A stretch of 64,000 nucleotides of DNA, taken from the IMG/VR virus record IMGVR_UViG_3300028864_000016, positions 154,174-218,173 of that record, one strand, 5' to 3'. The notes beneath the pieces are model-generated. The model had not been told where the DNA came from, ran no database searches, and saw only the letters and a program-made list of their open reading frames with translations. This document shows positions 1 through 64,000 of the stretch, in pieces; the stretch's first letter is position 1; every line of letters starts with the position of its first letter. This DNA is from a virus. Made by a program: the position numbers and the translations under genes.

Positions 1-59
1 AATAATTCTATTATCTTTGGTTGTTTTACATCTGCTTGTTCAAATTTTGGCAATTTCAT
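1..59 (-). CDS. 5' end of a gene running off the window
   Basis: Only the first 19 codons are visible, beginning MKLPKFEQADVKQ, after a good ribosome-binding site (AAAGGTGGTG). It is the last visible gene of the operon reading left through 88-840. Nothing can be said about function. Confidence 0.6.
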   Translation of the reverse strand, partial: MKLPKFEQADVKQPKIIEL

Positions 60-87
60 TGTAATTCACCACCTTTACTAATTATAT

Positions 88-264
88 TTAATTTTCACAT
101 TGTTCTGAAAATAATTTCATATTCCATTTATCATTTATTGGCATATAAACTGTTTTAGGCTCTTCTGTTATTTTCATATTCTTTTTTATAAGATTGCTTT
201 CTCCTGTGTTCTTATCAACAAGATATAAATCAAAACTACTTGTATCTATATTATTTCTAATCAT
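88..264 (-). CDS. small hypothetical protein, 58 aa
   Basis: The frame runs from ATG at 264 to TAA at 88, preceded by AGAGG at suitable spacing. It starts MIRNNIDTSSFDLYLVD and contains EEPKTVYMP; no domain is recognised. It sits between genes 283-561 and 1-59 with short gaps, so it is cotranscribed with them. Confidence 0.6.
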   Translation of the reverse strand: MIRNNIDTSSFDLYLVDKNTGESNLIKKNMKITEEPKTVYMPINDKWNMKLFSEQCEN

Positions 265-282
265 TTTACTAACCTCTAATAT

Positions 283-561
283 TTAAATTTCAATAGCTTT
301 AAATTCATCATTATATAATCTAAATATGAATTCCATCCATTTACAATCTTTAGTATCTTTATCTTTGTTATATACTTCCTTTAGTGATTCAATTGATAAT
401 TTCCTATCATCCGATGACATAAATTTCATTGCTAGAACAAATCCGCTTGCAAAACCTATACGATTATAATTTGCTAAATCTTTTTGATATGCCGACTCTT
501 GATTAATTTCATTAAATATTTTACTACTTTCTTTTTGTTTATAAAAATCTTCGATATCCAT
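283..561 (-). CDS. hypothetical protein, 92 aa
   Basis: The ATG follows AAAGGAGTG. The protein is mixed-charge and soluble, with a Gly/Phe-rich middle (RIGFASGFVLAMKF) that could be a buried helix or a short membrane-associated stretch. It belongs to the operon read from the promoter at 1003-1031. Unrecognised. Confidence 0.7.
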   Translation of the reverse strand: MDIEDFYKQKESSKIFNEINQESAYQKDLANYNRIGFASGFVLAMKFMSSDDRKLSIESLKEVYNKDKDTKDCKWMEFIFRLYNDEFKAIEI

Positions 562-609
562 TTCTTACACTCCTTTATTTTATTAATTTATTGCTAAACA
601 TTTATAATT

Positions 610-840
610 TTATAATTGTTCTATTTCTTTATCAATATCTTTTATCCATCTTTCTAGAAATACTACTTGTCCTTTTGCTTTTGACTCTATATTATCATCA
701 AATGCTCCTGCTAATAACAACATAGTCTTATCTTCTGTTTGCTTCTTGCATTGTTTCAACATCTTTTCAACATAAGCTTTTCTAACTGATAATTCATCTT
801 CTTTTGATAATTTAGCCATATTAAGTTGTTCACTTTCCAT
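610..840 (-). CDS. hypothetical protein, 76 aa, behind a structured leader
   Basis: The ATG follows GAGGTAAAATAA. The sequence is highly charged and helical, with a central MLLLAGAFDDN segment; no family is recognised. It is the first gene after the promoter at 1003-1031, and its leader of about 150 nt contains the three-way-junction-like RNA at 881-968, so expression of this operon may be controlled through that RNA. Confidence 0.7.
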   Translation of the reverse strand: MESEQLNMAKLSKEDELSVRKAYVEKMLKQCKKQTEDKTMLLLAGAFDDNIESKAKGQVVFLERWIKDIDKEIEQL

Positions 841-880
841 TTATTTTACCTCACTTTATTTAATTAAGCATTTAATATGC

Positions 881-968
881 TTTATTGGATAGGCTAAACA
901 TCGTCAGCTCTACTTTCTAAAAGATTTATAACTTTGGGACTTTTCGAGTAGGTTATCTATCCAATAAA
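881..968 (-). ncRNA. structured leader RNA, possible riboswitch or attenuator
   Basis: The outer arms TTTATTGGATAG and CTATCCAATAAA form a perfect 12-bp stem (881-892 with 957-968). Inside it the minus-strand RNA can form CTACT/AGTAG extended by AAAAG/CTTTT, and a second hairpin GCT...AGC, giving a three-way junction. It lies between promoter 1003-1031 and the start at 840, where riboswitches sit. I compared it by eye with purine, preQ1, c-di-GMP and fluoride consensus sequences and saw no match. The ligand, if any, is unknown. Confidence 0.5.
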
Positions 969-1002
969 ACATATTCTGTTAATTTGTTGTTACTACTTTC
1001 TT

Positions 1003-1031
1003 AGTTTACCATGTTTTTCTTATCTTGTAAA
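1003..1031 (-). promoter_or_regulatory. promoter TTTACA-17-TAAACT
   Basis: A -35 TTTACA and a -10 TAAACT are separated by 17 bp, with the upstream box AATAAATTAATAGAAATAAG directly before the -35. It faces the leader RNA at 881-968 and gene 610-840. Confidence 0.6.
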
Positions 1032-1049
1032 TACCTTATTTCTATTAAT

Positions 1050-1216
1050 TTATTGAGTTAACATAAAACATACTTTTTAACAGGTTTTCTGACTTCTACA
1101 ACCTAGTGTTTGATCCATTCTTGAAATCTGTTAACTTGATAATTATTAGTATTTTCATTAATTTATTATAATTTATCTTTTTTATGTAAGTGGTAAGTTT
1201 GTTACTTCTTACCACT
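1050..1216 (-). ncRNA. candidate small noncoding RNA of about 170 nt
   Basis: Promoter 1222-1250 would start RNA near 1215, and no open reading frame follows before the next promoter at 1031. The 5' end folds into a perfect 10-bp hairpin (AAGTGGTAAG with CTTACCACTT, 1188-1217). The middle holds one copy of the ACTAG-N-TTGTAG element (about 1089-1121), and the 3' part is an AT hairpin around 1057-1083 with arms GTTAA and TTAAC. A decayed gene cannot be excluded. Confidence 0.45.
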
Positions 1217-1221
1217 TCTTT

Positions 1222-1250
1222 ATTGTACTACCTAGAATTTACTTTGTCAA
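1222..1250 (-). promoter_or_regulatory. promoter TTGACA-17-TACAAT
   Basis: Near-consensus hexamers are separated by 17 bp, preceded by the box AAATAAATTAACATAAATAT. It reads into the noncoding stretch 1050-1216. Confidence 0.65.
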
Positions 1251-1265
1251 CATATTTATGTTAAT

Positions 1266-1649
1266 TTATTTCTTATTAGTTTTATAAAAATCTTCATAAG
1301 ATGCAATATCTATTTCTTTATGATATTCAATATATTTGCTTGTGTCGGTATTATTATTTATTCTTATAATTTTAGCATCTCCAACAACTATAATGCCATT
1401 GTTATTCTGATCTACAAATCTTAATCCATCTGATTGACTTTCAGATTCTACATAAACATTCTTTAATATCCAACAATCCATAATAGTTCCACCAGATTCA
1501 TTAAGTATTACATAGTCAGCCTTATTAGTAGTAAAGTAACCACCTTTTAATGCATTTCTATTCTCCCAACTAGCAAAACAACCAGTTAAGCTAAAACACA
1601 TTACTCCTGTAACCATAATTAAACCTATTTTCTTTTTAATATTTTTCAT
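1266..1649 (-). CDS. putative lipoprotein, 127 aa
   Basis: The N-terminus MKNIKKKIGLIMVTGVMCFS is a positively charged signal sequence followed by the lipobox LTGC, so the mature protein should be lipid-anchored to the outer face of the membrane through that Cys. The rest is polar with beta-like segments. The ATG at 1649 is chosen because AAGGAGTG lies just upstream; a GTG three codons earlier overlaps that site. The gene has its own promoter (1705-1733) and lies downstream of the LemA-like pair. Function unknown; phage lipoproteins of this size often act in superinfection exclusion, which is only a possibility here. Confidence 0.75.
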   Translation of the reverse strand: MKNIKKKIGLIMVTGVMCFSLTGCFASWENRNALKGGYFTTNKADYVILNESGGTIMDCWILKNVYVESESQSDGLRFVDQNNNGIIVVGDAKIIRINNNTDTSKYIEYHKEIDIASYEDFYKTNKK

Positions 1650-1704
1650 GTTATTCACTCCTTGTTTTATGTATTTATATTAATTTGTTTCTTGGTACAT
1701 TCTT

Positions 1705-1733
1705 ATATTAACACATACATTTTCCAATTGCAA
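1705..1733 (-). promoter_or_regulatory. promoter TTGCAA-17-TAATAT
   Basis: The hexamers have 17-bp spacing. The box AAATAAATTAACAGAATTAC lies about 20 bp further upstream. It drives the lipoprotein gene 1266-1649. Confidence 0.55.
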
Positions 1734-1764
1734 TACTTTTTTATAAGTAATTCTGTTAATTTAT

Positions 1765-2865
1765 TTAATCATCAAATATAAATCTACTAAACAATACTCC
1801 AATACTACATATAATAGTAAAAACAATCATAACTCCTGTTGCAAAGCCACTAGTTTCAATATTAATATAGTTAAAATCTGCAAATTGTTTTCTTTCAAAC
1901 TTTTGCTCTATCAAATTACCAGTATCATTTATAGTTGTAGCAAAATTATTAATATCACATTTATCTAACATATAATCTCTTACCTCTGATTTTAATATTT
2001 CCACTTCTGACCAACTAAAAGGATAACACCAAGTTACCTTATCATCTCTAATTCCAAAAGTAATTACAAAATCATTCTTATTGCCACCTTGCCAATAATC
2101 TTGTAATGCAAAGCCATAGTCCTCAGACACATCACCTAAATTTACAAATATAATATTTACTTGCTTATAAGATTTAACTTTGTCTTTATTATTAGGATTA
2201 TTTGTATCATTTAGTTTTGAATTGACTTCATTTAATAAATCAATTGATTGTTGTTTGTTCGGAATGTCTCCAATAACTCTATTAATGTTATATTCACTAT
2301 TAACTTCTTTAGGATAGTTTGGCAAATTAGGATAGTCTTTTATATTTATTTCTTTATGTTTATAAATACTATAACTAGCCTGTACTTTATTTTCATATGT
2401 ATGAATTGAAGCAGTTGGCTTATTAATTGGATAATATTCATTTAGTTCTTGTGTTGAATTAACAAAACTATCATTTAACTGCCTTCCATTTGGAATTTGT
2501 GATACACTAAATTCTCCATTATCGCTAGTTTTAATATAGTTTTCTGCATCATGATGCTCCCAATACCCTTCATGATGAATTGTTTTTGTATGGGATTTAC
2601 CTTTACTATCAGTTTCAGTAACAGTTTCGTCCCAAGGTTTATGATATTCATCCCATTCTTCTGTATGCTTATTTGATGTTATTTGTCCAGACCATGCTTC
2701 TGAACAATCAGTTTGTGACTTGTAATCAATAAAGGCGACTAACGAATTAATCACTAATATAGCAAGAATTGATAAAGGTATTACAAACCATTTTATATCT
2801 AATAAAAATTTACTTATAAGTGCAATTATCCCTACAACAACTGCACATATTATAATAGTAGTCAT
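1765..2865 (-). CDS. membrane protein, partner of the LemA-like protein, 366 aa
   Basis: Two hydrophobic segments occupy residues about 3-20 and 26-46, followed by a long His/Trp/Tyr-rich loop. A soluble domain lies near residues 230-310 (NIIFVNLGDVSEDYGFALQ, then a WQGG and a WCYPFSWSE motif), and a final membrane segment near 343-362. The soluble domain recalls the TPM-type domains that accompany LemA proteins, but I cannot confirm this. The start codon directly abuts the TAG of gene 2866-3423, so the two are translationally coupled. Confidence 0.65.
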   Translation of the reverse strand: MTTIIICAVVVGIIALISKFLLDIKWFVIPLSILAILVINSLVAFIDYKSQTDCSEAWSGQITSNKHTEEWDEYHKPWDETVTETDSKGKSHTKTIHHEGYWEHHDAENYIKTSDNGEFSVSQIPNGRQLNDSFVNSTQELNEYYPINKPTASIHTYENKVQASYSIYKHKEINIKDYPNLPNYPKEVNSEYNINRVIGDIPNKQQSIDLLNEVNSKLNDTNNPNNKDKVKSYKQVNIIFVNLGDVSEDYGFALQDYWQGGNKNDFVITFGIRDDKVTWCYPFSWSEVEILKSEVRDYMLDKCDINNFATTINDTGNLIEQKFERKQFADFNYINIETSGFATGVMIVFTIICSIGVLFSRFIFDD

Positions 2866-3423
2866 CTATTTATTCTCCTTTCCTGTGAGGTTAATTTCTT
2901 CATCCTTTCCATTTTTAAAAGCTTTATCTGTTTTATCTGAAGTAACTACATAATCTTTTGCATCTATATCTTTTCTTCCTGTTATCATAGTCATAACTGG
3001 CTTCTGTTGAATATATGTATTATATTCTCTTATTATATCTGCAATTTGTTTTTGGTTATTATCAAATGTCTTCCTATTAGCTGAAATTTCTCTTTGAATT
3101 CCTGTATATACTTTAGTATCTAATTGAGGATTTTGTTCTTTAATTGCTTTAAACAATAAATTTTGGTCTTGATTTCTTCCCTCAATTAATCCAGTATAAA
3201 CATCTTTAAATTGTTGTGCTTGTATATCTGTTACTTGTGTCATTTCTTTTAATGATTTCCACATTGAATCATAATTACTTTGATTTGATACATATTGAGC
3301 CTTTATTCTTTCCTCCAATGATACTGCTGTATTTCTATGACTCCATAATACTCCTCCTGAAATTAATGCAATTAAAAAAATTGTTCCCAATGTCATTCCA
3401 AAACCTATTAATACTTTTTTCAC
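2866..3423 (-). CDS. LemA-like membrane protein, 185 aa
   Basis: One N-terminal membrane segment (residues about 4-28) is followed by helices containing SLEERIKAQYVSNQSNYDSM and a C-terminal IREYNTYIQ segment. This is the layout of the LemA family, whose N-terminal anchor displays a helical bundle. A GTG start is used with AAGGAA upstream. It is upstream of and coupled to the 366-aa membrane protein. LemA-like genes are known in large phages; their role there is unknown. Confidence 0.7.
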   Translation of the reverse strand: MKKVLIGFGMTLGTIFLIALISGGVLWSHRNTAVSLEERIKAQYVSNQSNYDSMWKSLKEMTQVTDIQAQQFKDVYTGLIEGRNQDQNLLFKAIKEQNPQLDTKVYTGIQREISANRKTFDNNQKQIADIIREYNTYIQQKPVMTMITGRKDIDAKDYVVTSDKTDKAFKNGKDEEINLTGKENK

Positions 3424-3456
3424 TTTAATATTCCTTCTTTCAATTTATATTTTAAG

Positions 3457-3681
3457 TTATAATATATATCCCACATTAACTTGAATTTTACTATTTGTGT
3501 TTATCTGTTTAAAATACTCTCTAGTTAATTCTTGTTTAATATAATCTTTTGTGCTTAATGATGATTTTATTTTAATATGTATTGGCAGATTGTTTTCTAT
3601 ACATATTGCATCAATAAGTGTATCACCATTAATTCTCTTTTCCATTGCCATTCCTGTAATTTTAAATTGTAATTCATTCAT
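3457..3681 (-). CDS. hypothetical protein, 74 aa
   Basis: The ATG follows AAAGGAGAAT. It is probably a small beta-rich soluble protein (QFKITGMAMEKRINGDTLID, then HIKIKSSLST). It is the first gene upstream of the LemA-like pair, about 30 nt away. Unrecognised. Confidence 0.65.
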   Translation of the reverse strand: MNELQFKITGMAMEKRINGDTLIDAICIENNLPIHIKIKSSLSTKDYIKQELTREYFKQINTNSKIQVNVGYIL

Positions 3682-3724
3682 AATATTAATTCTCCTTTTA
3701 TATTTATTTATATTAATTTATTTG

Positions 3725-3916
3725 TTATTCAACTTTAAATTGTTTATTACAGTCATCATATGTAAATTTAATTACTTTTCTAACAATATTATTTTTATCA
3801 TTTAAATCTACACAATATACATTAACAATATCATAATCAACAACAACATATCTCACTTTAAAGTCTGTTTTCGGTTTGTATAATATAATTCCTTTTCTCA
3901 TTGACATATAATCCAT
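3725..3916 (-). CDS. hypothetical protein, 63 aa
   Basis: The ATG follows AAAAGGAGAG. It reads MDYMSMRKGIILYKPKTDF and has a beta-strand pattern resembling small SH3-like phage proteins. The junction box AACAAATTAATG lies upstream of the ribosome-binding site. Unrecognised. Confidence 0.6.
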   Translation of the reverse strand: MDYMSMRKGIILYKPKTDFKVRYVVVDYDIVNVYCVDLNDKNNIVRKVIKFTYDDCNKQFKVE

Positions 3917-3972
3917 AGTACAATCTCTCCTTTTTTATTATTTATCTTTACATTAATTTGTTTAACTTCCAA

Positions 3973-4031
3973 TAAAAGACATCTTTTAAAGGCTTATGTA
4001 CAGGTTACAGACTAGCTATATACCCATTCCT
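3973..4031 (-). repeat. gene-end element, ACTAG/TTGTAG family
   Basis: Directly after the stop of the methyltransferase gene, the minus strand reads GAATGGGTATATAGCTAGTC followed by TGTAACCTGTAC and an AT hairpin (TTAAAAG...CTTTT). Related copies lie near 1089-1121, 5834-5870, 29314-29339, 41240-41267 and 59000-59030. Confidence 0.45.
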
Positions 4032-4044
4032 AAATTTAATTTTT

Positions 4045-5775
4045 TTACTTTACTATGTATTTCTTAAATAATTCTTTAAATATGTAATATAAACAATTAA
4101 CTACAATACTGTTCCCTGCTTCTTTGTATAACGCTGAATCTGAAATTCCTAATTCTTTTGCTCTATCAAAACATTCATCTCTAAATCCCATCAGTCTCCA
4201 ACATTCTTTGGGAGTAAGTTTTCTTATTCTGATATTATCACCTTTTTCAATAATTCCAGTTCTTTGTGAGTGATTATCTGGAAAATTTCCATATCTAGTA
4301 TCTAAGCATGTACACATTCCATCTTCTCTTTCTTTTAAAACTCCTCTGTTATTAACAAAAGGAATTTTATTTATTTCTTTTATTAAAATTTGTTTCGGTT
4401 GTTTATAATCTGTAGCCGTTAAAGAACCCATAATGCCTTTATCTCCATATACTAAATCTCTTTCACCAAATCTAGTACAATTATCTCCTTTTGTTGTTCC
4501 TATTTGGTTTAATTCATTTCTGTCAATATCTTCTTTTCCGTTTAATTTAAATCTATCTTGAATTTCTTGTGATAAATAATATTTTTCGTCCACTTCATCT
4601 TCTAGAAAATCTTTTAATCTCAATCCACTATCAAATCCTTCAGGAAAATTAAATAACCCATCATCTATATCATGTCTAACACAGATAACAAATATTCTTT
4701 CTCTGTTTTGTGCTATACCATAATCTTTCGCATTTAAACAAGTAGGTTGTCCATTATCTTTTTTAGGATAATAACATTTATAACCATAAGATTCTATTTC
4801 GCTTACTATATCATTAAAGTCATCTATAAATTTCTTTTGAATTAATGCTTTAACATTTTCTATCATTATGTACTTCGGTTTTTTGGCTTTAATAACTTCG
4901 ATGCCATATTTAACTAAACCACTTCTTGTCGGTGTCCCATCTTCATTAGTTAATCCTTTTTGTTGTCCAGCTCCAGATATATCAGTACAAGGAAATGAAA
5001 AATTAAACAAATCAAAATCTATCATATTATCATAATCTAATTGACTTACATCTCCTAGGTTATTTAAAAGTATTGTGGCTTTATAAACTTTATATAATTT
5101 ATCCTTCTTTAATCTAGGGATACTAGATTTTTGTTTTATAAAATCCCAACCTACATTTCTACTCATTAACAGTTTTCTCATTTCATCTTCTGAAGGATAT
5201 TCAAAATCTAAAGTATTAGTTTTATTTATATGTATTCCTGCATAAGAAATTATTGCATCTATATCAATTTCAGACATTCCTACTATTTCCGTGGGTACTC
5301 CAAGTTCTTTTAAAGATTGATGTAGTGATCCAATCCCAGCAAAACTATCAAAAAGCTTAATCTTATCCATTTTAAAATTATATTTTGTAAAATTATTTGT
5401 AAATTCTTTCATTGTTATATTACCACCTTCATTATTTATTTGTATTTTGGGTTCTGTTCCTCCACCACTACCTATTCCATGTAATGTAGGGCTTAATCCT
5501 TGGTCTGAATAAACTCTTCTTCTTGATTCAAAACCCTTGCCATCTATCATACCTACTTGTATTAATTCATTCATTTCTATTATCACTCCTTGATTAAAAC
5601 TACAAGTTAAAGTTTGTGCAATTTGATGTCCAATTCTACCACGCCTAGTTTTACTATTAGGTTGTTCAAAATTAATTGCATCTCCATCAACTCCAATTGC
5701 ATAACCTTGTTTTGTAGCTTCTCTTACTCTAATATGGTCTTTATGTATTTCTATGAAGTTATCTATTGATATCAC
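4045..5775 (-). CDS. C5 cytosine DNA methyltransferase with extra N-terminal domain, 576 aa
   Basis: It transfers a methyl group from S-adenosylmethionine to carbon 5 of cytosine, probably to protect the element from restriction. From residue about 136 the usual blocks appear: motif I LFDSFAGIGS (141-150), the catalytic loop FPCTDISGAG (Cys263), motif VI IMIENVKAL (303-311), a target-recognition region, and C-terminal motifs LTPKECWRLMGF and EAGNSIVVNC. The first 120 residues are odd: they carry IRVREATKQGYAIGVDGDAI, SKTRRGRIGHQIAQTLT and SRRRVYSDQGLSPTL, which normally occur near the C-terminal recognition part of phage enzymes, so an extra tail from another methyltransferase seems fused in front. 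The start is uncertain: GTG at 5775 overlaps the Shine-Dalgarno site and the best-spaced codon is ATA at 5766. Confidence 0.85.
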   Translation of the reverse strand: MISIDNFIEIHKDHIRVREATKQGYAIGVDGDAINFEQPNSKTRRGRIGHQIAQTLTCSFNQGVIIEMNELIQVGMIDGKGFESRRRVYSDQGLSPTLHGIGSGGGTEPKIQINNEGGNITMKEFTNNFTKYNFKMDKIKLFDSFAGIGSLHQSLKELGVPTEIVGMSEIDIDAIISYAGIHINKTNTLDFEYPSEDEMRKLLMSRNVGWDFIKQKSSIPRLKKDKLYKVYKATILLNNLGDVSQLDYDNMIDFDLFNFSFPCTDISGAGQQKGLTNEDGTPTRSGLVKYGIEVIKAKKPKYIMIENVKALIQKKFIDDFNDIVSEIESYGYKCYYPKKDNGQPTCLNAKDYGIAQNRERIFVICVRHDIDDGLFNFPEGFDSGLRLKDFLEDEVDEKYYLSQEIQDRFKLNGKEDIDRNELNQIGTTKGDNCTRFGERDLVYGDKGIMGSLTATDYKQPKQILIKEINKIPFVNNRGVLKEREDGMCTCLDTRYGNFPDNHSQRTGIIEKGDNIRIRKLTPKECWRLMGFRDECFDRAKELGISDSALYKEAGNSIVVNCLYYIFKELFKKYIVK

Positions 5776-5811
5776 TTCCTTTTCATTTTATATAATTTAT
5801 TAAAAAGCAGA

Positions 5812-5834
5812 TAAAACTAATATTTTAACTGCTT
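5812..5834 (-). terminator. hairpin terminator between 5876 and 5775
   Basis: The stem AAGCAG/CTGCTT with inner AT pairs is followed by TTTTT in the minus-strand RNA. It sits after an ACTAG/TTGTAG-type gene-end element and before the methyltransferase gene. Confidence 0.55.
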
Positions 5835-5875
5835 GTACAAGTCTGTAAACCCAGTCATAGAGCCATTCTTAAATT

Positions 5876-6628
5876 TTACTTTTTAGCATTTTTCACTAAA
5901 TCATAGATATCTAGTCCATACTTTTTACATGCTGGCTTCAATAAATCATTAATATTGTCTTTAACAGTTCCTTTTGATATTTCTCCATTTTTATTAAAGA
6001 AATCTTCAGCACTTTTAATTAATTCATCTATAGTCATCCAATATTCTTCATTACATTCACAAATTGGTGCATTATATAACTTAATTAAATCAAGTGCAAT
6101 TTCTAATCTACGTCTTGTTTCTCTAGTTATATCCCACTTATAATAATTCTGTAAGTAATATTCTTGTGCAATCCCTCCAAACTTTCTACTCATAGCTTTT
6201 AAATCACAAACCATAAATCTTATGTATTTCATAGGCATATTTTGTCTAGCCCAATGTTCAGGATGGTGTTTATTATTTTTATAATGATGTTCCCATGCTT
6301 TATCAAACTTTCTCTTTATTTCTAAATAAGAATTACTTAAACATGATTTACCATTGTTTAGAGCTTCATAATCCCAATTCTTTTCTAATTCAGCACAACT
6401 CATTCCGTAACAACAATTGCCATAAAAATATTTAGCATAAGGAATAAATTCACAAGATAAGAATTTACTTAAATCATGTGTAAAAGCATGTATAAATAAC
6501 TCTCTAGCTATTTTTCTATTGTTATTTCTCCAATAAGGTTCATTCCAATATTGTTTTGCTAAATTCATACATTCAATAAATACATTTTTCTTATGTTCTA
6601 GTACGTATTTTAAATATTTATAATACAT
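5876..6628 (-). CDS. DUF5662-like protein, 250 aa
   Basis: The sequence contains FTHDLSKF, an EHHYKNNKHHPEHW histidine cluster, and a MVCDLKAMSRKFGG block, the pattern of the DUF5662 proteins common in phages and bacteria. The His/Asp-rich motifs suggest a metal-dependent, HD-like hydrolase; this is inferred. The ATG at 6628 follows TTGGAGGAG; an upstream ATG at 6649 lies before that site. It overlaps nothing but begins 2 nt before the stop of the 59-aa gene upstream. Confidence 0.75.
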   Translation of the reverse strand: MYYKYLKYVLEHKKNVFIECMNLAKQYWNEPYWRNNNRKIARELFIHAFTHDLSKFLSCEFIPYAKYFYGNCCYGMSCAELEKNWDYEALNNGKSCLSNSYLEIKRKFDKAWEHHYKNNKHHPEHWARQNMPMKYIRFMVCDLKAMSRKFGGIAQEYYLQNYYKWDITRETRRRLEIALDLIKLYNAPICECNEEYWMTIDELIKSAEDFFNKNGEISKGTVKDNINDLLKPACKKYGLDIYDLVKNAKK

Positions 6629-6629
6629 T

Positions 6630-6809
6630 TTATTTCTCCTCCAATTCATACATTTTATTTAAAATAGTTTGATAATGACAAGAACTTTCTAATGTAACTT
6701 TATTACTATTCATTGTTGATTGAATAAACTCTTTTAAAGTAACCCATTTTGAATTTTTATTAGTAAAATTTGATATATCTATTTTACTTGGATCATTTGT
6801 TATATTCAC
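6630..6809 (-). CDS. small hypothetical protein, 59 aa, GTG start
   Basis: GTG at 6809 follows GGATGTGAG. The frame reads MNITNDPSKIDISNFTNKNS and ends ELEEK. Its stop is intertwined with the ribosome-binding site of the DUF5662-like gene, which indicates coupling. No family recognised. Confidence 0.6.
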   Translation of the reverse strand: MNITNDPSKIDISNFTNKNSKWVTLKEFIQSTMNSNKVTLESSCHYQTILNKMYELEEK

Positions 6810-6839
6810 AATTGCTCACATCCTTTTTAGTGTTTTATA

Positions 6840-7088
6840 TTACTTTTGCAATTTAATAATTTCTAGCACTTTAGTTTTTGCGTCTATTTCAGAAAGTTGT
6901 GTATTATAATTAAATTGTTCGTCTTTCAAAACAAACAACATTTCAGCCCAGCTAAGTCCTCCACGGCTTGCTAACCTTTCTAATGTTTGTCCACAATGAT
7001 TTATAATTGCCTGTTTTTCATGTGGTTTTATTATATCTAATTCAATATATTCTTTTGAATTTGTACCAAGTATCGGGAATTTATTCAC
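6840..7088 (-). CDS. hypothetical protein, 82 aa
   Basis: A GTG start lies 9 nt after GGAGTG. The sequence has KPHEKQAIINHCGQTLERLA and SWAEMLFVLKDE, which looks like a small helical protein; no assignment. It is followed closely by the GTG-started 59-aa gene. Confidence 0.65.
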   Translation of the reverse strand: MNKFPILGTNSKEYIELDIIKPHEKQAIINHCGQTLERLASRGGLSWAEMLFVLKDEQFNYNTQLSEIDAKTKVLEIIKLQK

Positions 7089-7119
7089 CTTTTATTTCAC
7101 TCCTTCTAAAATATTCCTT

Positions 7120-7380
7120 TTATAAAAACTCTCCAGTAACCACATTAAATCCTATTTCTTTAGTTATGTTATAATTCGTTTTTAAACAATAGTCATCAAG
7201 ACTTAGTTCCTCATCATCTAATGTCCATTCCAATGTTCTAATTAACATTATACATGGAGCTAGAAAAAGACCTTTTTCTTCTTTACTGAATTCTGCATCA
7301 TTTTTCAAACCTCCTACCAATTCTTTCATACTTTTTAAATAATCACTTTTATATTTTTCAATTATTTCTTGAGATTTCAT
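7120..7380 (-). CDS. hypothetical acidic protein, 86 aa
   Basis: The ATG at 7380 follows AGGAGGAATTGCAA; a TTG two codons upstream is unlikely. The protein is helical and acidic (TLEWTLDDEELSLDDYCLKT). Unrecognised. Confidence 0.65.
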   Translation of the reverse strand: MKSQEIIEKYKSDYLKSMKELVGGLKNDAEFSKEEKGLFLAPCIMLIRTLEWTLDDEELSLDDYCLKTNYNITKEIGFNVVTGEFL

Positions 7381-7433
7381 TTGCAATTCCTCCTATTTAT
7401 TTTAATTTGTTAACTTACCATAAAAACATTATT

Positions 7434-7751
7434 CTATCGTGTTTTTAGTCTCATATTTAGACCAACTTTTTGTAATACATCTTGAACCTTATTTGAATTA
7501 AGCATTTGAGTCTTTTCTAATGATTCACAGAAATCTTCAAATGTAGCCAACTTATCTAATGGATTCATTTCTGTTATATATTTTGGTTTAAATATATGTA
7601 ATCCCTTATCTGATTTAACGATTATTTGTTGTTGTGTAAAATTTATAATTATGCCTTTCTTAATATAATAAGTATCTCTTGCGTCATTTTCATATGTAAT
7701 TTTATAACTTTGTCCCTCTTTTATTCCATATTCTTTATCTAAAAAATTCAT
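7434..7751 (-). CDS. hypothetical protein, 105 aa
   Basis: The ATG follows AAAGGAGAATG. The N-terminal half looks like a small beta barrel (SYKITYENDARDTYYIKKG), as in short phage nucleic-acid-binding proteins, and a helical tail follows. Function not recognised. Confidence 0.65.
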   Translation of the reverse strand: MNFLDKEYGIKEGQSYKITYENDARDTYYIKKGIIINFTQQQIIVKSDKGLHIFKPKYITEMNPLDKLATFEDFCESLEKTQMLNSNKVQDVLQKVGLNMRLKTR

Positions 7752-7817
7752 TTTGTCATTCTCCTTTATTATTTAATATTCTTTATAATTTGTTTAACTT
7801 CGATCAAATTCAAGACT

Positions 7818-8270
7818 TTAAAGTAATTTATCCACTTCACATACTGGATTTTTCATATCTAAATCACTAATAGAATATACATATCCATTAAACGCTAAAT
7901 GCTTATAATTAATACTATCTGCAACCAATCTGCATTCTGAATAATCTCTTCCTAGAATTTTGCAACTATCAAAAACATCTCTCCAATGAATATTAACTAA
8001 TTTCTTATTTTTATCTTCTATATAATCAATAAATCCCCCATATGCAATATCTAAAATATCTATACTACTATCAACTTTAGTTCCATCTTCTAATACTGCG
8101 AAAGTTCTATTCATTTGAGGATTACAATAATAATATTTTATTTGTAACCATTTTGTATTTTCATTACCTATTCCTCCGCTTGTTAATCTATAATTATGAG
8201 GATATTTTTGTATAATCTTTTTTCTATCTTTTAAAGCTTGTATTATTTCTTCGTAAGTCTTATATTCCAT
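7818..8270 (-). CDS. hypothetical protein, 150 aa
   Basis: The ATG follows AAGGAGTG. Motifs include YKTYEEIIQALKDRKKIIQK and LAFNGYVYSISDLD. The TAAAATGGAAATTTTA hairpin and junction box lie upstream, after the stop of 8332-8874. No domain recognised. Confidence 0.65.
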   Translation of the reverse strand: MEYKTYEEIIQALKDRKKIIQKYPHNYRLTSGGIGNENTKWLQIKYYYCNPQMNRTFAVLEDGTKVDSSIDILDIAYGGFIDYIEDKNKKLVNIHWRDVFDSCKILGRDYSECRLVADSINYKHLAFNGYVYSISDLDMKNPVCEVDKLL

Positions 8271-8331
8271 ATTAATTCACTCCTTAATTTATTTTAATTT
8301 CTGCATAAAATTTCCATTTTAAGACAATTTT

Positions 8332-8874
8332 CTATAATAAATTTGCTAAAATTTTAATTATATTTTTTAATTCTTTTATCTGATTATTTAATTTTGAATT
8401 TATTGCATTATCTATATCATTTTCTTCTTGCATTCTCATAATTTCTTTTTCTCTATTGGTCAATATATTATTTAGATCATCTTCTTTCTTAGCTTGTTCC
8501 ATTGATTTATATTCTAATTCTGATATGTATGATTTTTGTTTATCTATATCATTTTCTAGTTTTTGTCTAAAATTACCTAATGATATATTTGCTAGTTTAT
8601 ATTCTTTATTTTCTTCTTCTAATGTATCAATGTTATTTTTAGCATTAGTAAACCATTCATCTAATTGTCTTTTATCATCTTTTAATATCTCATTTTCTTT
8701 TTCAAGCCTAAAACATTCTAATTCATAATCTGTTCCAGCAGGATATTGATTACCACATATTTTACTATCTGTACATTTTCCTTTTTTATTTTTAGGACAT
8801 TTTTCGCTTTCTTGGTAACAGGTTTTATTTTCCTTATCTATTGCATATTGTAATTGTTCTTCTGCATAATTCAT
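8332..8874 (-). CDS. coiled-coil protein with N-terminal Cys cluster, 180 aa
   Basis: Residues about 18-42 hold C...CPKNKKGKCTDSKIC, a possible metal site. Residues about 50-180 are an almost continuous coiled coil rich in Glu, Lys, Asn and Leu, ending in a hydrophobic IIKILANLL. It is probably a scaffolding or DNA-associated structural protein, but no family is recognised. Confidence 0.65.
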   Translation of the reverse strand: MNYAEEQLQYAIDKENKTCYQESEKCPKNKKGKCTDSKICGNQYPAGTDYELECFRLEKENEILKDDKRQLDEWFTNAKNNIDTLEEENKEYKLANISLGNFRQKLENDIDKQKSYISELEYKSMEQAKKEDDLNNILTNREKEIMRMQEENDIDNAINSKLNNQIKELKNIIKILANLL

Positions 8875-8912
8875 AAATTTTACCTCTCTTTTTATTAATT
8901 TATTAAAATATA

Positions 8913-9191
8913 TTATTCAAATTCCCATCCATTTAAAATACAATTTTCCAACCCTTTTAATATGTATATAGCCCTATGTACTAATACCTCTTTAGCAAAA
9001 GCTTGACTCATAGGAATATCCCCTAAGTTGTTTTCTTGCTCATATTTTTGCTTCTCCCACATGATGTTTCTTCCATAATCTCTCGTATGTATTCTATTGA
9101 TAATTTGCCATATGTATCCTTGGTCTTGTTTATATTTATCACAGAACTCTTCTATTCTCTCTTGAAGAAATTCTCCACTACACATTGTCAT
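8913..9191 (-). CDS. hypothetical protein, 92 aa
   Basis: The ATG at 9191 follows TGGAGGTG, and the gene is the first one after promoter 9245-9273. Notable stretches are EEFCDKYKQDQGYIWQIINR and MSQAFAKEVLVHRAIYILKG. Unrecognised. Confidence 0.7.
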   Translation of the reverse strand: MTMCSGEFLQERIEEFCDKYKQDQGYIWQIINRIHTRDYGRNIMWEKQKYEQENNLGDIPMSQAFAKEVLVHRAIYILKGLENCILNGWEFE

Positions 9192-9244
9192 ATCAACACC
9201 TCCATTTTTATTATTATTTATCTTAATTTATTACCTTTAAGATT

Positions 9245-9273
9245 ATCTTACTACTTGTGCTAATTACTGTCAA
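9245..9273 (-). promoter_or_regulatory. promoter TTGACA-17-TAAGAT with upstream box
   Basis: A perfect -35, 17-bp spacer and TAAGAT -10. Immediately upstream is AACAAATTAATGGAAATAAG. It drives the operon starting with 8913-9191. Confidence 0.7.
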
Positions 9274-9298
9274 CACTTATTTCCATTAATTTGTTTGT

Positions 9299-9511
9299 TT
9301 ATATTTCATCCATATTATAGTCCTCTCTAATATAATCTATTAAATCATTAATAGTTTCCTTAATATGTTCATCATCTCTTAAAATAGGATGAATTTTAGC
9401 CATACATGAACCTTTTGCTCCTTCTGATTTATATTTCTTATAGTTAAAATCTACCCACAACAAGGGCATTTTTGTTAGGTTTTTAGTTAATAATCTTTGT
9501 AATAGTTTCAT
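9299..9511 (-). CDS. hypothetical basic protein, 70 aa
   Basis: The ATG follows GGAGTGAAAAATAA. The N-terminus is basic (KLLQRLLTKNLTKMPLLW) and the C-terminus acidic (IDYIREDYNMDEI). Last gene before promoter 9245-9273. Unrecognised. Confidence 0.6.
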   Translation of the reverse strand: MKLLQRLLTKNLTKMPLLWVDFNYKKYKSEGAKGSCMAKIHPILRDDEHIKETINDLIDYIREDYNMDEI

Positions 9512-9567
9512 TTATTTTTCACTCCAATCTTTTAAAATTAAATTTTTATCTACTTGTCTATAAAATA

Positions 9568-9783
9568 TTATTCGTTTAAAATTTTATTAATATATGGACT
9601 TTTGGTATGTTTAGTTCCATCTATTTTATCAGCCACACATGAAAAAGCTTCAAATATTCCATCCCTATATCCCTGTACATATAACTTTTTATCATTTTCT
9701 AAAATTAATAGTTTGTCACAAACTTTTTCAAATTCATTTTCAAATTTGTGTAACAGTTCTTTTAATGATTCATTCTCATTCAT
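9568..9783 (-). CDS. hypothetical helical protein, 71 aa
   Basis: The ATG follows AAAGGATG. The N-terminal half is coiled coil (ESLKELLHKFENEFEKVCDK); the middle has GYRDGIFEAFSCVADK. Unrecognised. The 93-nt gap upstream holds a strong hairpin at 9856-9872. Confidence 0.65.
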   Translation of the reverse strand: MNENESLKELLHKFENEFEKVCDKLLILENDKKLYVQGYRDGIFEAFSCVADKIDGTKHTKSPYINKILNE

Positions 9784-9855
9784 TTTTTATTTCATCCTTT
9801 CTTAATTCATTTTCAGTTAAACCTAAAGTTTTATATGCTTGTACTATTTCTAATT

Positions 9856-9872
9856 TAGGGCAGTATGCCCTA
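9856..9872 (-). terminator. intercistronic hairpin after 9877-10257
   Basis: TAGGGCA and TGCCCTA form a 7-bp stem with a 3-nt loop just after the stop codon. It lacks a U-tract, so it is more likely an mRNA-stabilising or processing hairpin than a strong terminator. Confidence 0.4.
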
Positions 9873-9876
9873 TAAC

Positions 9877-10257
9877 TTAAACATCCTTTTTCAATGGATA
9901 AATACTTGATAAAATAGACATATCTTTTTTTAATGCTTCAATAATAAAGTCATCACATTCTATAATACTTTTGAGAGATTCTTGATTCTCCAATTTTGAC
10001 ATATTTCTTTTATGTTTTTGTAAATCAGCTATTTTATGTTTTATACACACTGTACCATTATCTATTGCATTAAATAAATCTACATATATTCCATAAGGAA
10101 TATAGACCAATGCTCCATTCGATTCAAATGATTCAACAGTTAAACCACCATTTTTATACTTATTCATATCTTGAATACCAATATTAGGTCTTTTATCAAT
10201 GGGTATAGATTTCATATCTATTAAATCTTCTTCATAATTTTCTTCACTATTCAACAC
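9877..10257 (-). CDS. hypothetical protein, 126 aa
   Basis: GTG at 10257 overlaps the last base of the upstream stop (TAGTG), with AAGGTG as ribosome-binding site, so translation is coupled. The N-terminal half is acidic (EENYEEDLIDMKSIP); the C-terminal half is helical and lysine-rich. Unrecognised. Confidence 0.65.
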   Translation of the reverse strand: MLNSEENYEEDLIDMKSIPIDKRPNIGIQDMNKYKNGGLTVESFESNGALVYIPYGIYVDLFNAIDNGTVCIKHKIADLQKHKRNMSKLENQESLKSIIECDDFIIEALKKDMSILSSIYPLKKDV

Positions 10258-10475
10258 TATATCACCTTCTCAATCTTATATTCACCTAAATATTTAAATC
10301 CTTTTCTTGCCATTAATGCATATTCGCCCTCTTTATCTGCTGATAAATCAAGTTCATATACAGATGAAATATAAGGTTCTATAGCTTTTGTTATAGCTTT
10401 TAAGTCAATAGTATCCGTCTTTATTTCAAATGATTCATTATTGATTCCAATATTTTTAAAACTTATCTTATACAT
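10257..10475 (-). CDS. hypothetical protein, 72 aa
   Basis: A small alternating beta-type protein (YKISFKNIGINNESFEIKTD). Its ribosome-binding site lies in an inverted repeat (10479-10515), so translation may be self-regulated. Overlaps the next gene by one base. Unrecognised. Confidence 0.65.
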   Translation of the reverse strand: MYKISFKNIGINNESFEIKTDTIDLKAITKAIEPYISSVYELDLSADKEGEYALMARKGFKYLGEYKIEKVI

Positions 10476-10478
10476 CTA

Positions 10479-10515
10479 GTAACACCCCTTTAAATATATT
10501 ATTTAATAGTGTTAC
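10479..10515 (-). promoter_or_regulatory. inverted repeat covering a ribosome-binding site
   Basis: GTAACAC and GTGTTAC (7 bp) flank an AT-rich loop; the second arm begins inside AAGGGGTG, the Shine-Dalgarno of gene 10257-10475. It is either an RNA hairpin that hides the site or a protein operator. Confidence 0.45.
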
Positions 10516-10564
10516 CATAACATGAAAGATATATACTTATGACCAAATAAAAGTAATAATTTGT

Positions 10565-10834
10565 TTAAATATTGAACACACCAAAATAACAACCATCTAA
10601 AATTTTTGAAGTTTTATATGTAATAGAACCATCCAACTCATAAATAACCTTTTCTATAGTTTCTTCACTTCCATCTATATTTACACAACTACCTTCTTTA
10701 AATTCTAAACTCCCTACTTCATGTTCATAGAATTTCTCCCATTTATCTATTTTTAACATTGGAATAGGAATTCTAGAAATTTTGCTTGCCTCCTCATTAA
10801 TAGAAGTATATTTTCCTAAAAACACTGCTTTCAT
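10565..10834 (-). CDS. hypothetical protein, 89 aa
   Basis: The ATG follows AAAGGGGATT. The sequence has the repeating beta-strand look of small phage SH3-like proteins (SLEFKEGSCVNIDGSEETIE). Unrecognised. Confidence 0.65.
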   Translation of the reverse strand: MKAVFLGKYTSINEEASKISRIPIPMLKIDKWEKFYEHEVGSLEFKEGSCVNIDGSEETIEKVIYELDGSITYKTSKILDGCYFGVFNI

Positions 10835-10893
10835 AATATTAATCCCCTTTCATTATTTATTAACTCTTTGTAAAAGAAGTAATTGATTGACTT

Positions 10894-11172
10894 TTACATT
10901 TCCCAACTACCATATGCCCAGTATCCTAATTTTTGACCACAACACTTGCACTTAACACCATATTCAATACAATAATGTTCTTCATGATATTGTCCATAGT
11001 CTTCTAATTCTTTAGAATTACACTTGTGACATTTTAGTGGTGATCCATCGTTATCAATATAACCTTTCTTTATATCTCTCCATATGTAGTATCTATGTCT
11101 TATATCACTAGTTTTGTATTTAATTCTTTTAAATATATTAGGCTTTAATAATTTATCCCAATCACTTTTCAT
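10894..11172 (-). CDS. zinc-ribbon protein, 92 aa
   Basis: CHKC at about residue 49 and CKCC at about residue 77 form a likely four-Cys zinc site spaced by about 25 residues; the N-terminal half is basic (FKRIKYKTSDIRHRYYIWRD). Probably nucleic-acid binding. Overlaps the upstream gene by 11 nt. A GTAAAAG/CTTTTAC hairpin follows the stop. Confidence 0.65.
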   Translation of the reverse strand: MKSDWDKLLKPNIFKRIKYKTSDIRHRYYIWRDIKKGYIDNDGSPLKCHKCNSKELEDYGQYHEEHYCIEYGVKCKCCGQKLGYWAYGSWEM

Positions 11173-11485
11173 ATAAACTCTTTCCTTCCCATAAATTTAA
11201 TTCTTGAACATGATATCTAAGCCTTTTTAAATACTGCTCTACCATACTTCCGTCCATATCATCTAAAGTACAAATATACCTATTAACACTATTATGAAAT
11301 TCTTCTTTATCTTCTTTGACAAGTTGCTTTAATTCTTCAATTCTATCTGTATTTATTTCTGATTTCTCACTAACTTCAATATACTTTTCTCCATCTTCTT
11401 CAGTAACTTTTAATTCAAAACCATTGCCACTATAGGAATAAGTATCTGTTAATTCTGCTAATTGACTTAATTTAACTTTAAACAT
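11162..11485 (-). CDS. hypothetical protein, 107 aa
   Basis: The start overlaps the upstream stop (TAATG). Residues 20-45 look beta-rich, the rest is helical and acidic (EELKQLVKEDKEEFHNS). Part of a tightly overlapping trio with 10894-11172 and 11485-11700. Unrecognised. Confidence 0.65.
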   Translation of the reverse strand: MFKVKLSQLAELTDTYSYSGNGFELKVTEEDGEKYIEVSEKSEINTDRIEELKQLVKEDKEEFHNSVNRYICTLDDMDGSMVEQYLKRLRYHVQELNLWEGKSLYEK

Positions 11486-11700
11486 TATTTATTAACCTTC
11501 CTTCCCATCATTTCTAACTTACATTCATCTTTTAAATATCTATTGCAACTTAATATCAATTCCACACTTTCATTTTTCCATTTTGAATGCTTACATGTAA
11601 TATGATTATCTAAAGGACATGGATTATTCCCAAATACAATGGTTACTGGCTTATTCTTTGGTTCTTTGAATATATAAATTGTATCATTATTTAATTCCAT
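11485..11700 (-). CDS. small Cys-containing protein, 71 aa
   Basis: Contains NNPCPLDNHITCKHSKW and a later C...C, giving four Cys that could bind metal. The ATG follows AAAGAGGTG. First gene of an overlapping trio. Function unknown. Confidence 0.65.
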   Translation of the reverse strand: MELNNDTIYIFKEPKNKPVTIVFGNNPCPLDNHITCKHSKWKNESVELILSCNRYLKDECKLEMMGRKVNK

Positions 11701-11752
11701 TATTACACCTCTTTAATTTATTATTACAGTAAAATGACAATTCTATGGTCTT

Positions 11753-12193
11753 TTAATCTCTATATTCAATTTTCAAATTCTTTAATTCTATATGTTCACC
11801 ACATTCTAATTCTTCTATAGTATCGTCACCATACTGATTGTTTATAAACAAAGACCTATTACAATCACAAGAATAGTTTCCTTGCTCAAACATCCAGTGT
11901 GCCATTTCTTCTTCATATTCATAGCCAAAGTCATAATCTATAATGTATTCTTTTCCTTTATATTCAAAAGTACAAATTGCAACAGTTCTTTTATGACTCA
12001 TGATACCATGTTTTTTATTTCTAGCTAGTCCCAAATGACTATACTTGTTTAATTTCTTTTCAAAACACTTTAATTCTTTTTCAGTATCAAAATAGTAATA
12101 ACCTTCCTTAATTCCCAAATCCTTTTCAATTGAAGGTTCTACATCATTATTCCATGCCCCACCCCATATTTGTATCATATATTCTTCTTTCAT
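11753..12193 (-). CDS. conserved-looking phage protein, 146 aa
   Basis: The ATG follows AGGAGGATG. The sequence MIQIWGGAWNNDVEPSIE, followed by EGYYYFDTEKEL and a DYDFGYEYEEEMAHWMFEQG block, looks like a family shared among large Firmicute phages, but I know no function. Three Cys lie near the middle (YSCDC). Confidence 0.65.
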   Translation of the reverse strand: MKEEYMIQIWGGAWNNDVEPSIEKDLGIKEGYYYFDTEKELKCFEKKLNKYSHLGLARNKKHGIMSHKRTVAICTFEYKGKEYIIDYDFGYEYEEEMAHWMFEQGNYSCDCNRSLFINNQYGDDTIEELECGEHIELKNLKIEYRD

Positions 12194-12206
12194 TTCTTCA
12201 TCCTCC

Positions 12207-12356
12207 TTAATATCTAATATAACCTACTACACCAGTTTCAATATTTCTAACTTTATAATCATCACAATCTTTACTTATGTATTCATATTTACTGCTATCT
12301 ATTCTTTGTGACTGCAAGAATAGTTTAAATTGTTCTGACATTATTAATTTCTTCAT
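12207..12356 (-). CDS. small hypothetical protein, 49 aa
   Basis: ATG at 12356 follows CGAGGTGAG. It reads MKKLIMSEQFKLFLQSQRID and ends GYIRY. The stop at 12207 lies inside the ribosome-binding site region of the next gene, so the two are coupled. Unrecognised. Confidence 0.6.
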   Translation of the reverse strand: MKKLIMSEQFKLFLQSQRIDSSKYEYISKDCDDYKVRNIETGVVGYIRY

Positions 12357-12377
12357 AATTTCTCACCTCGATTATTT

Positions 12378-12806
12378 TTAATTTATTTCTATTCCTAATT
12401 CTTTAAAGTTTTTCTTAATTTTCCTTCTTACTACAAACCCTTTACTTCCATATGAAATTAAAACTATTCCTATAATAATTAAAAATACAAAAAACCAAGA
12501 AAACTCAATTTTTACTTCTTTAAAAATTATTATATATGACATAAGCAACCATGGAAATTCTGTAAATACTCCGAAGATAAAAAATATCTGCCATCCATCA
12601 TAGAAGTTATATTCTCTTTTTAAAATATATTTATTATTTTCACTTGTAGAAAGGATATCATAGTTGATATTGTATTTTTCAGATTGTTTATTTATTAAAT
12701 TAATATATTCAATTTGTAGTTTTGTATTTATTTTGTCATCTATTCTGTCTTTAAGTTCTATATTTCTTATATCCTGTTCTTCTAGTAGATAATTATCTAT
12801 TTTCAT
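12378..12806 (-). CDS. membrane protein with two helices, 142 aa
   Basis: A soluble N-terminal part of about 75 residues is followed by two hydrophobic segments (about 76-95 and 101-120), the first with FFIFGVFTEFPWLL, and a basic cytoplasmic tail (RRKIKKNFKE). No family recognised. Confidence 0.65.
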   Translation of the reverse strand: MKIDNYLLEEQDIRNIELKDRIDDKINTKLQIEYINLINKQSEKYNINYDILSTSENNKYILKREYNFYDGWQIFFIFGVFTEFPWLLMSYIIIFKEVKIEFSWFFVFLIIIGIVLISYGSKGFVVRRKIKKNFKELGIEIN

Positions 12807-12860
12807 TATATGCTATACCTCCACTCCATCTAAAATCTTCATTTTACCTTGTTTAATTTA

Positions 12861-13049
12861 TTATTCTATGATATCATTCGTCTTTTCAATTTTATTCTTA
12901 AATCCATTTTTATTCCAATAGTATATTATTATACCTTCTTTGCCAATACCATAATCTTTATAGGTAACAATTTTATCTAATTGAACATCGTAATTATTTT
13001 CTTGTCCTTTTAATTCTTTTATTAAATCTTCTAAACCACTTAAATTCAT
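12861..13049 (-). CDS. hypothetical protein, 62 aa
   Basis: The ATG follows TTAGGAGG. Short charged protein (GLEDLIKELKGQENNYD). Lies in a run of four closely spaced genes (12861-13571). Unrecognised. Confidence 0.6.
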   Translation of the reverse strand: MNLSGLEDLIKELKGQENNYDVQLDKIVTYKDYGIGKEGIIIYYWNKNGFKNKIEKTNDIIE

Positions 13050-13059
13050 TTTTATCCTC

Positions 13060-13305
13060 CTAAATTAATTCTTTAACTTTTTCTTTAAATTCAGTTATTT
13101 CAATAATGTTAAAATGTTTATCAACTGCTGTTCCATCTTCATTATATATCTCTATATCCCAATTTGTAGTCACAGTAATGATTCGTCCATTATACTTCTC
13201 TAATTCTTTAAAACACCACATTACATCATAATACTGAGTTATATCCTCGAGTAAATCATATTCTTCCCATTTAAAAATTTTAATACCAAATAATTTTTCT
13301 TCCAT
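13060..13305 (-). CDS. hypothetical protein, 81 aa
   Basis: The ATG lies 2 nt after the stop of 13308-13571 and uses its GAGGAGGAA as ribosome-binding site. Contains YDVMWCFKELEKYNGRIITV. Unrecognised. Confidence 0.65.
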   Translation of the reverse strand: MEEKLFGIKIFKWEEYDLLEDITQYYDVMWCFKELEKYNGRIITVTTNWDIEIYNEDGTAVDKHFNIIEITEFKEKVKELI

Positions 13306-13307
13306 AA

Positions 13308-13571
13308 TTATTCCTCCTCATTTTCTGCATATTGTTCATATTCAAAACTAGTTTCTATTGACATACTCTCGAATCCATAATTTTTTATTAAATAATCTCC
13401 AATATCATAAGTATCCTTGCCTAGCACTTCTCTAGCTTCTTCACACATTTTTTCAAACTCTTTATATGTGTATTTCTTATTACTTACTACATAAGTAAAG
13501 CCATAATTATAATCGCTTGCGTCCTTATCATACCAATAGTTTTTAACTTCATAAATGTATTTATCTTTCAT
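13308..13571 (-). CDS. hypothetical acidic protein, 87 aa
   Basis: The ATG at 13571 follows TTGGAGGAAAAAGTT; the longer TTG-started form overlaps that site. Rich in Tyr, Asp and Glu (NYWYDKDASDYNYGFTYVVS). Unrecognised. Confidence 0.65.
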   Translation of the reverse strand: MKDKYIYEVKNYWYDKDASDYNYGFTYVVSNKKYTYKEFEKMCEEAREVLGKDTYDIGDYLIKNYGFESMSIETSFEYEQYAENEEE

Positions 13572-13586
13572 AACTTTTTCCTCCAA

Positions 13587-13714
13587 TTAATTATATTCCT
13601 CACAACTATCATCATCTTGAACTATTATACCATCTTTTACACGCAATGAAGTTTATCTTCTTCGTCTACATGAGAGTTAGCACAGTCAAAACAGGTACAT
13701 TCTTTATTTTTCAT
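13587..13714 (-). pseudogene. Cys-rich small protein gene with apparent frameshift
   Basis: ATG at 13714 follows TAGGAGG and reads MKNKECTCFDCANSHVDEED, then KLHCV and a stop at 13637 after 25 codons. In another frame the coding pattern continues directly as KDGIIVQDDDSCEEYN to a stop at 13587. Joined, the two parts give a C-x-C-x2-C ... HC ... C protein of the small zinc-site type common in phages. One missing base near 13636-13643, for instance one C in a TGC-CGT context, would explain the break. It may be a real mutation or a sequencing error. Confidence 0.55.
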
Positions 13715-13740
13715 ATTTTTTTATACCTCCTAAAGTCCCT

Positions 13741-13800
13741 ATTAATGCCATTCCTGTTTTGTAATATTGCTTTAAAATGGCTCATTTAAAGCCTTTGTGT
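13741..13800 (-). other. leader with competing hairpins
   Basis: Between 13801 and the Cys-rich gene the minus-strand RNA contains GCTTTAAA/TTTAAAGC (8-bp stem), which overlaps GGCT...AGCC and GCCATT/AATGGC pairings. These are mutually exclusive, as in attenuators. No ORF is seen. Confidence 0.35.
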
Positions 13801-14046
13801 CTATTCTCTTTGCGGAAAATCTATTACTTTTCCTTCTTTCTTAATTCCATTTACCTCATCATTAAATTCGTCTTCCATTCTTTCATCCATTTGTGATTCA
13901 GCTTGTTCACTGATATGATTATCTTCTAGCCATTGATTTAATTCTTCATGGATATAGAATCCTTCAATAATGTCATCAGTATTAGCTATTCTTTCCATGA
14001 AATCAGAGTATTCTTTGTATTGTAATTCAGTATATACTTTCTTCAT
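13801..14046 (-). CDS. hypothetical acidic helical protein, 81 aa
   Basis: The ATG follows TAGGAGGG. Helical and acidic (LNQWLEDNHISEQAESQMDE). Could be a small regulator or an anti-host protein; no evidence for either. Lies 12 nt after 14059-14541. Confidence 0.65.
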   Translation of the reverse strand: MKKVYTELQYKEYSDFMERIANTDDIIEGFYIHEELNQWLEDNHISEQAESQMDERMEDEFNDEVNGIKKEGKVIDFPQRE

Positions 14047-14058
14047 TATAAAACCCTC

Positions 14059-14541
14059 CTATAATAACTCTTTAATAAACATATTATAATCACAACTATT
14101 AATTTCTAAACCTAATTTACTTATATAATAATACAATTCTTTTTCTTTCTCAATAAATATATTCTTTAATGCAGGAACATAATTAGCTTTTTCTAATGCA
14201 AAATATAATTGTTGACTATCTAATTCAGCAAAAATATAATATTGTATATTGTATAACTTTGATAATCCTCTAAGTTCTTCAACTTTATATTTTGACAATG
14301 CAGTAACATCAATTATTTCATTTTTCTTATTAAGAATAACACAATGTCTAACTAAATAATGGTCTTTACCTCCAGTATAACAATATCCTATTTGATATTT
14401 TCCCTTTTGATAATCTTCTAATAATATTTTAGCTAATATGTTTATACAGTTATTATAACATTTTCCTTTTTCAATTAAATCTTTTGATTTTAAATATAAC
14501 TCATATGTCTTATCAACATTTAATTTAAAATTTTTTATCAT
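14059..14541 (-). CDS. hypothetical protein, 160 aa, possible Cys-His-Asp fold
   Basis: The ATG at 14541 follows AAAGGAG. The order KCYNNC ... YLVRHCVILNKKNEIIDVT places a Cys, a His and an Asp in the relative order of transglutaminase/papain-like proteins, where a similar H-x-n-D-P/V-T stretch is seen. This resemblance is weak and by eye only. Confidence 0.6.
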   Translation of the reverse strand: MIKNFKLNVDKTYELYLKSKDLIEKGKCYNNCINILAKILLEDYQKGKYQIGYCYTGGKDHYLVRHCVILNKKNEIIDVTALSKYKVEELRGLSKLYNIQYYIFAELDSQQLYFALEKANYVPALKNIFIEKEKELYYYISKLGLEINSCDYNMFIKELL

Positions 14542-14579
14542 TAGTTTTCTCCTTTCATGTTCCAAGTAAAATTATTGAT

Positions 14580-14714
14580 TTATAAGAATATTGCTATTAC
14601 TAGCATAAATACTACAAATAAAATTCCTAATGTCATTGTAACATTAAAAGATGTTTCTTGTATTTTAAGTTCATTTTGAAGTAACATTATGTCTAATTTT
14701 CTCAGTTTATTCAA
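14580..14714 (-). CDS. tail-anchored small membrane protein, 44 aa, TTG start
   Basis: TTG at 14714 follows GAGGTGAGATAA. About 24 charged residues (NKLRKLDIMLLQNELKIQE) precede one hydrophobic helix that runs to the C-terminus (MTLGILFVVFMLVIAIFL), the layout of a tail-anchored or hemolysin-XhlA-like small protein. It is not near lysis genes here, so function is open. Confidence 0.6.
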   Translation of the reverse strand: MNKLRKLDIMLLQNELKIQETSFNVTMTLGILFVVFMLVIAIFL

Positions 14715-14772
14715 ATTATCTCACCTCACTTCAAACAAAAGATAGATATTATTTAAACTTGCAAGGAAGAAA

Positions 14773-15033
14773 TTAATCTTCCTCTTTATTATCACACTCT
14801 TCACAAATACTATTAAAAGCTGAAGCTTCTTCTAAACTAATAACTTTTCCACAATCAGTGCAAATTGCATCTTCAGTCAAATCTATAGAATCAATTATTA
14901 GACAAGCATATACTTCATCCATAGTTTCATTATAATGATCTGCAACTTCTTCAACATCAGATTCATTTAGTTCCTCATTTTCTCTTAGTTCTAGTAATCT
15001 TTTAATATCTTCATCCCATATTCCTATTATCAT
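14773..15033 (-). CDS. acidic zinc-ribbon protein, 86 aa
   Basis: Strongly acidic (ELRENEELNESDVEEVADHY), with a C-terminal zinc site CTDC ... CEEC. The ATG follows TAGGAGG. Proteins of this kind are frequent in large phages; role unknown. Confidence 0.65.
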   Translation of the reverse strand: MIIGIWDEDIKRLLELRENEELNESDVEEVADHYNETMDEVYACLIIDSIDLTEDAICTDCGKVISLEEASAFNSICEECDNKEED

Positions 15034-15045
15034 TTTAGTTTCCTC

Positions 15046-15255
15046 CTATTCAAATATAATTTCTTTTATCTTTTTATTTCCAATATGAGTAATCATTTCT
15101 ACTGTATGAGTTTCATAGAATTCATCTAATGTCATCATTTCTTTATCAAATTCTTTGCAATATTCTGAAACCACTTCTAACTCTGTTGAAGCATATACTA
15201 ATGTATAATCCTCAATATAACCATTTCTATAAACTAAATATAAATTCTTTTTCAT
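15046..15255 (-). CDS. hypothetical protein, 69 aa
   Basis: The ATG follows TTAGGAGG. Reads MKKNLYLVYRNGYIEDYTLV; compact alpha/beta protein, no match. Spaced 12-13 nt from both neighbours in the operon. Confidence 0.65.
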   Translation of the reverse strand: MKKNLYLVYRNGYIEDYTLVYASTELEVVSEYCKEFDKEMMTLDEFYETHTVEMITHIGNKKIKEIIFE

Positions 15256-15268
15256 AATTTCATTCCTC

Positions 15269-15451
15269 CTAATTATTTTTTAATACACATTCATCTTTAC
15301 CAAATACCCAATAAAAATTACTTATCACTGTTCCATTAGGGCTATTCTCTTTTACTTTTCCTGTAGTTCCATAGTTGTCTAATACCTCATATTCTTCTTC
15401 ACAAAATATTATAACATCACCTTTTTTAAAATCTCTCTTTTCTGAATCCAT
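15269..15451 (-). CDS. small beta-barrel-like protein, 60 aa
   Basis: The pattern FKKGDVIIFCEEEYEVLDNY, then GTTGKVKENSPNG, looks like a KOW/SH3-type small barrel seen in many phage hypothetical proteins. The ATG follows TTGGAGGTG. Function unknown. Confidence 0.6.
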   Translation of the reverse strand: MDSEKRDFKKGDVIIFCEEEYEVLDNYGTTGKVKENSPNGTVISNFYWVFGKDECVLKNN

Positions 15452-15497
15452 TATGATTTCACCTCCAAATTTACGATAAACTATAGTTTTTAAAAGC

Positions 15498-15899
15498 TTA
15501 TTTATTACCTTCGTTAATAATATTCATTATACCCTCTAATTGGTTCACCGTAAATCTACCATTATTACAACTATAACGTTCAAAATACGTATTTCTAATG
15601 TTTCTATATAATCCCTCAGCTTTTTCTTCTTCAATTATTTCTTCTTTATTTAAATAAAGCTGATAATTATAACTACAATCTGTTTTATCTCTATAATTAT
15701 CTTCTTTGCTAAATTGGTATTCATAGATTTCATTCCATTTTACAGTTATATACTTTCTACCAATTTTTGTAACTTCTCCATCGTAGCACCATTCGTTAAT
15801 ATTTTTTAAACTCATATCTTTATTTTTTGAATAGTAACTTCCATCTATAATTTTGACTATAACCTTTTGATCTACTTTTAAATCTAATTTTCTTGCCAT
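15498..15899 (-). CDS. hypothetical protein, 133 aa
   Basis: N-terminal half looks like an SH3-type barrel (LKVDQKVIVKIIDGSYYSKN). The gene starts inside the last codons of the DUF262-like gene (16-nt overlap) and uses its GGGGTG as ribosome-binding site, so it should be made together with that protein. Confidence 0.65.
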   Translation of the reverse strand: MARKLDLKVDQKVIVKIIDGSYYSKNKDMSLKNINEWCYDGEVTKIGRKYITVKWNEIYEYQFSKEDNYRDKTDCSYNYQLYLNKEEIIEEEKAEGLYRNIRNTYFERYSCNNGRFTVNQLEGIMNIINEGNK

Positions 15900-16450
15900 T
15901 TATTCACCCCATTATACTCTTCAAGCATCTTTCTAACTTTAGTAATTTCTTCTTGACTATGAACTGTTCCGCCAGTATTATAATCTAGATACCATTGCAA
16001 TACTTCTTTCTTAGTTTTTAGATTGTTAACATTAAATCTTATTGTTTCTCTTCTTAGAGTAGGTAATATGTCCTCAAACTCATTCCGTAAGTATCCAAAT
16101 ACTCTAAGTTCATTAGCTAAGAATTTTCTGATAGTAGTTAGTCTTTGTAATCCATCAACGCAAACCATAGGCATTTCATATTTACCATTTATATAATCTT
16201 CGCATGTACCATCAATAAAATAAGGACAGTTGAAATATATTGTTCTTGCAGTCTTACCACCTCTTAGAAAGAACTCCATATATGCTATTTGTTGTTCTTC
16301 GCTCCACACACAACCTCTTTGAAAGTCTGGATTTAATTCTAAGCCATAATCTTCAAAATAATCCTTTAACGCTGACTCTAAATAGTTTAAAGATATACTA
16401 ACTTCATATTCTCCATCTGGTGTAAATTTAGGGATATCATTGATTTTCAT
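15884..16450 (-). CDS. DUF262-like (ParB-related) protein, 188 aa
   Basis: Contains NPDFQRGCVWSEEQQIAYME and VCVDGLQRLTTIRKFLANEL, the P-x-FQR-x-W and DGxQR blocks of the DUF262 domain. In GmrSD-type enzymes and related phage proteins that domain binds NTP and controls a nuclease. Here the protein is the N-terminal domain only, with no HNH (DUF1524) half. It may be a stand-alone regulator or a decoy of host defence; that is inference. First gene after promoter 16524-16552. Confidence 0.75.
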   Translation of the reverse strand: MKINDIPKFTPDGEYEVSISLNYLESALKDYFEDYGLELNPDFQRGCVWSEEQQIAYMEFFLRGGKTARTIYFNCPYFIDGTCEDYINGKYEMPMVCVDGLQRLTTIRKFLANELRVFGYLRNEFEDILPTLRRETIRFNVNNLKTKKEVLQWYLDYNTGGTVHSQEEITKVRKMLEEYNGVNKWQEN

Positions 16451-16523
16451 TTAATTCCACTCCATTTCATTATTAATATTATACTAAACATCTATGTATC
16501 TGTCATTCCTTAACCCTAAATTA

Positions 16524-16552
16524 AGTATAAATCTTCCAGTCTAATAAGTCAA
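16524..16552 (-). promoter_or_regulatory. promoter TTGACT-17-TATACT with upstream box
   Basis: Strong hexamers with 17-bp spacing; the upstream box AAATAAATTAATAGAAATAG touches the -35. It drives 15884-16450 and the operon beyond. Confidence 0.7.
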
Positions 16553-16579
16553 TACTATTTCTATTAATTTATTTAAATA

Positions 16580-16620
16580 ATATAAAAAGTTTCTAACAAA
16601 TTTATTCTCTGCTAGAAACC
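16580..16620 (-). terminator. terminator downstream of the TnpB element
   Basis: GTTTCTA-G-CA ... TG-T-TAGAAAC forms a stem followed by TTTTTATA in the minus-strand RNA. It separates the TnpB transcript from promoter 16524-16552. Confidence 0.6.
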
Positions 16621-16790
16621 GTTACCTATGATTTATATAACTTCCTAAATCATTGTTTAATTCCTTATTCAACGTGTCCTATTTTGCATTATCACTAATA
16701 CTACTTTAGTTTGATATGACACTCCAAAGGCTTAACTTCGGGCATAACGAACCCTACACCTCAGCATTATCGTTTTAGTGTGATTTATGC
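16600..16790 (-). ncRNA. candidate TnpB guide (omega) RNA and right end
   Basis: TnpB proteins of the IS200/IS605 group use an RNA transcribed from the 3' end of tnpB and the element's right end as guide scaffold. Here the roughly 185 nt after the TnpB stop have no ORF but show hairpins: CAGCAT/ATGCTG across the stop codon (16762-16792) and ATGATTTA/TAAATCAT (16628-16653). The exact element end and guide start cannot be fixed without an empty-site comparison. Confidence 0.45.
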
Positions 16791-17927
16791 TGAATATCTA
16801 CTTAGATTTATACTTGCATTATAATCTCTATCTATAACACAACCACATTCCTCACAGATATAAACTCTATCAGATAGCTTTAGTTCCTTTTTTATATGAC
16901 CACACCCACTACAAGTCTTTGATGATGGATACCATTTATCAGCTTCAACAAATTCAATCCCATTAAACTCGCATTTATACTGCATTTGTCTTTTAAATTC
17001 ATATAAACATTGTTCTGCAATAGCTTTTGATAAATGTTTATTTTTCATCATACCTTTAATGTCAAGTGTTTCCATAACAACTCTTGATGGTTTGGTTTTC
17101 ACTATCATATTTGTTGCTTGGTGTAAATGATTATTTCTTATATTTGTTAATTTTCTATAGACTAATTTTATTTGTTTTTCCAACTTAATCATATTATTAG
17201 TCTTATTTAATTGGTAACAATTTTCACTCTCTTTCTTAATTTTATTATTTTCATATTTTCGATTAACTTGTTTTTGTAATCTTTTTAATTTCTTTTCTGT
17301 TTTCTTAACTTTTTTAGTTTTATTAATATTTTTGAATGTCATTCCATTGGAGCATATTGCTAAATCTTTGATTCCAAGGTCTATTCCTATTGATAAATCT
17401 TTATTCAATCCAACCTTAGTTTCATTGTGTTCAAACCCAAATGTTAGATACCAATATTTTCCGTCAAAATAACACCTTGGATTATTATATTTGGGCAAAT
17501 TGGGAATGTTATAATTAGTTTTATACTTAACTTTTCCTATTTTTTCTAAATTTACTTTGTTATCTTGAAATTTTATAGCATCATATCTAACATAAAATGA
17601 TTGTTTTGAGTTTTTCTTAGTTTTAAATTTAGGATAATTAGATAATCCTTTGAAAAAATTTTTATATGCCGTATTTAAATCTTCAAATGCTTGTGATGTG
17701 ACTTGAGCACTCACTTCTTTTATCCATTGATAATTTATATCTTTCTTTAAAACATTATTAAATTCTTTTCTGATTATAGTTTTTGATGGATTTTGTCCTT
17801 GTTTGTAAGCATCTTCCCATTTTGCTCTTCCCCAGTTATAAGTAAATCTTGCTATACCACATGATTTAAACATTAATGTTTCTTGTTCTTTTGTTGGTTT
17901 TAATCTTACTTTTATTGACTTTATCAT
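16785..17927 (-). CDS. tnpB: IS200/IS605-family TnpB, intact, 380 aa
   Basis: RNA-guided DNA endonuclease of a mobile element, related to Cas12. The N-terminal part has LKPTKEQETLMFKSCGIARF and TYNWGRAKWEDAY; the RuvC-like catalytic residues are present: Asp in GIDLGIKDLA, Glu in VVMETLDIKGMMKN, Asp in DRDYNAS. A zinc ribbon CSGC ... CEEC lies just before the last. Length and motifs are complete, so it should be active, unlike the catalytically dead TnpB-derived regulators. No TnpA transposase lies nearby, so the element cannot move alone. The promoter at 17952-17980 is interleaved with that of a divergent ribbon-helix-helix gene. Confidence 0.9.
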   Translation of the reverse strand: MIKSIKVRLKPTKEQETLMFKSCGIARFTYNWGRAKWEDAYKQGQNPSKTIIRKEFNNVLKKDINYQWIKEVSAQVTSQAFEDLNTAYKNFFKGLSNYPKFKTKKNSKQSFYVRYDAIKFQDNKVNLEKIGKVKYKTNYNIPNLPKYNNPRCYFDGKYWYLTFGFEHNETKVGLNKDLSIGIDLGIKDLAICSNGMTFKNINKTKKVKKTEKKLKRLQKQVNRKYENNKIKKESENCYQLNKTNNMIKLEKQIKLVYRKLTNIRNNHLHQATNMIVKTKPSRVVMETLDIKGMMKNKHLSKAIAEQCLYEFKRQMQYKCEFNGIEFVEADKWYPSSKTCSGCGHIKKELKLSDRVYICEECGCVIDRDYNASINLSRYSA

Positions 17928-17951
17928 ATTTTCACCTCTCTTTCTAAATTA

Positions 17952-18002
17952 ATAATATCATAGTGTTATCACCTTGTCAACATTTTAATTATATGCTATT
18001 AT
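17952..18002. promoter_or_regulatory. overlapping divergent promoters between tnpB and RHH gene
   Basis: Minus strand: TTGACA (17975-17980), 17 bp, TATTAT (17952-17957), reading to tnpB. Plus strand: TTGTCA (17974-17979), 17 bp, TATTAT (17997-18002), reading to the RHH gene. The two -35 boxes overlap. TTATCACCT (17966-17974) and its complement AGGTGATAA (18010-18018) flank the region and are likely operator half-sites. Confidence 0.65.
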
Positions 18003-18020
18003 ATTCTTGAGGTGATAATA

Positions 18021-18173
18021 ATGACTATTTCTAAAGATAATACTAGAACACAATTGACTATTTCTAAAGAATTAAAACAACAATTAGAACAAATTGCTAA
18101 GGAACAAAATAGAAGTTTTAATAATTTAGTTATTACTATATTACAATCATATATAATTAACACTCAAAAATAG
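18021..18173 (+). CDS. ribbon-helix-helix (CopG/Arc-type) regulator, 50 aa
   Basis: The plus-strand frame reads MTISKDNTRTQLTISKELKQ and continues QLEQIAKEQNRSFNNLVITI. The basic beta strand TRTQLTIS is followed by two helices with the N-R-S-F-N-N-L turn, the classic RHH fold that dimerises and reads DNA with its strands. GAGGTG precedes the ATG. One of only three plus-strand genes in the window, it probably represses its own promoter and that of tnpB. Too short for routine gene callers. Confidence 0.75.
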   Translation: MTISKDNTRTQLTISKELKQQLEQIAKEQNRSFNNLVITILQSYIINTQK

Positions 18174-18200
18174 GAGTAATATATTTACTCCTATAATTTA
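18172..18200 (+). terminator. terminator after RHH gene, possibly bidirectional
   Basis: AGGAGTAA and TTACTCCT form an 8-bp stem beginning at the stop codon; AT-rich tails on both sides allow use in either direction, also shielding tnpB from the operon upstream. Confidence 0.55.
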
Positions 18201-18274
18201 TTATATCCTGTTCAAATTAGAATTTTATAGTAATATGTAATGGCTACAGATAAACTATAGCCATATTCGTAATT

Positions 18275-18781
18275 TTACTTTATAATTGGCTTTCCACATT
18301 TTTCACATTTAAGACCATAACTATATTCTTCTGGGTCAAGTTCAAGTATATAATCTTCCCCTGTATTTTCTCCAAATTTGTGAATTTCTTCTTCACTTAA
18401 AGTCATACAATCTGAACAAATAATTTCTAATCTGCCTTTTTCTTGTTCATCTACTTCATATTTTTTATAAGCTTTCCATTTCTTTTCTTTTAATATCTTT
18501 TGGTTTTCTAATGGTATGTTTATAAAATTCAAATAATTTTTATATAGTATAGAATCTTCGCCATAGTATTCTTCATATATTTTCACTATCTCATCTTGTG
18601 TTTTACCATCATAGTATTTGTGTATTCCTTCAGTAGTATTTAGTTCTTTATTTTCTTTTTCAGTATAACCACCAACACTTAAATCTCCTATGTTTTCAAT
18701 GTCATATTCTATACATTTATTAAGCATCAATTTAAAATAACTGTCTTTTCCTTCTTTTATTTCTTTTCCTGTTAATATCAT
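18275..18781 (-). CDS. hypothetical protein with C-terminal zinc ribbon, 168 aa
   Basis: The ATG at 18781 follows AAAGGAAG. The last 45 residues carry CSDC ... CEKC, a zinc ribbon; the first 115 are helical and charged with no known domain. Driven by promoter 18822-18850. A GGCTA/TAGCC hairpin (about 18243-18264) follows the stop. Confidence 0.65.
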   Translation of the reverse strand: MILTGKEIKEGKDSYFKLMLNKCIEYDIENIGDLSVGGYTEKENKELNTTEGIHKYYDGKTQDEIVKIYEEYYGEDSILYKNYLNFINIPLENQKILKEKKWKAYKKYEVDEQEKGRLEIICSDCMTLSEEEIHKFGENTGEDYILELDPEEYSYGLKCEKCGKPIIK

Positions 18782-18821
18782 ATTATACACTTCCTTTTAT
18801 TAATTTGTTTTTATATGTATA

Positions 18822-18850
18822 ATTATATATGTATTACTTTAAATAGTCAA
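18822..18850 (-). promoter_or_regulatory. promoter TTGACT-17-TATAAT
   Basis: Near-consensus promoter inside the intergenic gap after the methyltransferase gene. It lacks the AAYAAATTAA box at the usual place, since the -35 lies close to the upstream stop. Confidence 0.6.
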
Positions 18851-18861
18851 CGGCATTTTAA

Positions 18862-19590
18862 TTATTTTAATTCATTAATCGCTATGTCATAATATTCTTG
18901 TTCCTTTTCAAACCCTATGTAGTTTCTATTTAATTCTTTACATGCAATAGCGGTAGTTCCACCGCCTATAAACGGATCAAGAATAATATCACACTCGTTT
19001 GAATTTAATTCTATTAATCCTTTTATGTATTCAATGGGTTTTTGAGTTGGATGTCTTTTATCTTTCCCTCTAGGTGGATTAAATTTTCTGTTCTTTGAAT
19101 AATAATCTTTTTTATTTGGACATGTATCTATGTCTAATAAATTTAATGCAGTTCCATTATCATATATTCTAACTATGTATTCTAAATTTTGACTAAATCT
19201 ATTTCTATTAAGTATGCTCAATGGTTTTTCCCAAGTGAGGATTGTCCACTTTTTCTTATTAGTTAATGCCCAGTTTAGATAATAAGGTATTAACGTATCA
19301 TTAGTAAATATGTAACAATTTAATTTAATCATTATTCTTTTAAACTCATTCATCATATTATTTATTTCATTTCCTCCAAAAGAACTCATATCTTTCATCA
19401 TAGGGCTATCAAAGTTGTACATAGAACTATTAGCTATTTTTGATTTTCCTTCTGTACCATGTGTCTTTCCACCACCTTTATTGTGAAGATATGGAGGGTC
19501 TGTTATTACTAATTTAATACTTTTATCTGGAATAGCCCTTAATCCATCCTCAGAAAAGCAATCTACATTTTTTATGTAATTATAATCCAT
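18862..19590 (-). CDS. DNA N4/N6 methyltransferase, 242 aa
   Basis: The catalytic motif TDPPY (residues 30-34) comes first and the cofactor motif DPFIGGGTTAIACKELNR near the C-terminus, the order of beta-class amino-methyltransferases. Methylates adenine N6 or cytosine N4. There is no partner restriction enzyme, so its role is probably self-protection or regulation. The 53-aa zinc protein ends 3 nt upstream of its ATG. Confidence 0.85.
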   Translation of the reverse strand: MDYNYIKNVDCFSEDGLRAIPDKSIKLVITDPPYLHNKGGGKTHGTEGKSKIANSSMYNFDSPMMKDMSSFGGNEINNMMNEFKRIMIKLNCYIFTNDTLIPYYLNWALTNKKKWTILTWEKPLSILNRNRFSQNLEYIVRIYDNGTALNLLDIDTCPNKKDYYSKNRKFNPPRGKDKRHPTQKPIEYIKGLIELNSNECDIILDPFIGGGTTAIACKELNRNYIGFEKEQEYYDIAINELK

Positions 19591-19593
19591 ATG

Positions 19594-19755
19594 CTAATTT
19601 TCACCTTCTCTCAAGGTAAATTCTGCTTCAGCATTACATTCCTCATTAGAACACAAATACCTTTTAACTATTCCTTTTTCATTATCTATACTAATATCTT
19701 CTAAGTCGATATCATCCATCCACATCATTTCAAAATCACAATAAGGACATTTCAT
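19594..19755 (-). CDS. small zinc-ribbon protein, 53 aa
   Basis: ATG at 19755 follows AAAGGAAG. CPYC at residues 3-6 and CSNEEC at 35-40 form a zinc ribbon; reads MKCPYCDFEMMWMDDIDLED. This resembles phage zinc fingers of the late-control Ogr/Com type in spacing only. Com-type proteins regulate the adjacent methyltransferase gene in phage Mu, which makes its position just before a methyltransferase suggestive. Confidence 0.7.
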   Translation of the reverse strand: MKCPYCDFEMMWMDDIDLEDISIDNEKGIVKRYLCSNEECNAEAEFTLREGEN

Positions 19756-19852
19756 TTTCAATCTTCCTTTCTTCTATTAATTTATTACGTTCAGATAAAT
19801 CATTTATTTTATTATCTTTTTAATTTCAAAATCAATTGCTTGTGATAATATT
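19756..19852 (-). pseudogene. possible frameshifted small coding sequence
   Basis: One frame from 19858 reads LGIILSQAIDFEIKK and stops; another then reads KDNKINDLSERNKLIEERK and overlaps the start of the zinc-ribbon gene. Adding one A to the A5 run in ATTAAAAAG would join them into one coiled-coil-like protein. No good start codon or ribbon-binding site is seen, so this is tentative. Confidence 0.25.
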
Positions 19853-20594
19853 ATTCCCAATAGTAGTATAGATGAGTACTATCTGCAATTCCTCTTTTTT
19901 CTTCTTTACTACTATTTATAGTAAAATACCCACAATTCGTATCGTATCCATATAAAAGTTCCCCTCCATCTATAACTAAAGCTATTTGATCATCCGTTAA
20001 GTTATGAGGATTTGATAAAACTTTATACTTTTCACTTTGCCCTCTTTTAATTTTTTCAATGCAAGTGTAAGTTTCCAATTCTTTATCTGTTATAACATAA
20101 TTAAATTCTGACACTCTAGCTTTTTCACTTATTTTATAATAAATATCTTTATTTTTCTTTAAAATTTCCTTAAAATTATCCTCTTTATAATAGTCTATAT
20201 TAACTAAATAGTACTTTATATCGTCCAATATATTAGATATATAATTTAAAGATTCTATTTTAACTCTATCTATAGATTCACATAGTTTAGATTCGTCATC
20301 ATTTTCAAGATTTAAATTTATTTGAAAAACTTTTTCACTTATTTCCCTAACATCATCCTCCATTTTTATAATAATATCAATATCGCAAATAACATAATCC
20401 AGATTCTTATATGATATATTTATATTAAATTTTGTTTTCATCTTTAAAGGAAAATTCCAGAATAATTTTAATACCCATTCTTTATCAGAATTCATTTCAA
20501 ATTCTTTTCTTATTTTTGTCATATCACATATTGTTTCATTTATAAATTCCAAGCAGATATTCATGTATTTTTTAACTAGATTTTCATTTATCAT
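19851..20594 (-). CDS. hypothetical protein, 247 aa
   Basis: The ATG at 20594 follows AAAGGAGG. Two parts: a long helical N-terminal region (to about residue 175) and a C-terminal region with HNLTDDQIALVIDGGELLYG and DTNCGYFTINSSKEEK. No family recognised. Lies between two methyltransferase genes. Confidence 0.65.
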   Translation of the reverse strand: MINENLVKKYMNICLEFINETICDMTKIRKEFEMNSDKEWVLKLFWNFPLKMKTKFNINISYKNLDYVICDIDIIIKMEDDVREISEKVFQINLNLENDDESKLCESIDRVKIESLNYISNILDDIKYYLVNIDYYKEDNFKEILKKNKDIYYKISEKARVSEFNYVITDKELETYTCIEKIKRGQSEKYKVLSNPHNLTDDQIALVIDGGELLYGYDTNCGYFTINSSKEEKRGIADSTHLYYYWE

Positions 20595-20643
20595 TTTATA
20601 TTTTCCTCCTTTCTCTTTACCATAAAATAACATTTTTACCTAC

Positions 20644-21840
20644 TTATTTAATACTTTCACTTATTCTTTTTTTAGCAATTTCAAAATAAGGTTCATCTTC
20701 TGTATTCATCATTTCTATATCAATCCATTCTATATTATATCCTTCTCTATTTAATTCTTCACAACTTAGTCCATGAGTACCACTTCCAGCAGTTATATCT
20801 AATGACTTACCATCTATAGGTGTAACTAATTTAATAAGCCACTTGATTAATTTTTTAGGCTTGACTGTTATATGATTACAATAATCACCCTTTTCCTTTT
20901 TAGTTGGCTTTGCACAATATAGAAAAGGTGTATAATCATCAGAATCTATATTTAAGAAAAATCTACTTGCCCCACCTTCACTTGCTGGAATATCTTTTGG
21001 TTGTACCCTTCTCCCTCCGTTTCTCTCATGTGAAATATCCCCACTTTTCCAATCCGTACCTGCAGGTTGACCTTTCTTAATTGCTCCACTTTTTAATAAA
21101 CCGCTTTGATTATCTAATTCTTGTCCCATACATGTATCAAATATAATATTAGCTGGAAATCTACCTTCATTATGTACACAATCTCTAGCTTGGGTTAATG
21201 GTGTACTTCCAGTTCCATATAAACTATCTGCAGTTCCAAATCCTATTGACTTTGAATTCTCTGTAAAATTACATTTAGCTTTTACTAAATCTAAATCAGC
21301 TTGATTTTTATATTCAATTCTACAAGCATCAATATTCATAGCTCCTACACCATATTCTTTTATATTATCTATGTATTTTCCTTGTAATGGCTTTTGAAAA
21401 ACTGTTATAATTTCTTTAGCTGGTTTCAATCCACTTGTTTTCCATCCATTAAATTTCTCTGCTAGTTCAGTTTCATTAGCCTTATCAAATAATTTTCCTA
21501 TATCTTGATTCTTAGGGAAGCCTGTAGAATAAACCCAATCTATTTCTTCAACTATTTTAAATCCAGCATCTTCAAACGCACATTTCATTCTATGGTTTGT
21601 TTTGTGATGCCCAAATATTAACACGTATCCACCATGTTTAACGATTCTATGTAATCCTTCTGCTCTTTGTTTACACCATTCATAAAAATTACTATATGTA
21701 TCCCATTTCTTACCCATGAATTTTAAATCATATGGAAAATCAGATATACAATTGTCAAAATAATTATCTTCATATTGTTTCATTACTTCTAAATTATCAC
21801 CATTTATTAATGTTCCGTTTCCTATTTTAATTTGTTTCAT
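20644..21840 (-). CDS. DNA N4/N6 methyltransferase with DFPY variant, 398 aa
   Basis: Beta-class layout: catalytic-type motif SDFPYDLKFMGKKWD (from residue 33), a long target-recognition region in the middle, and the cofactor motif DITAGSGTHGLSCEELNR near residue 350. The usual (D/N/S)PP(Y/F) tetrapeptide is DFPY here; the first Pro is replaced by Phe, which may change base specificity or activity. Phage enzymes of this kind modify the element's own DNA. GGGGTG precedes the ATG. Confidence 0.85.
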   Translation of the reverse strand: MKQIKIGNGTLINGDNLEVMKQYEDNYFDNCISDFPYDLKFMGKKWDTYSNFYEWCKQRAEGLHRIVKHGGYVLIFGHHKTNHRMKCAFEDAGFKIVEEIDWVYSTGFPKNQDIGKLFDKANETELAEKFNGWKTSGLKPAKEIITVFQKPLQGKYIDNIKEYGVGAMNIDACRIEYKNQADLDLVKAKCNFTENSKSIGFGTADSLYGTGSTPLTQARDCVHNEGRFPANIIFDTCMGQELDNQSGLLKSGAIKKGQPAGTDWKSGDISHERNGGRRVQPKDIPASEGGASRFFLNIDSDDYTPFLYCAKPTKKEKGDYCNHITVKPKKLIKWLIKLVTPIDGKSLDITAGSGTHGLSCEELNREGYNIEWIDIEMMNTEDEPYFEIAKKRISESIK

Positions 21841-21863
21841 TTTACACCCCTTATTATTTTAAT

Positions 21864-22142
21864 TTATTTGTCAAATTCTTCGATACTGTTTATAGTAATA
21901 CAACCATCATTTATATCTGTTTTTAGTGTTTTAGAATCAACTAAAAACCATCCATCATTAAATAATTTTTCTAACTTTTCTTCAATACTTTCAATTAAGA
22001 TTAAATTTTCTATATTGCCACAAGGACATATCTCGATACAATATTCCCTTTTGTCTTCTAGTTCACTTTCTATAAAAGTGCAATGTTTTTCATTGTTATA
22101 ATCCAATTCAGGGCATTTTGTAATACATTTATAATTTTTCAT
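21864..22142 (-). CDS. Cys-rich protein, 92 aa
   Basis: Six to seven Cys in the first 45 residues (NYKCITKCPELD, HCTFIES, EYCIEICPCGN) suggest a zinc-binding site; the C-terminal half is acidic alpha/beta. The ATG follows AAGGAG. It lies immediately upstream of the DFPY methyltransferase. Confidence 0.65.
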   Translation of the reverse strand: MKNYKCITKCPELDYNNEKHCTFIESELEDKREYCIEICPCGNIENLILIESIEEKLEKLFNDGWFLVDSKTLKTDINDGCITINSIEEFDK

Positions 22143-22207
22143 GAAATATATTCTCCTTTCTTTTTAATTTATTAATATTCTTGTAAAATCCATAATTTAT
22201 TGGCTTT

Positions 22208-22939
22208 TTATGTACCACTTTTATAATCTAAATAATCTTCCCAATCATCTTCTATGTATTCTAAATGGTCTAATACTTGTAATTCTCGTTCCTTATCATA
22301 ATATTTATAATTAGGATACCAATCAAAGAAATCTTTATCATGTTTACTAGAATTACAAGTTGTACAAGCTGGTATCATATTTTCAAGAATATATCCTCCA
22401 CCATTAACTACAGAAATAAAATGATCTTGTGCTAACTGTCTATTATTTTCTTTAAGTTCGTCTTCTTCAGTTTTACCACAATATGCACAACAATTATTAA
22501 AACAAGATTTTATGTATCTCCATTGTTCTCCTGTTAATGTAAATGGAAGCTTGTCCATTCGTTCTCTTCTTCTAGTTTGAAGTTCTATTTTCTTATCAGG
22601 ATTATCTATAAAATATGTCCTAAAATAATCTCTATAATATTCTATATTTTCCACCCTATATTTATCATTTCTATTTTTATATCTTTCTTTATGAGCTTGA
22701 TAATATTCTCTACTGTTCTTTTCAAACAATTCTTTGTAATGTTCTTTATTGTTTTCATAATATGTTCTATTTTGTATTTTTATTTTATCTTTCTTTTCTT
22801 GGTATCTTTTAATATTATATTCTTTCATGCATTGTTTACAAGTTCTCGATAAGCCATCTTTACAATTTTTGTCTCTATCAAAATATTCAGATGTGGCTAT
22901 AACTTCTTGTTTACATTTATTACATTCTTTTGTTTTCAA
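22208..22939 (-). CDS. HNH endonuclease, 243 aa
   Basis: An N-terminal zinc domain (CNKC ... CKQC) of the phage endonuclease-VII-like type is followed by a charged linker and an HNH core: CAYCGKTEEDEL, QDHFISVVNGG, ENMIPACTTCNSSKHDKDF. Likely a homing-type nuclease that spreads among related phages. TTG at 22939 appears to be the start, with GGGAAG upstream. Confidence 0.8.
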   Translation of the reverse strand: MKTKECNKCKQEVIATSEYFDRDKNCKDGLSRTCKQCMKEYNIKRYQEKKDKIKIQNRTYYENNKEHYKELFEKNSREYYQAHKERYKNRNDKYRVENIEYYRDYFRTYFIDNPDKKIELQTRRRERMDKLPFTLTGEQWRYIKSCFNNCCAYCGKTEEDELKENNRQLAQDHFISVVNGGGYILENMIPACTTCNSSKHDKDFFDWYPNYKYYDKERELQVLDHLEYIEDDWEDYLDYKSGT

Positions 22940-23004
22940 ATAACTCTTCCCTTCTTTTTATTAATTTATCAACATACTGTTAAAATCAACCTTCTACTTG
23001 GTTT

Positions 23005-23511
23005 TTATTTAAATAATTCATCTAATCTTGATTGTTCATCTATCCACTTATTTCCTTTATTTTTGTTTATGTTATCAATAGCATTTCTAAAAATCATTAT
23101 ATCATTACTAATCTGTTCTAATAATTTTTTAGGTGAATTATGATTCCACCCACTTTTTAGATTTTCAAATAATCGAGAATTACAATTTTCTTTAGCATTA
23201 TGATATATTACAATATCTTCAACTTTTATATAAACAAATATATGTCTATCTGATTCTTCTTCAAACCCATATGAAATATTACCCAAATTAATATTAAATC
23301 TTTCTCTACTAATATTATAATTCAATAAAGTATAATGATACTCAAGTGTTTCATATGTTGCATATGGAAATTCTATAGTTAGTAATTCTTTAAAATTTGA
23401 CTTTTCGTTTATCATTTTCCCCAATGTTGTTAATTCGCTTATTATATTTTCTGGATTTTCTGGATTTTCTAAACTTTCTGTTTTGTTACTTTTATTTTTT
23501 CTAAAAAACAT
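23005..23511 (-). CDS. hypothetical protein, 168 aa
   Basis: Begins with a basic stretch (MFFRKNKSNK) and the short repeat ENPENPEN, then alpha/beta sequence (YGFEEESDRHIFVYIKVED). The ATG follows GGAGAGG. No family recognised. Confidence 0.65.
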   Translation of the reverse strand: MFFRKNKSNKTESLENPENPENIISELTTLGKMINEKSNFKELLTIEFPYATYETLEYHYTLLNYNISRERFNINLGNISYGFEEESDRHIFVYIKVEDIVIYHNAKENCNSRLFENLKSGWNHNSPKKLLEQISNDIMIFRNAIDNINKNKGNKWIDEQSRLDELFK

Positions 23512-23566
23512 TTTAACCTCTCCTTATATTATATTAATTTATTAAACTCTTGCTAAAATTAACTTT

Positions 23567-23953
23567 TTATCTAGACTTATCCTCTATAGATATAACCTCA
23601 ACATTATATTCATTACAAAATTCTTCTATTAAAGTATCAGAATATATACAGGTATAATCAAACATATACCATTTAGATAATTCTTGATTTTTCCAATAGT
23701 CACTCAATAAAATTAAAGTTTGTTTTTCTTTATAATTCTCAACAATAACAGTTTTAATAATTTCTTCATCTTCATCTTTGAATGTTATTTCTGTTCCAAC
23801 TGGTAAAACAGATTTCACACCTTTTTCTAGTCTGCCTATAGTTTGTTTTAATTCGTCTATCTCATGCTTGATTTCTATTCCATCGTTAATATTTTGTTTA
23901 TATTCTCTTTTCTTTTCTTCTAATGCTTTTTGATATCTTTCTAAATCACTCAT
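23567..23953 (-). CDS. coiled-coil plus beta domain protein, 128 aa
   Basis: Residues 1-45 form a coiled coil (LERYQKALEEKKREYKQN), the rest is beta-rich (SVLPVGTEITFKDEDEEIIK). The ATG follows AAAGGAG. Such two-part proteins may be tail or chaperone accessories, but no match is recognised. Confidence 0.65.
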   Translation of the reverse strand: MSDLERYQKALEEKKREYKQNINDGIEIKHEIDELKQTIGRLEKGVKSVLPVGTEITFKDEDEEIIKTVIVENYKEKQTLILLSDYWKNQELSKWYMFDYTCIYSDTLIEEFCNEYNVEVISIEDKSR

Positions 23954-23965
23954 ATGTTCTCTCCT

Positions 23966-24199
23966 TTAACAATTAATTAATACTTTTCCAGTACCTTTAC
24001 AATTTATACATTGAAAATCCTCAATGGTTGGATTACGTCCCTCATGCTGAAAATAGTCTTTAGGATAATAATCCCAGATTCCAGTACCCTCGCATTCAAA
24101 ACATGGAACAAATCCATAACCTTGCTTAATATTTTGTCTAGTTACTTTAACTTTCATGGGCGTTTCTCTATACCACCCTAAATATGCTATTACTTTCAT
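23966..24199 (-). CDS. DnaJ-type zinc-finger protein, 77 aa
   Basis: Two CxxCxGTG modules (CFECEGTGIWDYY and CINCKGTGKVLINC) form a zinc ribbon like that of DnaJ. ATG at 24199 is taken, four codons into the longest frame; its ribosome-binding site is weak. Overlaps or abuts 24201-24383. Confidence 0.65.
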   Translation of the reverse strand: MKVIAYLGWYRETPMKVKVTRQNIKQGYGFVPCFECEGTGIWDYYPKDYFQHEGRNPTIEDFQCINCKGTGKVLINC

Positions 24200-24200
24200 A

Positions 24201-24383
24201 TCAATTACCACTAATATCTATGTATGAAGCATAAATTCTTCCATCATCACCCCAGTAACAACCAACTTCTTTAACTCCATCTTCCTTTTGATAATGTTCT
24301 TGTAACCATTTATAGTGTTCTATCATACTTCCAAAACTTATTGATTTTATATCTCTCACATTACTCACCATCCAACATTTCAT
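24201..24383 (-). CDS. hypothetical protein, up to 60 aa
   Basis: The start is unclear: ATG at 24383 overlaps the upstream gene by 23 nt, and GTG at 24359 directly follows its stop. Contains YKWLQEHYQKEDGVKEVG and YWGDDGRIYASYID. Coupled on both sides. Unrecognised. Confidence 0.55.
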   Translation of the reverse strand: MKCWMVSNVRDIKSISFGSMIEHYKWLQEHYQKEDGVKEVGCYWGDDGRIYASYIDISGN

Positions 24384-24630
24384 TTATTGCTATTATTTGC
24401 TTTAAAACATTACCATATAAACTCTCATTTTTATCATTGACATAATTTTTGTCTAGTTCATTTTCTATATCTAATAATATTATTTTCCTTCTATATATTG
24501 ATGTTCCAAATCCTTGACCTTTTGTTTTATATCTTTCATAGTCAGCCTTTAATACTTCATCAATTGATTTAAAACTTTGTAATCCTACTATAATTGTACT
24601 TCTTAATCCATCTCTTAATTCTTTATTCAT
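24361..24630 (-). CDS. hypothetical protein, 89 aa
   Basis: The ATG at 24630 follows AAGGAGAAATG. Basic N-terminal half with RTKGQGFGTSIYRRKI-like sequence (KTKGQGFGTSIYRRKIILLD), then helical. Unrecognised. Confidence 0.65.
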   Translation of the reverse strand: MNKELRDGLRSTIIVGLQSFKSIDEVLKADYERYKTKGQGFGTSIYRRKIILLDIENELDKNYVNDKNESLYGNVLKQIIAINEMLDGE

Positions 24631-24674
24631 TTTAATCATTTCTCCTTCAAATTTAATTTATTTCTTTTAATTTA

Positions 24675-24752
24675 TTATTTATTCCTTTCTGTAATATGTA
24701 CTATCAAAAAGATAATTAATGGCACACCTACAGAAAATATTATTGCTTGCAT
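24675..24752 (-). CDS. tiny membrane protein, 25 aa
   Basis: The ATG overlaps the upstream stop (TAATG) behind AGAGAAAG. It reads MQAIIFSVGVPLIIFLIVHI then TERNK: one hydrophobic helix and a charged tail. Longer in-frame start at 24773 lacks a ribosome-binding site. Confidence 0.5.
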   Translation of the reverse strand: MQAIIFSVGVPLIIFLIVHITERNK

Positions 24753-24952
24753 TATTCTTTCTCTAATGTCCATTTATCTTGCATATACAAAAATACTGGG
24801 CAAGGTCTATAAGTTCCATTAAGTTCTATCATCAAATCTCCATATACTCCCTTAAAAAGTTTGAATTTATCATCACCAACTCTTTTAAATTTTCTATCTT
24901 TATTTGAAAAGTTGTTTAAAAACGCTATTACTTGAAACATCGTACATTCCAT
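24752..24952 (-). CDS. hypothetical protein, 66 aa
   Basis: The ATG at 24952 follows TGGAGGAATAAAACAA, seven codons into the longest frame. Reads MECTMFQVIAFLNNFSNKDR, alpha/beta. Coupled to the 25-aa membrane protein. Unrecognised. Confidence 0.6.
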   Translation of the reverse strand: MECTMFQVIAFLNNFSNKDRKFKRVGDDKFKLFKGVYGDLMIELNGTYRPCPVFLYMQDKWTLEKE

Positions 24953-24975
24953 TTGTTTTATTCCTCCATACATAA

Positions 24976-25500
24976 CTATTTACATAATTTTTCATATAGG
25001 TGTTTAGTTTCAAAATAATCATATAAATCATTACTACTTTTAAAATTAACATCTCCTTTAAATCCCTTGAATTCAGTCTTATCAAGCTTTAGCCTATTAA
25101 TAATATCCTTTATCTTATCTCCACGTTTAAACATATTTATCATTCTTGTATACCAAGGCGAATTAATAAACAATATTTTAACTTTTTTATCAATTCGACT
25201 ATAGTCAAAACTCTTTACCCCAACAACATCAATTACATAGAAATCAGATACTTCTAAGTCCTGTACTGTTGTATAATATCTGTATCCGTTATAATTAGTT
25301 TTTGCCACAGCATCATTAAATTCTTTATCTGCAATTTTGTCTGTTACAAATTTATGCCCTATTTCATCTTTACATCTAGGTTGTCTAGTTGTTCTACTAT
25401 TAACTTGTTTCATATTAAACTGTCTACAAATTTTGTTTATTATGTAAGTTTTCCCAGAACCAGATGCACCAACTACTAACCATAATATATTTTTACTCAT
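24976..25500 (-). CDS. guanylate-kinase-like nucleotide kinase, 174 aa
   Basis: Begins with a P-loop (VGASGSGKTYIINKI, residues 10-24), followed by VNSRTTRQPRCKDE, which matches the S-x-TTRxPR nucleotide-binding block of guanylate kinases. The lid and later core are diverged and short. Likely phosphorylates a nucleoside monophosphate for phage DNA synthesis, or is a diverged kinase with another substrate. The start overlaps nothing; 10 nt from 25511. Confidence 0.75.
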   Translation of the reverse strand: MSKNILWLVVGASGSGKTYIINKICRQFNMKQVNSRTTRQPRCKDEIGHKFVTDKIADKEFNDAVAKTNYNGYRYYTTVQDLEVSDFYVIDVVGVKSFDYSRIDKKVKILFINSPWYTRMINMFKRGDKIKDIINRLKLDKTEFKGFKGDVNFKSSNDLYDYFETKHLYEKLCK

Positions 25501-25510
25501 TATCTATCAC

Positions 25511-25858
25511 CTACACAATTCCCAAAATTTTTTCTACTAATGTTTTTCTTTCACCATCTATTTCATTTCTAACACTTCCATAATGGTTATATACATTTAT
25601 TATTTTGTTCTCTTCTATATTAAACACAAGTGTTAAATTCCCATAAGCCCTCTTTATAGTTGCAGAGTCTCTAAAGAACTCTTTCCCAACATTCCAATTT
25701 CTAATTAGTTTATGTATACATGTATCAATACTTTCTTCACTGTTACTTTTAATCTTGCACCTATATTTACCTAATGCTCTTTCAGAAATATCTACTATTT
25801 CTATATTATTCTTTTTTATTTTTTGTTTTAATACAAACTTTTCAATTAATTTTATCAT
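25511..25858 (-). CDS. hypothetical protein, 115 aa
   Basis: A basic N-terminus (LIEKFVLKQKIKKNNIEI) is followed by alpha/beta sequence with a YGNLTLVFNIEENKIINVYN block. The ATG follows GAGGGAAAAAG. Upstream of the kinase; unrecognised. Confidence 0.65.
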   Translation of the reverse strand: MIKLIEKFVLKQKIKKNNIEIVDISERALGKYRCKIKSNSEESIDTCIHKLIRNWNVGKEFFRDSATIKRAYGNLTLVFNIEENKIINVYNHYGSVRNEIDGERKTLVEKILGIV

Positions 25859-26008
25859 TTCTTTTTCCCTCTTTCTATTAATTTGTTACTTTATGAAAAT
25901 TCAATTTTTTAACTCTCTCATACTCACGCATACTCGTTCATGCTCTTGTTTTCAAGCCTAAATTTCAATTAAAATCAGTATTTTAAAATGAAAATGATTA
26001 TCAGTTAT

Positions 26009-26386
26009 TTATATTCCTCTATTACTAATATAGTCACACCATTTAATAAAAGCTTTTATAATAGGCTCTGTATTTGTACTATCTGCCCATCCACAAAAAC
26101 CAATAAACCCATCTCTATTAAAAGAAATACATTCTCTCCCTCCAAAATAACTTCCATCAACTTTTATATATGCATGATGCAATCCCTGTTTAGTGAATTT
26201 CTTATCTTTATAACCTAATTGTTTAACCTTCATACCCATTTCTTTTGAATACTTTGTACCATTGTTTAAATATTTTTCTAGTTCTTGATCAATAAAATAT
26301 ATTAGTTTTTCTAATAATTCTATATTTATATATGCATAACTTAAACCTTTGCTTTTAAAATATTCTCTTGCTTGGTCATTATTCAC
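26009..26386 (-). CDS. conserved-looking phage protein, 125 aa
   Basis: GTG start sharing GTGA with the stop of the 42-aa gene. Contains YIKVDGSYFGGRECISFNRD and GFIGFCGWADSTNT, a compact repeated-Gly region that looks conserved in large Firmicute phages; function unknown. Confidence 0.65.
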   Translation of the reverse strand: MNNDQAREYFKSKGLSYAYINIELLEKLIYFIDQELEKYLNNGTKYSKEMGMKVKQLGYKDKKFTKQGLHHAYIKVDGSYFGGRECISFNRDGFIGFCGWADSTNTEPIIKAFIKWCDYISNRGI

Positions 26387-26511
26387 ACTCTCTTCAACTC
26401 CTTTAACATCTTATATTTTTTATTTAATTTATTGTATACCCTGTTAATTGCTTCCTGTCTTATGTATTCTTGTCTTTCACTTTCTGGAATTTGACTTAAA
26501 CATATTTTCAT
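26383..26511 (-). CDS. small basic protein, 42 aa
   Basis: ATG at 26511 follows AAGGAGG. Helical and basic (YIRQEAINRVYNKLNKKYKM). Its stop overlaps the next start by 4 nt. First gene after promoter 26534-26562. Possibly DNA- or protein-binding; unrecognised. Confidence 0.6.
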   Translation of the reverse strand: MKICLSQIPESERQEYIRQEAINRVYNKLNKKYKMLKELKRV

Positions 26512-26533
26512 AAATCTTACCTCCTTAATTATT

Positions 26534-26562
26534 ATCTTACAACTTTTCTTAATGCTTGTCTA
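26534..26562 (-). promoter_or_regulatory. promoter TAGACA-17-TAAGAT with upstream box
   Basis: Spacing 17 bp; directly upstream is AACAAATTAACAGAAATAAA. Drives 26383-26511 and 26009-26386. Confidence 0.6.
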
Positions 26563-26590
26563 TATTTATTTCTGTTAATTTGTTTAATTA

Positions 26591-27313
26591 TTAAAATCCA
26601 CTATATTCTCCTCCTTGATTTAACATTATTTCTAACTCATTTATAACTTCTTTTAAGGTCTTGTCCTTATCTGTTTCTTTTAATTCACGTTCTAGTTGCA
26701 GTTTTAGTCTATTTATTCTAGACTTAGGCAAATAATCACTAGGATTTTCAGTTTTATCTCTTATAAAAAATAACTCATTACTTGCTTCTATTTTTCTCGA
26801 CTCCATTTCTTTATATGACTTTTCTAATTTATCAATTCTCTTTTTTAATTTATTTATGTATTTTTCATCACATGTATTATAAAATTTAGTTACTTCTCTG
26901 CTTAAAGACCTTATCATAGAATTCTTTAGAATATCCATTTCTACTTTTAATTCTTGTTTCTTAGGCTTTTTTAGTAATGTTAAACACATATTATCTCTAG
27001 ATTCATAACTACCATATACCCCTATTTCTTTAGGAATTTCATCTTTAACTTCCTCAAATAATTCTTTAGGCATAACATAATAGTTGTAATGACCTACAAA
27101 ATTATGACCGTGTTCACTATGAAAATCAGACTTGCTTATTTTTATTTCATAGCACCTGAATATATCTTTAAAATCCATTGTCATATAATCAACTCTTTGA
27201 CGACCGAACCACCCAATAGTCACTTCAAAACATCCTAAAGTCTTTCCTATAGTTTCTTTATATATAGCTTGTTCAATCTTTTCAGTTAATTCTGTTTTAG
27301 CTATTTCAATCAC
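26591..27313 (-). CDS. MmcB-like PD-(D/E)XK nuclease with coiled-coil tail, 240 aa
   Basis: Residues about 38-110 read RVDYMTMDFKDIFRCYEIKI, then SKSDFHSEHGHNF and YYVMPKELFEEVKDEIP. This matches the MmcB group of restriction-like nucleases: an acidic residue, E-x-K, and the Y-x-Y-x-V-P-x-E block. In Caulobacter MmcB acts in DNA repair. A 120-residue coiled coil follows. Start uncertain: GTG at 27313 overlaps its ribosome-binding site and the best-spaced codon is ATA at 27304. Confidence 0.7.
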   Translation of the reverse strand: MIEIAKTELTEKIEQAIYKETIGKTLGCFEVTIGWFGRQRVDYMTMDFKDIFRCYEIKISKSDFHSEHGHNFVGHYNYYVMPKELFEEVKDEIPKEIGVYGSYESRDNMCLTLLKKPKKQELKVEMDILKNSMIRSLSREVTKFYNTCDEKYINKLKKRIDKLEKSYKEMESRKIEASNELFFIRDKTENPSDYLPKSRINRLKLQLERELKETDKDKTLKEVINELEIMLNQGGEYSGF

Positions 27314-27383
27314 CTTCTTTACACTTTCTAATTAATAATAAATCCCCTTAAAGCACGTCTTTTAAAAAGTCATATTTTACCAA

Positions 27384-27722
27384 TTATATTTCTTCATTAA
27401 ATACTAATTCAGTTATAGAATAACTACCTTTAACTTTGTTCTCTTTATATATTAAAACATTCTGTTGGTATTCTCCTTCCTCTTGATATGGAGTCTCTTT
27501 AAAGTAACCTTGTCTAACCATATATCCACTATCTTTATCCATATCTATTTCATAACCATATTTTAACCAATCTAAAGCAACTCTCTCAAATATAAATGTG
27601 TGATAATGTCCTTTTATATAACAACCCAAATAGGCATCATCTGAACTTGAAATTTTAATATTGTCATATATTTCTTTCTTTTTATCAGAATATTTGTCAT
27701 AAACTTCTTCTTTAAAATTCAT
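27384..27722 (-). CDS. hypothetical protein, 112 aa
   Basis: The ATG lies one base after the upstream stop and uses its AAGGAGG. Contains DDAYLGCYIKGHYHTFIFER and GYMVRQGYFKETPYQEEG. Alpha/beta, soluble. Unrecognised. Confidence 0.65.
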   Translation of the reverse strand: MNFKEEVYDKYSDKKKEIYDNIKISSSDDAYLGCYIKGHYHTFIFERVALDWLKYGYEIDMDKDSGYMVRQGYFKETPYQEEGEYQQNVLIYKENKVKGSYSITELVFNEEI

Positions 27723-27723
27723 T

Positions 27724-28035
27724 TTATTTTTCCTCCTTAGTATTAGATTTTAAATTTCTTTCATCCAATATCTTTTTTATTTTATATTCTACATTTAACC
27801 TTTCAAAATCACTTAATATAAATCCCCATAACTTCATAAGTTCATCATTACTCATATTCTCTAAATTTTCTTGTTTTAGAAAGTCTTCTAAACTAACTGC
27901 ATTATTTGAAGATTCTATTGGCTCTATCCTTTTTAAACAATAGGAGTCCATTTCATTAACCCCTAAGTTTTTACATGTGCCAGTTTCTCTATTGCTGTCA
28001 CACTTCATATTCCAACACTTTAACCATTCTGACAT
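27724..28035 (-). CDS. protein with N-terminal Cys cluster, 103 aa
   Basis: C7, C12, C21 and C33 (KCWNMKCDSNRETGTCKNLG) look like a small zinc site; the remainder is helical and acidic. The ATG follows AGGAGGC. Role unknown. Confidence 0.65.
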   Translation of the reverse strand: MSEWLKCWNMKCDSNRETGTCKNLGVNEMDSYCLKRIEPIESSNNAVSLEDFLKQENLENMSNDELMKLWGFILSDFERLNVEYKIKKILDERNLKSNTKEEK

Positions 28036-28066
28036 TCATTTTTGCCTCCTTTTAAAATATCACTTT

Positions 28067-28297
28067 TTAGTTTGACTTATTTAATTTATCTTTTAACGTT
28101 CTATTTTCATTTTCTAAACTCCATGTGACAAGTTCTATTGAAGTTAACCATAATACTTGAGATATTAACATTATCCATATTCCTGTACCTAAATTAGTTC
28201 TTACTCCTACTAAATATGCTATTAAAAAACTTGGTATAAAACAAACAGAACCCAATATTGTACCAATTAATTGTTTTTTATCTCTAAATTTAAACAT
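28067..28297 (-). CDS. membrane protein with two helices, 76 aa
   Basis: Two hydrophobic segments (residues about 10-28 and 33-54) and a charged C-terminal helix. TAATG overlap with the 46-aa gene upstream. The size and layout resemble small phage holin-like or exclusion proteins; context gives no support for lysis. Confidence 0.65.
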   Translation of the reverse strand: MFKFRDKKQLIGTILGSVCFIPSFLIAYLVGVRTNLGTGIWIMLISQVLWLTSIELVTWSLENENRTLKDKLNKSN

Positions 28298-28437
28298 TAC
28301 TTTTCATCTCCTTTACTTTCTTTTACAATTTCGATTACTGCATAAGTACCTTTTTTATATTCTTGTGACAATTCATCGTTATGTATTTTGATTAACTTTT
28401 TCACAAATTCATCACTTAACATACTTACATCTGCCAT
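28297..28437 (-). CDS. small hypothetical protein, up to 46 aa
   Basis: ATG at 28437 touches its AAGGAG, so the ATG at 28422 may be used instead. Sequence MLSDEFVKKLIKIHNDELSQ is a helical charged peptide. Coupled by TAATG to the membrane protein. Promoter 28477-28505 is just upstream. Confidence 0.55.
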   Translation of the reverse strand: MADVSMLSDEFVKKLIKIHNDELSQEYKKGTYAVIEIVKESKGDEK

Positions 28438-28476
28438 CTCCTTATGTAATTTATATTAATTTGTTTGTCTAAACTA

Positions 28477-28505
28477 ATATTAGCATAAACTACCAATCAA
28501 TGCAA
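28477..28505 (-). promoter_or_regulatory. promoter TTGCAT-17-TAATAT with upstream box
   Basis: Spacing 17 bp; box AAATAAATTAATAGAATTAC directly upstream. Drives the operon 28437 to about 26591. Confidence 0.6.
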
Positions 28506-28539
28506 TAGTAATTCTATTAATTTATTTAAATATTTTATA

Positions 28540-28569
28540 AAAATAAGGAAGTATTATTTTACTTCCTTG
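28540..28569 (-). terminator. terminator after 28575-29189
   Basis: AAGGAAGTA and TACTTCCTT form a 9-bp stem with a short loop, followed by ATTTTT in the minus-strand RNA. Confidence 0.7.
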
Positions 28570-28574
28570 CTTGA

Positions 28575-29189
28575 TTAATTTTCTTTCAACTTAATTTCTT
28601 TTGGCTTCATTATAAATTCTAAATAATGTTTCCTACAATATCCTTTAGCATAATATTTTCTGCCACATTCATTAATATTACAATGTTTTATTTTAACATC
28701 ATTAGAATACAAAGGATCTCCATGATTATACCATTTATTATAATGACTTCTACAGTAACCATTACCATAAGATTTTTCATTGCAACTACTTACTTTACAA
28801 ATTGTTGGATATTTTATTCTTCTTTCAATAAGTGTTATCTTCCCATGGTTTAAATACTGATGATAATGTCTTATGCAATATCCTTTAGCTAAAATTATAT
28901 CATTGCACCCTTCTACTTTACAGATAGAAATATTGTCATTCCCTAATTCATTCTTTAATTCTAGATTTTTAAATCTTTGTTTATTATAATGATATTTACA
29001 AAGGGTTTTAGAGTAAACATTTTTATCACAACCATCAATAGAACATCTACTATCTTTAATAATGGGGTTTACTTCTAATTCAGGAGTTAGTCTGCCATGA
29101 TTCTTTATTTGCAAATAGTGCTTTCTACAATATTCCTTTAAACCATATCGTTCTTTATTACAATTATCTGCCTTACATTTTTCTTTCAT
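28575..29189 (-). CDS. five-fold Cys/His repeat protein, 204 aa
   Basis: Five tandem modules of the form C-x4-C-x(8-10)-YC-x2-HY occur at about residues 5-23, 49-69, 90-108, 130-149 and 168-186; for example CKADNCNKERYGLKEYCRKH. Each offers three Cys and one His, a zinc-finger pattern. Similar single modules occur at the N-terminus of phage homing endonucleases; here the whole protein consists of them, with no nuclease core. Probably a multi-finger DNA- or RNA-binding protein. Bounded by its own terminator. Confidence 0.7.
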   Translation of the reverse strand: MKEKCKADNCNKERYGLKEYCRKHYLQIKNHGRLTPELEVNPIIKDSRCSIDGCDKNVYSKTLCKYHYNKQRFKNLELKNELGNDNISICKVEGCNDIILAKGYCIRHYHQYLNHGKITLIERRIKYPTICKVSSCNEKSYGNGYCRSHYNKWYNHGDPLYSNDVKIKHCNINECGRKYYAKGYCRKHYLEFIMKPKEIKLKEN

Positions 29190-29355
29190 AATATATTTTC
29201 ACCTCACAGTAATAGTATTATCTATTATTTAAGGTTTATACATTTTCGATTAACATGCAATAAAATATTCCCATAAATTGCAAATTTTAAAAGGTTTTTC
29301 AGAAAAGTTAAAAGGCTACAACTTAGTCATAACCTCATTATTGTTTTTCTTATTT
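29190..29355 (-). other. intergenic region with gene-end element
   Basis: After the stop of 29356-29649 the minus strand carries GTTATGACTAAGTTGTAGCC (29314-29339), a copy of the ACTAG/TTGTAG element, then a long AT stretch. No clear promoter of the common type was found for the repeat protein. Confidence 0.35.
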
Positions 29356-29649
29356 TTATCTAACTTCTAAAACTTTCCACAAATTTTTAATAAAAGACTC
29401 TCCTACATTACCACTTTCATATAAATATCTTACTCTATTCCTATATTCTTCTTTTCCTTCATATGGGTTATTTATTATATCCGTAGCATTAGCATAAGCG
29501 ATAGATTTTCTTCTTTTCCCATGTAAATTTAATCCAAGCATATAAGAATCAATTTCTTTTTCAAAGGCTTCATAAGTGATCAAATTTTTTAAATTTTGCT
29601 TTAATTGGTCTATAAGTTCTTTATTTTCTAAATATCTTTCTTTTAACAT
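29356..29649 (-). CDS. hypothetical protein, 97 aa
   Basis: Helical and basic (LHGKRRKSIAYANATDIINN). The ATG directly follows the upstream TAA. Forms an operon with 29650-30513. Unrecognised. Confidence 0.65.
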   Translation of the reverse strand: MLKERYLENKELIDQLKQNLKNLITYEAFEKEIDSYMLGLNLHGKRRKSIAYANATDIINNPYEGKEEYRNRVRYLYESGNVGESFIKNLWKVLEVR

Positions 29650-30513
29650 TTAAAGCCCTCTTTTATATTTCCATTGATTTTTTATTTTTTCTTGTTCATA
29701 AGCTTCTCTATTGTCTATTTCTCTCCAAGTGTCTTCATAATCATTACTACCATAAAAATTACAATCATTATATTCTTTTCTATACCAATCGATAAATGGA
29801 CACATCACACCTGATTCAATGCAATCTAGTGAAAGGTCTCTAAAATTAGATACTCTTTTAAAAGCTTGATTGTTAATCATTAATATCCCATCAGTATCTT
29901 TTGACATTAAAATTTTATCATTGTCAAAAACTTTATTTAATTCAGTAATAATTTCTTTGTTATTATAATTATAATCATGTGATTCTTCTTCTAGTTCAGT
30001 TTCCACATCTAATATCAATTTAAAAATACCTTTTCCTATATGTTCAAATAATCTCAATCTATTATTGTTACTAAATTTTATTTTTCCACTTTCTAAATCC
30101 TCTAAATTGAAATCATCTTGGCATATAAATTCAATCCATCTATTTTCATTATTACAATGTACGTGTAAATCCTCAATATATTTTGGAGCAGAACACTCTA
30201 TTATATCTTCAACTAGCCCACCATATTCATCTATTGATTTTATAAAACTATAAAAAGGAATTATTCTCATTTCTTTTGATGCTATTCGTTTTAATCTTTT
30301 ATAGACTTCATATAACAATCTTATTTGATTTATATAATTTTCAGTTTCTTCTCTTTGGATTTCAACTTCTTTTTTATACATTTTCTCAATAAGCTCATTC
30401 TTGTTAAGTTTTTTTATATCTTCTTCAGTTATATGATTTCTTAACAAATACCTAGTTATATCATAATTATCTTTTAAAATTACTGCTAGTTGTTCAAAAT
30501 CTTTTATATTCAT
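29650..30513 (-). CDS. hypothetical protein, 287 aa
   Basis: The ATG at 30513 follows GAGGTGAAGTG. Long helical N-terminal half (ENYINQIRLLYEVYKRLKRI), then a mixed region with DLHVHCNNENRWIEFICQDD, and a Trp/Tyr-rich C-terminus. No family recognised. Confidence 0.65.
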   Translation of the reverse strand: MNIKDFEQLAVILKDNYDITRYLLRNHITEEDIKKLNKNELIEKMYKKEVEIQREETENYINQIRLLYEVYKRLKRIASKEMRIIPFYSFIKSIDEYGGLVEDIIECSAPKYIEDLHVHCNNENRWIEFICQDDFNLEDLESGKIKFSNNNRLRLFEHIGKGIFKLILDVETELEEESHDYNYNNKEIITELNKVFDNDKILMSKDTDGILMINNQAFKRVSNFRDLSLDCIESGVMCPFIDWYRKEYNDCNFYGSNDYEDTWREIDNREAYEQEKIKNQWKYKRGL

Positions 30514-30575
30514 CACTTCACCTCATTAGTTTTTATAATAAAATTATAACACATCCTAAATACCATTTCCTTATA

Positions 30576-30980
30576 TTAATTAACATAGACACAATATTTT
30601 ACGATTTTATTTAATAAATTTTTCATATATCCCATATCACATTTTTGTTCAACATGTTCTATATTACCCTCTAAAACCTTATCTCCAACGGTTAACCTAA
30701 TGTCTCTTCTTTTAATTATTATCATTAGATTAAGCAATATTTTATATAATTCTTTTTCAGTATATAATATTAATTTTTCTTCTTTATAAGAATATCTACC
30801 GACATTAATTCTTTTATCTATAGAAATTTCATAATTTTCGTCTATATTCATAACATATGCTATCGCAATACTTTCATCTTCAATTCCTAAGATCAACTTC
30901 CCTATTTCTTCTTCTTTAACGATAATGACATTATCTTCTGATCCAAACCATTGTTCATAAACTTCTTTATAACTTTTCAC
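30576..30980 (-). CDS. hypothetical protein, 134 aa
   Basis: GTG start 6 nt after GGAGTG. Alpha/beta with VIIVKEEEIGKLILGIEDES. Lies just downstream of 30997-31701. Unrecognised. Confidence 0.65.
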   Translation of the reverse strand: MKSYKEVYEQWFGSEDNVIIVKEEEIGKLILGIEDESIAIAYVMNIDENYEISIDKRINVGRYSYKEEKLILYTEKELYKILLNLMIIIKRRDIRLTVGDKVLEGNIEHVEQKCDMGYMKNLLNKIVKYCVYVN

Positions 30981-30996
30981 CTATAACACTCCAATC

Positions 30997-31701
30997 TTAT
31001 AACTTAATAGACTTAGCTCCAGTTTCAATATTATATCCTTTATTTTCTAAATAATCATATGCATCACTAATTATTGTTTTAGATGAATTACATTTTAATG
31101 TACATATTTCTATATTAGAAAACTTATTTCGTAAAGCATTAAAATATTTTATGGTTTCAGTGATATCCTCTTTGGTCATCATTTTTATTATAATACACTT
31201 ATGAATTCCATTTACTATTTGAATTGAATTATTATCAATATCATCCATTGATGTGACATTTAAAATAAATAATTCTGAACTAAATATTTTATCTTCTAAT
31301 TTTTCTTTTTCTATAATTTCTTCAAATAGATTTTTTCTTCTTGGAATAAATATTTCTATATTGCCATTGTCTATTTCTGTAATTCCTGCCAAATCATTTT
31401 TATTCATACTTTTTAATTCTGGACGTTGTTTAATCATTTTATTATAAATGTAATCAGGTAAAGACTCTCGTTTAAATACCTTATATTCATAACCATATTT
31501 TTTATCAAAGAAACAAATTGAATATTCTTGATTATTATCTTTATCAATTAAATAAACTCTATCGGTATTACTGTCTGATGTTTCTATAAGCCATTTATTT
31601 GAAATATTTTTTAATTTAAAATTATCTTTATTTAATAAATATTCTACCCTTTCCTTATGTCTATCAGTAACTATATTATTACTAGAAATATTAATCTCCA
31701 T
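30997..31701 (-). CDS. hypothetical protein, 234 aa
   Basis: The ATG at 31701 follows GAAGGGTG; the longer frame has a hydrophobic, unlikely extension that overlaps a TATAAT promoter. Two alpha/beta halves joined by a charged linker; motif ILNVTSMDDIDNNSIQIVNG. Unrecognised. Confidence 0.65.
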   Translation of the reverse strand: MEINISSNNIVTDRHKERVEYLLNKDNFKLKNISNKWLIETSDSNTDRVYLIDKDNNQEYSICFFDKKYGYEYKVFKRESLPDYIYNKMIKQRPELKSMNKNDLAGITEIDNGNIEIFIPRRKNLFEEIIEKEKLEDKIFSSELFILNVTSMDDIDNNSIQIVNGIHKCIIIKMMTKEDITETIKYFNALRNKFSNIEICTLKCNSSKTIISDAYDYLENKGYNIETGAKSIKL

Positions 31702-31770
31702 CACAAATTCACCCTTCCACATTTTTATATATTTATTATTATACCAATTAATGTAAATAATATACAATAA

Positions 31771-31791
31771 GAGCTGATATAAAATCAACTC
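31771..31791 (-). terminator. hairpin after 31803-32363
   Basis: GAGTTGAT and ATCAGCTC pair over 8 bp (one G-U) with a 5-nt loop. The tail is not U-rich. A TTGTAT-18-TATAAT promoter follows for 30997-31701. Confidence 0.5.
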
Positions 31792-31802
31792 CTATAAACC
31801 AT

Positions 31803-32363
31803 TTATATTGCTTTAGTAACTTTTATATCCATGGTCTCTTCAAAGCTTTTTACTAATAGAACTACCATAGATAGTTTCTTTTCTCCATATATTTTATCAA
31901 TAACCTCTTTAAAATCATTATAAACTAATCTATTGTTTTTACCATATCTATCTATTAATAAATCAAATATTCTATTCTTAGCTAATTCTGATAAAGATAT
32001 TCTTGAAATATTATTATCTCTACAAAATATCATAGTCTTATTATAAATCTTTTCTTTGGTTAAATTAGAATCTAAAATAGTTTCATTATTGTTGTTTAAT
32101 TTATCAATAATATCTAAAAATGTTTTATCAATAGGTAGCTGAATATTCTCAAAATCAATAATCATTTTTTCTCTATTTATATCAGTCCATTTAATTATAT
32201 TTAGGTTATTTAACTTTACCCCATATCGTGATAATATAAATATTGCTTTATCTTCATTTGTGCAATCTAAGTTGTCTAGCATATTATAAAACTCATTTAA
32301 ATTCTTGTAATCAACTTTTCTCACTCTTTCCATTGCTATTTTTTCAATATCTTCTTTATTCAT
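31803..32363 (-). CDS. tyrosine-recombinase-like protein without catalytic residues, 186 aa
   Basis: The block KAIFILSRYGVKLNNLNIIK, then WTDINREKMIIDFENIQLPI, follows the first part of a tyrosine-recombinase catalytic domain (alpha helix with R, then beta strands), but the catalytic Arg is absent. The later ISLSELAKNRIFDLLIDRYG takes the place of the H-x2-R box and lacks both residues. It is similar to residues about 155-340 of the 385-aa protein at 48855-50012. Probably a DNA-binding regulator with a recombinase fold. ATG at 32363 follows AAAGGATG. Confidence 0.65.
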   Translation of the reverse strand: MNKEDIEKIAMERVRKVDYKNLNEFYNMLDNLDCTNEDKAIFILSRYGVKLNNLNIIKWTDINREKMIIDFENIQLPIDKTFLDIIDKLNNNNETILDSNLTKEKIYNKTMIFCRDNNISRISLSELAKNRIFDLLIDRYGKNNRLVYNDFKEVIDKIYGEKKLSMVVLLVKSFEETMDIKVTKAI

Positions 32364-32443
32364 TTTAATACACATCCTTTTAATTTATTTCATACTTATC
32401 ATTTCCATTATTATAGAAATTATTTATTTAGTATGTATTTTAT

Positions 32444-33184
32444 TTATAATAAATTATAATATTTTTCCTCTGCTTCCTTTCTAACTCTTATCGCATCTTC
32501 TTTATCTAAATATGTGCCTAAATAAATAACTTTTTTATTAGCAACAATTTTTGCCATCCATTTTCCATATTTTTTATTTAAATAAACACCTTTGTATCCA
32601 CTTGTGTTTGTTTTTGGAGTTTTATTATGTTTTGAATTTTTTACTTGTGTTGTTATTATAAGATTGTCTTTTCTATAATTAAGACAGTCTCTGTCTCTAT
32701 GAGCAATTATATACCCTACTGGAACTTCCATATTTATCAAGAATCTTCTCAAAGAAATGAATTTTCTATCTATAACACAACTTACTTCAGTTTTTCCTGT
32801 TTTCTTTATGGATGCGAACCATTTATATTGTTTTATCAAATTTACATCGTCTAAATCAATTATTACTCTTGCTGTTTCAATATTATTGCTACAAATTACT
32901 ATTTCTGCATAGTCATTATATATAATCATATCATTAGTACAAGAATTATCCGTCACAGTTCTTCTAGTCGTTCTTTTATCTGATTTCTCTTTTATATATT
33001 CAGCATGTTCATTTGTTTCTATTTTAAATCCTTCACTTTTTAAATAGGTTAGAATATCATTTATTTTATTTGAATTAGTATATTCTTTTAATTTCTTATA
33101 AACCTCTTTATTGTTTAATATATCAGTCTTACTTATTTTACTTCCTAATTTTCTTACTAAATACCATTTTAATTCCGATTTCAT
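32444..33184 (-). CDS. HNH endonuclease with AP2 domain, 246 aa
   Basis: An unusual N-terminal part of about 85 residues precedes the HNH core (YIIAHRDRDCLNYRKDNLII) and a C-terminal AP2 DNA-binding domain (SGYKGVYLNKKYGKWMAKIV ... LGTYLDKEDAI). This is the standard form of free-standing phage homing endonucleases. ATG at 33184 follows AGAGAGG. Confidence 0.85.
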   Translation of the reverse strand: MKSELKWYLVRKLGSKISKTDILNNKEVYKKLKEYTNSNKINDILTYLKSEGFKIETNEHAEYIKEKSDKRTTRRTVTDNSCTNDMIIYNDYAEIVICSNNIETARVIIDLDDVNLIKQYKWFASIKKTGKTEVSCVIDRKFISLRRFLINMEVPVGYIIAHRDRDCLNYRKDNLIITTQVKNSKHNKTPKTNTSGYKGVYLNKKYGKWMAKIVANKKVIYLGTYLDKEDAIRVRKEAEEKYYNLL

Positions 33185-33233
33185 ATGTATCAACCTCTCT
33201 TTATTTTCTTAATTTGTTGAACTCTATGATATT

Positions 33234-33262
33234 AGTATAATATTTATCTTTTACTTTGTCAA
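33234..33262 (-). promoter_or_regulatory. promoter TTGACA-17-TATACT with upstream box
   Basis: Strong promoter; AAATAAATTAATAGAAATAT lies directly before the -35. Follows the terminator at 33283-33316 and drives the endonuclease gene 32444-33184. Confidence 0.7.
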
Positions 33263-33282
33263 CATATTTCTATTAATTTATT

Positions 33283-33316
33283 TCAAAAAAAGAAAAGAAG
33301 ACTAAAATAGCCTTCT
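33283..33316 (-). terminator. strong terminator after 33321-33902
   Basis: AGAAGGCTA and TAGTCTTCT pair over 9 bp (one G-U) with a 3-nt loop, followed by TTTCTTTTTTT in the minus-strand RNA. Confidence 0.75.
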
Positions 33317-33320
33317 CACA

Positions 33321-33902
33321 TTATATTGCTAACCTTCTGTGTTTATCATCTTGTAATTCTTTCATTAAGTCTATGTCTAGTTCATTAAAAGGTATTGATT
33401 TTACTAATTTACAAGTATAATATGTTCCATAATCACCATAAGTAATTGCTATATCTTTACTATATCTACTTTTATTTGGCTTTGTTTGAAATCCTTCATA
33501 TATTTCTAACTTATTAGTATCTAAGTTAATTACATAACCCCATTCACAGTATAAAGAATCATGGATAAATTCTTTCCCCTCAATCATATATCTTAAATCA
33601 TTTTTATATAAATCTAGTTTTCCTTGAGATTTTCTTAACAAACAGTACCAGTCACAAATACTCTTTTCTCCAATATCACCATTATAATATTTTTGACATT
33701 CTTTTATTTGCTCTAAAGTTGGTGTGCTTTCTTCATCTACCATTATCATTTTATTAAAAATATTATTTATTTCATCTATTGTGGTAGACATTATAAATTT
33801 AATAATAGTCTCTCCTAATTCTCTAGGATAACTGTCTTCAAATCTATAAGTGATTTTATCTATTCCATTTTTATGAAAGCCATATACTCCTCTTGTTCCC
33901 AT
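33321..33902 (-). CDS. conserved-looking phage protein, 193 aa
   Basis: Starts MGTRGVYGFHKNGIDKITY, followed by RFEDSYPRELGETI; this GTRG-x-YGF start with a later Y-x-DSYP is a recurring pattern in phage proteins of unknown function. ATG follows GGAGGATATTGCT. Coupled to the 47-aa gene upstream. Confidence 0.7.
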   Translation of the reverse strand: MGTRGVYGFHKNGIDKITYRFEDSYPRELGETIIKFIMSTTIDEINNIFNKMIMVDEESTPTLEQIKECQKYYNGDIGEKSICDWYCLLRKSQGKLDLYKNDLRYMIEGKEFIHDSLYCEWGYVINLDTNKLEIYEGFQTKPNKSRYSKDIAITYGDYGTYYTCKLVKSIPFNELDIDLMKELQDDKHRRLAI

Positions 33903-33916
33903 AGCAATATCCTCCT

Positions 33917-34060
33917 TTACTTATCTTTCTTGGCAGAATCAAAAGAATCTACTCCTATTAAATCTACCAAATATCTACACATTTCATTCATTTTCTTTTC
34001 TAAACGGATATCTCTGAACTCTAAAACTTTTTCTTGTTCTGTTTCGTTTTTATTATTCAT
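33917..34060 (-). CDS. small charged protein, 47 aa
   Basis: ATG at 34060 follows GAAAGGAAG. Helical: NNKNETEQEKVLEFRDIRLE. A TATAAT with extended TG (34091-34100 region) lies upstream. Unrecognised. Confidence 0.6.
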   Translation of the reverse strand: MNNKNETEQEKVLEFRDIRLEKKMNEMCRYLVDLIGVDSFDSAKKDK

Positions 34061-34197
34061 AAATGCTACTTCCTTTCAAAATCTTATATTACTATTATAC
34101 CATTAATTTGAAAGAATATACCTATTGTTCTAAAATATTTTTATTAATTTATTAACAGTAAATAAATTGTGATTTTTATAGGAATTGTAATTCTGTA

Positions 34198-36138
34198 TTA
34201 TATGGCTTGTCCTAAATTTTCATTATGTATTAATTGTTGATTTTGCTTTATGTATTCATTATAATACATCCATTGAAATCCACCTGAACTTAACGATCTA
34301 CCTTTTAAACACTGACTTATTCCACTTGCACTTATTTTTAATTCTAGTTGAACTTCGGTTGCCCCATCCCATTTTTTTATAAAGTTATTATTTAAATCTA
34401 ATTGAATTATAGGTTTTAAAGCATATGATTTAGGTTTAATAAATGGAGTTATTTTATCTTTATTTTTTATGTAATCCTCTTTGTACTTAAATAAATATCC
34501 TTTTGATGTTAATCTCTTTCCATTACATACAGCTCCAACATTCCCACAACTAGTATTTAATACTCTTGACGCTTCAGTAACACTTCTAAATTCATCTATG
34601 TATTCTCCATTTAAATTTAGTCTGACAATTGCTTTAGTTTTTCTAGAATATTTTTCATAAGGAATAAGATTATCTTTTATTTTCATGTATGTATCTTTTA
34701 AGTACCACAAATATCCTCCTGCTGATTTAGGGGTTTTAATATTATCATTATGAGAAATACATTGACTAATATCTCCTTTATGTATTTTATATTTTACACA
34801 AGCTTCTTCTAAACTATCATATTCATATAAAAATTCATTACTTAACGATAATTGAACAACAGATTTATTGTTATATGTACGTTCGTATGGTTTAATATTT
34901 TCAATATTTTTATTGTATTCTTCCTCATACATCCACATATATCCTCCTACTGATTTTTTATCTCCATTTAAGCTACAAACAGATGATATTGAGCATATAT
35001 TTAATTCTTTTTGAGCCATAGTTATAGAATTCCAAGTTTTTATGTATTCCCCTTCTAACGATAATTGAACTATTTTTCTGATATTATGCCCTCCACATTT
35101 ACTACGAGTTTCTATCATATTTTGCTTAGAATCATAGTCACATAAATTATTTATAGCACCTTGTTTTAAATAACGTCTAACAGTACATGACTTAACTTGT
35201 ATTATTTCACCTATTTCAGTTAAATTTTTAATTCCACTATTCCAATAATCACAAGCTGTTTTGACTAAACTATTACAAGCATATTTATTACATTCCAACC
35301 AATCAATTTTAGATAAATCAAATAATTCCGATAATCTGCTTTGTAATACGTTTTGTTTTATAAAATCAAATTCACTATATCTACAATCAATAACTATGTA
35401 CTCATCTATTTTATTTTTCAAAGCTAACTCTTTCTTTAATTTATCATTTTCCTTCTCTTCCTCTAATGTTTTTGAAGATTTATGTTTAAATAATTTATCA
35501 TAATGTTGTCCACCATGTGTCTCAATTATATATTGTTTGTTATTCATTTCAAAATAAAAATCATATCTTTTATTTCCACATAATCTTTTATTTTGATATT
35601 TTATATTTTTTGACCAACTAAAAATGTTTTCTCTTTCAACTTCCATGTTTAATTGTTTTAAAACAGAAAACATAAATTTTTCTGGATAACTTATACCATC
35701 ACTACACGCATCACATGAAAAACCTGCACTTACTATCGTAGCAATTTTATACATTTTTTCATATCCACAATCAGAACAAACAAATAATCTTTCGTTACTA
35801 CTACCACAACTTATTGAATATCCATCTTCAGGATTCTTTAATAGTTTTGCTATATCGGGGCGAATTGACCATAAATCATTATATCCTTTTAATACTTTGC
35901 GACTTGGCGTACAACATACATTGCAACCGTTATATAAAAGGTGACCTTCCTCCATTATATCAATGTTACCACATCTATTACATTTATATGTATAATATTT
36001 CATGTTTGTTGTTGTATGCCCACTCCTACATTCTTTACTTTTATGTTGTTCAATAATAATTTTTCTATCTATAATAATTATATCTCGCTTATCGTCTTTT
36101 ATTATTTGTCCTACTTCATATTTAAATTTAACTTTCAA
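34198..36138 (-). CDS. giant homing endonuclease, EDxHD-like core with four DNA-binding repeats, 646 aa
   Basis: N-terminal zinc ribbons (CNRCGN, CNVCC, CSDCGY, CDAC) lead to a nuclease core EKFMFSVLKQLNMEVERE ... RYDFYFEMNNKQYIIETHGG, then QHYD, the E ... D-x-H layout of EDxHD/Vsr-like phage homing enzymes. A DECRYSEF-type IDCRYSEFDF strand follows. The C-terminal half has four repeats beginning IVQLSLEGEYIKTWNS, VVQLSLSNEFLYEYDS, IVRLNLNGEYIDEFRS and IIQLDLNNNFIKKWDG, each followed by a helix-turn-helix and a GGYxWxY end: NUMOD-type modules. Paralogue of the next gene. Confidence 0.8.
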   Translation of the reverse strand: MKVKFKYEVGQIIKDDKRDIIIIDRKIIIEQHKSKECRSGHTTTNMKYYTYKCNRCGNIDIMEEGHLLYNGCNVCCTPSRKVLKGYNDLWSIRPDIAKLLKNPEDGYSISCGSSNERLFVCSDCGYEKMYKIATIVSAGFSCDACSDGISYPEKFMFSVLKQLNMEVERENIFSWSKNIKYQNKRLCGNKRYDFYFEMNNKQYIIETHGGQHYDKLFKHKSSKTLEEEKENDKLKKELALKNKIDEYIVIDCRYSEFDFIKQNVLQSRLSELFDLSKIDWLECNKYACNSLVKTACDYWNSGIKNLTEIGEIIQVKSCTVRRYLKQGAINNLCDYDSKQNMIETRSKCGGHNIRKIVQLSLEGEYIKTWNSITMAQKELNICSISSVCSLNGDKKSVGGYMWMYEEEYNKNIENIKPYERTYNNKSVVQLSLSNEFLYEYDSLEEACVKYKIHKGDISQCISHNDNIKTPKSAGGYLWYLKDTYMKIKDNLIPYEKYSRKTKAIVRLNLNGEYIDEFRSVTEASRVLNTSCGNVGAVCNGKRLTSKGYLFKYKEDYIKNKDKITPFIKPKSYALKPIIQLDLNNNFIKKWDGATEVQLELKISASGISQCLKGRSLSSGGFQWMYYNEYIKQNQQLIHNENLGQAI

Positions 36139-36182
36139 TTTTATACCTTCCTACATTCTTTATATTTTATTTTTATATGTAA

Positions 36183-37760
36183 TTAACAAGCTTGTACTAA
36201 TTCTATATTATGTAATTCTATTAATTTATTTTTTATGTCATATTTTATGTATTCTTCTGGAGTTAAATCTTCTATGTATTTAAATTTGTATCCTTTATAA
36301 TGTATCCGTTCACCTCGACAAACTCTTGAAATACCACTTAATGATAATATTACACCAAATATTCTTTGACTATTGGTTGACATATCTAAAACTGATTTAG
36401 ACAAATATGCATTATTAATGCATATTGTTGGCTTTAATTTTTGTAATTTCATTTTTATTATATTTTGATTTATTATTTTTTCTTTTTCATCATTTGCATC
36501 ATAGTTACAATAATTTAGTATCTTTCCTTGTTTCAACCACTTACGAACAGTATTGTGAGAATATCCCATAATTTTTCCTATATCTACTGTTGTTAAATCT
36601 AAATTGTTCCTTTTATGTTCACAAGCCACTTTAACTAAATTGGAACAAGCGTATTCTTCTATTCTTAACCAATCAATTTTTGATAATTCAAATATATTAG
36701 CCAAATTGCTTTCTTGTATATGGTCTTTAATCCATTCTAATTTAGAATATCTACAATCAATCACTATGTAATTTTCTTCTTTAATTTCATTATTTAATGC
36801 TAATTTTCTTTTTAATTTGTCATTATTTTGGACTTCTTCAACTGTTTGTCCACCACAACTATCAAACGCTTTCTCGTAGTGCTGAATCCCATTTATCTCA
36901 CAAATATATTGTTCATTATTTAATTTAAAATAAAAATCATATTTATATTTGTCACACCATTCAAATGTTGTTTTTGTTAATTGAATTTCAAAATCAATTC
37001 CTAGTTGTTTTAATAGACTAAATATAAATTTCTCTCCATAAGGTACTGAATCACTGCAATTACAAGATATTCCATGTAAATAATATATTTTATTTATAGG
37101 TATTTTTATTTTCTTTATAGTCAAACAATCAGGGCAAATTAGATTTATCTTTTGATTACTTGTTTTTGTATATAACTTAGCTTCATCATAACCACCTTGA
37201 AAGAATGGTATCATCCATTTATCTGTTTTAACTATTGAATTTATTTTTTCTACTACAACATGTCCACTACAACAGGAACAACCTCCTTTTAATACACTAC
37301 TCTCTACTACCCATAATTCTTTTTTGGATTCTTGGTTTCTATAATGTTTGTCACAATCAAATCCACAAATGTTACATTTATATTGATACCATTTTTCTTT
37401 AAGTATATTTTTCTTGCCTCTTTTATCAATTCTCTCTCTTTCTATAATTTTTCTATTAACAATGGTAATATCTCGTTTCTCATCTTGCAACCTAGTACCA
37501 ATTTCAATTTTAAAATCTGAGGTATATTTTTCTAATATTTTACCAAGTTGACATTTAGTAAAATTTCTAAATCCAATTCTAAAAATTGAATTATTATATA
37601 TTATCTTCAATTTACCAGATTTTTTATCATAATCTATAATTTTAATATACCCATCTATATTTTCATAAATAAATTTAATTATATATCCTATTGAATTTAC
37701 CCATAAAATTCTATTACCACTTTTATTATGTGGTAAATCATCTAAAAATACTTTTCTCAT
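36183..37760 (-). CDS. second EDxHD-like homing endonuclease, 525 aa
   Basis: Shares with 34198-36138 the zinc ribbons (CNICGFDCDKH, CSCCSGH, CPDC), the core EKFIFSLLKQLGIDFEIQ, YDFYFKLNNEQYICEINGIQ, HYEKAF, and the IDCRYSK strand and SKIDWL helix. It has an extra N-terminal domain of about 85 residues and only one C-terminal DNA-binding module. Its ATG overlaps the end of gene 37757-38086, suggesting insertion next to or into that gene. Confidence 0.8.
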   Translation of the reverse strand: MRKVFLDDLPHNKSGNRILWVNSIGYIIKFIYENIDGYIKIIDYDKKSGKLKIIYNNSIFRIGFRNFTKCQLGKILEKYTSDFKIEIGTRLQDEKRDITIVNRKIIERERIDKRGKKNILKEKWYQYKCNICGFDCDKHYRNQESKKELWVVESSVLKGGCSCCSGHVVVEKINSIVKTDKWMIPFFQGGYDEAKLYTKTSNQKINLICPDCLTIKKIKIPINKIYYLHGISCNCSDSVPYGEKFIFSLLKQLGIDFEIQLTKTTFEWCDKYKYDFYFKLNNEQYICEINGIQHYEKAFDSCGGQTVEEVQNNDKLKRKLALNNEIKEENYIVIDCRYSKLEWIKDHIQESNLANIFELSKIDWLRIEEYACSNLVKVACEHKRNNLDLTTVDIGKIMGYSHNTVRKWLKQGKILNYCNYDANDEKEKIINQNIIKMKLQKLKPTICINNAYLSKSVLDMSTNSQRIFGVILSLSGISRVCRGERIHYKGYKFKYIEDLTPEEYIKYDIKNKLIELHNIELVQAC

Positions 37761-38086
37761 GCAACTACCTTCTCACTGGTTACACCATTTATTCTATAAA
37801 AGTCATTTAAACTTAAATATTCTGGAGTTTTATTTTGGTCAACACTTTTAGCCATCTTTTTTATGTATTTATTAATTTCTTCTTCACTAAAATCACCATC
37901 ATATATAACTTGAAAACTTTTTAGAGCAATCATATCAGGACTAAAATTTCTAATATTAATTAAACAACCTTTATACTTTACTCTTCCATAATAATTTTTA
38001 TATTCTAATATCTCAACACTATCACCTAATTTCTCTACCAATTCATCTATAACTTCTTTAATATTTGTTCTTTTTGTAACTATCAT
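37757..38086 (-). CDS. hypothetical protein, 109 aa, possibly truncated host of the endonuclease
   Basis: ATG follows AGAGAGTG. Alpha/beta protein (VIDELVEKLGDSVEILEYKN). Its stop overlaps the start of the large endonuclease by 4 nt, so its C-terminus may have been cut or replaced when that gene arrived. Unrecognised. Confidence 0.6.
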   Translation of the reverse strand: MIVTKRTNIKEVIDELVEKLGDSVEILEYKNYYGRVKYKGCLINIRNFSPDMIALKSFQVIYDGDFSEEEINKYIKKMAKSVDQNKTPEYLSLNDFYRINGVTSEKVVA

Positions 38087-38156
38087 GTTAATATCACTCT
38101 CTTTCTTCTATTAATTTATTGAATATCTATATCAACTTAATTTATTTTCAAATTTA

Positions 38157-38174
38157 AGGGAAGCCGAAACTTCC
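38157..38174 (-). terminator. GC-rich hairpin after 38184-38444
   Basis: GGGAAG and CTTCCC form a 6-bp stem with a 6-nt loop 10 nt after the stop codon, followed by TTAAATTT. Confidence 0.5.
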
Positions 38175-38183
38175 CATTATTAT

Positions 38184-38444
38184 TTATAAAGTAGATTTTC
38201 TTCTCTTCCAATCAAATATAGGCTCTGGCTTAAATTTACTAAATCTTTTTTGAATTTCTCTGTAATAGTTCTTATCATTATAAAAGATATTATTAATCAT
38301 GTTCTTTATAGCTTTATCATAGCTTTTCTTAAAGTATTCTACAGTATTTTTATCATCTTCTATCCTGTCTTTCCATTCATTTAATAATTTAATAGTTTCT
38401 TTGGAATGTTTATATTCTTTATACCAATTAATATCTATAACCAT
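38184..38444 (-). CDS. hypothetical basic protein, 86 aa
   Basis: Helical and strongly basic, with EYFKKSYDKAIKNMINNIFY and a C-terminal FDWKRRKSTL. Its ribosome-binding site is perfectly complementary to a sequence in its own leader (38449-38486). Possibly nucleic-acid-binding; unrecognised. Confidence 0.65.
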   Translation of the reverse strand: MVIDINWYKEYKHSKETIKLLNEWKDRIEDDKNTVEYFKKSYDKAIKNMINNIFYNDKNYYREIQKRFSKFKPEPIFDWKRRKSTL

Positions 38445-38448
38445 GTTT

Positions 38449-38486
38449 ACCTCCTTATATTCTCTTAAATTACCTCACAAGGAGGT
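38449..38486 (-). promoter_or_regulatory. leader with switchable ribosome-binding-site hairpin
   Basis: The RNA contains ACCTCCTT (38479-38486), exactly complementary to the Shine-Dalgarno AAGGAGGT (38449-38456). The same ACCTC can instead pair with GAGGT a few bases on (38472-38476), which would free the site. Two exclusive hairpins of this kind are typical of translational switches. Confidence 0.5.
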
Positions 38487-38516
38487 TTTATCTTTCGTTT
38501 GATTGTTTTTAATTTA

Positions 38517-39524
38517 TTAGTTATTAATTGAAATATTCTTATTCATTGCAATTCTAACGATGAAGTTTCTCAATTTATTTTCAGTTACCTCTTTTATATT
38601 GTGTTCGTCATCAGAACCTTTTATATGATTGAAGAAATGATGTGATTCATGTATACCATCTTTTATTATAAATTTTATTCTTATGTATCCTTCAGCATCA
38701 TAACTAGCTTCTATTGAATGCTTATAATCTTTAAATAATTTATGTATGTTTTCAAGATTATTATTAACTACTGAATTAAAAACTTCAACCTTATTACCTA
38801 ATACTTCTCTTCTTTTTAGTATTTCATTTTTAAAGTCAATATTGCTTTTTATATTTAAGTCTCCAGCACTTTCTTCATATAGATTTGCATTTCTTCTTAA
38901 TCCTCTGACTGGTTTTTCTTTTTCAAACATTTCCTTGTACTCATTGCAAATATCAAAATATTTGTCAAAGTCTGCATCTCCAAGTCGTTCTTTGGTCTTT
39001 TTTATTTGCTCTTTAGTTAATAATCCCCATTCTTCAAGTTTCTTTATTCCTATAACATAATAGCTAATGTCTTTTCTCCAGTTAAAGAAATTCATTATAG
39101 GATATTTTATAGTAAATACTGATACATATTTCTTAGCCTTTATATCTAATTGAGGTAATCCATCGTCAAACAAAACCATATCAATAATTTCATCTTCATC
39201 AAATCTTTCGTCCTTATCATATATAGTTATCTTTTCCCCTGTATTAAATTCAATAAACAACTTCTTTCTTGAAAAGTTATAGTATCTAATTGATTCTCTT
39301 ATAATCTCATCCAAAGCAAACATTTCTTCAAAACGGTCTTTTAATATCTTTAATTGTCCTATATTGCTATTTATGTACTGAACGGTTTTGGGTTTATCCT
39401 GCAATACTTTATTTGCTAATAGAAAAGTCTTACTACCTCCTCGGCTTATATTAGCCATTATTATTTTTGATTCATCTTCTATAATGTCTTTTTGCCACTC
39501 TGTAAATATTAGTTTCTTTATCAT
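38517..39524 (-). CDS. P-loop ATPase, terminase-like, 335 aa
   Basis: Residues 6-37 read LIFTEWQKDIIEDESKIIMA then NISRGGSKTFLLANKVL, an aromatic adenine-binding stretch and deviant Walker A as in large terminase subunits; VLFDDGLPQL is a possible Walker B. The rest does not show the terminase nuclease motifs. It is too short for a working large terminase (usually 420-600 aa). It may be a decayed or repurposed terminase ATPase. Confidence 0.55.
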   Translation of the reverse strand: MIKKLIFTEWQKDIIEDESKIIMANISRGGSKTFLLANKVLQDKPKTVQYINSNIGQLKILKDRFEEMFALDEIIRESIRYYNFSRKKLFIEFNTGEKITIYDKDERFDEDEIIDMVLFDDGLPQLDIKAKKYVSVFTIKYPIMNFFNWRKDISYYVIGIKKLEEWGLLTKEQIKKTKERLGDADFDKYFDICNEYKEMFEKEKPVRGLRRNANLYEESAGDLNIKSNIDFKNEILKRREVLGNKVEVFNSVVNNNLENIHKLFKDYKHSIEASYDAEGYIRIKFIIKDGIHESHHFFNHIKGSDDEHNIKEVTENKLRNFIVRIAMNKNISINN

Positions 39525-39526
39525 AA

Positions 39527-39823
39527 TTACATTTCTCCTTTATCATTAAAATTTTTAAGATATTCTTCTAAATCATCTCTAGGTATTATTTTTACTTCAC
39601 CATGAAACATTTCATCTTTTATACCTTCTATGTATTCATCAGCTACCAATTCAGTTTCAAATATAAGCCAATCTTCCATTTCTATTAAGAATATTGGATC
39701 ATATGCTATTTCCTTATCTGTAACCATGTAGAATTGATTAACTTCCTTATCATATTCAAAGGTATATGATTTTGTACTGTCATGTGCTAAGTCAGGTAAG
39801 AATATTGCTTTTAATTTTTTCAT
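39527..39823 (-). CDS. hypothetical protein, 98 aa
   Basis: Two nucleotides separate its stop from the ATPase start. Alpha/beta (SYTFEYDKEVNQFYMVTDKE), acidic. Coupled with the ATPase; function unknown. Confidence 0.65.
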   Translation of the reverse strand: MKKLKAIFLPDLAHDSTKSYTFEYDKEVNQFYMVTDKEIAYDPIFLIEMEDWLIFETELVADEYIEGIKDEMFHGEVKIIPRDDLEEYLKNFNDKGEM

Positions 39824-39930
39824 GTTTTTGTCTCTCCTCTTTATTTAATTATTTATATTTAGAAGACTTCTATCAACTTAAAAGCTTTTAAAAATCTTCA
39901 TTTACTTAGTTTTTTCTTTTAGTTAATTAA

Positions 39931-40227
39931 TTATTTTTCCCAACAATCAATTTTTAAATATGTATTAGCTACAAAGTTTAGCAATATTTCTGAAGGGCTT
40001 TCTATTTTATTTGACTCTACATTAAAATTTAACTTTCCAATTATACCAAAGTTATCATATATAGTAATTCCAAACTCTTGTATATCTACTTTCACTTTTT
40101 CAAATGGGTTAAATAATTTTTTAATATCATCTGAATTTTCTTTAACTAATCTTTGAAACTCGCCTTTATTGATTTCCTTGATTCCAAAATTATATTCTAT
40201 TCTTTCATTAAAATTTAATTTACTCAT
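39931..40227 (-). CDS. hypothetical protein, 98 aa
   Basis: The ATG follows AAAAGGAG. Contains IQEFGITIYDNFGIIGKLNF. The gap after it (39824-39930) has a GAAGATTTTTAAAAG-type hairpin. Unrecognised. Confidence 0.65.
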   Translation of the reverse strand: MSKLNFNERIEYNFGIKEINKGEFQRLVKENSDDIKKLFNPFEKVKVDIQEFGITIYDNFGIIGKLNFNVESNKIESPSEILLNFVANTYLKIDCWEK

Positions 40228-40254
40228 TTTTAATTCTCCTTTTTTATTAATTTA

Positions 40255-40416
40255 TTAATTCTTCTTTACTGTTTCCCAACCTTGTCCATTAAATTTAGCT
40301 ACTATTGGTTTAGATTGTCTTGTCTTACCTATTGAAAAATAGATTTCTACAGTATTTTCGTCTATGTAGACTGGTTCTTCAAAGTGTATTTTAATTGATA
40401 ATTTACTTGTATCCAT
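40255..40416 (-). CDS. small beta-rich protein, 53 aa
   Basis: ATG at 40416 follows TGAGGTGAG. Reads MDTSKLSIKIHFEEPVYIDE and ends GQGWETVKKN; compact beta protein. First gene after promoter 40438-40466. Unrecognised. Confidence 0.6.
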   Translation of the reverse strand: MDTSKLSIKIHFEEPVYIDENTVEIYFSIGKTRQSKPIVAKFNGQGWETVKKN

Positions 40417-40437
40417 AGTTCTCACCTCATTTACCTA

Positions 40438-40466
40438 ATCCTACCACATTGGAATTTGAATTTCAA
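40438..40466 (-). promoter_or_regulatory. promoter TTGAAA-17-TAGGAT with upstream box
   Basis: Spacing 17 bp; AACAAATTAATAGAAATAAG directly upstream of the -35. Confidence 0.6.
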
Positions 40467-40495
40467 TACTTATTTCTATTAATTTGTTGTTTATT

Positions 40496-40810
40496 TTAAT
40501 CATAGTAATGCTCATATAATATATCTTTATAATATTTACTAATAGTGTCTCTATATGTCTTCATGTCTCCAACACATGTTATACTTCTTATTCCATCAAT
40601 ATCTGCTACTTCTCCAAGAATATAATCTTGAGTAATTTCAACCTCATTATCTTCCTCATAATCATCAATTGACATATATTTGCTTAAATCCATGCCTAAT
40701 GCTTTTCCAAAACAATCTATATGTTCCCTCCCCTCATATAATTTATTATCCATTATAAGAAAAGCATTTATTCTTTGTTCTTCCCAATCATAATCTTTTG
40801 GCTGACGCAT
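40496..40810 (-). CDS. hypothetical acidic protein, 104 aa
   Basis: ATG at 40810 follows AAAGGAGTG. Acidic, with a SIDDYEEDNEVEITQDYILG stretch. Ends just upstream of promoter 40438-40466. Unrecognised. Confidence 0.65.
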   Translation of the reverse strand: MRQPKDYDWEEQRINAFLIMDNKLYEGREHIDCFGKALGMDLSKYMSIDDYEEDNEVEITQDYILGEVADIDGIRSITCVGDMKTYRDTISKYYKDILYEHYYD

Positions 40811-40830
40811 TTTTATCACTCCTTTATTTT

Positions 40831-41172
40831 TTAAATTACATCATTTTTCTTTAATCTTAGTCTTATATCAATATAATCTTGAGTTACTATAAATGAATTA
40901 TCTGATGTTTTTATTATAATAGCATTTCCACACCCTCTAGTTTGTTCCGCAACAGTTAATTTTTTATTTCTATACATACTTCCTATTGTATTAATAACAT
41001 CATATGTTAATAAGTCATATTCAGTAGATACACAACCTATTTCTTTTGAGGTATCTGAGGCATTCCCACCATTTTCTTTACATATATGTGTTGTGATAAA
41101 AGAATTACTATAATCTAATTTAAATATTTCTGCTATTGTATTAATTAATTTCTTTGCAAATTCTTGTTTCAT
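40831..41172 (-). CDS. hypothetical protein, 113 aa
   Basis: Contains ITTHICKENGGNASDTSKEI and EQTRGCGNAIIIKTSDNSFI. Alpha/beta. ATG follows GGAGAGATG. Unrecognised. Confidence 0.65.
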   Translation of the reverse strand: MKQEFAKKLINTIAEIFKLDYSNSFITTHICKENGGNASDTSKEIGCVSTEYDLLTYDVINTIGSMYRNKKLTVAEQTRGCGNAIIIKTSDNSFIVTQDYIDIRLRLKKNDVI

Positions 41173-41214
41173 CTTTACATCTCTCCTTTTAATTTATTTA
41201 ACACTTGATAAAAT

Positions 41215-41267
41215 AGCCATTTTATAACAATAACTAGGTGCTACAAGCTAGTGATAGACTTATTCTT
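41215..41267 (-). repeat. gene-end element with hairpin
   Basis: After the stop of 41260-41526 the minus strand reads GTCTATCACTAGCTTGTAGC, where ACTAG can pair with a later CTAGT, then ATAAAATGGCTATTTTAT, a 7-bp AT hairpin. Clearest copy of the family. Confidence 0.5.
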
Positions 41268-41526
41268 GTTTTGTAAATTTCTCAAATTTCTCTACATCTT
41301 TAATATAATCTTCAATATATTCTCTTATAATTTTTTCGTCTGTTCTGAAGTCTATGTCTAAAAAATAATCGCCATAATATAATCTGTCTTCTGCAAAATA
41401 TAGGTTTCTAGCTTTTACAAAATTAATAACTTCATCTATTGTCTTAAACACAATGATATCATCTTTTGATATTGTGTTTTCCACATTACAATAATTTAGA
41501 CTTTTTAATTTAAATTCATATTTCAT
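41260..41526 (-). CDS. hypothetical protein, 88 aa
   Basis: ATG at 41526 follows AAAGGAATTG and lies one base after the upstream stop. Alpha/beta with RLYYGDYFLDIDFRTDEKII. Unrecognised. Confidence 0.65.
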   Translation of the reverse strand: MKYEFKLKSLNYCNVENTISKDDIIVFKTIDEVINFVKARNLYFAEDRLYYGDYFLDIDFRTDEKIIREYIEDYIKDVEKFEKFTKQE

Positions 41527-41527
41527 C

Positions 41528-41851
41528 TTATTCAATTCCTTTCCTACTTTTAATATCATTTATTAGCCATTCTAATTTACCATCTGTAATATATCCACCA
41601 TCTTTTCTCTCTTTGTTATACTGATCTATTATTGTTTTGGAATACCATATTCCATCTTCATCTAGTTCTCTTATGTGTATTATTCCACTTAATACATTCC
41701 CACAATTTGGACATATAATATGTCGTATCATCATTCCGTGCCCGTCCCTAGGATTAACCCATGTTGTCAACTCTTTTTCTTGTTTAGGATTTTCAAATTT
41801 AAAATTCTCTTCATATTTGCCACACTTAGGACAATAAAATATATTTTGCAT
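41528..41851 (-). CDS. zinc-ribbon protein, 107 aa
   Basis: ATG at 41851 follows AAAGGAG; the longer frame is rejected. MQNIFYCPKCGKYEENF and later CPNCGNVL make a two-knuckle zinc ribbon like that of small transcription factors, followed by a basic helical tail. Confidence 0.7.
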   Translation of the reverse strand: MQNIFYCPKCGKYEENFKFENPKQEKELTTWVNPRDGHGMMIRHIICPNCGNVLSGIIHIRELDEDGIWYSKTIIDQYNKERKDGGYITDGKLEWLINDIKSRKGIE

Positions 41852-41879
41852 AACTATTTCTCCTTTATTTATTATTGTT

Positions 41880-42401
41880 TTACATATCTCCAGCACTACC
41901 ATCTGAATATAAGTCTTTCCAAAATTCTTTTCCTATTGTAGTTTCAATATCCTCTGTTCCTCCAAAAATTTTATCTACATATTCATATCCATATTCTGAT
42001 AATAAATAATTATAATCAGCATGGTCATTATCATAATCATCATTAATATCTTTTTCTATTTGTTTAATTAATTGGATTGGTTTTAAATTATATTTTTTCA
42101 TTTCATATTTTGCGCAATGTTTAATTATTAACTCTTTAAATTCTTTTAGTATAGTTTTATTCATTCCACTTATATAATATAATTCTGAAAATAGTTCTGA
42201 AAAATTTTCTAATTCAGATTCAGAAAAGAAATTATATTTTTTCTTTTCAAATGCTATTTCAGACGCAAATTCTTCATCATCATAATAATCCCATTTATAA
42301 CTTTCATCATCGAATACATTATCTATTGTTTGACCATTAAATTCAAATTTAAACTTCCTTTCTTCAATTTCTTGTCCTTCAAATTCTATTGTTTCTTTCA
42401 T
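41880..42401 (-). CDS. hypothetical very acidic protein, 173 aa
   Basis: Strings of acidic residues (NVFDDESYKWDYYDDEEF, DINDDYDNDHADYNY). Could be a DNA mimic, as many phage anti-restriction proteins are highly acidic, but no specific match. ATG follows GGGAGAG. Confidence 0.6.
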   Translation of the reverse strand: MKETIEFEGQEIEERKFKFEFNGQTIDNVFDDESYKWDYYDDEEFASEIAFEKKKYNFFSESELENFSELFSELYYISGMNKTILKEFKELIIKHCAKYEMKKYNLKPIQLIKQIEKDINDDYDNDHADYNYLLSEYGYEYVDKIFGGTEDIETTIGKEFWKDLYSDGSAGDM

Positions 42402-42402
42402 A

Positions 42403-42816
42403 TTAATCTCTCCCTTGTCTTAAATAATTAAATCTTTTTAAATGTATAAATTTATTTTTAAAATTATCTGGCAACTTTTTATATTGCTCATCAGAATAAA
42501 CATCTAATTGTCTTCCTTTAATTCTATAAGCCGTATACCATTCAAAATCACAACCACATGATGGGCATATCTCACTTTTATTATTTATTTTACTTTTTAA
42601 CTCTTGATACCCACAACTGCCACAATACTCTATTTCTTCTACTTCTTCTTTTTGAATATCAATTATTATTTTCTTCCCATTATAATAATAAATAGGCTTT
42701 CTGCCTTTTTTCTTAAGTATATTGTGTAATATAATAAAAGCACTACCAATTCCTACACATTGATTATAAACATCATTTTGAAAGTTTTTAATTTCTGATA
42801 AGTTTATTGTTTCCAT
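42403..42816 (-). CDS. zinc-ribbon protein, 137 aa
   Basis: CGSCGYQELKSKINNKSE then ICPSCGCDFEWYTAYR form a four-Cys zinc site in the middle; N-terminal helices. Overlaps 42788-43192 by 29 nt. Unknown role. Confidence 0.65.
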   Translation of the reverse strand: METINLSEIKNFQNDVYNQCVGIGSAFIILHNILKKKGRKPIYYYNGKKIIIDIQKEEVEEIEYCGSCGYQELKSKINNKSEICPSCGCDFEWYTAYRIKGRQLDVYSDEQYKKLPDNFKNKFIHLKRFNYLRQGRD

Positions 42817-43192
42817 CGTTGCATCTCCTTATTTTTTTTATTTTATTAGTCTTATACTTTTTAAAATATGTTATTAATCTTTTGATACTTGCTTTAATAT
42901 CATCATAATACTTCTGTAAGTCCTCATATTGAGTATTATATTCTTTCTCTGTTAGTCCTTCATCAATATCATAAAATTGATTATAATTAACATATAAGTC
43001 TTTTGTTTCAATATTATATTCCATACACCATCCACTGTTTTCATGGTTACAATCTATCACATAAGCTATAACACATTCATTTAAAGCGTCAATATCATTG
43101 TCTTCCTCAATCATTCTAACAATAATGTTATCATTTGTAATTTCTGCACTAATTTCATTAAATCCAATTTGAGTTGTTTCTATTTTATTCAT
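42788..43192 (-). CDS. hypothetical protein, 134 aa
   Basis: Acidic first half (MIEEDNDIDALNECVIAYVI), then a basic C-terminus (YFKKYKTNKIKKIRRCNDGN) which overlaps the next gene. ATG follows AGGAAG. Unrecognised. Confidence 0.6.
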   Translation of the reverse strand: MNKIETTQIGFNEISAEITNDNIIVRMIEEDNDIDALNECVIAYVIDCNHENSGWCMEYNIETKDLYVNYNQFYDIDEGLTEKEYNTQYEDLQKYYDDIKASIKRLITYFKKYKTNKIKKIRRCNDGNNKLIRN

Positions 43193-43282
43193 TATTTTCT
43201 TCCTTTCTATTAATTTATTTCCTTTTAAAATTCACCATTTAATAGAATATTCAACTCTATAAAGCTCCTATTTAAGCCATTC

Positions 43283-43567
43283 TTAACTCTTTAATTTATG
43301 CATTTCTAAATTCAAACTTAGCATATGATTTATCATTATTGAACTATCTATATATTTTACTTTTTCATAAGCTTCCTTAATTTCATTTAAAGTATAACCT
43401 GCAAGTATATTATCCTGCAATAAATCAAAAGAAATTTCATCTTTGTTAATTTTATAATATTCCTTTAATTCCTCACCACCAATCATTTCTAAAATATTTA
43501 ATTTATTATTATATTCTATATCTTTTTTTATAGCGTCACAAAGTTCATAGACATTATCATAAATCAT
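43283..43567 (-). CDS. hypothetical protein, 94 aa
   Basis: Helical (YELCDAIKKDIEYNNKLNIL). ATGA overlap with the terminase-fragment gene upstream, whose GGAGGG serves as ribosome-binding site. Unrecognised. Confidence 0.6.
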   Translation of the reverse strand: MIYDNVYELCDAIKKDIEYNNKLNILEMIGGEELKEYYKINKDEISFDLLQDNILAGYTLNEIKEAYEKVKYIDSSIMINHMLSLNLEMHKLKS

Positions 43568-43854
43568 TTTAAAACCCTCCTTATCCCCATTCTATATAGT
43601 AAAGTTTCTTTCTTACACGCCATCTTTAATAATATTTTTTGATACCACATTAATTTGAAACCTAAATAATCTTCGGCAAATTTTACTGGATTATTATACT
43701 GATTTCTAAACTTTAAAAATTCTTCTTTCCATATCTGAACCCTAATTTCTTCACAAATGTTTTTATATTTTTCTATAGCATAATAATAGGTACTTGATAA
43801 TATATTGTCTATCTTTTTGTAGAAATTCGATAATTCAAAGTATTCTTCATTCAT
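43564..43854 (-). CDS. terminase N-terminal fragment, 96 aa
   Basis: NPVKFAEDYLGFKLMWYQKI followed by LLKMACKKETLLYRMGIRR matches the segment just ahead of Walker A in large terminase subunits, and the protein stops where the P-loop would follow. It may be a relic, or one half of a split terminase whose ATPase half lies at 38517-39524. Confidence 0.5.
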   Translation of the reverse strand: MNEEYFELSNFYKKIDNILSSTYYYAIEKYKNICEEIRVQIWKEEFLKFRNQYNNPVKFAEDYLGFKLMWYQKILLKMACKKETLLYRMGIRRVLK

Positions 43855-43856
43855 AA

Positions 43857-44225
43857 TTATCTCACTCCTTCAATTTTATTTAGCCTGTCTTTAAATTCTC
43901 TTTCTTTGTATTTTCTAATAGTTTCATTTAGCTTATGATTTTCTATTAAAGTCTTATTTAGTTCTTTTTTTATAGTATCCCTAGATTGTTTTACCATCAT
44001 ATGCTCATGTATTCCTATACTTTCAGCATATTCATTTTTTAAATTATGTATTTGATTCTCATATCCTTTGACTTTTGCTTTCAGCATTTGATAACAGAAA
44101 TCATTTTTCTTTATATTTTTATCCTGTTCTTTAATTTTGTCTTGTATTAGTAAGCATAATCTGCTTTCATCTATATTTGATTTTATTCCTAGTATATTTG
44201 CTATTCGTTGTAATTCATTTATCAT
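43857..44225 (-). CDS. coiled-coil protein, 122 aa
   Basis: ATG at 44225 follows GAGGATTG. Long coiled coil from residue 30 (KDKIKEQDKNIKKNDF-like, then YENQIHNLKNEYAESIGIHE) with basic tail. Two bases before 43854. Unrecognised. Confidence 0.6.
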   Translation of the reverse strand: MINELQRIANILGIKSNIDESRLCLLIQDKIKEQDKNIKKNDFCYQMLKAKVKGYENQIHNLKNEYAESIGIHEHMMVKQSRDTIKKELNKTLIENHKLNETIRKYKEREFKDRLNKIEGVR

Positions 44226-44372
44226 TTTAATCAATCCTCTTTCATTTTTATTTATCTTAATTTATTTTTATCTATAGACTAATCTCAAGATACCATTTAA
44301 AATATCTTCAAATTAACCCATACGGGCTTTACCTTTTGTTCTTTATGTATTTTTATCCACCTCCTCTATTAA

Positions 44373-44534
44373 CTAATTAATTTGAGTACTGTTGTTTTGT
44401 AATTCATCCAATCTCTTTAACATATAGTCAATTTCATCTTGACTTAGAATGACATTAGAATAATTTTCTTCATCAATTTTTTCATTATCTAAAAACATAT
44501 ATTTCAATTTATTCTTTATATTATTTATAAACAT
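44373..44534 (-). CDS. small protein, 53 aa
   Basis: ATG at 44534 follows the perfect AAAGGAGGTGATTTA. Reads MFINNIKNKLKYMFLDNEKI and ends LDELQNNSTQIN; amphipathic, acidic C-terminal helix. Part of a run of four tiny genes with strong ribosome-binding sites. Confidence 0.65.
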   Translation of the reverse strand: MFINNIKNKLKYMFLDNEKIDEENYSNVILSQDEIDYMLKRLDELQNNSTQIN

Positions 44535-44567
44535 TAAATCACCTCCTTTAATGGATTTTAATATAAT

Positions 44568-44702
44568 TTATTGTAGATTTAACTTTTGACATAATCCATC
44601 TATCTGAGTAGTTAACATTCTGCCTCTTATAAATGGATTATGAACACCAATAGCTAATACAACAATACTTATTAACTCCTTTCTAAATTCTTGTCTTGTC
44701 AC
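44568..44702 (-). CDS. small protein, 44 aa, GTG start
   Basis: GTG at 44702 follows GGGAGGTGATATGA; an ATG at the same place would stop after seven codons. Reads MTRQEFRKELISIVVLAIGV with a hydrophobic middle, then HNPFIRGRMLTTQID. Unrecognised. Confidence 0.55.
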   Translation of the reverse strand: MTRQEFRKELISIVVLAIGVHNPFIRGRMLTTQIDGLCQKLNLQ

Positions 44703-44730
44703 TCATATCACCTCCCTTCAATGGTATATT

Positions 44731-44823
44731 TTACAAATGAAATATAATAAGGTATCCAACCGGAAACATTATTCCTACTATTAATACATTGTATATTATA
44801 TACTCTTTTAAATCCGCTTTCAT
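44731..44823 (-). CDS. tiny membrane protein, 30 aa
   Basis: ATG at 44823 follows AAGGAGGAATGAATCA. MKADLKEYIIYNVLIVGIMF and a hydrophobic end: a single membrane helix. Could be a type-I-toxin-like or regulatory membrane peptide. Confidence 0.6.
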   Translation of the reverse strand: MKADLKEYIIYNVLIVGIMFPVGYLIIFHL

Positions 44824-44873
44824 TGATTCATTCCTCCTTATGATTATTTTTAATTATATTAATTAATTTATTT

Positions 44874-45011
44874 TTATCTTATGTATGCCTTTTCTTTAAT
44901 GTCATTGATTAATTGTTCTTCCCATTCATCAGATCTACCTGCAACCTTACAAGCTGATAAAACAACTAGTGTGTTTAAAGTTATTATAATTACTGATATT
45001 ATTGTTAACAT
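44874..45011 (-). CDS. tiny membrane protein with lipobox-like motif, 45 aa
   Basis: ATG at 45011 follows AGAGAGGTG. Hydrophobic N-terminus MLTIISVIIITLNTLVVL then SACKVAG, a lipobox-like LSAC, and a charged tail. No Lys/Arg precede the helix, so lipoprotein export is uncertain. Confidence 0.6.
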   Translation of the reverse strand: MLTIISVIIITLNTLVVLSACKVAGRSDEWEEQLINDIKEKAYIR

Positions 45012-45037
45012 GTTTTTCACCTCTCTTTTCTATAAAT

Positions 45038-45421
45038 TTATTTACGCCCTATTAATTCAATATAATTATTGTCTTCGTTTATTTTATAATCTTCATACAT
45101 ATTTGATATTTTATATATTATATGACTCTTTTGTTTATTATCTCTAAATTTCATTTTTATTGTAATTCCTTTTTCTTTTGGTAGTTTGCTTGATGTACAA
45201 TACATACCATTTTCATCTATATTTGCTTTATTTAAATTTTTACAATTTATTTTATCTATAAGATTATCTACTTTTTGAACAACGTTATTATCCACTTTTA
45301 GTATTCTTATTTGATAAGAATTCATCCCTTTTTTAATTTGATTTTTTAATCTTTTATTTTCTGAACTTATTTTTTCTTTTTCAATCTGAATATTATTTAT
45401 TTGGTCAATAAGTGGTTTCAT
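45038..45421 (-). CDS. coiled-coil protein, 127 aa
   Basis: N-terminal coiled coil (QINNIQIEKEKISSENKRLK), then a beta-rich half (GITIKMKFRDNKQKSHIIYK). The start is uncertain: ATG at 45421 or TTG at 45430, both with weak ribosome-binding sites, so coupling to 45452-45652 is likely. Confidence 0.55.
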   Translation of the reverse strand: MKPLIDQINNIQIEKEKISSENKRLKNQIKKGMNSYQIRILKVDNNVVQKVDNLIDKINCKNLNKANIDENGMYCTSSKLPKEKGITIKMKFRDNKQKSHIIYKISNMYEDYKINEDNNYIELIGRK

Positions 45422-45451
45422 TGTAACCAATTCATTTTTAGTTCTTCTTCT

Positions 45452-45652
45452 TTATTGTCTAATTTTTTGCAATCCTTTTGTTAATTCCCAACCCCTATAT
45501 AAATCAAACTTGTCCAAATTCTCTATCTTATGTAGTAAATCTAATTGAGCATCATCTAATGCTTTTAAATCAACCTTTAGTTTATTATAATATTTTTTAG
45601 ATTCTGTTATTTTATTATTGATATTGTCTGCAAAATCAGTAGCCATACACAT
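45452..45652 (-). CDS. hypothetical helical protein, 66 aa
   Basis: ATG follows AAAGGAAATG. Helical (SKKYYNKLKVDLKALDD-like, then HKIENLDKFDLYRGWELTKG). First gene after promoter 45704-45732. Unrecognised. Confidence 0.6.
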   Translation of the reverse strand: MCMATDFADNINNKITESKKYYNKLKVDLKALDDAQLDLLHKIENLDKFDLYRGWELTKGLQKIRQ

Positions 45653-45703
45653 TTTATCATTTCCTTTCTTTTATTATTTGTTTTAATTTATTATTATAAT
45701 AAA

Positions 45704-45732
45704 AGTATAATCCTACCAAATCTAAAAGTCAA
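45704..45732 (-). promoter_or_regulatory. promoter TTGACT-17-TATACT
   Basis: Strong hexamers; the box AACAAATTAACAAAAATAAT lies about 17 bp further upstream, just after the HNH gene's stop. Confidence 0.65.
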
Positions 45733-45774
45733 TAGATATATAATAATTATTTTTGTTAATTTGTTTATTATGTA

Positions 45775-46737
45775 TTAGTCCGTTATTTCTACTATGTAAT
45801 TAACCATTGCTATATACAATGGCTTTGGAATTTGATTTTTATATTGTTCTGCAACTTCTTTTATGTAGGCTTCTTTATGTATCTTATATGCAGTAAAAGC
45901 TTCTTCAACATTACTATAATGACTTCCAATTTCAACCCTTGTCCATTTTCCATTTATAACTTTACTCATTCTAGCATATATAACATTATCATATATACTT
46001 ACACCAATTGGAGTATTTCCTCTTCTTGATACCCCTCTAACAAATAATTTATTAATCTTTTCAGGTACAAAAATACAATTATCAGGACTATATATTTTGT
46101 TCCATTTATGTAATATGTCTTTATCTATACACATCTTTTCATTATCTACTTTATAATAATTTTTATTGAACCATTTTTTAAAGTTCTGAAAATTATGCCA
46201 TTCTTCACAAACTGTACAACCTTTATATGACGTATTTTTTGAATAACTTTCATTATTATAACATCTATCTAATATATGATGCCATCTACCATATTCAACA
46301 TCATTATTTATACCTGTTTGTTTTTCTTGACCAAGATACCCTATACCAAATATCTTTTTGTCATATGGGGAACTTGATCTTCCTTCTTTGAAATCTTTAT
46401 AACTACAAATTTTTATGTATTTATGTACGTTATCATCAAATTCAATCAATACCTTTTGCGAATTTGTATATTCAATTATTGTCATTTTTGTACCATTATT
46501 ATTAAAATTTATTTCACCAACTCTATATGTAAAATCAATTTTATTTTTTTGAATAATTTTTATATTTCTATTTCTTATAAGAGCTTGTTCAAACCAACTA
46601 TAATTTTTGTTATAAGCTATGTGTCCATCTTCAAATTCAACATCTATGTCTCTAGAGTTTCTATACTCTTTTATCCACATTTTTAATCCTTGATTATTAT
46701 ATTTTATTTCTCCTGTTCTATCAATTTTACGACTCAT
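45775..46737 (-). CDS. HNH-like homing endonuclease, 320 aa
   Basis: Contains WHHILDRCYNN, YKGCTVCEEWHNFQNFKKWF, and IDKDILHKWNKIYSPDNCIF then VPEKIN, the layout of a phage nuclease family with C/H-rich core, and a C-terminal AP2-like segment (PIGVSIYDNVIYARMSKVIN). Two Gly-rich N-terminal repeats (TGEIKYNNQGLKMWIKEYRN and VGEINFNNNGTKMTIIEYTN) may bind DNA. Paralogue of 56171-57169; the two end in nearly the same residues (YxVEITD). Confidence 0.75.
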   Translation of the reverse strand: MSRKIDRTGEIKYNNQGLKMWIKEYRNSRDIDVEFEDGHIAYNKNYSWFEQALIRNRNIKIIQKNKIDFTYRVGEINFNNNGTKMTIIEYTNSQKVLIEFDDNVHKYIKICSYKDFKEGRSSSPYDKKIFGIGYLGQEKQTGINNDVEYGRWHHILDRCYNNESYSKNTSYKGCTVCEEWHNFQNFKKWFNKNYYKVDNEKMCIDKDILHKWNKIYSPDNCIFVPEKINKLFVRGVSRRGNTPIGVSIYDNVIYARMSKVINGKWTRVEIGSHYSNVEEAFTAYKIHKEAYIKEVAEQYKNQIPKPLYIAMVNYIVEITD

Positions 46738-46769
46738 TTTCTCTCCTCTGTATTAATTTATTTTTTAAT

Positions 46770-46811
46770 ATTATAAGAAAGTAATCAAGATTTCTCTCAA
46801 TTACTTTCTTA
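46770..46811 (-). terminator. terminator-like hairpin after the peptide gene
   Basis: AAGAAAGTAAT and ATTACTTTCTT form an 11-bp stem with a 14-nt loop, ending 28 nt after the stop of 46839-46946. The tail (ATAATATT) is only partly U-rich. Confidence 0.5.
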
Positions 46812-46838
46812 TGTAGGATAACTATTAATTAATAATTA

Positions 46839-46946
46839 TTATCCACGTCCTGAACCAGTTGTTGCAAACGCTACAACTGTCATTACAACAGTTGATATTG
46901 TTACGATTGCAGTTATAATTAGTGCTTTAAATCTTGCTTTTGTCAT
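46839..46946 (-). CDS. secreted signalling-peptide precursor candidate, 35 aa
   Basis: ATG at 46946 follows a perfect AAAGGAGGTG. The product is MTKARFKALIITAIVTISTV, then VMTVVAFATTGSGRG. A basic start (K3, R5, K7), a hydrophobic core of about 20 residues and an AFA signal-peptidase motif precede the tail TTGSGRG. This is the build of Phr and AimP pro-peptides, whose C-terminal 5-7 residues are the signal; arbitrium peptides commonly end in RGA, here RG. It lies directly downstream of a helical protein in a mazF operon. The ribosome-binding site can be hidden by a 9-bp hairpin in long transcripts. Alternatives: a tiny membrane toxin or other single-helix protein. Confidence 0.55.
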   Translation of the reverse strand: MTKARFKALIITAIVTISTVVMTVVAFATTGSGRG

Positions 46947-46959
46947 TTGTATTTCACCT

Positions 46960-47017
46960 CCTTTTGTAGTTGCTATTAACATAAGATATACTCATGCTAA
47001 ATCGCAAATACAAAAGG
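46960..47017 (-). promoter_or_regulatory. hairpin and internal promoter controlling the peptide gene
   Basis: CCTTTTGTA (47009-47017) and TACAAAAGG (46960-46968) pair perfectly; the second arm includes part of the AGGAGG ribosome-binding site. A possible promoter TTGTAT-17-TATATC (46985-47013) starts RNA after the first arm, so its transcript would lack the blocking arm. Confidence 0.4.
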
Positions 47018-47042
47018 ATTTTTAAAAATGTAATTTATGATT

Positions 47043-47681
47043 TTATATAATTTGTTTGAGTTGATTTTTAATTAATAACAATACGTCATTATAAAGAGAA
47101 ATATCTACTTTTTCTATATCCTTAATAAAACTCTCTAATGTGTCATTATATTCAGTGGTATTGTTATGTAATAGTATGTCTTCTACCACCAAGAAGACAA
47201 CCTTAAAATTTCCTTTTAATATATTAATATTAAATTCTGATATTAATTTTTCCATATATTTATCTTTATGTGCATAATCATAATCTTTGTAAGTATCATA
47301 ACAAAATTGGTGTATTTTAATTAATTCTTCATTAGTTATTTCATCTTTATAGCATACAGCATAATTATTTAATGCTTTGCAGTATCTCTCTTTATTAATT
47401 TGATTATTTGTATAATTAGGGTGAGTATCTAGCATATCTTTTAGTGCTTTCGCATAAGGTTTTGCTTCACTCATATCTGATATATTTTTTTCTTTTAATA
47501 TTTGCATTATAATCGTGGTCAAGTTGTGTAATATTAATCTTCTGCATTCTATACTTTTAAATTTATTACCAATTTGAAAAAACATTTTTCTTAGTATTTC
47601 TTTTGCCTTATCCTTTGAAACAAAATCCCATATATAATATAACTTCTCCATTTCTTCTAATAACATTTCCTCTTCACTCAT
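47043..47681 (-). CDS. all-helical protein in mazF operon, 212 aa
   Basis: ATG at 47681 follows GGGGTG, 18 nt after the mazF stop. The sequence is almost entirely helical with repeating Tyr/Ala/Leu positions: CKALNNYAVCYKDEITNEEL, IHQFCYDTYKDYDYAHKDKY. It recalls TPR helices of peptide receptors (Rap, AimR), but lacks a helix-turn-helix and is about half their length. Possible roles are antitoxin for the MazF homologue, receptor for the peptide encoded next, or both. No family was recognised with confidence. Confidence 0.6.
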   Translation of the reverse strand: MSEEEMLLEEMEKLYYIWDFVSKDKAKEILRKMFFQIGNKFKSIECRRLILHNLTTIIMQILKEKNISDMSEAKPYAKALKDMLDTHPNYTNNQINKERYCKALNNYAVCYKDEITNEELIKIHQFCYDTYKDYDYAHKDKYMEKLISEFNINILKGNFKVVFLVVEDILLHNNTTEYNDTLESFIKDIEKVDISLYNDVLLLIKNQLKQII

Positions 47682-47699
47682 TTTTAACACCCCATTCTA

Positions 47700-48446
47700 T
47701 TATCCTATAGATATTTTTCTCTCCCTTGTATATTCCACATAGTAATCTTTATAATTTATTCCATTATCTTTGCATATTCTTTCTAAATGGTCTAATAACA
47801 TTGACCTCTCAGATAATAAGTGATTTAAATTATTTGTTTTTGACCTTCCAAGTACTTTTTCATAGCTGTATATAAATTGTAATGTTTCATTTATATCATC
47901 TTGTACATATTTAGGTAATTTTTCTAATGGACTTTTTTCTTGTAATATACCCCTTTGAATATTTCTAGCCTTTTCAACTTTCTTTAATACCAACTCATCT
48001 ACAGTTCCAATGTATGTAAGCAGTTGATATCTTACATCTATTGGCGTATCTTGTTCTATCAGTATTACCGATTGCTCCTTTAATCCAAATCCTTCTACAG
48101 TAACGTGTACTGGAATATTACTTGCTTTTGCCATATTTGAAGTTAATGGATACACATTTATTATATTTGAAAACCTATTGTTTATATCATTAGAATCTAC
48201 TAATGCCGGGCGTACCCCACTTTGTAGAGATCCTCTCCTTTGTCCAAAATCTACATACCAAAGTTGACCTTTCTTTACTTGTTTCTTTTCTTCTTTATTA
48301 TTATAATTTGTTTTATCTATAGTAATTTTTTTATTAATATTATTACTATATACAATTTCTTTTGCTTCAATTGATTTGCTATCTTTAATTTCCTCTTTAT
48401 CCATTTTTGTCTTTATTGCCATTAGTTGCTCTTGAAAATTATTCAT
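47700..48446 (-). CDS. mazF: MazF/PemK-type endoribonuclease toxin, 248 aa
   Basis: Residues about 58-165 form a complete PemK domain: VKKGQLWYVDFGQRRGSLQS, GVRPALVDSND, VYPLTSNMAKASNIPVHV, GLKEQSVILIEQDTP. The conserved catalytic-type Arg (GVRP) and Thr/Ser (LTS) are present. It has a 57-residue N-terminal and an 80-residue C-terminal extension not found in the 110-aa chromosomal MazF, perhaps built-in control or partner-binding parts. No MazE-like antitoxin lies upstream; the 212-aa protein downstream is the only obvious partner. ATG at 48446 follows GGAAGGTGG. Transcribed from up to three promoters (48545-48764). Confidence 0.85.
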   Translation of the reverse strand: MNNFQEQLMAIKTKMDKEEIKDSKSIEAKEIVYSNNINKKITIDKTNYNNKEEKKQVKKGQLWYVDFGQRRGSLQSGVRPALVDSNDINNRFSNIINVYPLTSNMAKASNIPVHVTVEGFGLKEQSVILIEQDTPIDVRYQLLTYIGTVDELVLKKVEKARNIQRGILQEKSPLEKLPKYVQDDINETLQFIYSYEKVLGRSKTNNLNHLLSERSMLLDHLERICKDNGINYKDYYVEYTRERKISIG

Positions 48447-48544
48447 TACAACCACCTTCCTTTAATTAATCCTTCTTAAATTCCAATTAAAATTACTTTT
48501 TTATCACTTATTATTTCCATTAATTTGTTTTGACCTATGTACTA

Positions 48545-48573
48545 AGTTTAACTCTAATTCCATATGTTGTCAA
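48545..48573 (-). promoter_or_regulatory. mazF proximal promoter TTGACA-17-TAAACT
   Basis: Perfect -35. The box AACAAATTAATTAAAAAGAA lies about 45 bp upstream, with a long AT-rich spacer. Confidence 0.65.
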
Positions 48574-48647
48574 TACTTTTTTGTAAATTATTTATAATTT
48601 ATTTTCACTATTTCTTTTTAATTAATTTGTTTCACTTCTATACTCTT

Positions 48648-48676
48648 ATATTACTACTATCTTCCAAACATGTCAA
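48648..48676 (-). promoter_or_regulatory. mazF middle promoter TTGACA-17-TAATAT
   Basis: Perfect -35. The box AATAAATTAAAAGAAATAAA lies about 20 bp upstream. Confidence 0.65.
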
Positions 48677-48735
48677 TACTTATTTTAAATATTATTTTAT
48701 TTCTTTTAATTTATTGATTCCCTGTCCATAAATAC

Positions 48736-48764
48736 ATATTATACTATATAGAAATCATTGTCAA
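48736..48764 (-). promoter_or_regulatory. mazF distal promoter TTGACA-17-TAATAT
   Basis: Perfect -35; an overlapping TATAAT gives 15-bp spacing as an alternative. The box AATAAATTAATAAAATTAAG is upstream, just after the terminator at 48823-48855. Confidence 0.65.
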
Positions 48765-48822
48765 CACTTTTTATTAAATTTATCTTAATTTTATTAATTT
48801 ATTCTGACATAATATAATCATA

Positions 48823-48855
48823 TACAAAAGAAAAGGCTAGAATCAACTTCTAACC
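48823..48855 (-). terminator. terminator after the 385-aa recombinase-like gene
   Basis: GGTTAGAA and TTCTAGCC pair over 8 bp (one G-U), followed by TTTTCTTTT. The stem begins at the stop codon. It separates the repressor-like gene from the mazF promoters. Confidence 0.7.
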
Positions 48856-50012
48856 TAACTTTCAACTTTGTTTAAATCAGCACTTACTTCTGATTTTACT
48901 TCTATTTCTTTACTATCAAACTTTTCCTCACCATTTATAAATTCTTCAAAATTTATTTGCTTTCTAATTTTATCTACTACCTCTTTAGAGTTTTTTTCCT
49001 CTAAAGATACTACTGATTCACCACTTTTTCTTTTGTCTATAACCATATCTTTTGTTAATGCTTCATAATAATCTTTTAATGTATAAATAGCACTAACATT
49101 TACTTCATCTCTAAAGTTCATATATACCCATTGTATGTCATCTGTAGTTATTTTTCTTGTTTCTCTAATTTCTAATAATAAATCAATATATCTAGATTTT
49201 ATTAAATCTCCAAATGCTATTCTATCTATTTTGGCGCTTTTACAACCTGTATAAACTTTACTATTAATTGTACTGTAATTTTCAATCAAACTTTCATCTC
49301 TTGCACTATTACTTTTCTTTAATATATAATTGTAATCAGTTGATTCGTCTGTATCATTACTCAGTTTATATTTATCAATCCACTCTAAAAATCTATCATC
49401 AACATCTATATATCTAATTAATTTACCATTATCAATTATTCTCACTCTTTTATTCTCATAATCAATATCATTACATCTTAAACTTCTTGCATGTATCATC
49501 TGTTTACCTGTGATTCCATATCTAGCCAGTAGCAATGGCATTGCATTAGACAAAGATGATGCCGTTTCAATTTTTACTAATAGGTTATAGAATTTTCCTA
49601 ATCCCCAAAGATTATTAATTAAAACTTTAGACATATCTTTTATAATTTCTCTTCTATTTAATACGTCAATTACATTACCACTTATATCACCACGACCAAC
49701 TCCCCAACGTTTATAAATGTTAATAAAATGTACTATATTATTCTTGCTTGGTTGAGAAAGTCTAAATCTACTTGCAAGAATTTCATCTACTTCAGTTTGG
49801 TTAAAAAACATTACATCTTTTCCTAATACTAATTCATTTGGATGAATGTGATTATTATATAAAGACCACATATTTTTTAAAGTATTTTCGTTATCATATA
49901 CTTCATTTAAAAATGTCAGCTTTGCTTTTTGTATACTATCATAACTCTTTATAAGATCATTCTTTTCTTTTATTGTTTTATATTCTTGCCCTATAAAATA
50001 TTTATTCTTCAT
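48855..50012 (-). CDS. tyrosine-recombinase-fold regulator, catalytically dead, 385 aa
   Basis: Residues about 55-145 look like a core-binding domain and 150-340 like a recombinase catalytic domain: AMPLLLARYGITGKQMIHAR, SLRCNDIDYENKRVRIIDNG, IAFGDLIKSRYIDLLLEIRE. The positions that should hold the catalytic R (GLR-x-SEL), H-x2-R, H and Y are replaced, so it should not recombine DNA. The SPbeta master repressor MrpR (YopR) has exactly such a recombinase fold without activity and binds repeated sites at phage promoters. This protein is the best candidate for the window's master regulator. It overlaps the 466-aa gene by 11 nt. Confidence 0.7.
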   Translation of the reverse strand: MKNKYFIGQEYKTIKEKNDLIKSYDSIQKAKLTFLNEVYDNENTLKNMWSLYNNHIHPNELVLGKDVMFFNQTEVDEILASRFRLSQPSKNNIVHFINIYKRWGVGRGDISGNVIDVLNRREIIKDMSKVLINNLWGLGKFYNLLVKIETASSLSNAMPLLLARYGITGKQMIHARSLRCNDIDYENKRVRIIDNGKLIRYIDVDDRFLEWIDKYKLSNDTDESTDYNYILKKSNSARDESLIENYSTINSKVYTGCKSAKIDRIAFGDLIKSRYIDLLLEIRETRKITTDDIQWVYMNFRDEVNVSAIYTLKDYYEALTKDMVIDKRKSGESVVSLEEKNSKEVVDKIRKQINFEEFINGEEKFDSKEIEVKSEVSADLNKVES

Positions 50013-51402
50013 TCTCTATCACCTCTTTAGCAATATGTTTAAAGTAATTATATATTTTTCTTACACTAAAACTTTTCCAAGTTAATTTTAAAGGTTCTAA
50101 ATCTTCATTTGTCAAAGACATTAGTTTATTTCCTATCTTCATTAAATATTTTTCATAATTATTCTCAAATTGTCTCAGTTCATTTGCTATTGCTATATAT
50201 CCAATAAATATATTAACATCGACTAAATGAGTTTCTTTTTCTAAATTTTCCAAAGTTTCGTGTTCCATTAATAAATATTCAAAAAGCTCATCTATTATAT
50301 TAGACATACTTTCTGCAATCATTTTTCTTTGTAATTTAGAATTCACAGGAATATCAATAGCATGTTTTTCTATTGTTTCACTTAATATAGCTGAATAAGT
50401 TATACTTGGTATAGCTATATATTCATCATATGTCTTAACTACTTTTTCATTTAATATTTGTGAAGATTTAATCAATAATTCTACAAAATCATTATAATCA
50501 CTATTTTCCAGTGTTTCCAACCATTGCCTATCAGTATCACTTCTTTTGAAAATTTGATTTACTACTCTTTGAGCTCCTTTTAAATCTCTTATTGTTATTT
50601 TTATTGGGAAACCTCTATTTTCCAATAACTTTCCTTTTCTTAATACATTTTCATATGCTTTTATACCTGCCATTGTTCTATGCCAACCATCAAGTGGATT
50701 TATTACTGTATAATTGATTGATTGTCTGTCATAGTTTGGAACTATTTCAACATTATATATATTTTCAAATCTTTGTTCCATTGCTACTTGTGGTACATTT
50801 TTTTGACTTTTTAAAAGGACATTATATATTAACAGGTCTTCTTCATATACTCCATTTTCAATATCTTTAGCTATCTCATTTACTGCTTTATTATTAAGAC
50901 TATATGTTTTCACAATTGTTCCCTTTGTCCCTATTTCTTTATATACTGGTGCTCTTTGAGTATCATAATTGTAATTATAAATAGTATTATTATAACAATC
51001 ATATAATGTTTGTAATGGTACATACCCTAATAAATTATAATCATCAATCTTTATCATATTTTTAATAAAAAAAGAATCAACTACTTTTAATTCATTCATT
51101 TTATTATCATATGCTACAAGTAAACTATTTTTAAACCATTTGTTAGGATCAAGTATTTCCCAATCTAATGCAACCTTAGCTCCTTCAATAAATGCGACTT
51201 GTTCCAATTCTTTAAAGTCATACCATTGTTTATCTCCACCAAATAATGCACTTATTAGTCTAACAGAAAATCCCTTTTCTTGAAATTTTTTAGTTAAAGT
51301 ATCTGATAATTTTTTATTTTTCCCTTCTTCATTTATTATTTTATCAATTATTTTAAATTGTTCTTCTTCTGGAATCAAATCCTTAATTGTTTTCATTTCC
51401 AT
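50002..51402 (-). CDS. DGWHR-domain protein, 466 aa
   Basis: The block YTVINPLDGWHRTMAGIKAY, followed by ITIRDLKGAQRVVNQIFKRS, resembles DGQHR/ParB-like domains (DndB and relatives), where this loop binds nucleotide or sulfur-DNA signals. The rest is helical. In SPbeta, a protein of similar size (YopQ, about 460 aa as I recall) lies beside yopR; the paired arrangement here is similar, but homology is not established. First gene after promoter 51467-51495, coupled to the recombinase-like regulator. Confidence 0.6.
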   Translation of the reverse strand: MEMKTIKDLIPEEEQFKIIDKIINEEGKNKKLSDTLTKKFQEKGFSVRLISALFGGDKQWYDFKELEQVAFIEGAKVALDWEILDPNKWFKNSLLVAYDNKMNELKVVDSFFIKNMIKIDDYNLLGYVPLQTLYDCYNNTIYNYNYDTQRAPVYKEIGTKGTIVKTYSLNNKAVNEIAKDIENGVYEEDLLIYNVLLKSQKNVPQVAMEQRFENIYNVEIVPNYDRQSINYTVINPLDGWHRTMAGIKAYENVLRKGKLLENRGFPIKITIRDLKGAQRVVNQIFKRSDTDRQWLETLENSDYNDFVELLIKSSQILNEKVVKTYDEYIAIPSITYSAILSETIEKHAIDIPVNSKLQRKMIAESMSNIIDELFEYLLMEHETLENLEKETHLVDVNIFIGYIAIANELRQFENNYEKYLMKIGNKLMSLTNEDLEPLKLTWKSFSVRKIYNYFKHIAKEVIENEE

Positions 51403-51466
51403 AACATTTCACCTCTATTTAAATTTTTGCATTCTATATTATTAATTATTTACATACTATAAATAT

Positions 51467-51495
51467 ATTATACAATAAATTAATAATTAATGCAA
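51467..51495 (-). promoter_or_regulatory. promoter TTGCAT-17-TATAAT of the regulator operon
   Basis: Consensus -10 with 17-bp spacing, overlapping the T-tract of terminator 51495-51524. No AAYAAATTAA box precedes it, unlike the mazF promoters, so this operon may be regulated differently. Confidence 0.65.
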
Positions 51496-51524
51496 CAAAA
51501 AAGCGAAGATATTTTTATCTTCAC
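51495..51524 (-). terminator. strong terminator after 51548-51805
   Basis: GTGAAGATA and TATCTTCGC form a 9-bp stem (one U-G) with AAAA loop, followed by TTTTTT. Confidence 0.75.
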
Positions 51525-51547
51525 TTAATTTATTTTCCTTGATTAAA

Positions 51548-51805
51548 TTATACTCTTTCCAACTCATGAATACAACCATTAATAAATAAAATTTTAACTG
51601 AATTATTATTTTCTATGTAATAAATCTCTTCAATAATGTCTAAATTTAATTTATTCATAATTTCTTCAATTTCTAATTCATTTGTAATATTTTTTTCATC
51701 AATTATTCGAACACCTAGTTCACTTCCGCACAGAAAATATTCAAACTCATCTATGCTTATTATTTGTCCCAAATCTTGTTTAACTTTTTCTATTCTCATT
51801 TCCAT
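51548..51805 (-). CDS. hypothetical acidic protein, 85 aa
   Basis: ATG follows AAGGGGACG. Acidic alpha/beta (VKQDLGQIISIDEFEYFLCG). Monocistronic between the divergent regulatory region and a strong terminator, so it may be an immediate-early or lysogenic gene. Unrecognised. Confidence 0.65.
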   Translation of the reverse strand: MEMRIEKVKQDLGQIISIDEFEYFLCGSELGVRIIDEKNITNELEIEEIMNKLNLDIIEEIYYIENNNSVKILFINGCIHELERV

Positions 51806-51842
51806 TATTATCGTCCCCTTTATATTTTTATTTTATAAATAA

Positions 51843-52092
51843 ATTAATGCATTTAACTTGTCTACATTTTTATTTTATAACAAATTAATATAAATAGCAA
51901 TACATTATTTATTTAAATTTCCATATTTTTATTGAGTATTAATTTTAGCTAATCAAATATGATTTTACAATATTAATACCAAAATCGGATAACTTTGATA
52001 CTAATTTCGGACTATTGTTGTAAAACACATTGTTAATAATAACCAAAGAATATATAATTAAAGCTTGTATGAAAGGAGTTGACGTTTGATAC
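51843..52092. promoter_or_regulatory. divergent control region upstream of first XRE gene
   Basis: Contains plus-strand promoter TTGTTA-17-TATAAT (52030-52058). Two operator-like direct repeats, TACCAAAATCGGA (51977-51989) and TACTAATTTCGGA (51999-52011), lie 22 bp apart. A plus-oriented copy of the box AACAAATTAATATAAATA lies near 51879. Minus-strand transcription of 51548-51805 probably starts from TAGACA-17-TATTTA near 51840-51870. Confidence 0.5.
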
Positions 52093-52302
52093 ATGGTTAA
52101 AATGAAATTACATATACTATTGGATAAGTATAGAATCAGTCAACGTGAATTCGCTCAACAAACCCATATTAGATATGCAACAGTTAATAGTTATGCGAAT
52201 CAAACTTACAAACATATAGTCAATAAGCATATAGATATTATTTGTACATATTTTGATTGTAACATTGAAGATTTAATTGAATATACAAAAGATAATCATT
52301 AA
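52093..52302 (+). CDS. XRE/Cro-type repressor, 69 aa
   Basis: A compact helix-turn-helix: LHILLDKYRISQREFAQQTH followed by IRYATVNSYANQTY as recognition helix and a short dimer tail (DLIEYTKDNH). Resembles Cro-like proteins of SPbeta phages in size. Transcribed on the plus strand, opposite to almost all other genes, from 52030-52058, and ends in its own terminator. Probably the genetic-switch antagonist to the minus-strand regulators. Confidence 0.75.
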   Translation: MVKMKLHILLDKYRISQREFAQQTHIRYATVNSYANQTYKHIVNKHIDIICTYFDCNIEDLIEYTKDNH

Positions 52303-52337
52303 AGATTGGATATAAAATTAATATCTAGTCTTTTTTA
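52301..52337 (+). terminator. terminator after first XRE gene
   Basis: AGATTGGATAT and ATATCTAGTCT pair over 11 bp (with G-U pairs), followed by TTTTTT on the plus strand. Confidence 0.7.
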
Positions 52338-52626
52338 TTTGAATATTTTTATGTTAATGTTTGTTCTATTGTTATTATATTACAGAACATATGTTTGGTC
52401 AAGTTGTTATTATTATTGAAATTTTACTATTTTAGTTGTTAAATTTATATCAATGCCCTTATGTTCATTATATACCCTTATGTTCAAAATACATATTACT
52501 CTGAGTAATATCGTTCTTCTATTTTTTTATTATTGGTTATAATTACCTCTTGATTCGACTAATTATGACATGATATAATATTTTTACCTGTACAGGGAAA
52601 ATATATTTGTCGAAGGGGTGGCAAAT
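52338..52626 (+). promoter_or_regulatory. operator region upstream of second XRE gene
   Basis: No ORF. Two perfect copies of CCCTTATGTTCA (52456-52467 and 52475-52486), a nearby GAACAT half-site, a promoter TTGATT-18-TATAAT with extended TG (52550-52579), and the palindrome CCTGTACAGG (52588-52597) at the expected transcription start. Confidence 0.55.
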
Positions 52627-52938
52627 ATGATTTGCAATTTATATACTTTATATGTAAAACGATTTCGTGAACTAAGAAGAATGACTCAAAGTGAACTCGC
52701 TTTCAAAATTGGTAAATCACAAGGATTCATATCACAAATTGAAATGGATAATAATATCAGAACCAAGTCAATATTGCTTGTAGACCTAGTTCTAATAGCA
52801 CAAGCACTAAATGTATGCCCTAATGATCTTATTAGATATCGTTGTCGTCAATGTCATCGTTTTGATATTTGTACTAGACACAAATATTTAGAAAAAGATG
52901 ATGAACATTTTAAAGAACATTTAGGCTATTATACTTAA
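52627..52938 (+). CDS. XRE repressor with C-terminal Cys/His motif, 103 aa
   Basis: ATG at 52627 follows AAGGGGTGG. Helix-turn-helix: RRMTQSELAFKIGKSQGFIS then QIEMDNNIRTKSI. The C-terminal RCRQCHRFDICTRHKYLEKD adds a C-x2-C-x5-C-x2-H pattern that may bind zinc or act as a redox or ligand sensor; such a tail is unusual for a phage XRE protein. Confidence 0.75.
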   Translation: MICNLYTLYVKRFRELRRMTQSELAFKIGKSQGFISQIEMDNNIRTKSILLVDLVLIAQALNVCPNDLIRYRCRQCHRFDICTRHKYLEKDDEHFKEHLGYYT

Positions 52939-52946
52939 TTTAATTA

Positions 52947-53000
52947 TAAAAGCAAGTATAACTAATTAAATTTGATATAGTTATACTTGCTTTTATTTTT
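52947..53000. terminator. bidirectional terminator
   Basis: AAAAGCAAGTATAACTA and TAGTTATACTTGCTTTT form a 17-bp stem with A/T tails on both sides. It ends the plus-strand XRE transcript and the minus-strand operon from 53053. Confidence 0.8.
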
Positions 53001-53052
53001 ATATATTATTATGTTTAGACTAATTTTCAAAATTATCTCTATATCTCATCAA

Positions 53053-53235
53053 TTATTCATCAACTCTTTCTAAATTATTAGCTTCAGCAGTTGTTATTTT
53101 CATCCTATCTACTCCATATTTAACTTGTACTAGCTTAAAGGAAGGTATATGACCTATAATTTCTCCCTTTATTTCTTTATTAAATAAATCAGTTCCAGCT
53201 ACGCTAATGCCCTTTAATGCGTCTTTATAATCCAT
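53053..53235 (-). CDS. small beta-rich protein, 60 aa
   Basis: ATG follows GGGAGGTAG. Reads MDYKDALKGISVAGTDLFNK and ends in a barrel-like pattern (SFKLVQVKYGVDRMKITTAE). Last gene of the operon ending at the bidirectional terminator. Unrecognised. Confidence 0.65.
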   Translation of the reverse strand: MDYKDALKGISVAGTDLFNKEIKGEIIGHIPSFKLVQVKYGVDRMKITTAEANNLERVDE

Positions 53236-53278
53236 AAACTACCTCCCCATATTATTTTTATATAATTATAACATTAAA

Positions 53279-53545
53279 CTAACATACTTCATATATCATA
53301 TTATTTACTGATACATTAACATTATTAATGTTCTCAATGGTTGTTATTATGCCTTTGTAGACTATAGAAAACATAGAATCACATATAAAACTTAAATCTA
53401 TTGATTTACCTAATGGTATTTCTAAATTATTTTCAATTATATCTTTTATCACTTCTTTAATCTCTCGTTCTGGAATATATCTTTCTCCTTCTTTTTGTAT
53501 TATTATATTTTTATCATTTATTGTTAATGGTATTATTTTATTCAT
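53279..53545 (-). CDS. hypothetical protein, 88 aa
   Basis: ATG follows GAAGGATAT. Alpha/beta (PLTINDKNIIIQKEGERYIP). Unrecognised. Confidence 0.65.
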   Translation of the reverse strand: MNKIIPLTINDKNIIIQKEGERYIPEREIKEVIKDIIENNLEIPLGKSIDLSFICDSMFSIVYKGIITTIENINNVNVSVNNMIYEVC

Positions 53546-53650
53546 ATTTATATCCTTCTTTCACATAATCCTTATTGTTTTAATTTATTATGTAGTTTAT
53601 TAATGTTAAAAAAGAAGAATTAGTGAGTTCAAATGAAAGTAACATTTTAT

Positions 53651-53830
53651 CTAGACACATTTTTTAAGCCATTCTATTTCTTTTTCAATAGCTTCTTTCC
53701 TTGAATATATTTCACCTTCAAAATCTCCGTAATATGTTATGTTTGCACCTGCATATCCTTGAAATGATTGTATTCTATCTTCTGCCATTTCTTCTATTGT
53801 AAATTGTTTTATTCTTTCATAATTATTCAT
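53651..53830 (-). CDS. small phage protein, 59 aa
   Basis: ATG at 53830 follows GAAAGGAAG. NNYERIKQFTIEEMAEDRIQ and the end EAIEKEIEWLKKCV follow a pattern frequent in clostridial phage small proteins (x-YE-x-I-K-x-x-(S/T)-IEEMA ... EWL). Function unknown. Confidence 0.65.
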   Translation of the reverse strand: MNNYERIKQFTIEEMAEDRIQSFQGYAGANITYYGDFEGEIYSRKEAIEKEIEWLKKCV

Positions 53831-53894
53831 TTAATTTATACTTCCTTTCTTAAACTAATTTTATATAATAATTTACTGTTTCAGGTATTTCACC

Positions 53895-54470
53895 TTATTT
53901 TAATTCATAGCAATTATTCTTATATAATTCTTCCCTACCATAACCATAAACGCTCCCAAACGGCAATTTTAATTCTAAGTCTATATCTAATGACTTTAAT
54001 AAAAAGAATACTGTATGTTCTCTATTATCTTTGTTTATGTCAATTTCTATTATTTTAATTAAGTTTGGTATTTTAGAAAGTAATTTTTGATATAGTTTAA
54101 CTATTAAATACTCATGTTCAATTTTGTAATCTGATAACATTGATTCATAAGCATGTATCATTTCGTGTAACAAAACACGATTGTTTATACGAGAAGGTAC
54201 TATATTAATGACTTTCCAAAATCCAGTGCATTCACCTGTAAAGTCATCATTTTTATCTACTACGTTAAACTTCCACTCATAAAAATCTACTAATGTTTCA
54301 GGCATAAACTTTCTTGCATCTTCATTAATATTCATTAGAATTACATATTCAATATCTTGAAAATATTTCTTTTGAAATTGAAGTGCTTTAATAAATAAGT
54401 TATATTCTGATTTAGTCATACCCTGTTCAGTTATTGGATTATGATATACAATTTTAGATTTATTAGTCAT
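53895..54470 (-). CDS. zinc metallopeptidase-like protein, 191 aa
   Basis: VLLHEMIHAYESMLSDYK contains HExxH, the zinc and catalytic motif of zincin proteases, in an SprT-like context (preceded by a beta strand). No signal peptide, so it acts in the cytoplasm, perhaps cleaving a host or phage regulator. ATG at 54470 follows GAGGAGATG. It lies close to an XRE gene, an arrangement seen with ImmA/ImmR-type pairs, though the sequence is not ImmA-like. Confidence 0.7.
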   Translation of the reverse strand: MTNKSKIVYHNPITEQGMTKSEYNLFIKALQFQKKYFQDIEYVILMNINEDARKFMPETLVDFYEWKFNVVDKNDDFTGECTGFWKVINIVPSRINNRVLLHEMIHAYESMLSDYKIEHEYLIVKLYQKLLSKIPNLIKIIEIDINKDNREHTVFFLLKSLDIDLELKLPFGSVYGYGREELYKNNCYELK

Positions 54471-54504
54471 TCTACATCTCCTCACATACTCTAAAACTAA
54501 GATT

Positions 54505-54678
54505 TTATGAATATTTATCCAAATGCTTGTTAATTATTTTTCTTGCTTCCTCATCATCATTTAATTTTCCCCACAGTTCAGTATCAATCATTGTAAAGTC
54601 CACTTTTTCATTCGGAACATCACATATACAATATCCTGTTTGCTTAAGTTGTTCAAGCCATATAAAAAATTTATTCAT
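54505..54678 (-). CDS. hypothetical protein, 57 aa
   Basis: ATG at 54678 follows AAAGGGATG. Reads MNKFFIWLEQLKQTGYCICD, ends in a charged helix. Unrecognised. Confidence 0.6.
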   Translation of the reverse strand: MNKFFIWLEQLKQTGYCICDVPNEKVDFTMIDTELWGKLNDDEEARKIINKHLDKYS

Positions 54679-54694
54679 TTTATTCATCCCTTTC

Positions 54695-55018
54695 TTATTC
54701 TACAATGAATCCCTCATATTTCTTTCCCTTAGCTACTATTTCACCTATTTTATAATCTAATTGTTTTCTTGATAATTTTATTTGATTATTCTTTACAATA
54801 TCATCATTACTTAACATCATACACTCTCTATTAGTAACAATTCTTATAAAATCATCTTCTATTTTTTGTACAACGCCTAAACTTCTAAATTTCCAAACTA
54901 AAAAATTTGTAAAAGTATATATCTCTACTTCATCTCCAGTTTTTAATTCATAATTATTTAAATGTACTCCTGTTGAAATCCCACATTCAATATTATAATT
55001 ACGCATTTTTATATACAT
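54695..55018 (-). CDS. hypothetical beta-rich protein, 107 aa
   Basis: ATG follows GGAGATTAAAGT. Pattern of a double small barrel (YELKTGDEVEIYTFTNFLVW, SLGVVQKIEDDFIRIVTNRE). Unrecognised. Confidence 0.65.
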   Translation of the reverse strand: MYIKMRNYNIECGISTGVHLNNYELKTGDEVEIYTFTNFLVWKFRSLGVVQKIEDDFIRIVTNRECMMLSNDDIVKNNQIKLSRKQLDYKIGEIVAKGKKYEGFIVE

Positions 55019-55059
55019 ACTTTAATCTCCTTTCTAATTGATAATTATTTTCAATAAAA

Positions 55060-55428
55060 TCAGATATTTATAGTCTGTTTTCTACTTTCTAATTTTAATT
55101 TAATTTCCCTGTCTATCATCGTTTTAATAATTAACTCTATATCTTTATCATATGTTCCATCTTCTTTGATATCGCCACTATCTATTAAAGTGTTTAATAA
55201 AGAATTAAAAGAATTTATATTATCATTTTCTTCTTTTCCATTATTCCACCAATATTCACTATGTCCACTCATTTTTACTAACGCATCAATAAACTTATCA
55301 CTTGGCGGTTTCCCTTTACTTACAATATGACTTACATAACTTTTGTTTACTTGTGCAATCGTAGCAATATCACTCTGCTTGATTCCATTTTCTTTTATCC
55401 ATGTATTTAGACGTTCATTAAAACTCAT
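55060..55428 (-). CDS. XRE-family helix-turn-helix protein, 122 aa
   Basis: RLNTWIKENGIKQSDIATIA then QVNKSYVSHIVSKGKPPSDK is a clear HTH; followed by EYWWNNG, common in phage repressors, and a helical tail without the LexA-like peptidase domain. It may control the nearby metallopeptidase and small genes. Confidence 0.8.
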   Translation of the reverse strand: MSFNERLNTWIKENGIKQSDIATIAQVNKSYVSHIVSKGKPPSDKFIDALVKMSGHSEYWWNNGKEENDNINSFNSLLNTLIDSGDIKEDGTYDKDIELIIKTMIDREIKLKLESRKQTINI

Positions 55429-55452
55429 TGGTATTCACTCCTGTTAAATTTC

Positions 55453-55767
55453 CTATTTTACTTTCTCTTCAATTAACTTTTCTAATTCTTCTAAAGATTC
55501 TAATTTTGTATATTCATCATTAACAATCAATTCTTTTAAGTTTGTTGCTAATTTAAATTTTTTAGTTTCCATCAACAACTTTCTTAACTCATAATAAATA
55601 TTATTAACTTTTTGAATGTACAACTTATGATTCTTTTCATCTTCAAAACTGAGTTCATAATTACTTAATGGATACCAGTTGGCAATTTCTTTTAACTTTT
55701 TACTAGCATTATCTAAATCTTTTAAAAGTGTTTCTTCTTTCTTTTCTATATATTTAGCTTTCTCCAT
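55453..55767 (-). CDS. coiled-coil protein, 104 aa
   Basis: ATG at 55767 follows GAAGGTG and overlaps the end of the upstream gene by 14 nt. Helical throughout (LLKDLDNASKKLKEIANWYP). Unrecognised. Confidence 0.6.
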   Translation of the reverse strand: MEKAKYIEKKEETLLKDLDNASKKLKEIANWYPLSNYELSFEDEKNHKLYIQKVNNIYYELRKLLMETKKFKLATNLKELIVNDEYTKLESLEELEKLIEEKVK

Positions 55768-56017
55768 TATTTTCTTCACCTTCTAACCTTTCTTTCATTT
55801 CATATAAAGCTCCTATTCTACCACATAAATTATCTATACCACTCCCCATATCTTGAACAACTCCAGATTCATTTGGTATATAATCTTTCCCACTTTCTTT
55901 ATAACTTTCTATTCGATTTAATTCGCTTTCCAATTCATTTTTTAACAATGTCATTTTTGATTTCAATTTATCTATAGAATTATTAATTCTCATTTGACTA
56001 TATCCTAGTGCTTTCAT
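55754..56017 (-). CDS. hypothetical helical protein, 87 aa
   Basis: ATG follows GAGGAGTG. Coiled-coil N-terminal half (SIDKLKSKMTLLKNELESEL), Gly-rich middle (DMGSGIDNLCGRIGALYEM). A TG-extended TATAAT lies about 30 nt upstream. Unrecognised. Confidence 0.65.
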   Translation of the reverse strand: MKALGYSQMRINNSIDKLKSKMTLLKNELESELNRIESYKESGKDYIPNESGVVQDMGSGIDNLCGRIGALYEMKERLEGEENNGES

Positions 56018-56170
56018 ACTAATTCACTCCTCATTATTCTTTATTATAACATAAATTTTAATTTTCTAAACTCTTCCAAATAAAAGATTTATTTTAACTA
56101 TTCTTCCTATATATTATCCATAACATTTTTAATACTATCTTTATCCATAGTTATATAAACTCTAGATGTA

Positions 56171-57169
56171 TTAGTCAGTTATTTCAACTTTATATTTGTA
56201 CATTGCATCATAAAGTTTATGTGGGATCTTATTTTTGTAGTAATCTGCTACTTCCTTTATATAATTCTCTTTATATCGTTTGTAAGCACTAAATGCTTCT
56301 TCAATTGTTGGATAGACTCCAATATGAATATATTCTCCTATAAGCACATTTTGACATCTTGCTCTATATTTATTAACTAAATTTTTAGTTAATACTACTC
56401 CAATTGGTAAATCTCCCCTACTACCATCCGATTTGCAAAATAAAGTATTTATTCTTTCTGGAACAAAACAACAATCGTCAGGGTTGTATATTCTATTTCC
56501 TTTGTGTAATATATCTTTATCTAAATGCATTTTTTCGTTATCTACCTCATAATAATTATCATCATACCATTTAGCAAATATTTGAAAGTTATGCCATTGC
56601 TCATCACAAGATACATTTTTATATGTTGGACGTTTTTCTTCTAATTTACTATCATAGCATCTTAACAACATTGAACTCCAATGTATATACTGTTTTGTAT
56701 TTTTATTTTCTTTGTCACCTATGTCTATGGACTTATATTTTCCTTCTCCAAGAAATCCCACGCCTTGTGTAGTTTTATCGTATGGACTAATAATAGTTCC
56801 TCTTAAAAATTCTCCATATTGTCTATTTTTTAATATAGCTCCATCTTGGAATTGTATATCTATATCGTTTGACTTTCTATAATTTATTATTGTCATCTTT
56901 GAACCTAATGTATTATAATTATTTTCGCCTACTCTATGTGTTTTAATTGATTTTAAATGGCTTTTTCTTTTCTCAATACATTTTTTATTTGTGCAACCTC
57001 CACCTCGCTGTAAACTGCTAATACTAGCGTTCCATTCGTGATTACATCTTTTATCTATTGCTAATATTTTTATATTATAACTAATATATTCACCTAGTAT
57101 TTCAATGTTTGGATTTAAAATTTTTATCTCTACTTTGAATTGTTCTGTTGTTTTCATTACTTTCCCCAT
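56171..57169 (-). CDS. HNH-like homing endonuclease, 332 aa
   Basis: N-terminal zinc part (CNHEWNASISSLQRGGGCTN), then WSSMLLRCYDS, YKNVSCDEQWHNFQIFAKWY and LDKDILHKGNRIYNPDDCCF, the nuclease core, and an AP2-like tail (IGVYPTIEEAFSAYKRYKEN). Paralogue of 45775-46737. Located directly before the integrase. ATG follows GGAGATATTTA. Confidence 0.75.
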   Translation of the reverse strand: MGKVMKTTEQFKVEIKILNPNIEILGEYISYNIKILAIDKRCNHEWNASISSLQRGGGCTNKKCIEKRKSHLKSIKTHRVGENNYNTLGSKMTIINYRKSNDIDIQFQDGAILKNRQYGEFLRGTIISPYDKTTQGVGFLGEGKYKSIDIGDKENKNTKQYIHWSSMLLRCYDSKLEEKRPTYKNVSCDEQWHNFQIFAKWYDDNYYEVDNEKMHLDKDILHKGNRIYNPDDCCFVPERINTLFCKSDGSRGDLPIGVVLTKNLVNKYRARCQNVLIGEYIHIGVYPTIEEAFSAYKRYKENYIKEVADYYKNKIPHKLYDAMYKYKVEITD

Positions 57170-57238
57170 TAAATATCTCCTTCCTTATTTTATTATTGTT
57201 ATTACATTTTTTATTGATGTCGTTTACCCATTTTTTAT

Positions 57239-58183
57239 TTATAAATTGTTTAATGGATTCTTACCAGCCATGTCCCTTAATTCTTCTTCTTCAACTCTTA
57301 GATATTTTTCTGTTGTTTTAATTGAACTATGCCCCAAAGCACGTTGTATCTGTCTTATATTTGCACCAGCATTATGAGTTAATGTAGCATATGTTCCTCT
57401 TAATTTATGTGGTGTATATTTTTCGTCTGTTAACTCCGCTATATTTAGATATTTTTTTACCATATTTCTTATGCTATTTGTACTTATGTTTGTTTTATAA
57501 GCATGTGATAAAAATAAATATTGTTTTACTGTATCAGATATTCCTTCTTCATTCCTATTGTTTAAATAATCCTTAATAGATTGTTTACAAACATCATCAA
57601 GATATACAAACCTTTCTTTTGATCCTTTTCCCCATATTTTAATCTTATCATCTTTCATATCTTTTATTTTAATATTTGCAAGTTCAGATATTCTTAAACC
57701 ACAATGTAAAAATATATTTAGAATACATTTATCTCTGTAATAATTTACGTCATCCTTATCTAATGATTGTGTTAATTTTACAGCCTGCTTTAAACTTAAT
57801 GTTATTGGTTCAGTTTTAGCTTGCTTAGGACTTTCTAATTCATAAGCAGGATTAAAAGTTATTAACCTTATTTTATTTTGTAAATACTCAAAATAAGCTT
57901 TTAAAGTTGCAACTTTTCTACATCTTGTACTAGCACCATTTTTACACTCTTCTATTAAATAATCCATAAAATTATGTAGATGTTTTAATTTAATAGTTTT
58001 TATATATTTATCATTAATAGCGTGTCTGTCTTTTCCTCTGTTACTCTTAAGGAATCTTACAAATATTTTTAAATCATTCTCATATCCTAATACTGTCTTT
58101 TCTGAAAGACCTTTTATATTTCTACAATAATTTAAAAAACTTATTACACTTTCAGGTAATTGTATTTCATTTTTAGTTTCCAT
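57239..58183 (-). CDS. tyrosine recombinase, catalytically complete, 314 aa
   Basis: XerD-like. N-terminal SAM-like core-binding domain (KGLSEKTVLGYENDLKIFVR) and catalytic domain with all six signature positions: Arg in CGLRISELANI, Lys in GKGSKERFVYL, H-x2-R in HKLRGTYATL, His in RALGHSSIKTT and Tyr in EKYLRVEEE. It could integrate the element, resolve dimers of a circular prophage, or move a cassette. Single-gene transcript from promoter 58234-58262. No attachment site could be seen. Confidence 0.9.
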   Translation of the reverse strand: METKNEIQLPESVISFLNYCRNIKGLSEKTVLGYENDLKIFVRFLKSNRGKDRHAINDKYIKTIKLKHLHNFMDYLIEECKNGASTRCRKVATLKAYFEYLQNKIRLITFNPAYELESPKQAKTEPITLSLKQAVKLTQSLDKDDVNYYRDKCILNIFLHCGLRISELANIKIKDMKDDKIKIWGKGSKERFVYLDDVCKQSIKDYLNNRNEEGISDTVKQYLFLSHAYKTNISTNSIRNMVKKYLNIAELTDEKYTPHKLRGTYATLTHNAGANIRQIQRALGHSSIKTTEKYLRVEEEELRDMAGKNPLNNL

Positions 58184-58233
58184 AAAATCAATTCCTTTCT
58201 TAATTCTATTTCTTTTAATTTGTTTATATTTTA

Positions 58234-58262
58234 ATTATATATCTATTTTATGGAAAAATCAA
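58234..58262 (-). promoter_or_regulatory. integrase promoter TTGATT-17-TATAAT
   Basis: Consensus -10, 17-bp spacing. The box AATAAATTAATGTATATT lies about 25 bp upstream. Confidence 0.6.
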
Positions 58263-58314
58263 TAGTTTTATTACTGATTTTTCTAAAAATATACATTAAT
58301 TTATTTTTATGTAT

Positions 58315-58875
58315 TTAACCTTTAAATTCTTGTATCCTAGCAAACTCTCCATAATACTTTATTTCACCATCATTTCTAGCCTTTACTGCATCTTCTAATT
58401 TATCATAATAACCTAGTCCTATTGTTTTATAATCTTGTTTCACATAGGCATACCATTTATTAACATTATTATAATAGTACCATATGACACCTTTATATCC
58501 ACTTGTATTATTTTTCTGTTTATCAACATTACAAGAGTTCTGACGTATCGTACAGATTCTTAAATTATATTTTCTATTATCAAATTCATTAGTTAAACCA
58601 TCTTTGTTTATATGGTCTACTGCTTGTTTTCTATCAGAAACATTCATTATAAACCTATGTAATAAAATCCGTTTACCCTTTATATCTGAATAAGCATAAT
58701 ACTTATATGAATATTCTCCACCTGCATGTTGTATATTCCAGTGATATTGTCTACATTTCTCATAATCTTCTAAATCAATTTTTAAATTAAATATTCCATG
58801 AGTTGGATTTTCTATGTTTAATTCAACATAATCCTCATATTCTATCCATTTGTTTTTTACAATTTTATTCCCCAA
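58315..58875 (-). CDS. HNH endonuclease with AP2 domain, 186 aa, TTG start
   Basis: HNH core RFIMNVSDRKQAVDHINKDG then LTNEFDNRKYNLRICTIRQN; AP2 domain TSGYKGVIWYYYNNVNKWYA with LGYYDKLEDAVKARNDGEI. Free-standing homing endonuclease. TTG at 58875 follows AGGAGAATATT. Confidence 0.85.
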   Translation of the reverse strand: MGNKIVKNKWIEYEDYVELNIENPTHGIFNLKIDLEDYEKCRQYHWNIQHAGGEYSYKYYAYSDIKGKRILLHRFIMNVSDRKQAVDHINKDGLTNEFDNRKYNLRICTIRQNSCNVDKQKNNTSGYKGVIWYYYNNVNKWYAYVKQDYKTIGLGYYDKLEDAVKARNDGEIKYYGEFARIQEFKG

Positions 58876-58916
58876 AATATTCTCCTACTTTCTTTAATTT
58901 ATTTATATTATTAATA

Positions 58917-58955
58917 CTTACTTGTCTTACATAAAAATCACCTCCTTAAAAACAA
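58917..58955 (-). other. AUG-UAA start-stop element in a hairpin
   Basis: A perfect AAGGAGGTG (58939-58947) is followed at ideal distance by ATG and immediately TAA (58927-58932). TACTTGT and ACAAGTA flank it and can pair. It could hold ribosomes at the leader of the endonuclease gene, or be the broken start of a gene displaced by the endonuclease. Confidence 0.4.
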
Positions 58956-59019
58956 GTATGATTTGAAAGTAGAATATTTAATTTATTTCCGAATAGAATG
59001 ATAGTTTTAGCAACTCTAG

Positions 59020-59295
59020 TTATAGATTATTATTAACAAATCCTTTTAATTCGTCTAACTGCAAACTTTCTTCCTTGCACCAATTTTCTTTTAACTCATC
59101 TATATACTTATTTGCACTATCCTTCATATTTTCATAAAACACTTCATTATCATCCCAACCTAATTTAAATCCCATTAAGGCAATAATCGCACTTTTTAGA
59201 AAATCCACTTTTAATTCAAAATTTCCATCAACATTTCTTTTCCCTGATTCTAAATATCTTAATGTATGTTCTATTTGTATCCATTCTCTTTTCAT
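59020..59295 (-). CDS. hypothetical protein, 91 aa
   Basis: Helical (FLKSAIIALMGFKLGWDDNE) with three Trp. ATG follows GAAGGAG. A copy of the gene-end element (TCTATAACTAGAGTTG) follows its stop at 59000-59030. Unrecognised. Confidence 0.65.
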   Translation of the reverse strand: MKREWIQIEHTLRYLESGKRNVDGNFELKVDFLKSAIIALMGFKLGWDDNEVFYENMKDSANKYIDELKENWCKEESLQLDELKGFVNNNL

Positions 59296-59325
59296 TTTAC
59301 ATTCTCCTTCTCTTAATTTATTTTA

Positions 59326-59523
59326 TTAATATACTAATTCATTAAAATCTATTTTAAATCCTTCAGCTTTACCATTTATGTACTTATCTCTATCTAGAAA
59401 TACAAATTCGTTTTTATCTTTATCAAAACCTATAATCATTCCGATTTCTTGCAACATACCTTTTAGTAAATCAAATTGCATCTTTATAATTCCTTTTTTA
59501 TCTTCCATACTATAATCACTCAC
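59326..59523 (-). CDS. hypothetical protein, 65 aa
   Basis: GTG at 59523 is 9 nt after GGAG; ATG five codons later is possible. MQFDLLKGMLQEIGMIIGFD, then KNEFVFLDRDKYING. Unrecognised. Confidence 0.6.
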   Translation of the reverse strand: MSDYSMEDKKGIIKMQFDLLKGMLQEIGMIIGFDKDKNEFVFLDRDKYINGKAEGFKIDFNELVY

Positions 59524-59577
59524 TCTTTATATCTCCTTTAATTTATTTTATCACCACAAAACAATGTGTTTAACAAC

Positions 59578-59802
59578 TTATTTATATTCACAACAATCAT
59601 TATAATCGTCCATAGATTCTATACCTTTTTTAATACATTCGTCACATTTAATACATTTGTATTCATTAGTTGGCTTTAATCTTAATTCCTTATTGAATAA
59701 TAAACAATCAGGCTTTATATAAAAACTAAAACTTGAAATAAATCTACACCCTTCACAACAATCTCCATTTGGTACTTTTACATTAACATTTATATCTAAC
59801 AT
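59578..59802 (-). CDS. Cys-rich protein, 74 aa
   Basis: Nine Cys: GDCCEGCRFISS, PDCLLF, YKCIKCDECIKKG and NDCCEY. Likely binds two metals. Similar to short phage proteins with a CxxC-x(n)-CxxC end. ATG follows TGAGGTGAG. Confidence 0.65.
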   Translation of the reverse strand: MLDINVNVKVPNGDCCEGCRFISSFSFYIKPDCLLFNKELRLKPTNEYKCIKCDECIKKGIESMDDYNDCCEYK

Positions 59803-59843
59803 TTTCTCACCTCACTTTAAGTAAAATTATGATTTCATCTTGT

Positions 59844-60146
59844 TTATATATTTACTGGTCTATTCATAAAATAATTCTTAAATTCATCACAATAATCATT
59901 GCCAATTTTGCAACGAGCTTTATTTTCTAAATCTTGATAAACATTTTCACAAATAATACAATCACTTTTAAATATATCTATATTCACTTTCCCATCTTTT
60001 TCAATAATATTATTTTTAGTTTCTTTAACTATATTGTTTATATTATAGATATCATTAGTTATCTTTGAAATATGTATATCATCTCCATTATCTTTTGTAT
60101 AAGAAAATTCTAATTCATACTCCCTTTGAATTGTACATTTTTTCAT
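59844..60146 (-). CDS. protein with Cys motifs, 100 aa
   Basis: Contains SDCIICENVYQDLENKARCK and NDYCDEF, a four- to five-Cys site near the C-terminus. ATG follows AAAAGGAGCTG. Unrecognised. Confidence 0.65.
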   Translation of the reverse strand: MKKCTIQREYELEFSYTKDNGDDIHISKITNDIYNINNIVKETKNNIIEKDGKVNIDIFKSDCIICENVYQDLENKARCKIGNDYCDEFKNYFMNRPVNI

Positions 60147-60188
60147 ATCTTATCAGCTCCTTTTAAATTCAATATTTTAGTTACTTTA

Positions 60189-60362
60189 TTATTTCACTTC
60201 ATTTAATTTCATAGTAAAATAAATTCTTTCAATATCTTCTTTTAAAAGAATAACCTCACCATCGTATTTACCAATACTGCTATAAGTCTTTATTACATAA
60301 TTACCATTACTGTACTTTTCTAATCTTAAATATTCATTATCTAATAACACTTTTTCATTCAT
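60189..60362 (-). CDS. small hypothetical protein, 57 aa
   Basis: ATG at 60362 follows AAGGAGGAATAA, which overlaps the stop region of 60376-60468. MNEKVLLDNEYLRLEKYSNG, then GEVILLKEDIERIYFTMKL; beta-then-helix. Unrecognised. Confidence 0.6.
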   Translation of the reverse strand: MNEKVLLDNEYLRLEKYSNGNYVIKTYSSIGKYDGEVILLKEDIERIYFTMKLNEVK

Positions 60363-60375
60363 TATTTATTCCTCC

Positions 60376-60468
60376 TTAATATCCAAAAATTCTTAATAAT
60401 CTTTTAACTCTTAATTTTAATTTTTCATACTTATTATTTTTAGACCCATAAATCTTTTTTATAGACAT
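60376..60468 (-). CDS. very basic small protein, 30 aa
   Basis: ATG at 60468 follows GGAGAGG. MSIKKIYGSKNNKYEKLKLR then VKRLLRIFGY: 11 Lys/Arg in 30 residues. First gene after the structured leader 60521-60570; possibly nucleic-acid- or membrane-binding. Confidence 0.55.
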   Translation of the reverse strand: MSIKKIYGSKNNKYEKLKLRVKRLLRIFGY

Positions 60469-60520
60469 TAGTATACCTCTCCTCTGCATTATGTTTTTAT
60501 TCTTATATGTAATATTTGCT

Positions 60521-60570
60521 ATAAGTTAGAATAGCAATCTTTAGTTACTGCCGAATGGCTTAGAACTTAT
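60521..60570 (-). ncRNA. structured leader RNA
   Basis: ATAAGTT and AACTTAT (7 bp) enclose a hairpin GCCATTCGGC and a second weak stem (AGTAAC/GATTGCT). Lies 5-60 nt after the expected start of promoter 60587-60614. No ORF inside. Confidence 0.4.
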
Positions 60571-60586
60571 TAATGTTTATAATACT

Positions 60587-60614
60587 ATTATAGCACTATT
60601 TACCAACAAATCAA
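60587..60614 (-). promoter_or_regulatory. promoter TTGATT-16-TATAAT with upstream box
   Basis: Consensus -10; the box AATAAATTAACATAAATAAG touches the -35. Drives 60376-60468 and onward. Confidence 0.6.
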
Positions 60615-60686
60615 TACTTATTTATGTTAATTTATTATTATTTTTATCTTTTGTTTATTTCTCTATTCTATATGTATGACTCCAAT

Positions 60687-60827
60687 TTACTTACACTTTT
60701 TTAACTCATCAGTACATTTCTCAGCTTCGTTCATATATGCATTTAATAATATCTTTTCTGCAATTGTACTTTCTCCTGCTAATAATAACCCCTTTACTAG
60801 ACCTTTTAATACATTTACATTCTTCAT
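60687..60827 (-). CDS. small hypothetical protein, 46 aa
   Basis: ATG at 60827 follows TAAGGAGTG. MKNVNVLKGLVKGLLLAGES, helical, two Cys near the end. Its own promoter region contains the palindrome CAGAATTCTG (60889-60898). Unrecognised. Confidence 0.6.
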   Translation of the reverse strand: MKNVNVLKGLVKGLLLAGESTIAEKILLNAYMNEAEKCTDELKKCK

Positions 60828-60883
60828 AATCAATACACTCCTTATTTTCTTTTTTTAATTTGTTTCTTTAATATATTATATGT

Positions 60884-60905
60884 ACAGAATTCTGAGATAT
60901 TACAA
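60884..60905. promoter_or_regulatory. operator-like palindrome CAGAATTCTG
   Basis: A 10-bp perfect palindrome within TGTACAGAATTCTGAGA lies between a TTGTAA-like -35 and a TATAAT -10 (minus strand), upstream of 60687-60827. It shares TGTACAG with the CCTGTACAGG site of the second XRE gene. Confidence 0.4.
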
Positions 60906-60960
60906 TAAATAATAAATTAATAGAAATATTTTTATTAAAATACCGAATTTATTTAGAATT

Positions 60961-60990
60961 AAAAAAGAACATACAACTATAAGTATGTCC
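60961..60990 (-). terminator. terminator after 61006-61203
   Basis: GGACATAC and GTATGTTC pair over 8 bp (one G-U), loop of 8, then TTTTTT on the minus strand. Confidence 0.7.
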
Positions 60991-61005
60991 TCCTATCTAT
61001 TATAT

Positions 61006-61203
61006 TTACTTTTCAATTCTTACTCCACCAGCTAATTCAATGATAGTAAGTTCTTTTTTTTCATTTGTTTTAGTATCTTCTATAGTATAAACCGGATGTA
61101 TATATTTTTTATTTATATCTATTACTTCATATACAATACCATCTTTATTTATAATTTCACCTATTTGTAATTCATCTGTAACTTTTATCTCTACTACCGC
61201 CAT
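61006..61203 (-). CDS. small beta-barrel-like protein, 65 aa
   Basis: ATG at 61203 follows AAGGAGTG. MAVVEIKVTDELQIGEIINK then DGIVYEVIDINKK is a KOW/SH3-type pattern. Last gene before the terminator. Unrecognised. Confidence 0.6.
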   Translation of the reverse strand: MAVVEIKVTDELQIGEIINKDGIVYEVIDINKKYIHPVYTIEDTKTNEKKELTIIELAGGVRIEK

Positions 61204-61223
61204 GTAATTCACTCCTTAATATT

Positions 61224-61532
61224 TCATTCTTCTTCTATATTGGAGCATATAAATTCTCCTAAGTTCCACATACTAACATAATAGCACTCTTTATACTCAC
61301 CTTTAAATTGCTCAACTCTTCTCTTAGCGTTATTGTCTTCTGAATAAAACTCTATCATTAATTTTTCTGAATATAGATCATCTTCATTGCAAATCAGCTT
61401 TAAATCTTCAATATCTTTTTTAGGACTTATCACACTACTATTTGGTTGTATGAATACTGCAATTTCTTGTATTGTTTTACTTATTGTTGATAATATATTG
61501 TCATTAGAAAATACTACACTATGTTTTAACAT
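61224..61532 (-). CDS. hypothetical protein, 102 aa
   Basis: ATG follows AGGAGG. Alpha/beta (HSVVFSNDNILSTISKTIQE), then FKGEYKECYYVSMWNLGEF. Unrecognised. Confidence 0.65.
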   Translation of the reverse strand: MLKHSVVFSNDNILSTISKTIQEIAVFIQPNSSVISPKKDIEDLKLICNEDDLYSEKLMIEFYSEDNNAKRRVEQFKGEYKECYYVSMWNLGEFICSNIEEE

Positions 61533-61544
61533 TTTTAATTCCTC

Positions 61545-61736
61545 CTACATATTTGTAAACAATGTCCTTATTGAAATTTCTTTACCACATTCTGAACATT
61601 GTTTATCTTCACCTTTTGGATAATTATCTTCTTGAAATTCTATTTTTGCATTACCACAATATGGACATGTAATACTATTTTGATAATTATCATCAGATTC
61701 TTCATAAGTTATTGTTAAAATTCTATTTAATTTCAT
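61545..61736 (-). CDS. zinc-ribbon protein, 63 aa
   Basis: CPYCGNAKIEF and CSECGKEI form a standard two-knuckle zinc ribbon at residues 24-27 and 47-50. ATG at 61736 after GAGTG. Confidence 0.7.
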   Translation of the reverse strand: MKLNRILTITYEESDDNYQNSITCPYCGNAKIEFQEDNYPKGEDKQCSECGKEISIRTLFTNM

Positions 61737-61804
61737 AATAAATCACTCTCATTTCTCTAAAATAACTCTTTTAAACTAATTTTATAATATTTAGAAATTA
61801 CATT

Positions 61805-61951
61805 TTATTCAGATATTTTTTCTAATAATAATTTAATCTTATTTAGACTTTCAGCTATGTCATTATCTTCTGTGATACCCTTCTCTAATGTTTTGATATA
61901 AAATTGTAATGCAGTTTGTAATATAGCTTTTTCTTGCCAATTAAATTCCAT
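61805..61951 (-). CDS. small helical protein, 48 aa
   Basis: ATG at 61951 follows AGAGGAGTG. MEFNWQEKAILQTALQFYIK, acidic helical end. Unrecognised. Confidence 0.6.
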   Translation of the reverse strand: MEFNWQEKAILQTALQFYIKTLEKGITEDNDIAESLNKIKLLLEKISE

Positions 61952-62027
61952 TTATAACACTCCTCTTAATATTAATTGATAATTATTTTCAATAAGCAGG
62001 TAAAACTCTTGTTTTATATTAACTCAA

Positions 62028-62246
62028 TTATTTTAAGTTCCATTCTTCATTTTCAATATAATTAATAATTGCTCTAGGATTGCAAGACATTTCTAAAGAA
62101 TCTACCAAACAATCCTCAACACCTAAATTATCATATATTCCCTTGCTCTCTAACCATTTTCTAACTTTTTCATTATGTTCATTTGCCATTGCTCTATATT
62201 TAGCACTTTTATTTATACTATCTTTAATATGTTTTGTTACTTTCAT
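62028..62246 (-). CDS. hypothetical protein, 72 aa
   Basis: ATG follows AAGGAGTAG. Basic N-terminal helix (VTKHIKDSINKSAKYRAMAN) and an acidic end (NYIENEEWNLK). Unrecognised. Confidence 0.65.
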   Translation of the reverse strand: MKVTKHIKDSINKSAKYRAMANEHNEKVRKWLESKGIYDNLGVEDCLVDSLEMSCNPRAIINYIENEEWNLK

Positions 62247-62251
62247 AGTAT

Positions 62252-62542
62252 CTACTCCTTTAATTCATAACTATAGACCCATTTAGGAGCTTTATAATTT
62301 TCGTGGTCTTGATTAAACCCACTTCTAACTCCATGAGGGAATCTATTTAACAATCCTTTTTTATACATAGAACTTAACAATTTAGATAGTTCTTTACATT
62401 TAGGCGCACCAAAATTATCTTCAAATTTAATATCGAATTTTTCTACATAATCATAAACAAAATCAGAATCCAACATATCTACAAATTTAAAATTTGCTTT
62501 ATTAGATATATAATCAATTATCCATTGTTCTTTCTCACTCAA
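62252..62542 (-). CDS. winged-helix-like protein, 96 aa, TTG start
   Basis: TTG at 62542 follows GGAGGAGG at good spacing; the longer GTG form overlaps that site. CKELSKLLSSMYKKGLLNRF and a basic wing-like stretch, ending WVYSYELKE, recall winged-helix DNA-binding folds. Confidence 0.55.
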   Translation of the reverse strand: MSEKEQWIIDYISNKANFKFVDMLDSDFVYDYVEKFDIKFEDNFGAPKCKELSKLLSSMYKKGLLNRFPHGVRSGFNQDHENYKAPKWVYSYELKE

Positions 62543-62619
62543 TATTAAAACCTCCTCCACCCTATATTAAATCCATTTATTTCCATTTAAAAGAACTATT
62601 TTATATGGTATATATTACC

Positions 62620-62811
62620 TTATGATAGTTTATTTGCAAGTTCCCAAGCTAACTTTTTTAAATCTTCATCTTCTTTTTCTAATTGTTCAATTTCTTTGAT
62701 TATATTACATAGTAATCTTTTTATCTCTTTTTCTTGTATCTCATCTTTTGTAATTTTACTTAATCCAAACTCAAGTGTATCAATACAGGCTCTTAGTTTT
62801 GTAAATTTCAT
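62620..62811 (-). CDS. hypothetical helical protein, 63 aa
   Basis: Helical with Leu/Glu heptads (IKRLLCNIIKEIEQLEKEDE). First gene after promoter 62881-62909. ATG follows AGGATGG. Unrecognised. Confidence 0.65.
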   Translation of the reverse strand: MKFTKLRACIDTLEFGLSKITKDEIQEKEIKRLLCNIIKEIEQLEKEDEDLKKLAWELANKLS

Positions 62812-62880
62812 ATTAGCACCATCCTCATAAATTTATTTTAACATTAATTATTTAACTTTCCTATGTATTTCCTTACTAAT

Positions 62881-62909
62881 AATATATCATATTCCAGTTA
62901 TAGTTTCAA
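62881..62909 (-). promoter_or_regulatory. promoter TTGAAA-17-TATATT with upstream box
   Basis: AAATAAATTAACAGAAGAAAG lies directly upstream of the -35; spacing 17 bp. Confidence 0.55.
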
Positions 62910-62935
62910 GCTTTCTTCTGTTAATTTATTTACTT

Positions 62936-63103
62936 TTATTTTAAAACTAATACTTCCATATTCTCTTTAATCCAATTTTCACTTATTCCACGCTCTATGA
63001 GTTCATTAATCTTTGTATTAACATCACCTATAAATTTTAAAGTGACATTTATATTACAATTATCACAAACTTTTATTATCTGTTCAAAGAAATTATATTT
63101 CAT
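62936..63103 (-). CDS. small hypothetical protein, 55 aa
   Basis: ATG at 63103 follows GGGAGG. MKYNFFEQIIKVCDNCNINV, then helical with ISENWIKENMEVLVLK. Two Cys. Unrecognised. Confidence 0.65.
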   Translation of the reverse strand: MKYNFFEQIIKVCDNCNINVTLKFIGDVNTKINELIERGISENWIKENMEVLVLK

Positions 63104-63152
63104 TTTCAAATCCTCCCAACCAATTAAAATTTGATTTTTAAGTTGTTTTAAT

Positions 63153-63353
63153 TTATTTATATTCTTGGTCTACAATCTTTTTATATCTTTTATGATGTAA
63201 AAATCCATTACTCATAGTTACTTGATTAAAACATTTTTCAGAGCAAACATATTCGTGTCTTTCTTCACCTTTATAGTCAATAACCAATACACTATGTTCA
63301 TGACCACATATTTCTTTACAACCATAACATCTATATGTTCCAAAATAACTCAT
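63153..63353 (-). CDS. small zinc-finger protein, 66 aa
   Basis: ATG at 63353 follows AGAGGAGG; the longer frame is rejected. CYGCKEICGHEH and YVCSEKCFNQVT form a MYM/TRASH-like treble-clef pattern. Possibly DNA-binding. Confidence 0.65.
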   Translation of the reverse strand: MSYFGTYRCYGCKEICGHEHSVLVIDYKGEERHEYVCSEKCFNQVTMSNGFLHHKRYKKIVDQEYK

Positions 63354-63403
63354 GTTAATCCTCCTCTTATTATCATTTTTTCTAATGCAATAAACCAATA
63401 CTT

Positions 63404-63550
63404 CTATTTGTTAAATGAATTTATATCTATTTTATTTAAATTTACATTATTACCTCTAATATATAGTCCTAAATCAAATTTTTCTTGTAATTCTTTTTTA
63501 AACTTTGCTCTTTCTTTTTTAGTTAATTTAGACTTAGAAAATTTTTTCAT
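63404..63550 (-). CDS. very basic small protein, 48 aa
   Basis: ATG at 63550 follows AAAGGTGTG. MKKFSKSKLTKKERAKFKKE: lysine-rich helix, then a polar end. Unrecognised. Confidence 0.6.
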   Translation of the reverse strand: MKKFSKSKLTKKERAKFKKELQEKFDLGLYIRGNNVNLNKIDINSFNK

Positions 63551-63601
63551 ATTATCACACCTTTTTACTATTTCAGTAATATGAATATTTCATTTGAATA
63601 T

Positions 63602-63808
63602 TTATTTTTTTAAACATTCGTTGCAAATTATTCTATAGTTATAATCACCTCTAAACATATCATAAGAATGGACATTATGTTTAGTACTTTTAAATACGTT
63701 TTTTATTTCTCCACAATCAGCACATGTATAAAATCCTAATAACCATCTTATAATGTTATATGTCCATTGTATTAAAAATAATATTGGTGGTAAATGTATC
63801 TCTTTCAT
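63602..63808 (-). CDS. membrane-anchored Cys protein, 68 aa
   Basis: A hydrophobic segment (residues 8-27, FLIQWTYNIIRWLLGF) is followed by CADC and a later CNEC, a zinc ribbon. ATG follows GGAGTAG. Unrecognised. Confidence 0.65.
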   Translation of the reverse strand: MKEIHLPPILFLIQWTYNIIRWLLGFYTCADCGEIKNVFKSTKHNVHSYDMFRGDYNYRIICNECLKK

Positions 63809-63878
63809 TTTTATCTACTCCTTTCTAATCTACTTAATTTATTAACTCCAGTTAAATTTCCTGATTTATCAAGACTTT

Positions 63879-64000
63879 TTATTTAATGTCTTCTCTATAA
63901 ATCCTGAATGTTTCCTTATTACTATTTATAACATCATAAGTTCCATCTAAATTAATTTTAACTATCTTAACAGTTAATTCTATATCATTATTTATAATTG
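63879..64000 (-). CDS. 3' end of a gene entering from the right
   Basis: An open frame runs from the window edge to TAA at 63879, ending FRIYREDIK. It lacks its start. Unrecognised; consistent with another small alpha/beta protein. Confidence 0.55.
   Translation of the reverse strand, partial: IINNDIELTVKIVKINLDGTYDVINSNKETFRIYREDIK

What the first reader, a model, noticed from the sequence alone, without database searches (positions are those of the whole stretch)
48855..50012. Catalytically dead recombinase as likely master repressor
The protein keeps the tyrosine-recombinase layout but lacks the catalytic Arg, His and Tyr. MrpR of SPbeta is a repressor with this fold that binds repeated operators. 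Position between the DGWHR gene and mazF, and the many similar promoters in the window, fit such a role.
Basis: partly seen in the sequence, partly recalled or inferred. Interest (0 to 1): 0.75.

Follow-up and report, generated by a model that had tools for sequence, protein, structure and literature searches.

The report
MrpR-type dead-recombinase phage repressor cassette
A large AT-rich phage carries a former DNA-cutting enzyme that has lost its active site and belongs to the family of the SPbeta phage's master switch (MrpR); it sits in an exchangeable three-gene cassette beside a toxin-like MazF gene, so it is most likely the switch that keeps this phage dormant.

Summary
The protein at 48855-50012 (-), called R here, is a distant but secure member of the MrpR/SroF family. 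It has the Pfam MrpR core-binding domain above cut-off. Profile-profile comparison with the SPbeta side gives 99% over 287 columns. Its AlphaFold model finds phi3T SroF-DNA, SroF-Sar and MrpR/YopR as best PDB hits, ahead of all active recombinases. Both catalytic Arg and the His positions are lost; loss of the Tyr cannot be decided. R overlaps a YopQ-like DGWHR gene (Q), the same pair as SPbeta yopQ-yopR. Five related phage contigs share the order small ORF-Q-R-tandem promoters-mazF fusion. Against one of them the window is 99% identical on one side and 95% on the other, while small ORF-Q-R is cleanly replaced: an exchanged regulatory cassette.

Repressor function and operators remain inferred. 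The phage carries about 150 oriented copies of AAYAAATTAATAGAAATA before genes and promoters. The method that finds this word also recovers SPbeta's MrpR operator, but the word does not track R among relatives, so R as its reader is only possible.

'Master repressor' and the named promoters as targets are unproven.

The parts
48855..50012 (-). R: MrpR/SroF-family protein, 385 aa, catalytically degenerate tyrosine-recombinase fold
50002..51402 (-). Q: YopQ-like DGWHR protein, 466 aa; overlaps the R start by 11 bp (probable translational coupling)
   Evidence: phrog_5732 E 5.7e-27; blastp to SPbeta YopQ 4.6e-5 and E3 Q 1.9e-7
51548..51805 (-). N: small ORF, 85 aa, first gene of the exchanged cassette; a small ORF stands at the same place in the relatives
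   Evidence: AlphaFold mean pLDDT 72.9, only one of five models that good
48804..51778 (.). exchanged segment (N-Q-R) without DNA similarity to G010, flanked by blocks 99.4% and 94.7% identical
48834..48856 (-). intrinsic terminator directly after R
48736..48764 (-). tandem promoter P1 (TTGACA-17-TAATAT)
48648..48676 (-). tandem promoter P2 (TTGACA-17-TAATAT)
48545..48573 (-). tandem promoter P3 (TTGACA-17-TAAACT)
48786..48803 (-). copy of dispersed element upstream of P1
48698..48715 (-). copy of dispersed element upstream of P2
48512..48529 (-). copy of dispersed element upstream of the mazF gene
51872..51900 (-). candidate promoter of N-Q-R (TTGCTA-17-TAAAAT) with an element copy (51879-51896, + orientation) in its spacer
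47700..48455 (-). MazF/PemK-domain protein with N- and C-terminal extensions, 251 aa
   Evidence: PF02452 E 2.4e-18; PDB EndoA/MazF matches
47043..47690 (-). 215-aa partner gene of unknown family downstream of mazF, conserved in position
52093..52302 (+). divergent small HTH regulator (XRE type), 69 aa
52618..52938 (+). divergent HTH_3 regulator, 106 aa
   Evidence: PF01381 E 8.7e-8
57239..58183 (-). separate tyrosine integrase with Phage_integrase domain (YopP-like position)
   Evidence: PF00589 E 1.9e-32; blastp to E3 P 1.7e-8

Best explanation
R is an MrpR/SroF-type transcriptional repressor: a tyrosine recombinase that has lost its catalytic residues and kept DNA binding. It is made from an N-Q-R operon and most likely holds the phage's lytic promoters off in the lysogen. 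Targets probably include its own operon and the tandem promoters P1-P3 of the adjacent mazF operon. N and Q, which are exchanged together with R, would be partners that set when R lets go. Shown here: family, fold, loss of the active site (Arg, His), operon structure, conserved neighbourhood, exchange of N-Q-R as a unit. Inferred: DNA binding, repression, lysogeny control, target sites, roles of N and Q.
For: MrpR core-binding domain above the Pfam cut-off and in 9/9 family members. hhalign 99.0%, E 5.5e-18, 287 columns, against SPbeta/E3/PJN02 R. PDB profile hits without the Geobacillus rows: 9rd5/9rgl E 2.5e-6, MrpR/YopR about 0.004. Foldseek best hits are SroF-DNA, SroF-Sar and YopR/MrpR. 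Catalytic Arg, His and Arg replaced. Q-R pair as in SPbeta and E3. Separate integrase in the window, so R need not recombine. N-Q-R swapped as a block. In SPbeta and phi3T this gene is the experimentally shown repressor (PMC8612738, PMC10516654, PMC10769878).
Against: Sequence identity to MrpR itself is about 20%, and the C-terminal domain does not reach the Pfam MrpR_C_cat model. The AlphaFold model is moderate (pLDDT 72.8, pTM 0.64) and TM-scores are low (0.38-0.52), as expected for two mobile domains. No lysogen or host was found. The mazF promoter region was not exchanged together with R, so R-specific operators there would have to be shared by R proteins only 35% identical. No aimR, yopN or yosL homologue was found.
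Confidence: 0.72

Rival explanations
1. R is a DNA-binding member of the family with a local or accessory job (for example control of the mazF operon or of phage-plasmid maintenance), and the real master repressor is one of the divergent HTH proteins (52093-52302, 52618-52938).
For: HTH regulators lie next to the cassette in the relatives. The R-mazF gap carries 2-3 conserved tandem promoters in all six phages. Second R-like genes exist in G010 and G015, so not every copy can be the master.
Against: In SPbeta HTH genes also lie in or beside the same operon (yopO, yopS), yet the YopR homologue is the repressor in SPbeta and phi3T (PMC8612738, PMC10769878).
Confidence: 0.2
2. R is still an active recombinase (integrase or resolvase) with an unusual active site.
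For: Tyrosines occur near the expected nucleophile position (Y310, Y315, Y316). PHROG calls its family 'integrase'.
Against: Both catalytic Arg and the His positions are replaced (with Table 3 of PMC10516654). No tyrosine is invariant in relatives. Another integrase with a strong catalytic-domain match is in the window. MrpR showed no recombination activity (PMC10516654).
Confidence: 0.03
3. On the separate question of the operator: the dispersed AAYAAATTAATAGAAATA element is not read by R but is a general expression element of this phage lineage (upstream promoter element, site of another phage factor, or leader element). This can be true together with the best explanation.
For: G021, whose R is the closest relative (58-59%), has a different word, AAATAAAATATAAATA. 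G015, with R only 27% identical, has the same word as the window. Half of the copies lie about 22-36 nt before start codons with no promoter. Contigs without a detectable R also carry it.
Against: The same de novo search recovers SPBRE, the proven MrpR site, as the top SPbeta word, and finds an oriented repeat in every R-bearing phage tested, while three R-less control stretches gave nothing comparable. R-less contigs may be fragments.
Confidence: 0.6

Closest known systems
MrpR (YopR/SroF), master repressor of Bacillus phage SPbeta
   Same: Core-binding domain family, overall fold, lost catalytic Arg and His, gene directly after a YopQ-type gene, phage with repeated intergenic elements
   Different: About 20% identity; C-terminal domain below the Pfam MrpR_C_cat threshold; about 60 residues longer; no aimR, yopN or yosL homologue detected; mazF-type gene immediately downstream; HNH gene and several small genes between the integrase and Q
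phi3T SroF (phi3T_97; PDB 9rd5 with DNA, 9rgl with antirepressor Sar)
   Same: Best structural and best profile match of all PDB entries
   Different: 17-18% identity; operator and antirepressor of the window phage unknown
Geobacillus virus E3 gp148-gp147-gp146 (YopP-YopQ-YopR type)
   Same: Integrase, Q and R in the same order; R matches by BLAST (E 1e-11)
   Different: No mazF gene annotated beside it; R 25% identical; its repeat lies inside the promoter spacer at several sites
Mycobacteriophage L5 gp71 and its dispersed asymmetric 'stoperator' sites (known from general knowledge, not tested here)
   Same: Many oriented copies of a short asymmetric site in short intergenic gaps
   Different: Unrelated repressor; several times more copies here; binding not shown

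Membership tests
MrpR/SroF repressor family | N-terminal MrpR core-binding domain (PF22822) | tested here: met
   33.5 bits vs cut-off 27; 9/9 members
MrpR/SroF repressor family | C-terminal MrpR catalytic-like domain (PF22823) | tested here: inconclusive
   Not reported for R at E 0.01, only for 3 of 9 members; but the profile alignment to MrpR runs through this domain and Foldseek aligns R with MrpR/YopR over 311-342 columns
MrpR/SroF repressor family | Tyrosine-recombinase fold, nearest to MrpR/SroF rather than to active enzymes | tested here: met
   Ranks 1-7 are SroF/YopR/MrpR, XerA follows
MrpR/SroF repressor family | Catalytic Arg I, His, Arg II lost | tested here: met
   I167/T168, G268, I271/K272
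MrpR/SroF repressor family | Gene order YopQ-YopR | tested here: met
   Q 50002-51402 overlaps R; conserved in five relatives
MrpR/SroF repressor family | Binds a repeated operator at phage promoters and represses them | not testable with these tools
   Candidate repeats found but binding needs an experiment
MrpR/SroF repressor family | Required for lysogeny | not testable with these tools
   No host or lysogen identified
Arbitrium phages (SPbeta group) | aimR and aimP beside the repressor operon | tested here: not met
   No homologue of SPbeta AimR among contig ORFs of at least 60 aa
Active tyrosine recombinases | R-H-R-Y catalytic residues | tested here: not met
   Both Arg and His replaced

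The most novel reading that the evidence does not exclude
In this very AT-rich phage lineage a recombinase-derived repressor silences the genome through more than a hundred short, oriented, asymmetric sites placed before genes and 19-22 bp upstream of -35 boxes, a stoperator-like global silencing system. It is carried in an exchangeable N-Q-R cassette wired to the phage's own MazF, in place of the host MazEF that SPbeta and phi3T exploit.
Probability: 0.22. Interest if true: 0.8.

Novelty: new variant of a known kind. Interest (0 to 1): 0.52.

Why it matters
It extends the MrpR family, known functionally from Bacillus phages, to a divergent group of very AT-rich phages of about 200 kb. It supplies a clean natural swap of the cassette between near-identical phages, which makes the specificity of these repressors directly testable. 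It also places a phage-encoded MazF directly behind the repressor, while in SPbeta and phi3T the host MazEF takes part in the same decision. The de novo repeat search that recovers SPBRE gives concrete operator candidates for uncharacterised relatives such as Bacillus phage PJN02.

Tried and rejected
(1) R as an active recombinase: catalytic Arg and His positions replaced. (2) R as the proven reader of the AAYAAATTAATAGAAATA element: attractive, but the element does not track R identity (G021 R 58-59% with a different word, G015 R 27% with the same word), so left open. (3) The element as a recombination boundary that explains the cassette swap: block ends lie near an element in 7 of 40 cases, against 39% of random intergenic positions; rejected. 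(4) Inverted-repeat operators in the spacers of P1-P3: the right half coincides with an extended -10, the left half is not constant (read); not pursued. (5) Host identification through bacterial genome contigs: two scans, no relative; the plasmid collection gave only distant Bacillus hits. (6) AimR, YonO-type RNA polymerase, YosL and YopN in the phage: none found. (7) A direct BLASTP of R to SPbeta MrpR is not significant (E 0.21); the relationship needs profiles or the E3/PJN02 intermediates. (8) Single-sequence search of the PDB misses MrpR.

Full report
WHAT IS THERE. The ORF at 48855-50012 (-) codes for 385 aa, called R here. The window is 64 kb of a 218,173-base virus record, 25% G+C. R overlaps by 11 bp the end of Q (50002-51402), the 'DGWHR' gene. 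Upstream of Q is a small ORF, N (51548-51805). Downstream of R come an intrinsic terminator (48834-48856), a 400-bp gap with three promoters, a MazF-domain protein (47700-48455) and a 215-aa partner (47043-47690).

FAMILY. One-to-one BLAST of R to SPbeta MrpR is not significant (E 0.21). R does match the Pfam MrpR core-binding model above its cut-off and PHROG 5830 over 29-322. It also matches R of Geobacillus phage E3 (E 1e-11) and of Bacillus phage PJN02 (E 6e-11), which in turn match MrpR at 6e-48 and 5e-18. A profile of seven window-type proteins aligns with a profile of the SPbeta/E3/PJN02 proteins at 99.0% probability over 287 columns. The same profile finds phi3T SroF (9rd5/9rgl) in the PDB at 2.5e-6 and MrpR/YopR at about 0.004. 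An AlphaFold model (pLDDT 72.8, pTM 0.64) compared with the PDB gives SroF bound to DNA, SroF with its antirepressor, YopR and MrpR as the best seven chains, then XerA and other recombinases. TM-scores are only 0.38-0.52, as expected for two domains joined by a flexible linker and a moderate model.

ACTIVE SITE. MrpR's residues at the seven catalytic positions are published (PMC10516654 Table 3). In the profile alignment R has I167/T168 for Arg I, H174 for the acid, G196/K197 (register uncertain) for the lysine, G268 for His and I271/K272 for Arg II. The nucleophile cannot be settled: one alignment puts Y315 opposite MrpR Y304, another A318. No tyrosine in this helix is invariant in relatives. 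An ordinary integrase with a strong Phage_integrase match lies at 57239-58183.

NEIGHBOURHOOD. SPbeta has yopP (integrase)-yopQ-yopR and E3 the same trio. Q of the window is homologous to YopQ (phrog_5732 5.7e-27; BLASTP 4.6e-5). Relatives of R were found in IMG/VR contigs: G001 (R 53%), G021 (58-59%), G007 (37%), G010 (35%), G015 (27%). All five keep small ORF-Q-R followed by a mazF-type gene, and divergent HTH genes were seen upstream. The gap between R and mazF holds two or three promoters AAAAGTRTTGACA-17-(-10) spaced about 90-110 bp in all six phages. In the window this 13-mer (at most 1 mismatch) occurs 6 times against 0.93 expected.

CASSETTE EXCHANGE. Window 43222-48803 is 99.4% and 51779-54507 is 94.7% identical to G010, while 48804-51778, which is N-Q-R, shows no DNA similarity there, and R and Q are 35% and 31% identical as proteins. 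The MazF proteins are identical. N-Q-R is therefore exchanged as a unit. Its flanking promoters were not exchanged, so either both R proteins read the same sites or the difference lies in what controls R (N, Q, an antirepressor). This last step is inference.

REPEATED ELEMENT. The phage carries about 150 intergenic copies of AAYAAATTAA(TAGAAATA), oriented with the downstream gene (132 to 19). About half lie within 50 nt of a start codon, mostly 22-36 nt before it. Others lie 19-22 bp upstream of TTGAC (9 against 0.54 expected). In the window, matches with up to 3 mismatches number 51 against 10.4 expected. Density is 0.99 per kb of noncoding DNA at 73.7-116.7 kb, a stretch that includes the tape-measure match, and 3.2 and 6.6 elsewhere. 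A de novo oriented word count recovers SPBRE as the top SPbeta word, which serves as a positive control because MrpR binds SPBRE in vivo (PMC10516654). The same count gives a different oriented word in each other R-bearing phage: PJN02 GATACAAATAATGATATAAT (between -35 and -10, like SPBRE), E3 AAAATATAATAA (in a promoter spacer at several sites), G011 AAGATATAAAAT (just upstream of -35), G021 AAATAAAATATA, G022 AACAATTTAAAA. Stretches of AR9, Twort and SPO1 gave nothing comparable apart from poly-A in SPO1, though their intergenic sets are small. Contigs without a detectable R also carry the word, though these may be fragments. I therefore keep element and repressor as two findings that may or may not be linked.

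MECHANISM. Best supported: R is a dead recombinase that works as a repressor from an N-Q-R operon, like MrpR/SroF, whose loss makes SPbeta and phi3T lytic (PMC8612738, PMC10769878). Shown: homology, fold, loss of catalytic Arg and His, operon, conservation, exchange. Inferred: binding, targets, lysogeny. In phi3T and SPbeta the host MazEF takes part in the decision (PMC10769878). Here a phage-borne MazF domain sits directly behind R with its own promoter array; that R controls it is a reasonable guess, not a result. No AimR, YopN, YosL or YonO homologue was found.

VERDICT. A real and well-identified member of a recently defined repressor family, in a new phage group and a new arrangement.

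Noticed in passing
whole record G000, e.g. window 1037-1054, 16556-16573, 33265-33282, 40471-40488, 60911-60928: About 150 oriented intergenic copies of AAYAAATTAATAGAAATA, before start codons or 19-22 bp upstream of -35 boxes; the factor that reads them is unknown.
   Followed up: partly
L075 (Bacillus phage PJN02, NC_071050 80001-130000), ten sites such as 46732, 25043, 10608: Promoter repeat TTGAC-N-AGTGATACAAATAATGATATAAT, with the repeat between -35 and -10 as in SPbeta's SPBRE; a predicted operator for this phage's MrpR homologue.
   Followed up: partly
window 47700-48455: MazF/PemK domain with about 60 extra residues before and 80 after; its loop EQDTPIDVRYQL departs from the EndoA loop EQIRTIDKQRL that the relatives keep, so RNA or antitoxin recognition may differ. 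No MazE was seen.
   Followed up: partly
window 45775-46737 and 56171-57169: Two HNH endonucleases of the same family (phrog_953), probably homing, placed near the regulatory module.
   Followed up: no
L058 1135-2340 (G010) and L057 1414-2706 (G015): Second R-like genes away from the N-Q-R cassette.
   Followed up: no
G011 (IMGVR_UViG_3300002001_000009) 161076-164969: A Q-R pair of an even more distant branch (R 20% identical) with its own repeated word upstream of -35 boxes.
   Followed up: partly
window 51872-51900: The candidate N-Q-R promoter has an element copy, in reverse orientation, inside its -35/-10 spacer in the window; the matching sequence in G001 has it too and G021 has its own word there.
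   Followed up: partly
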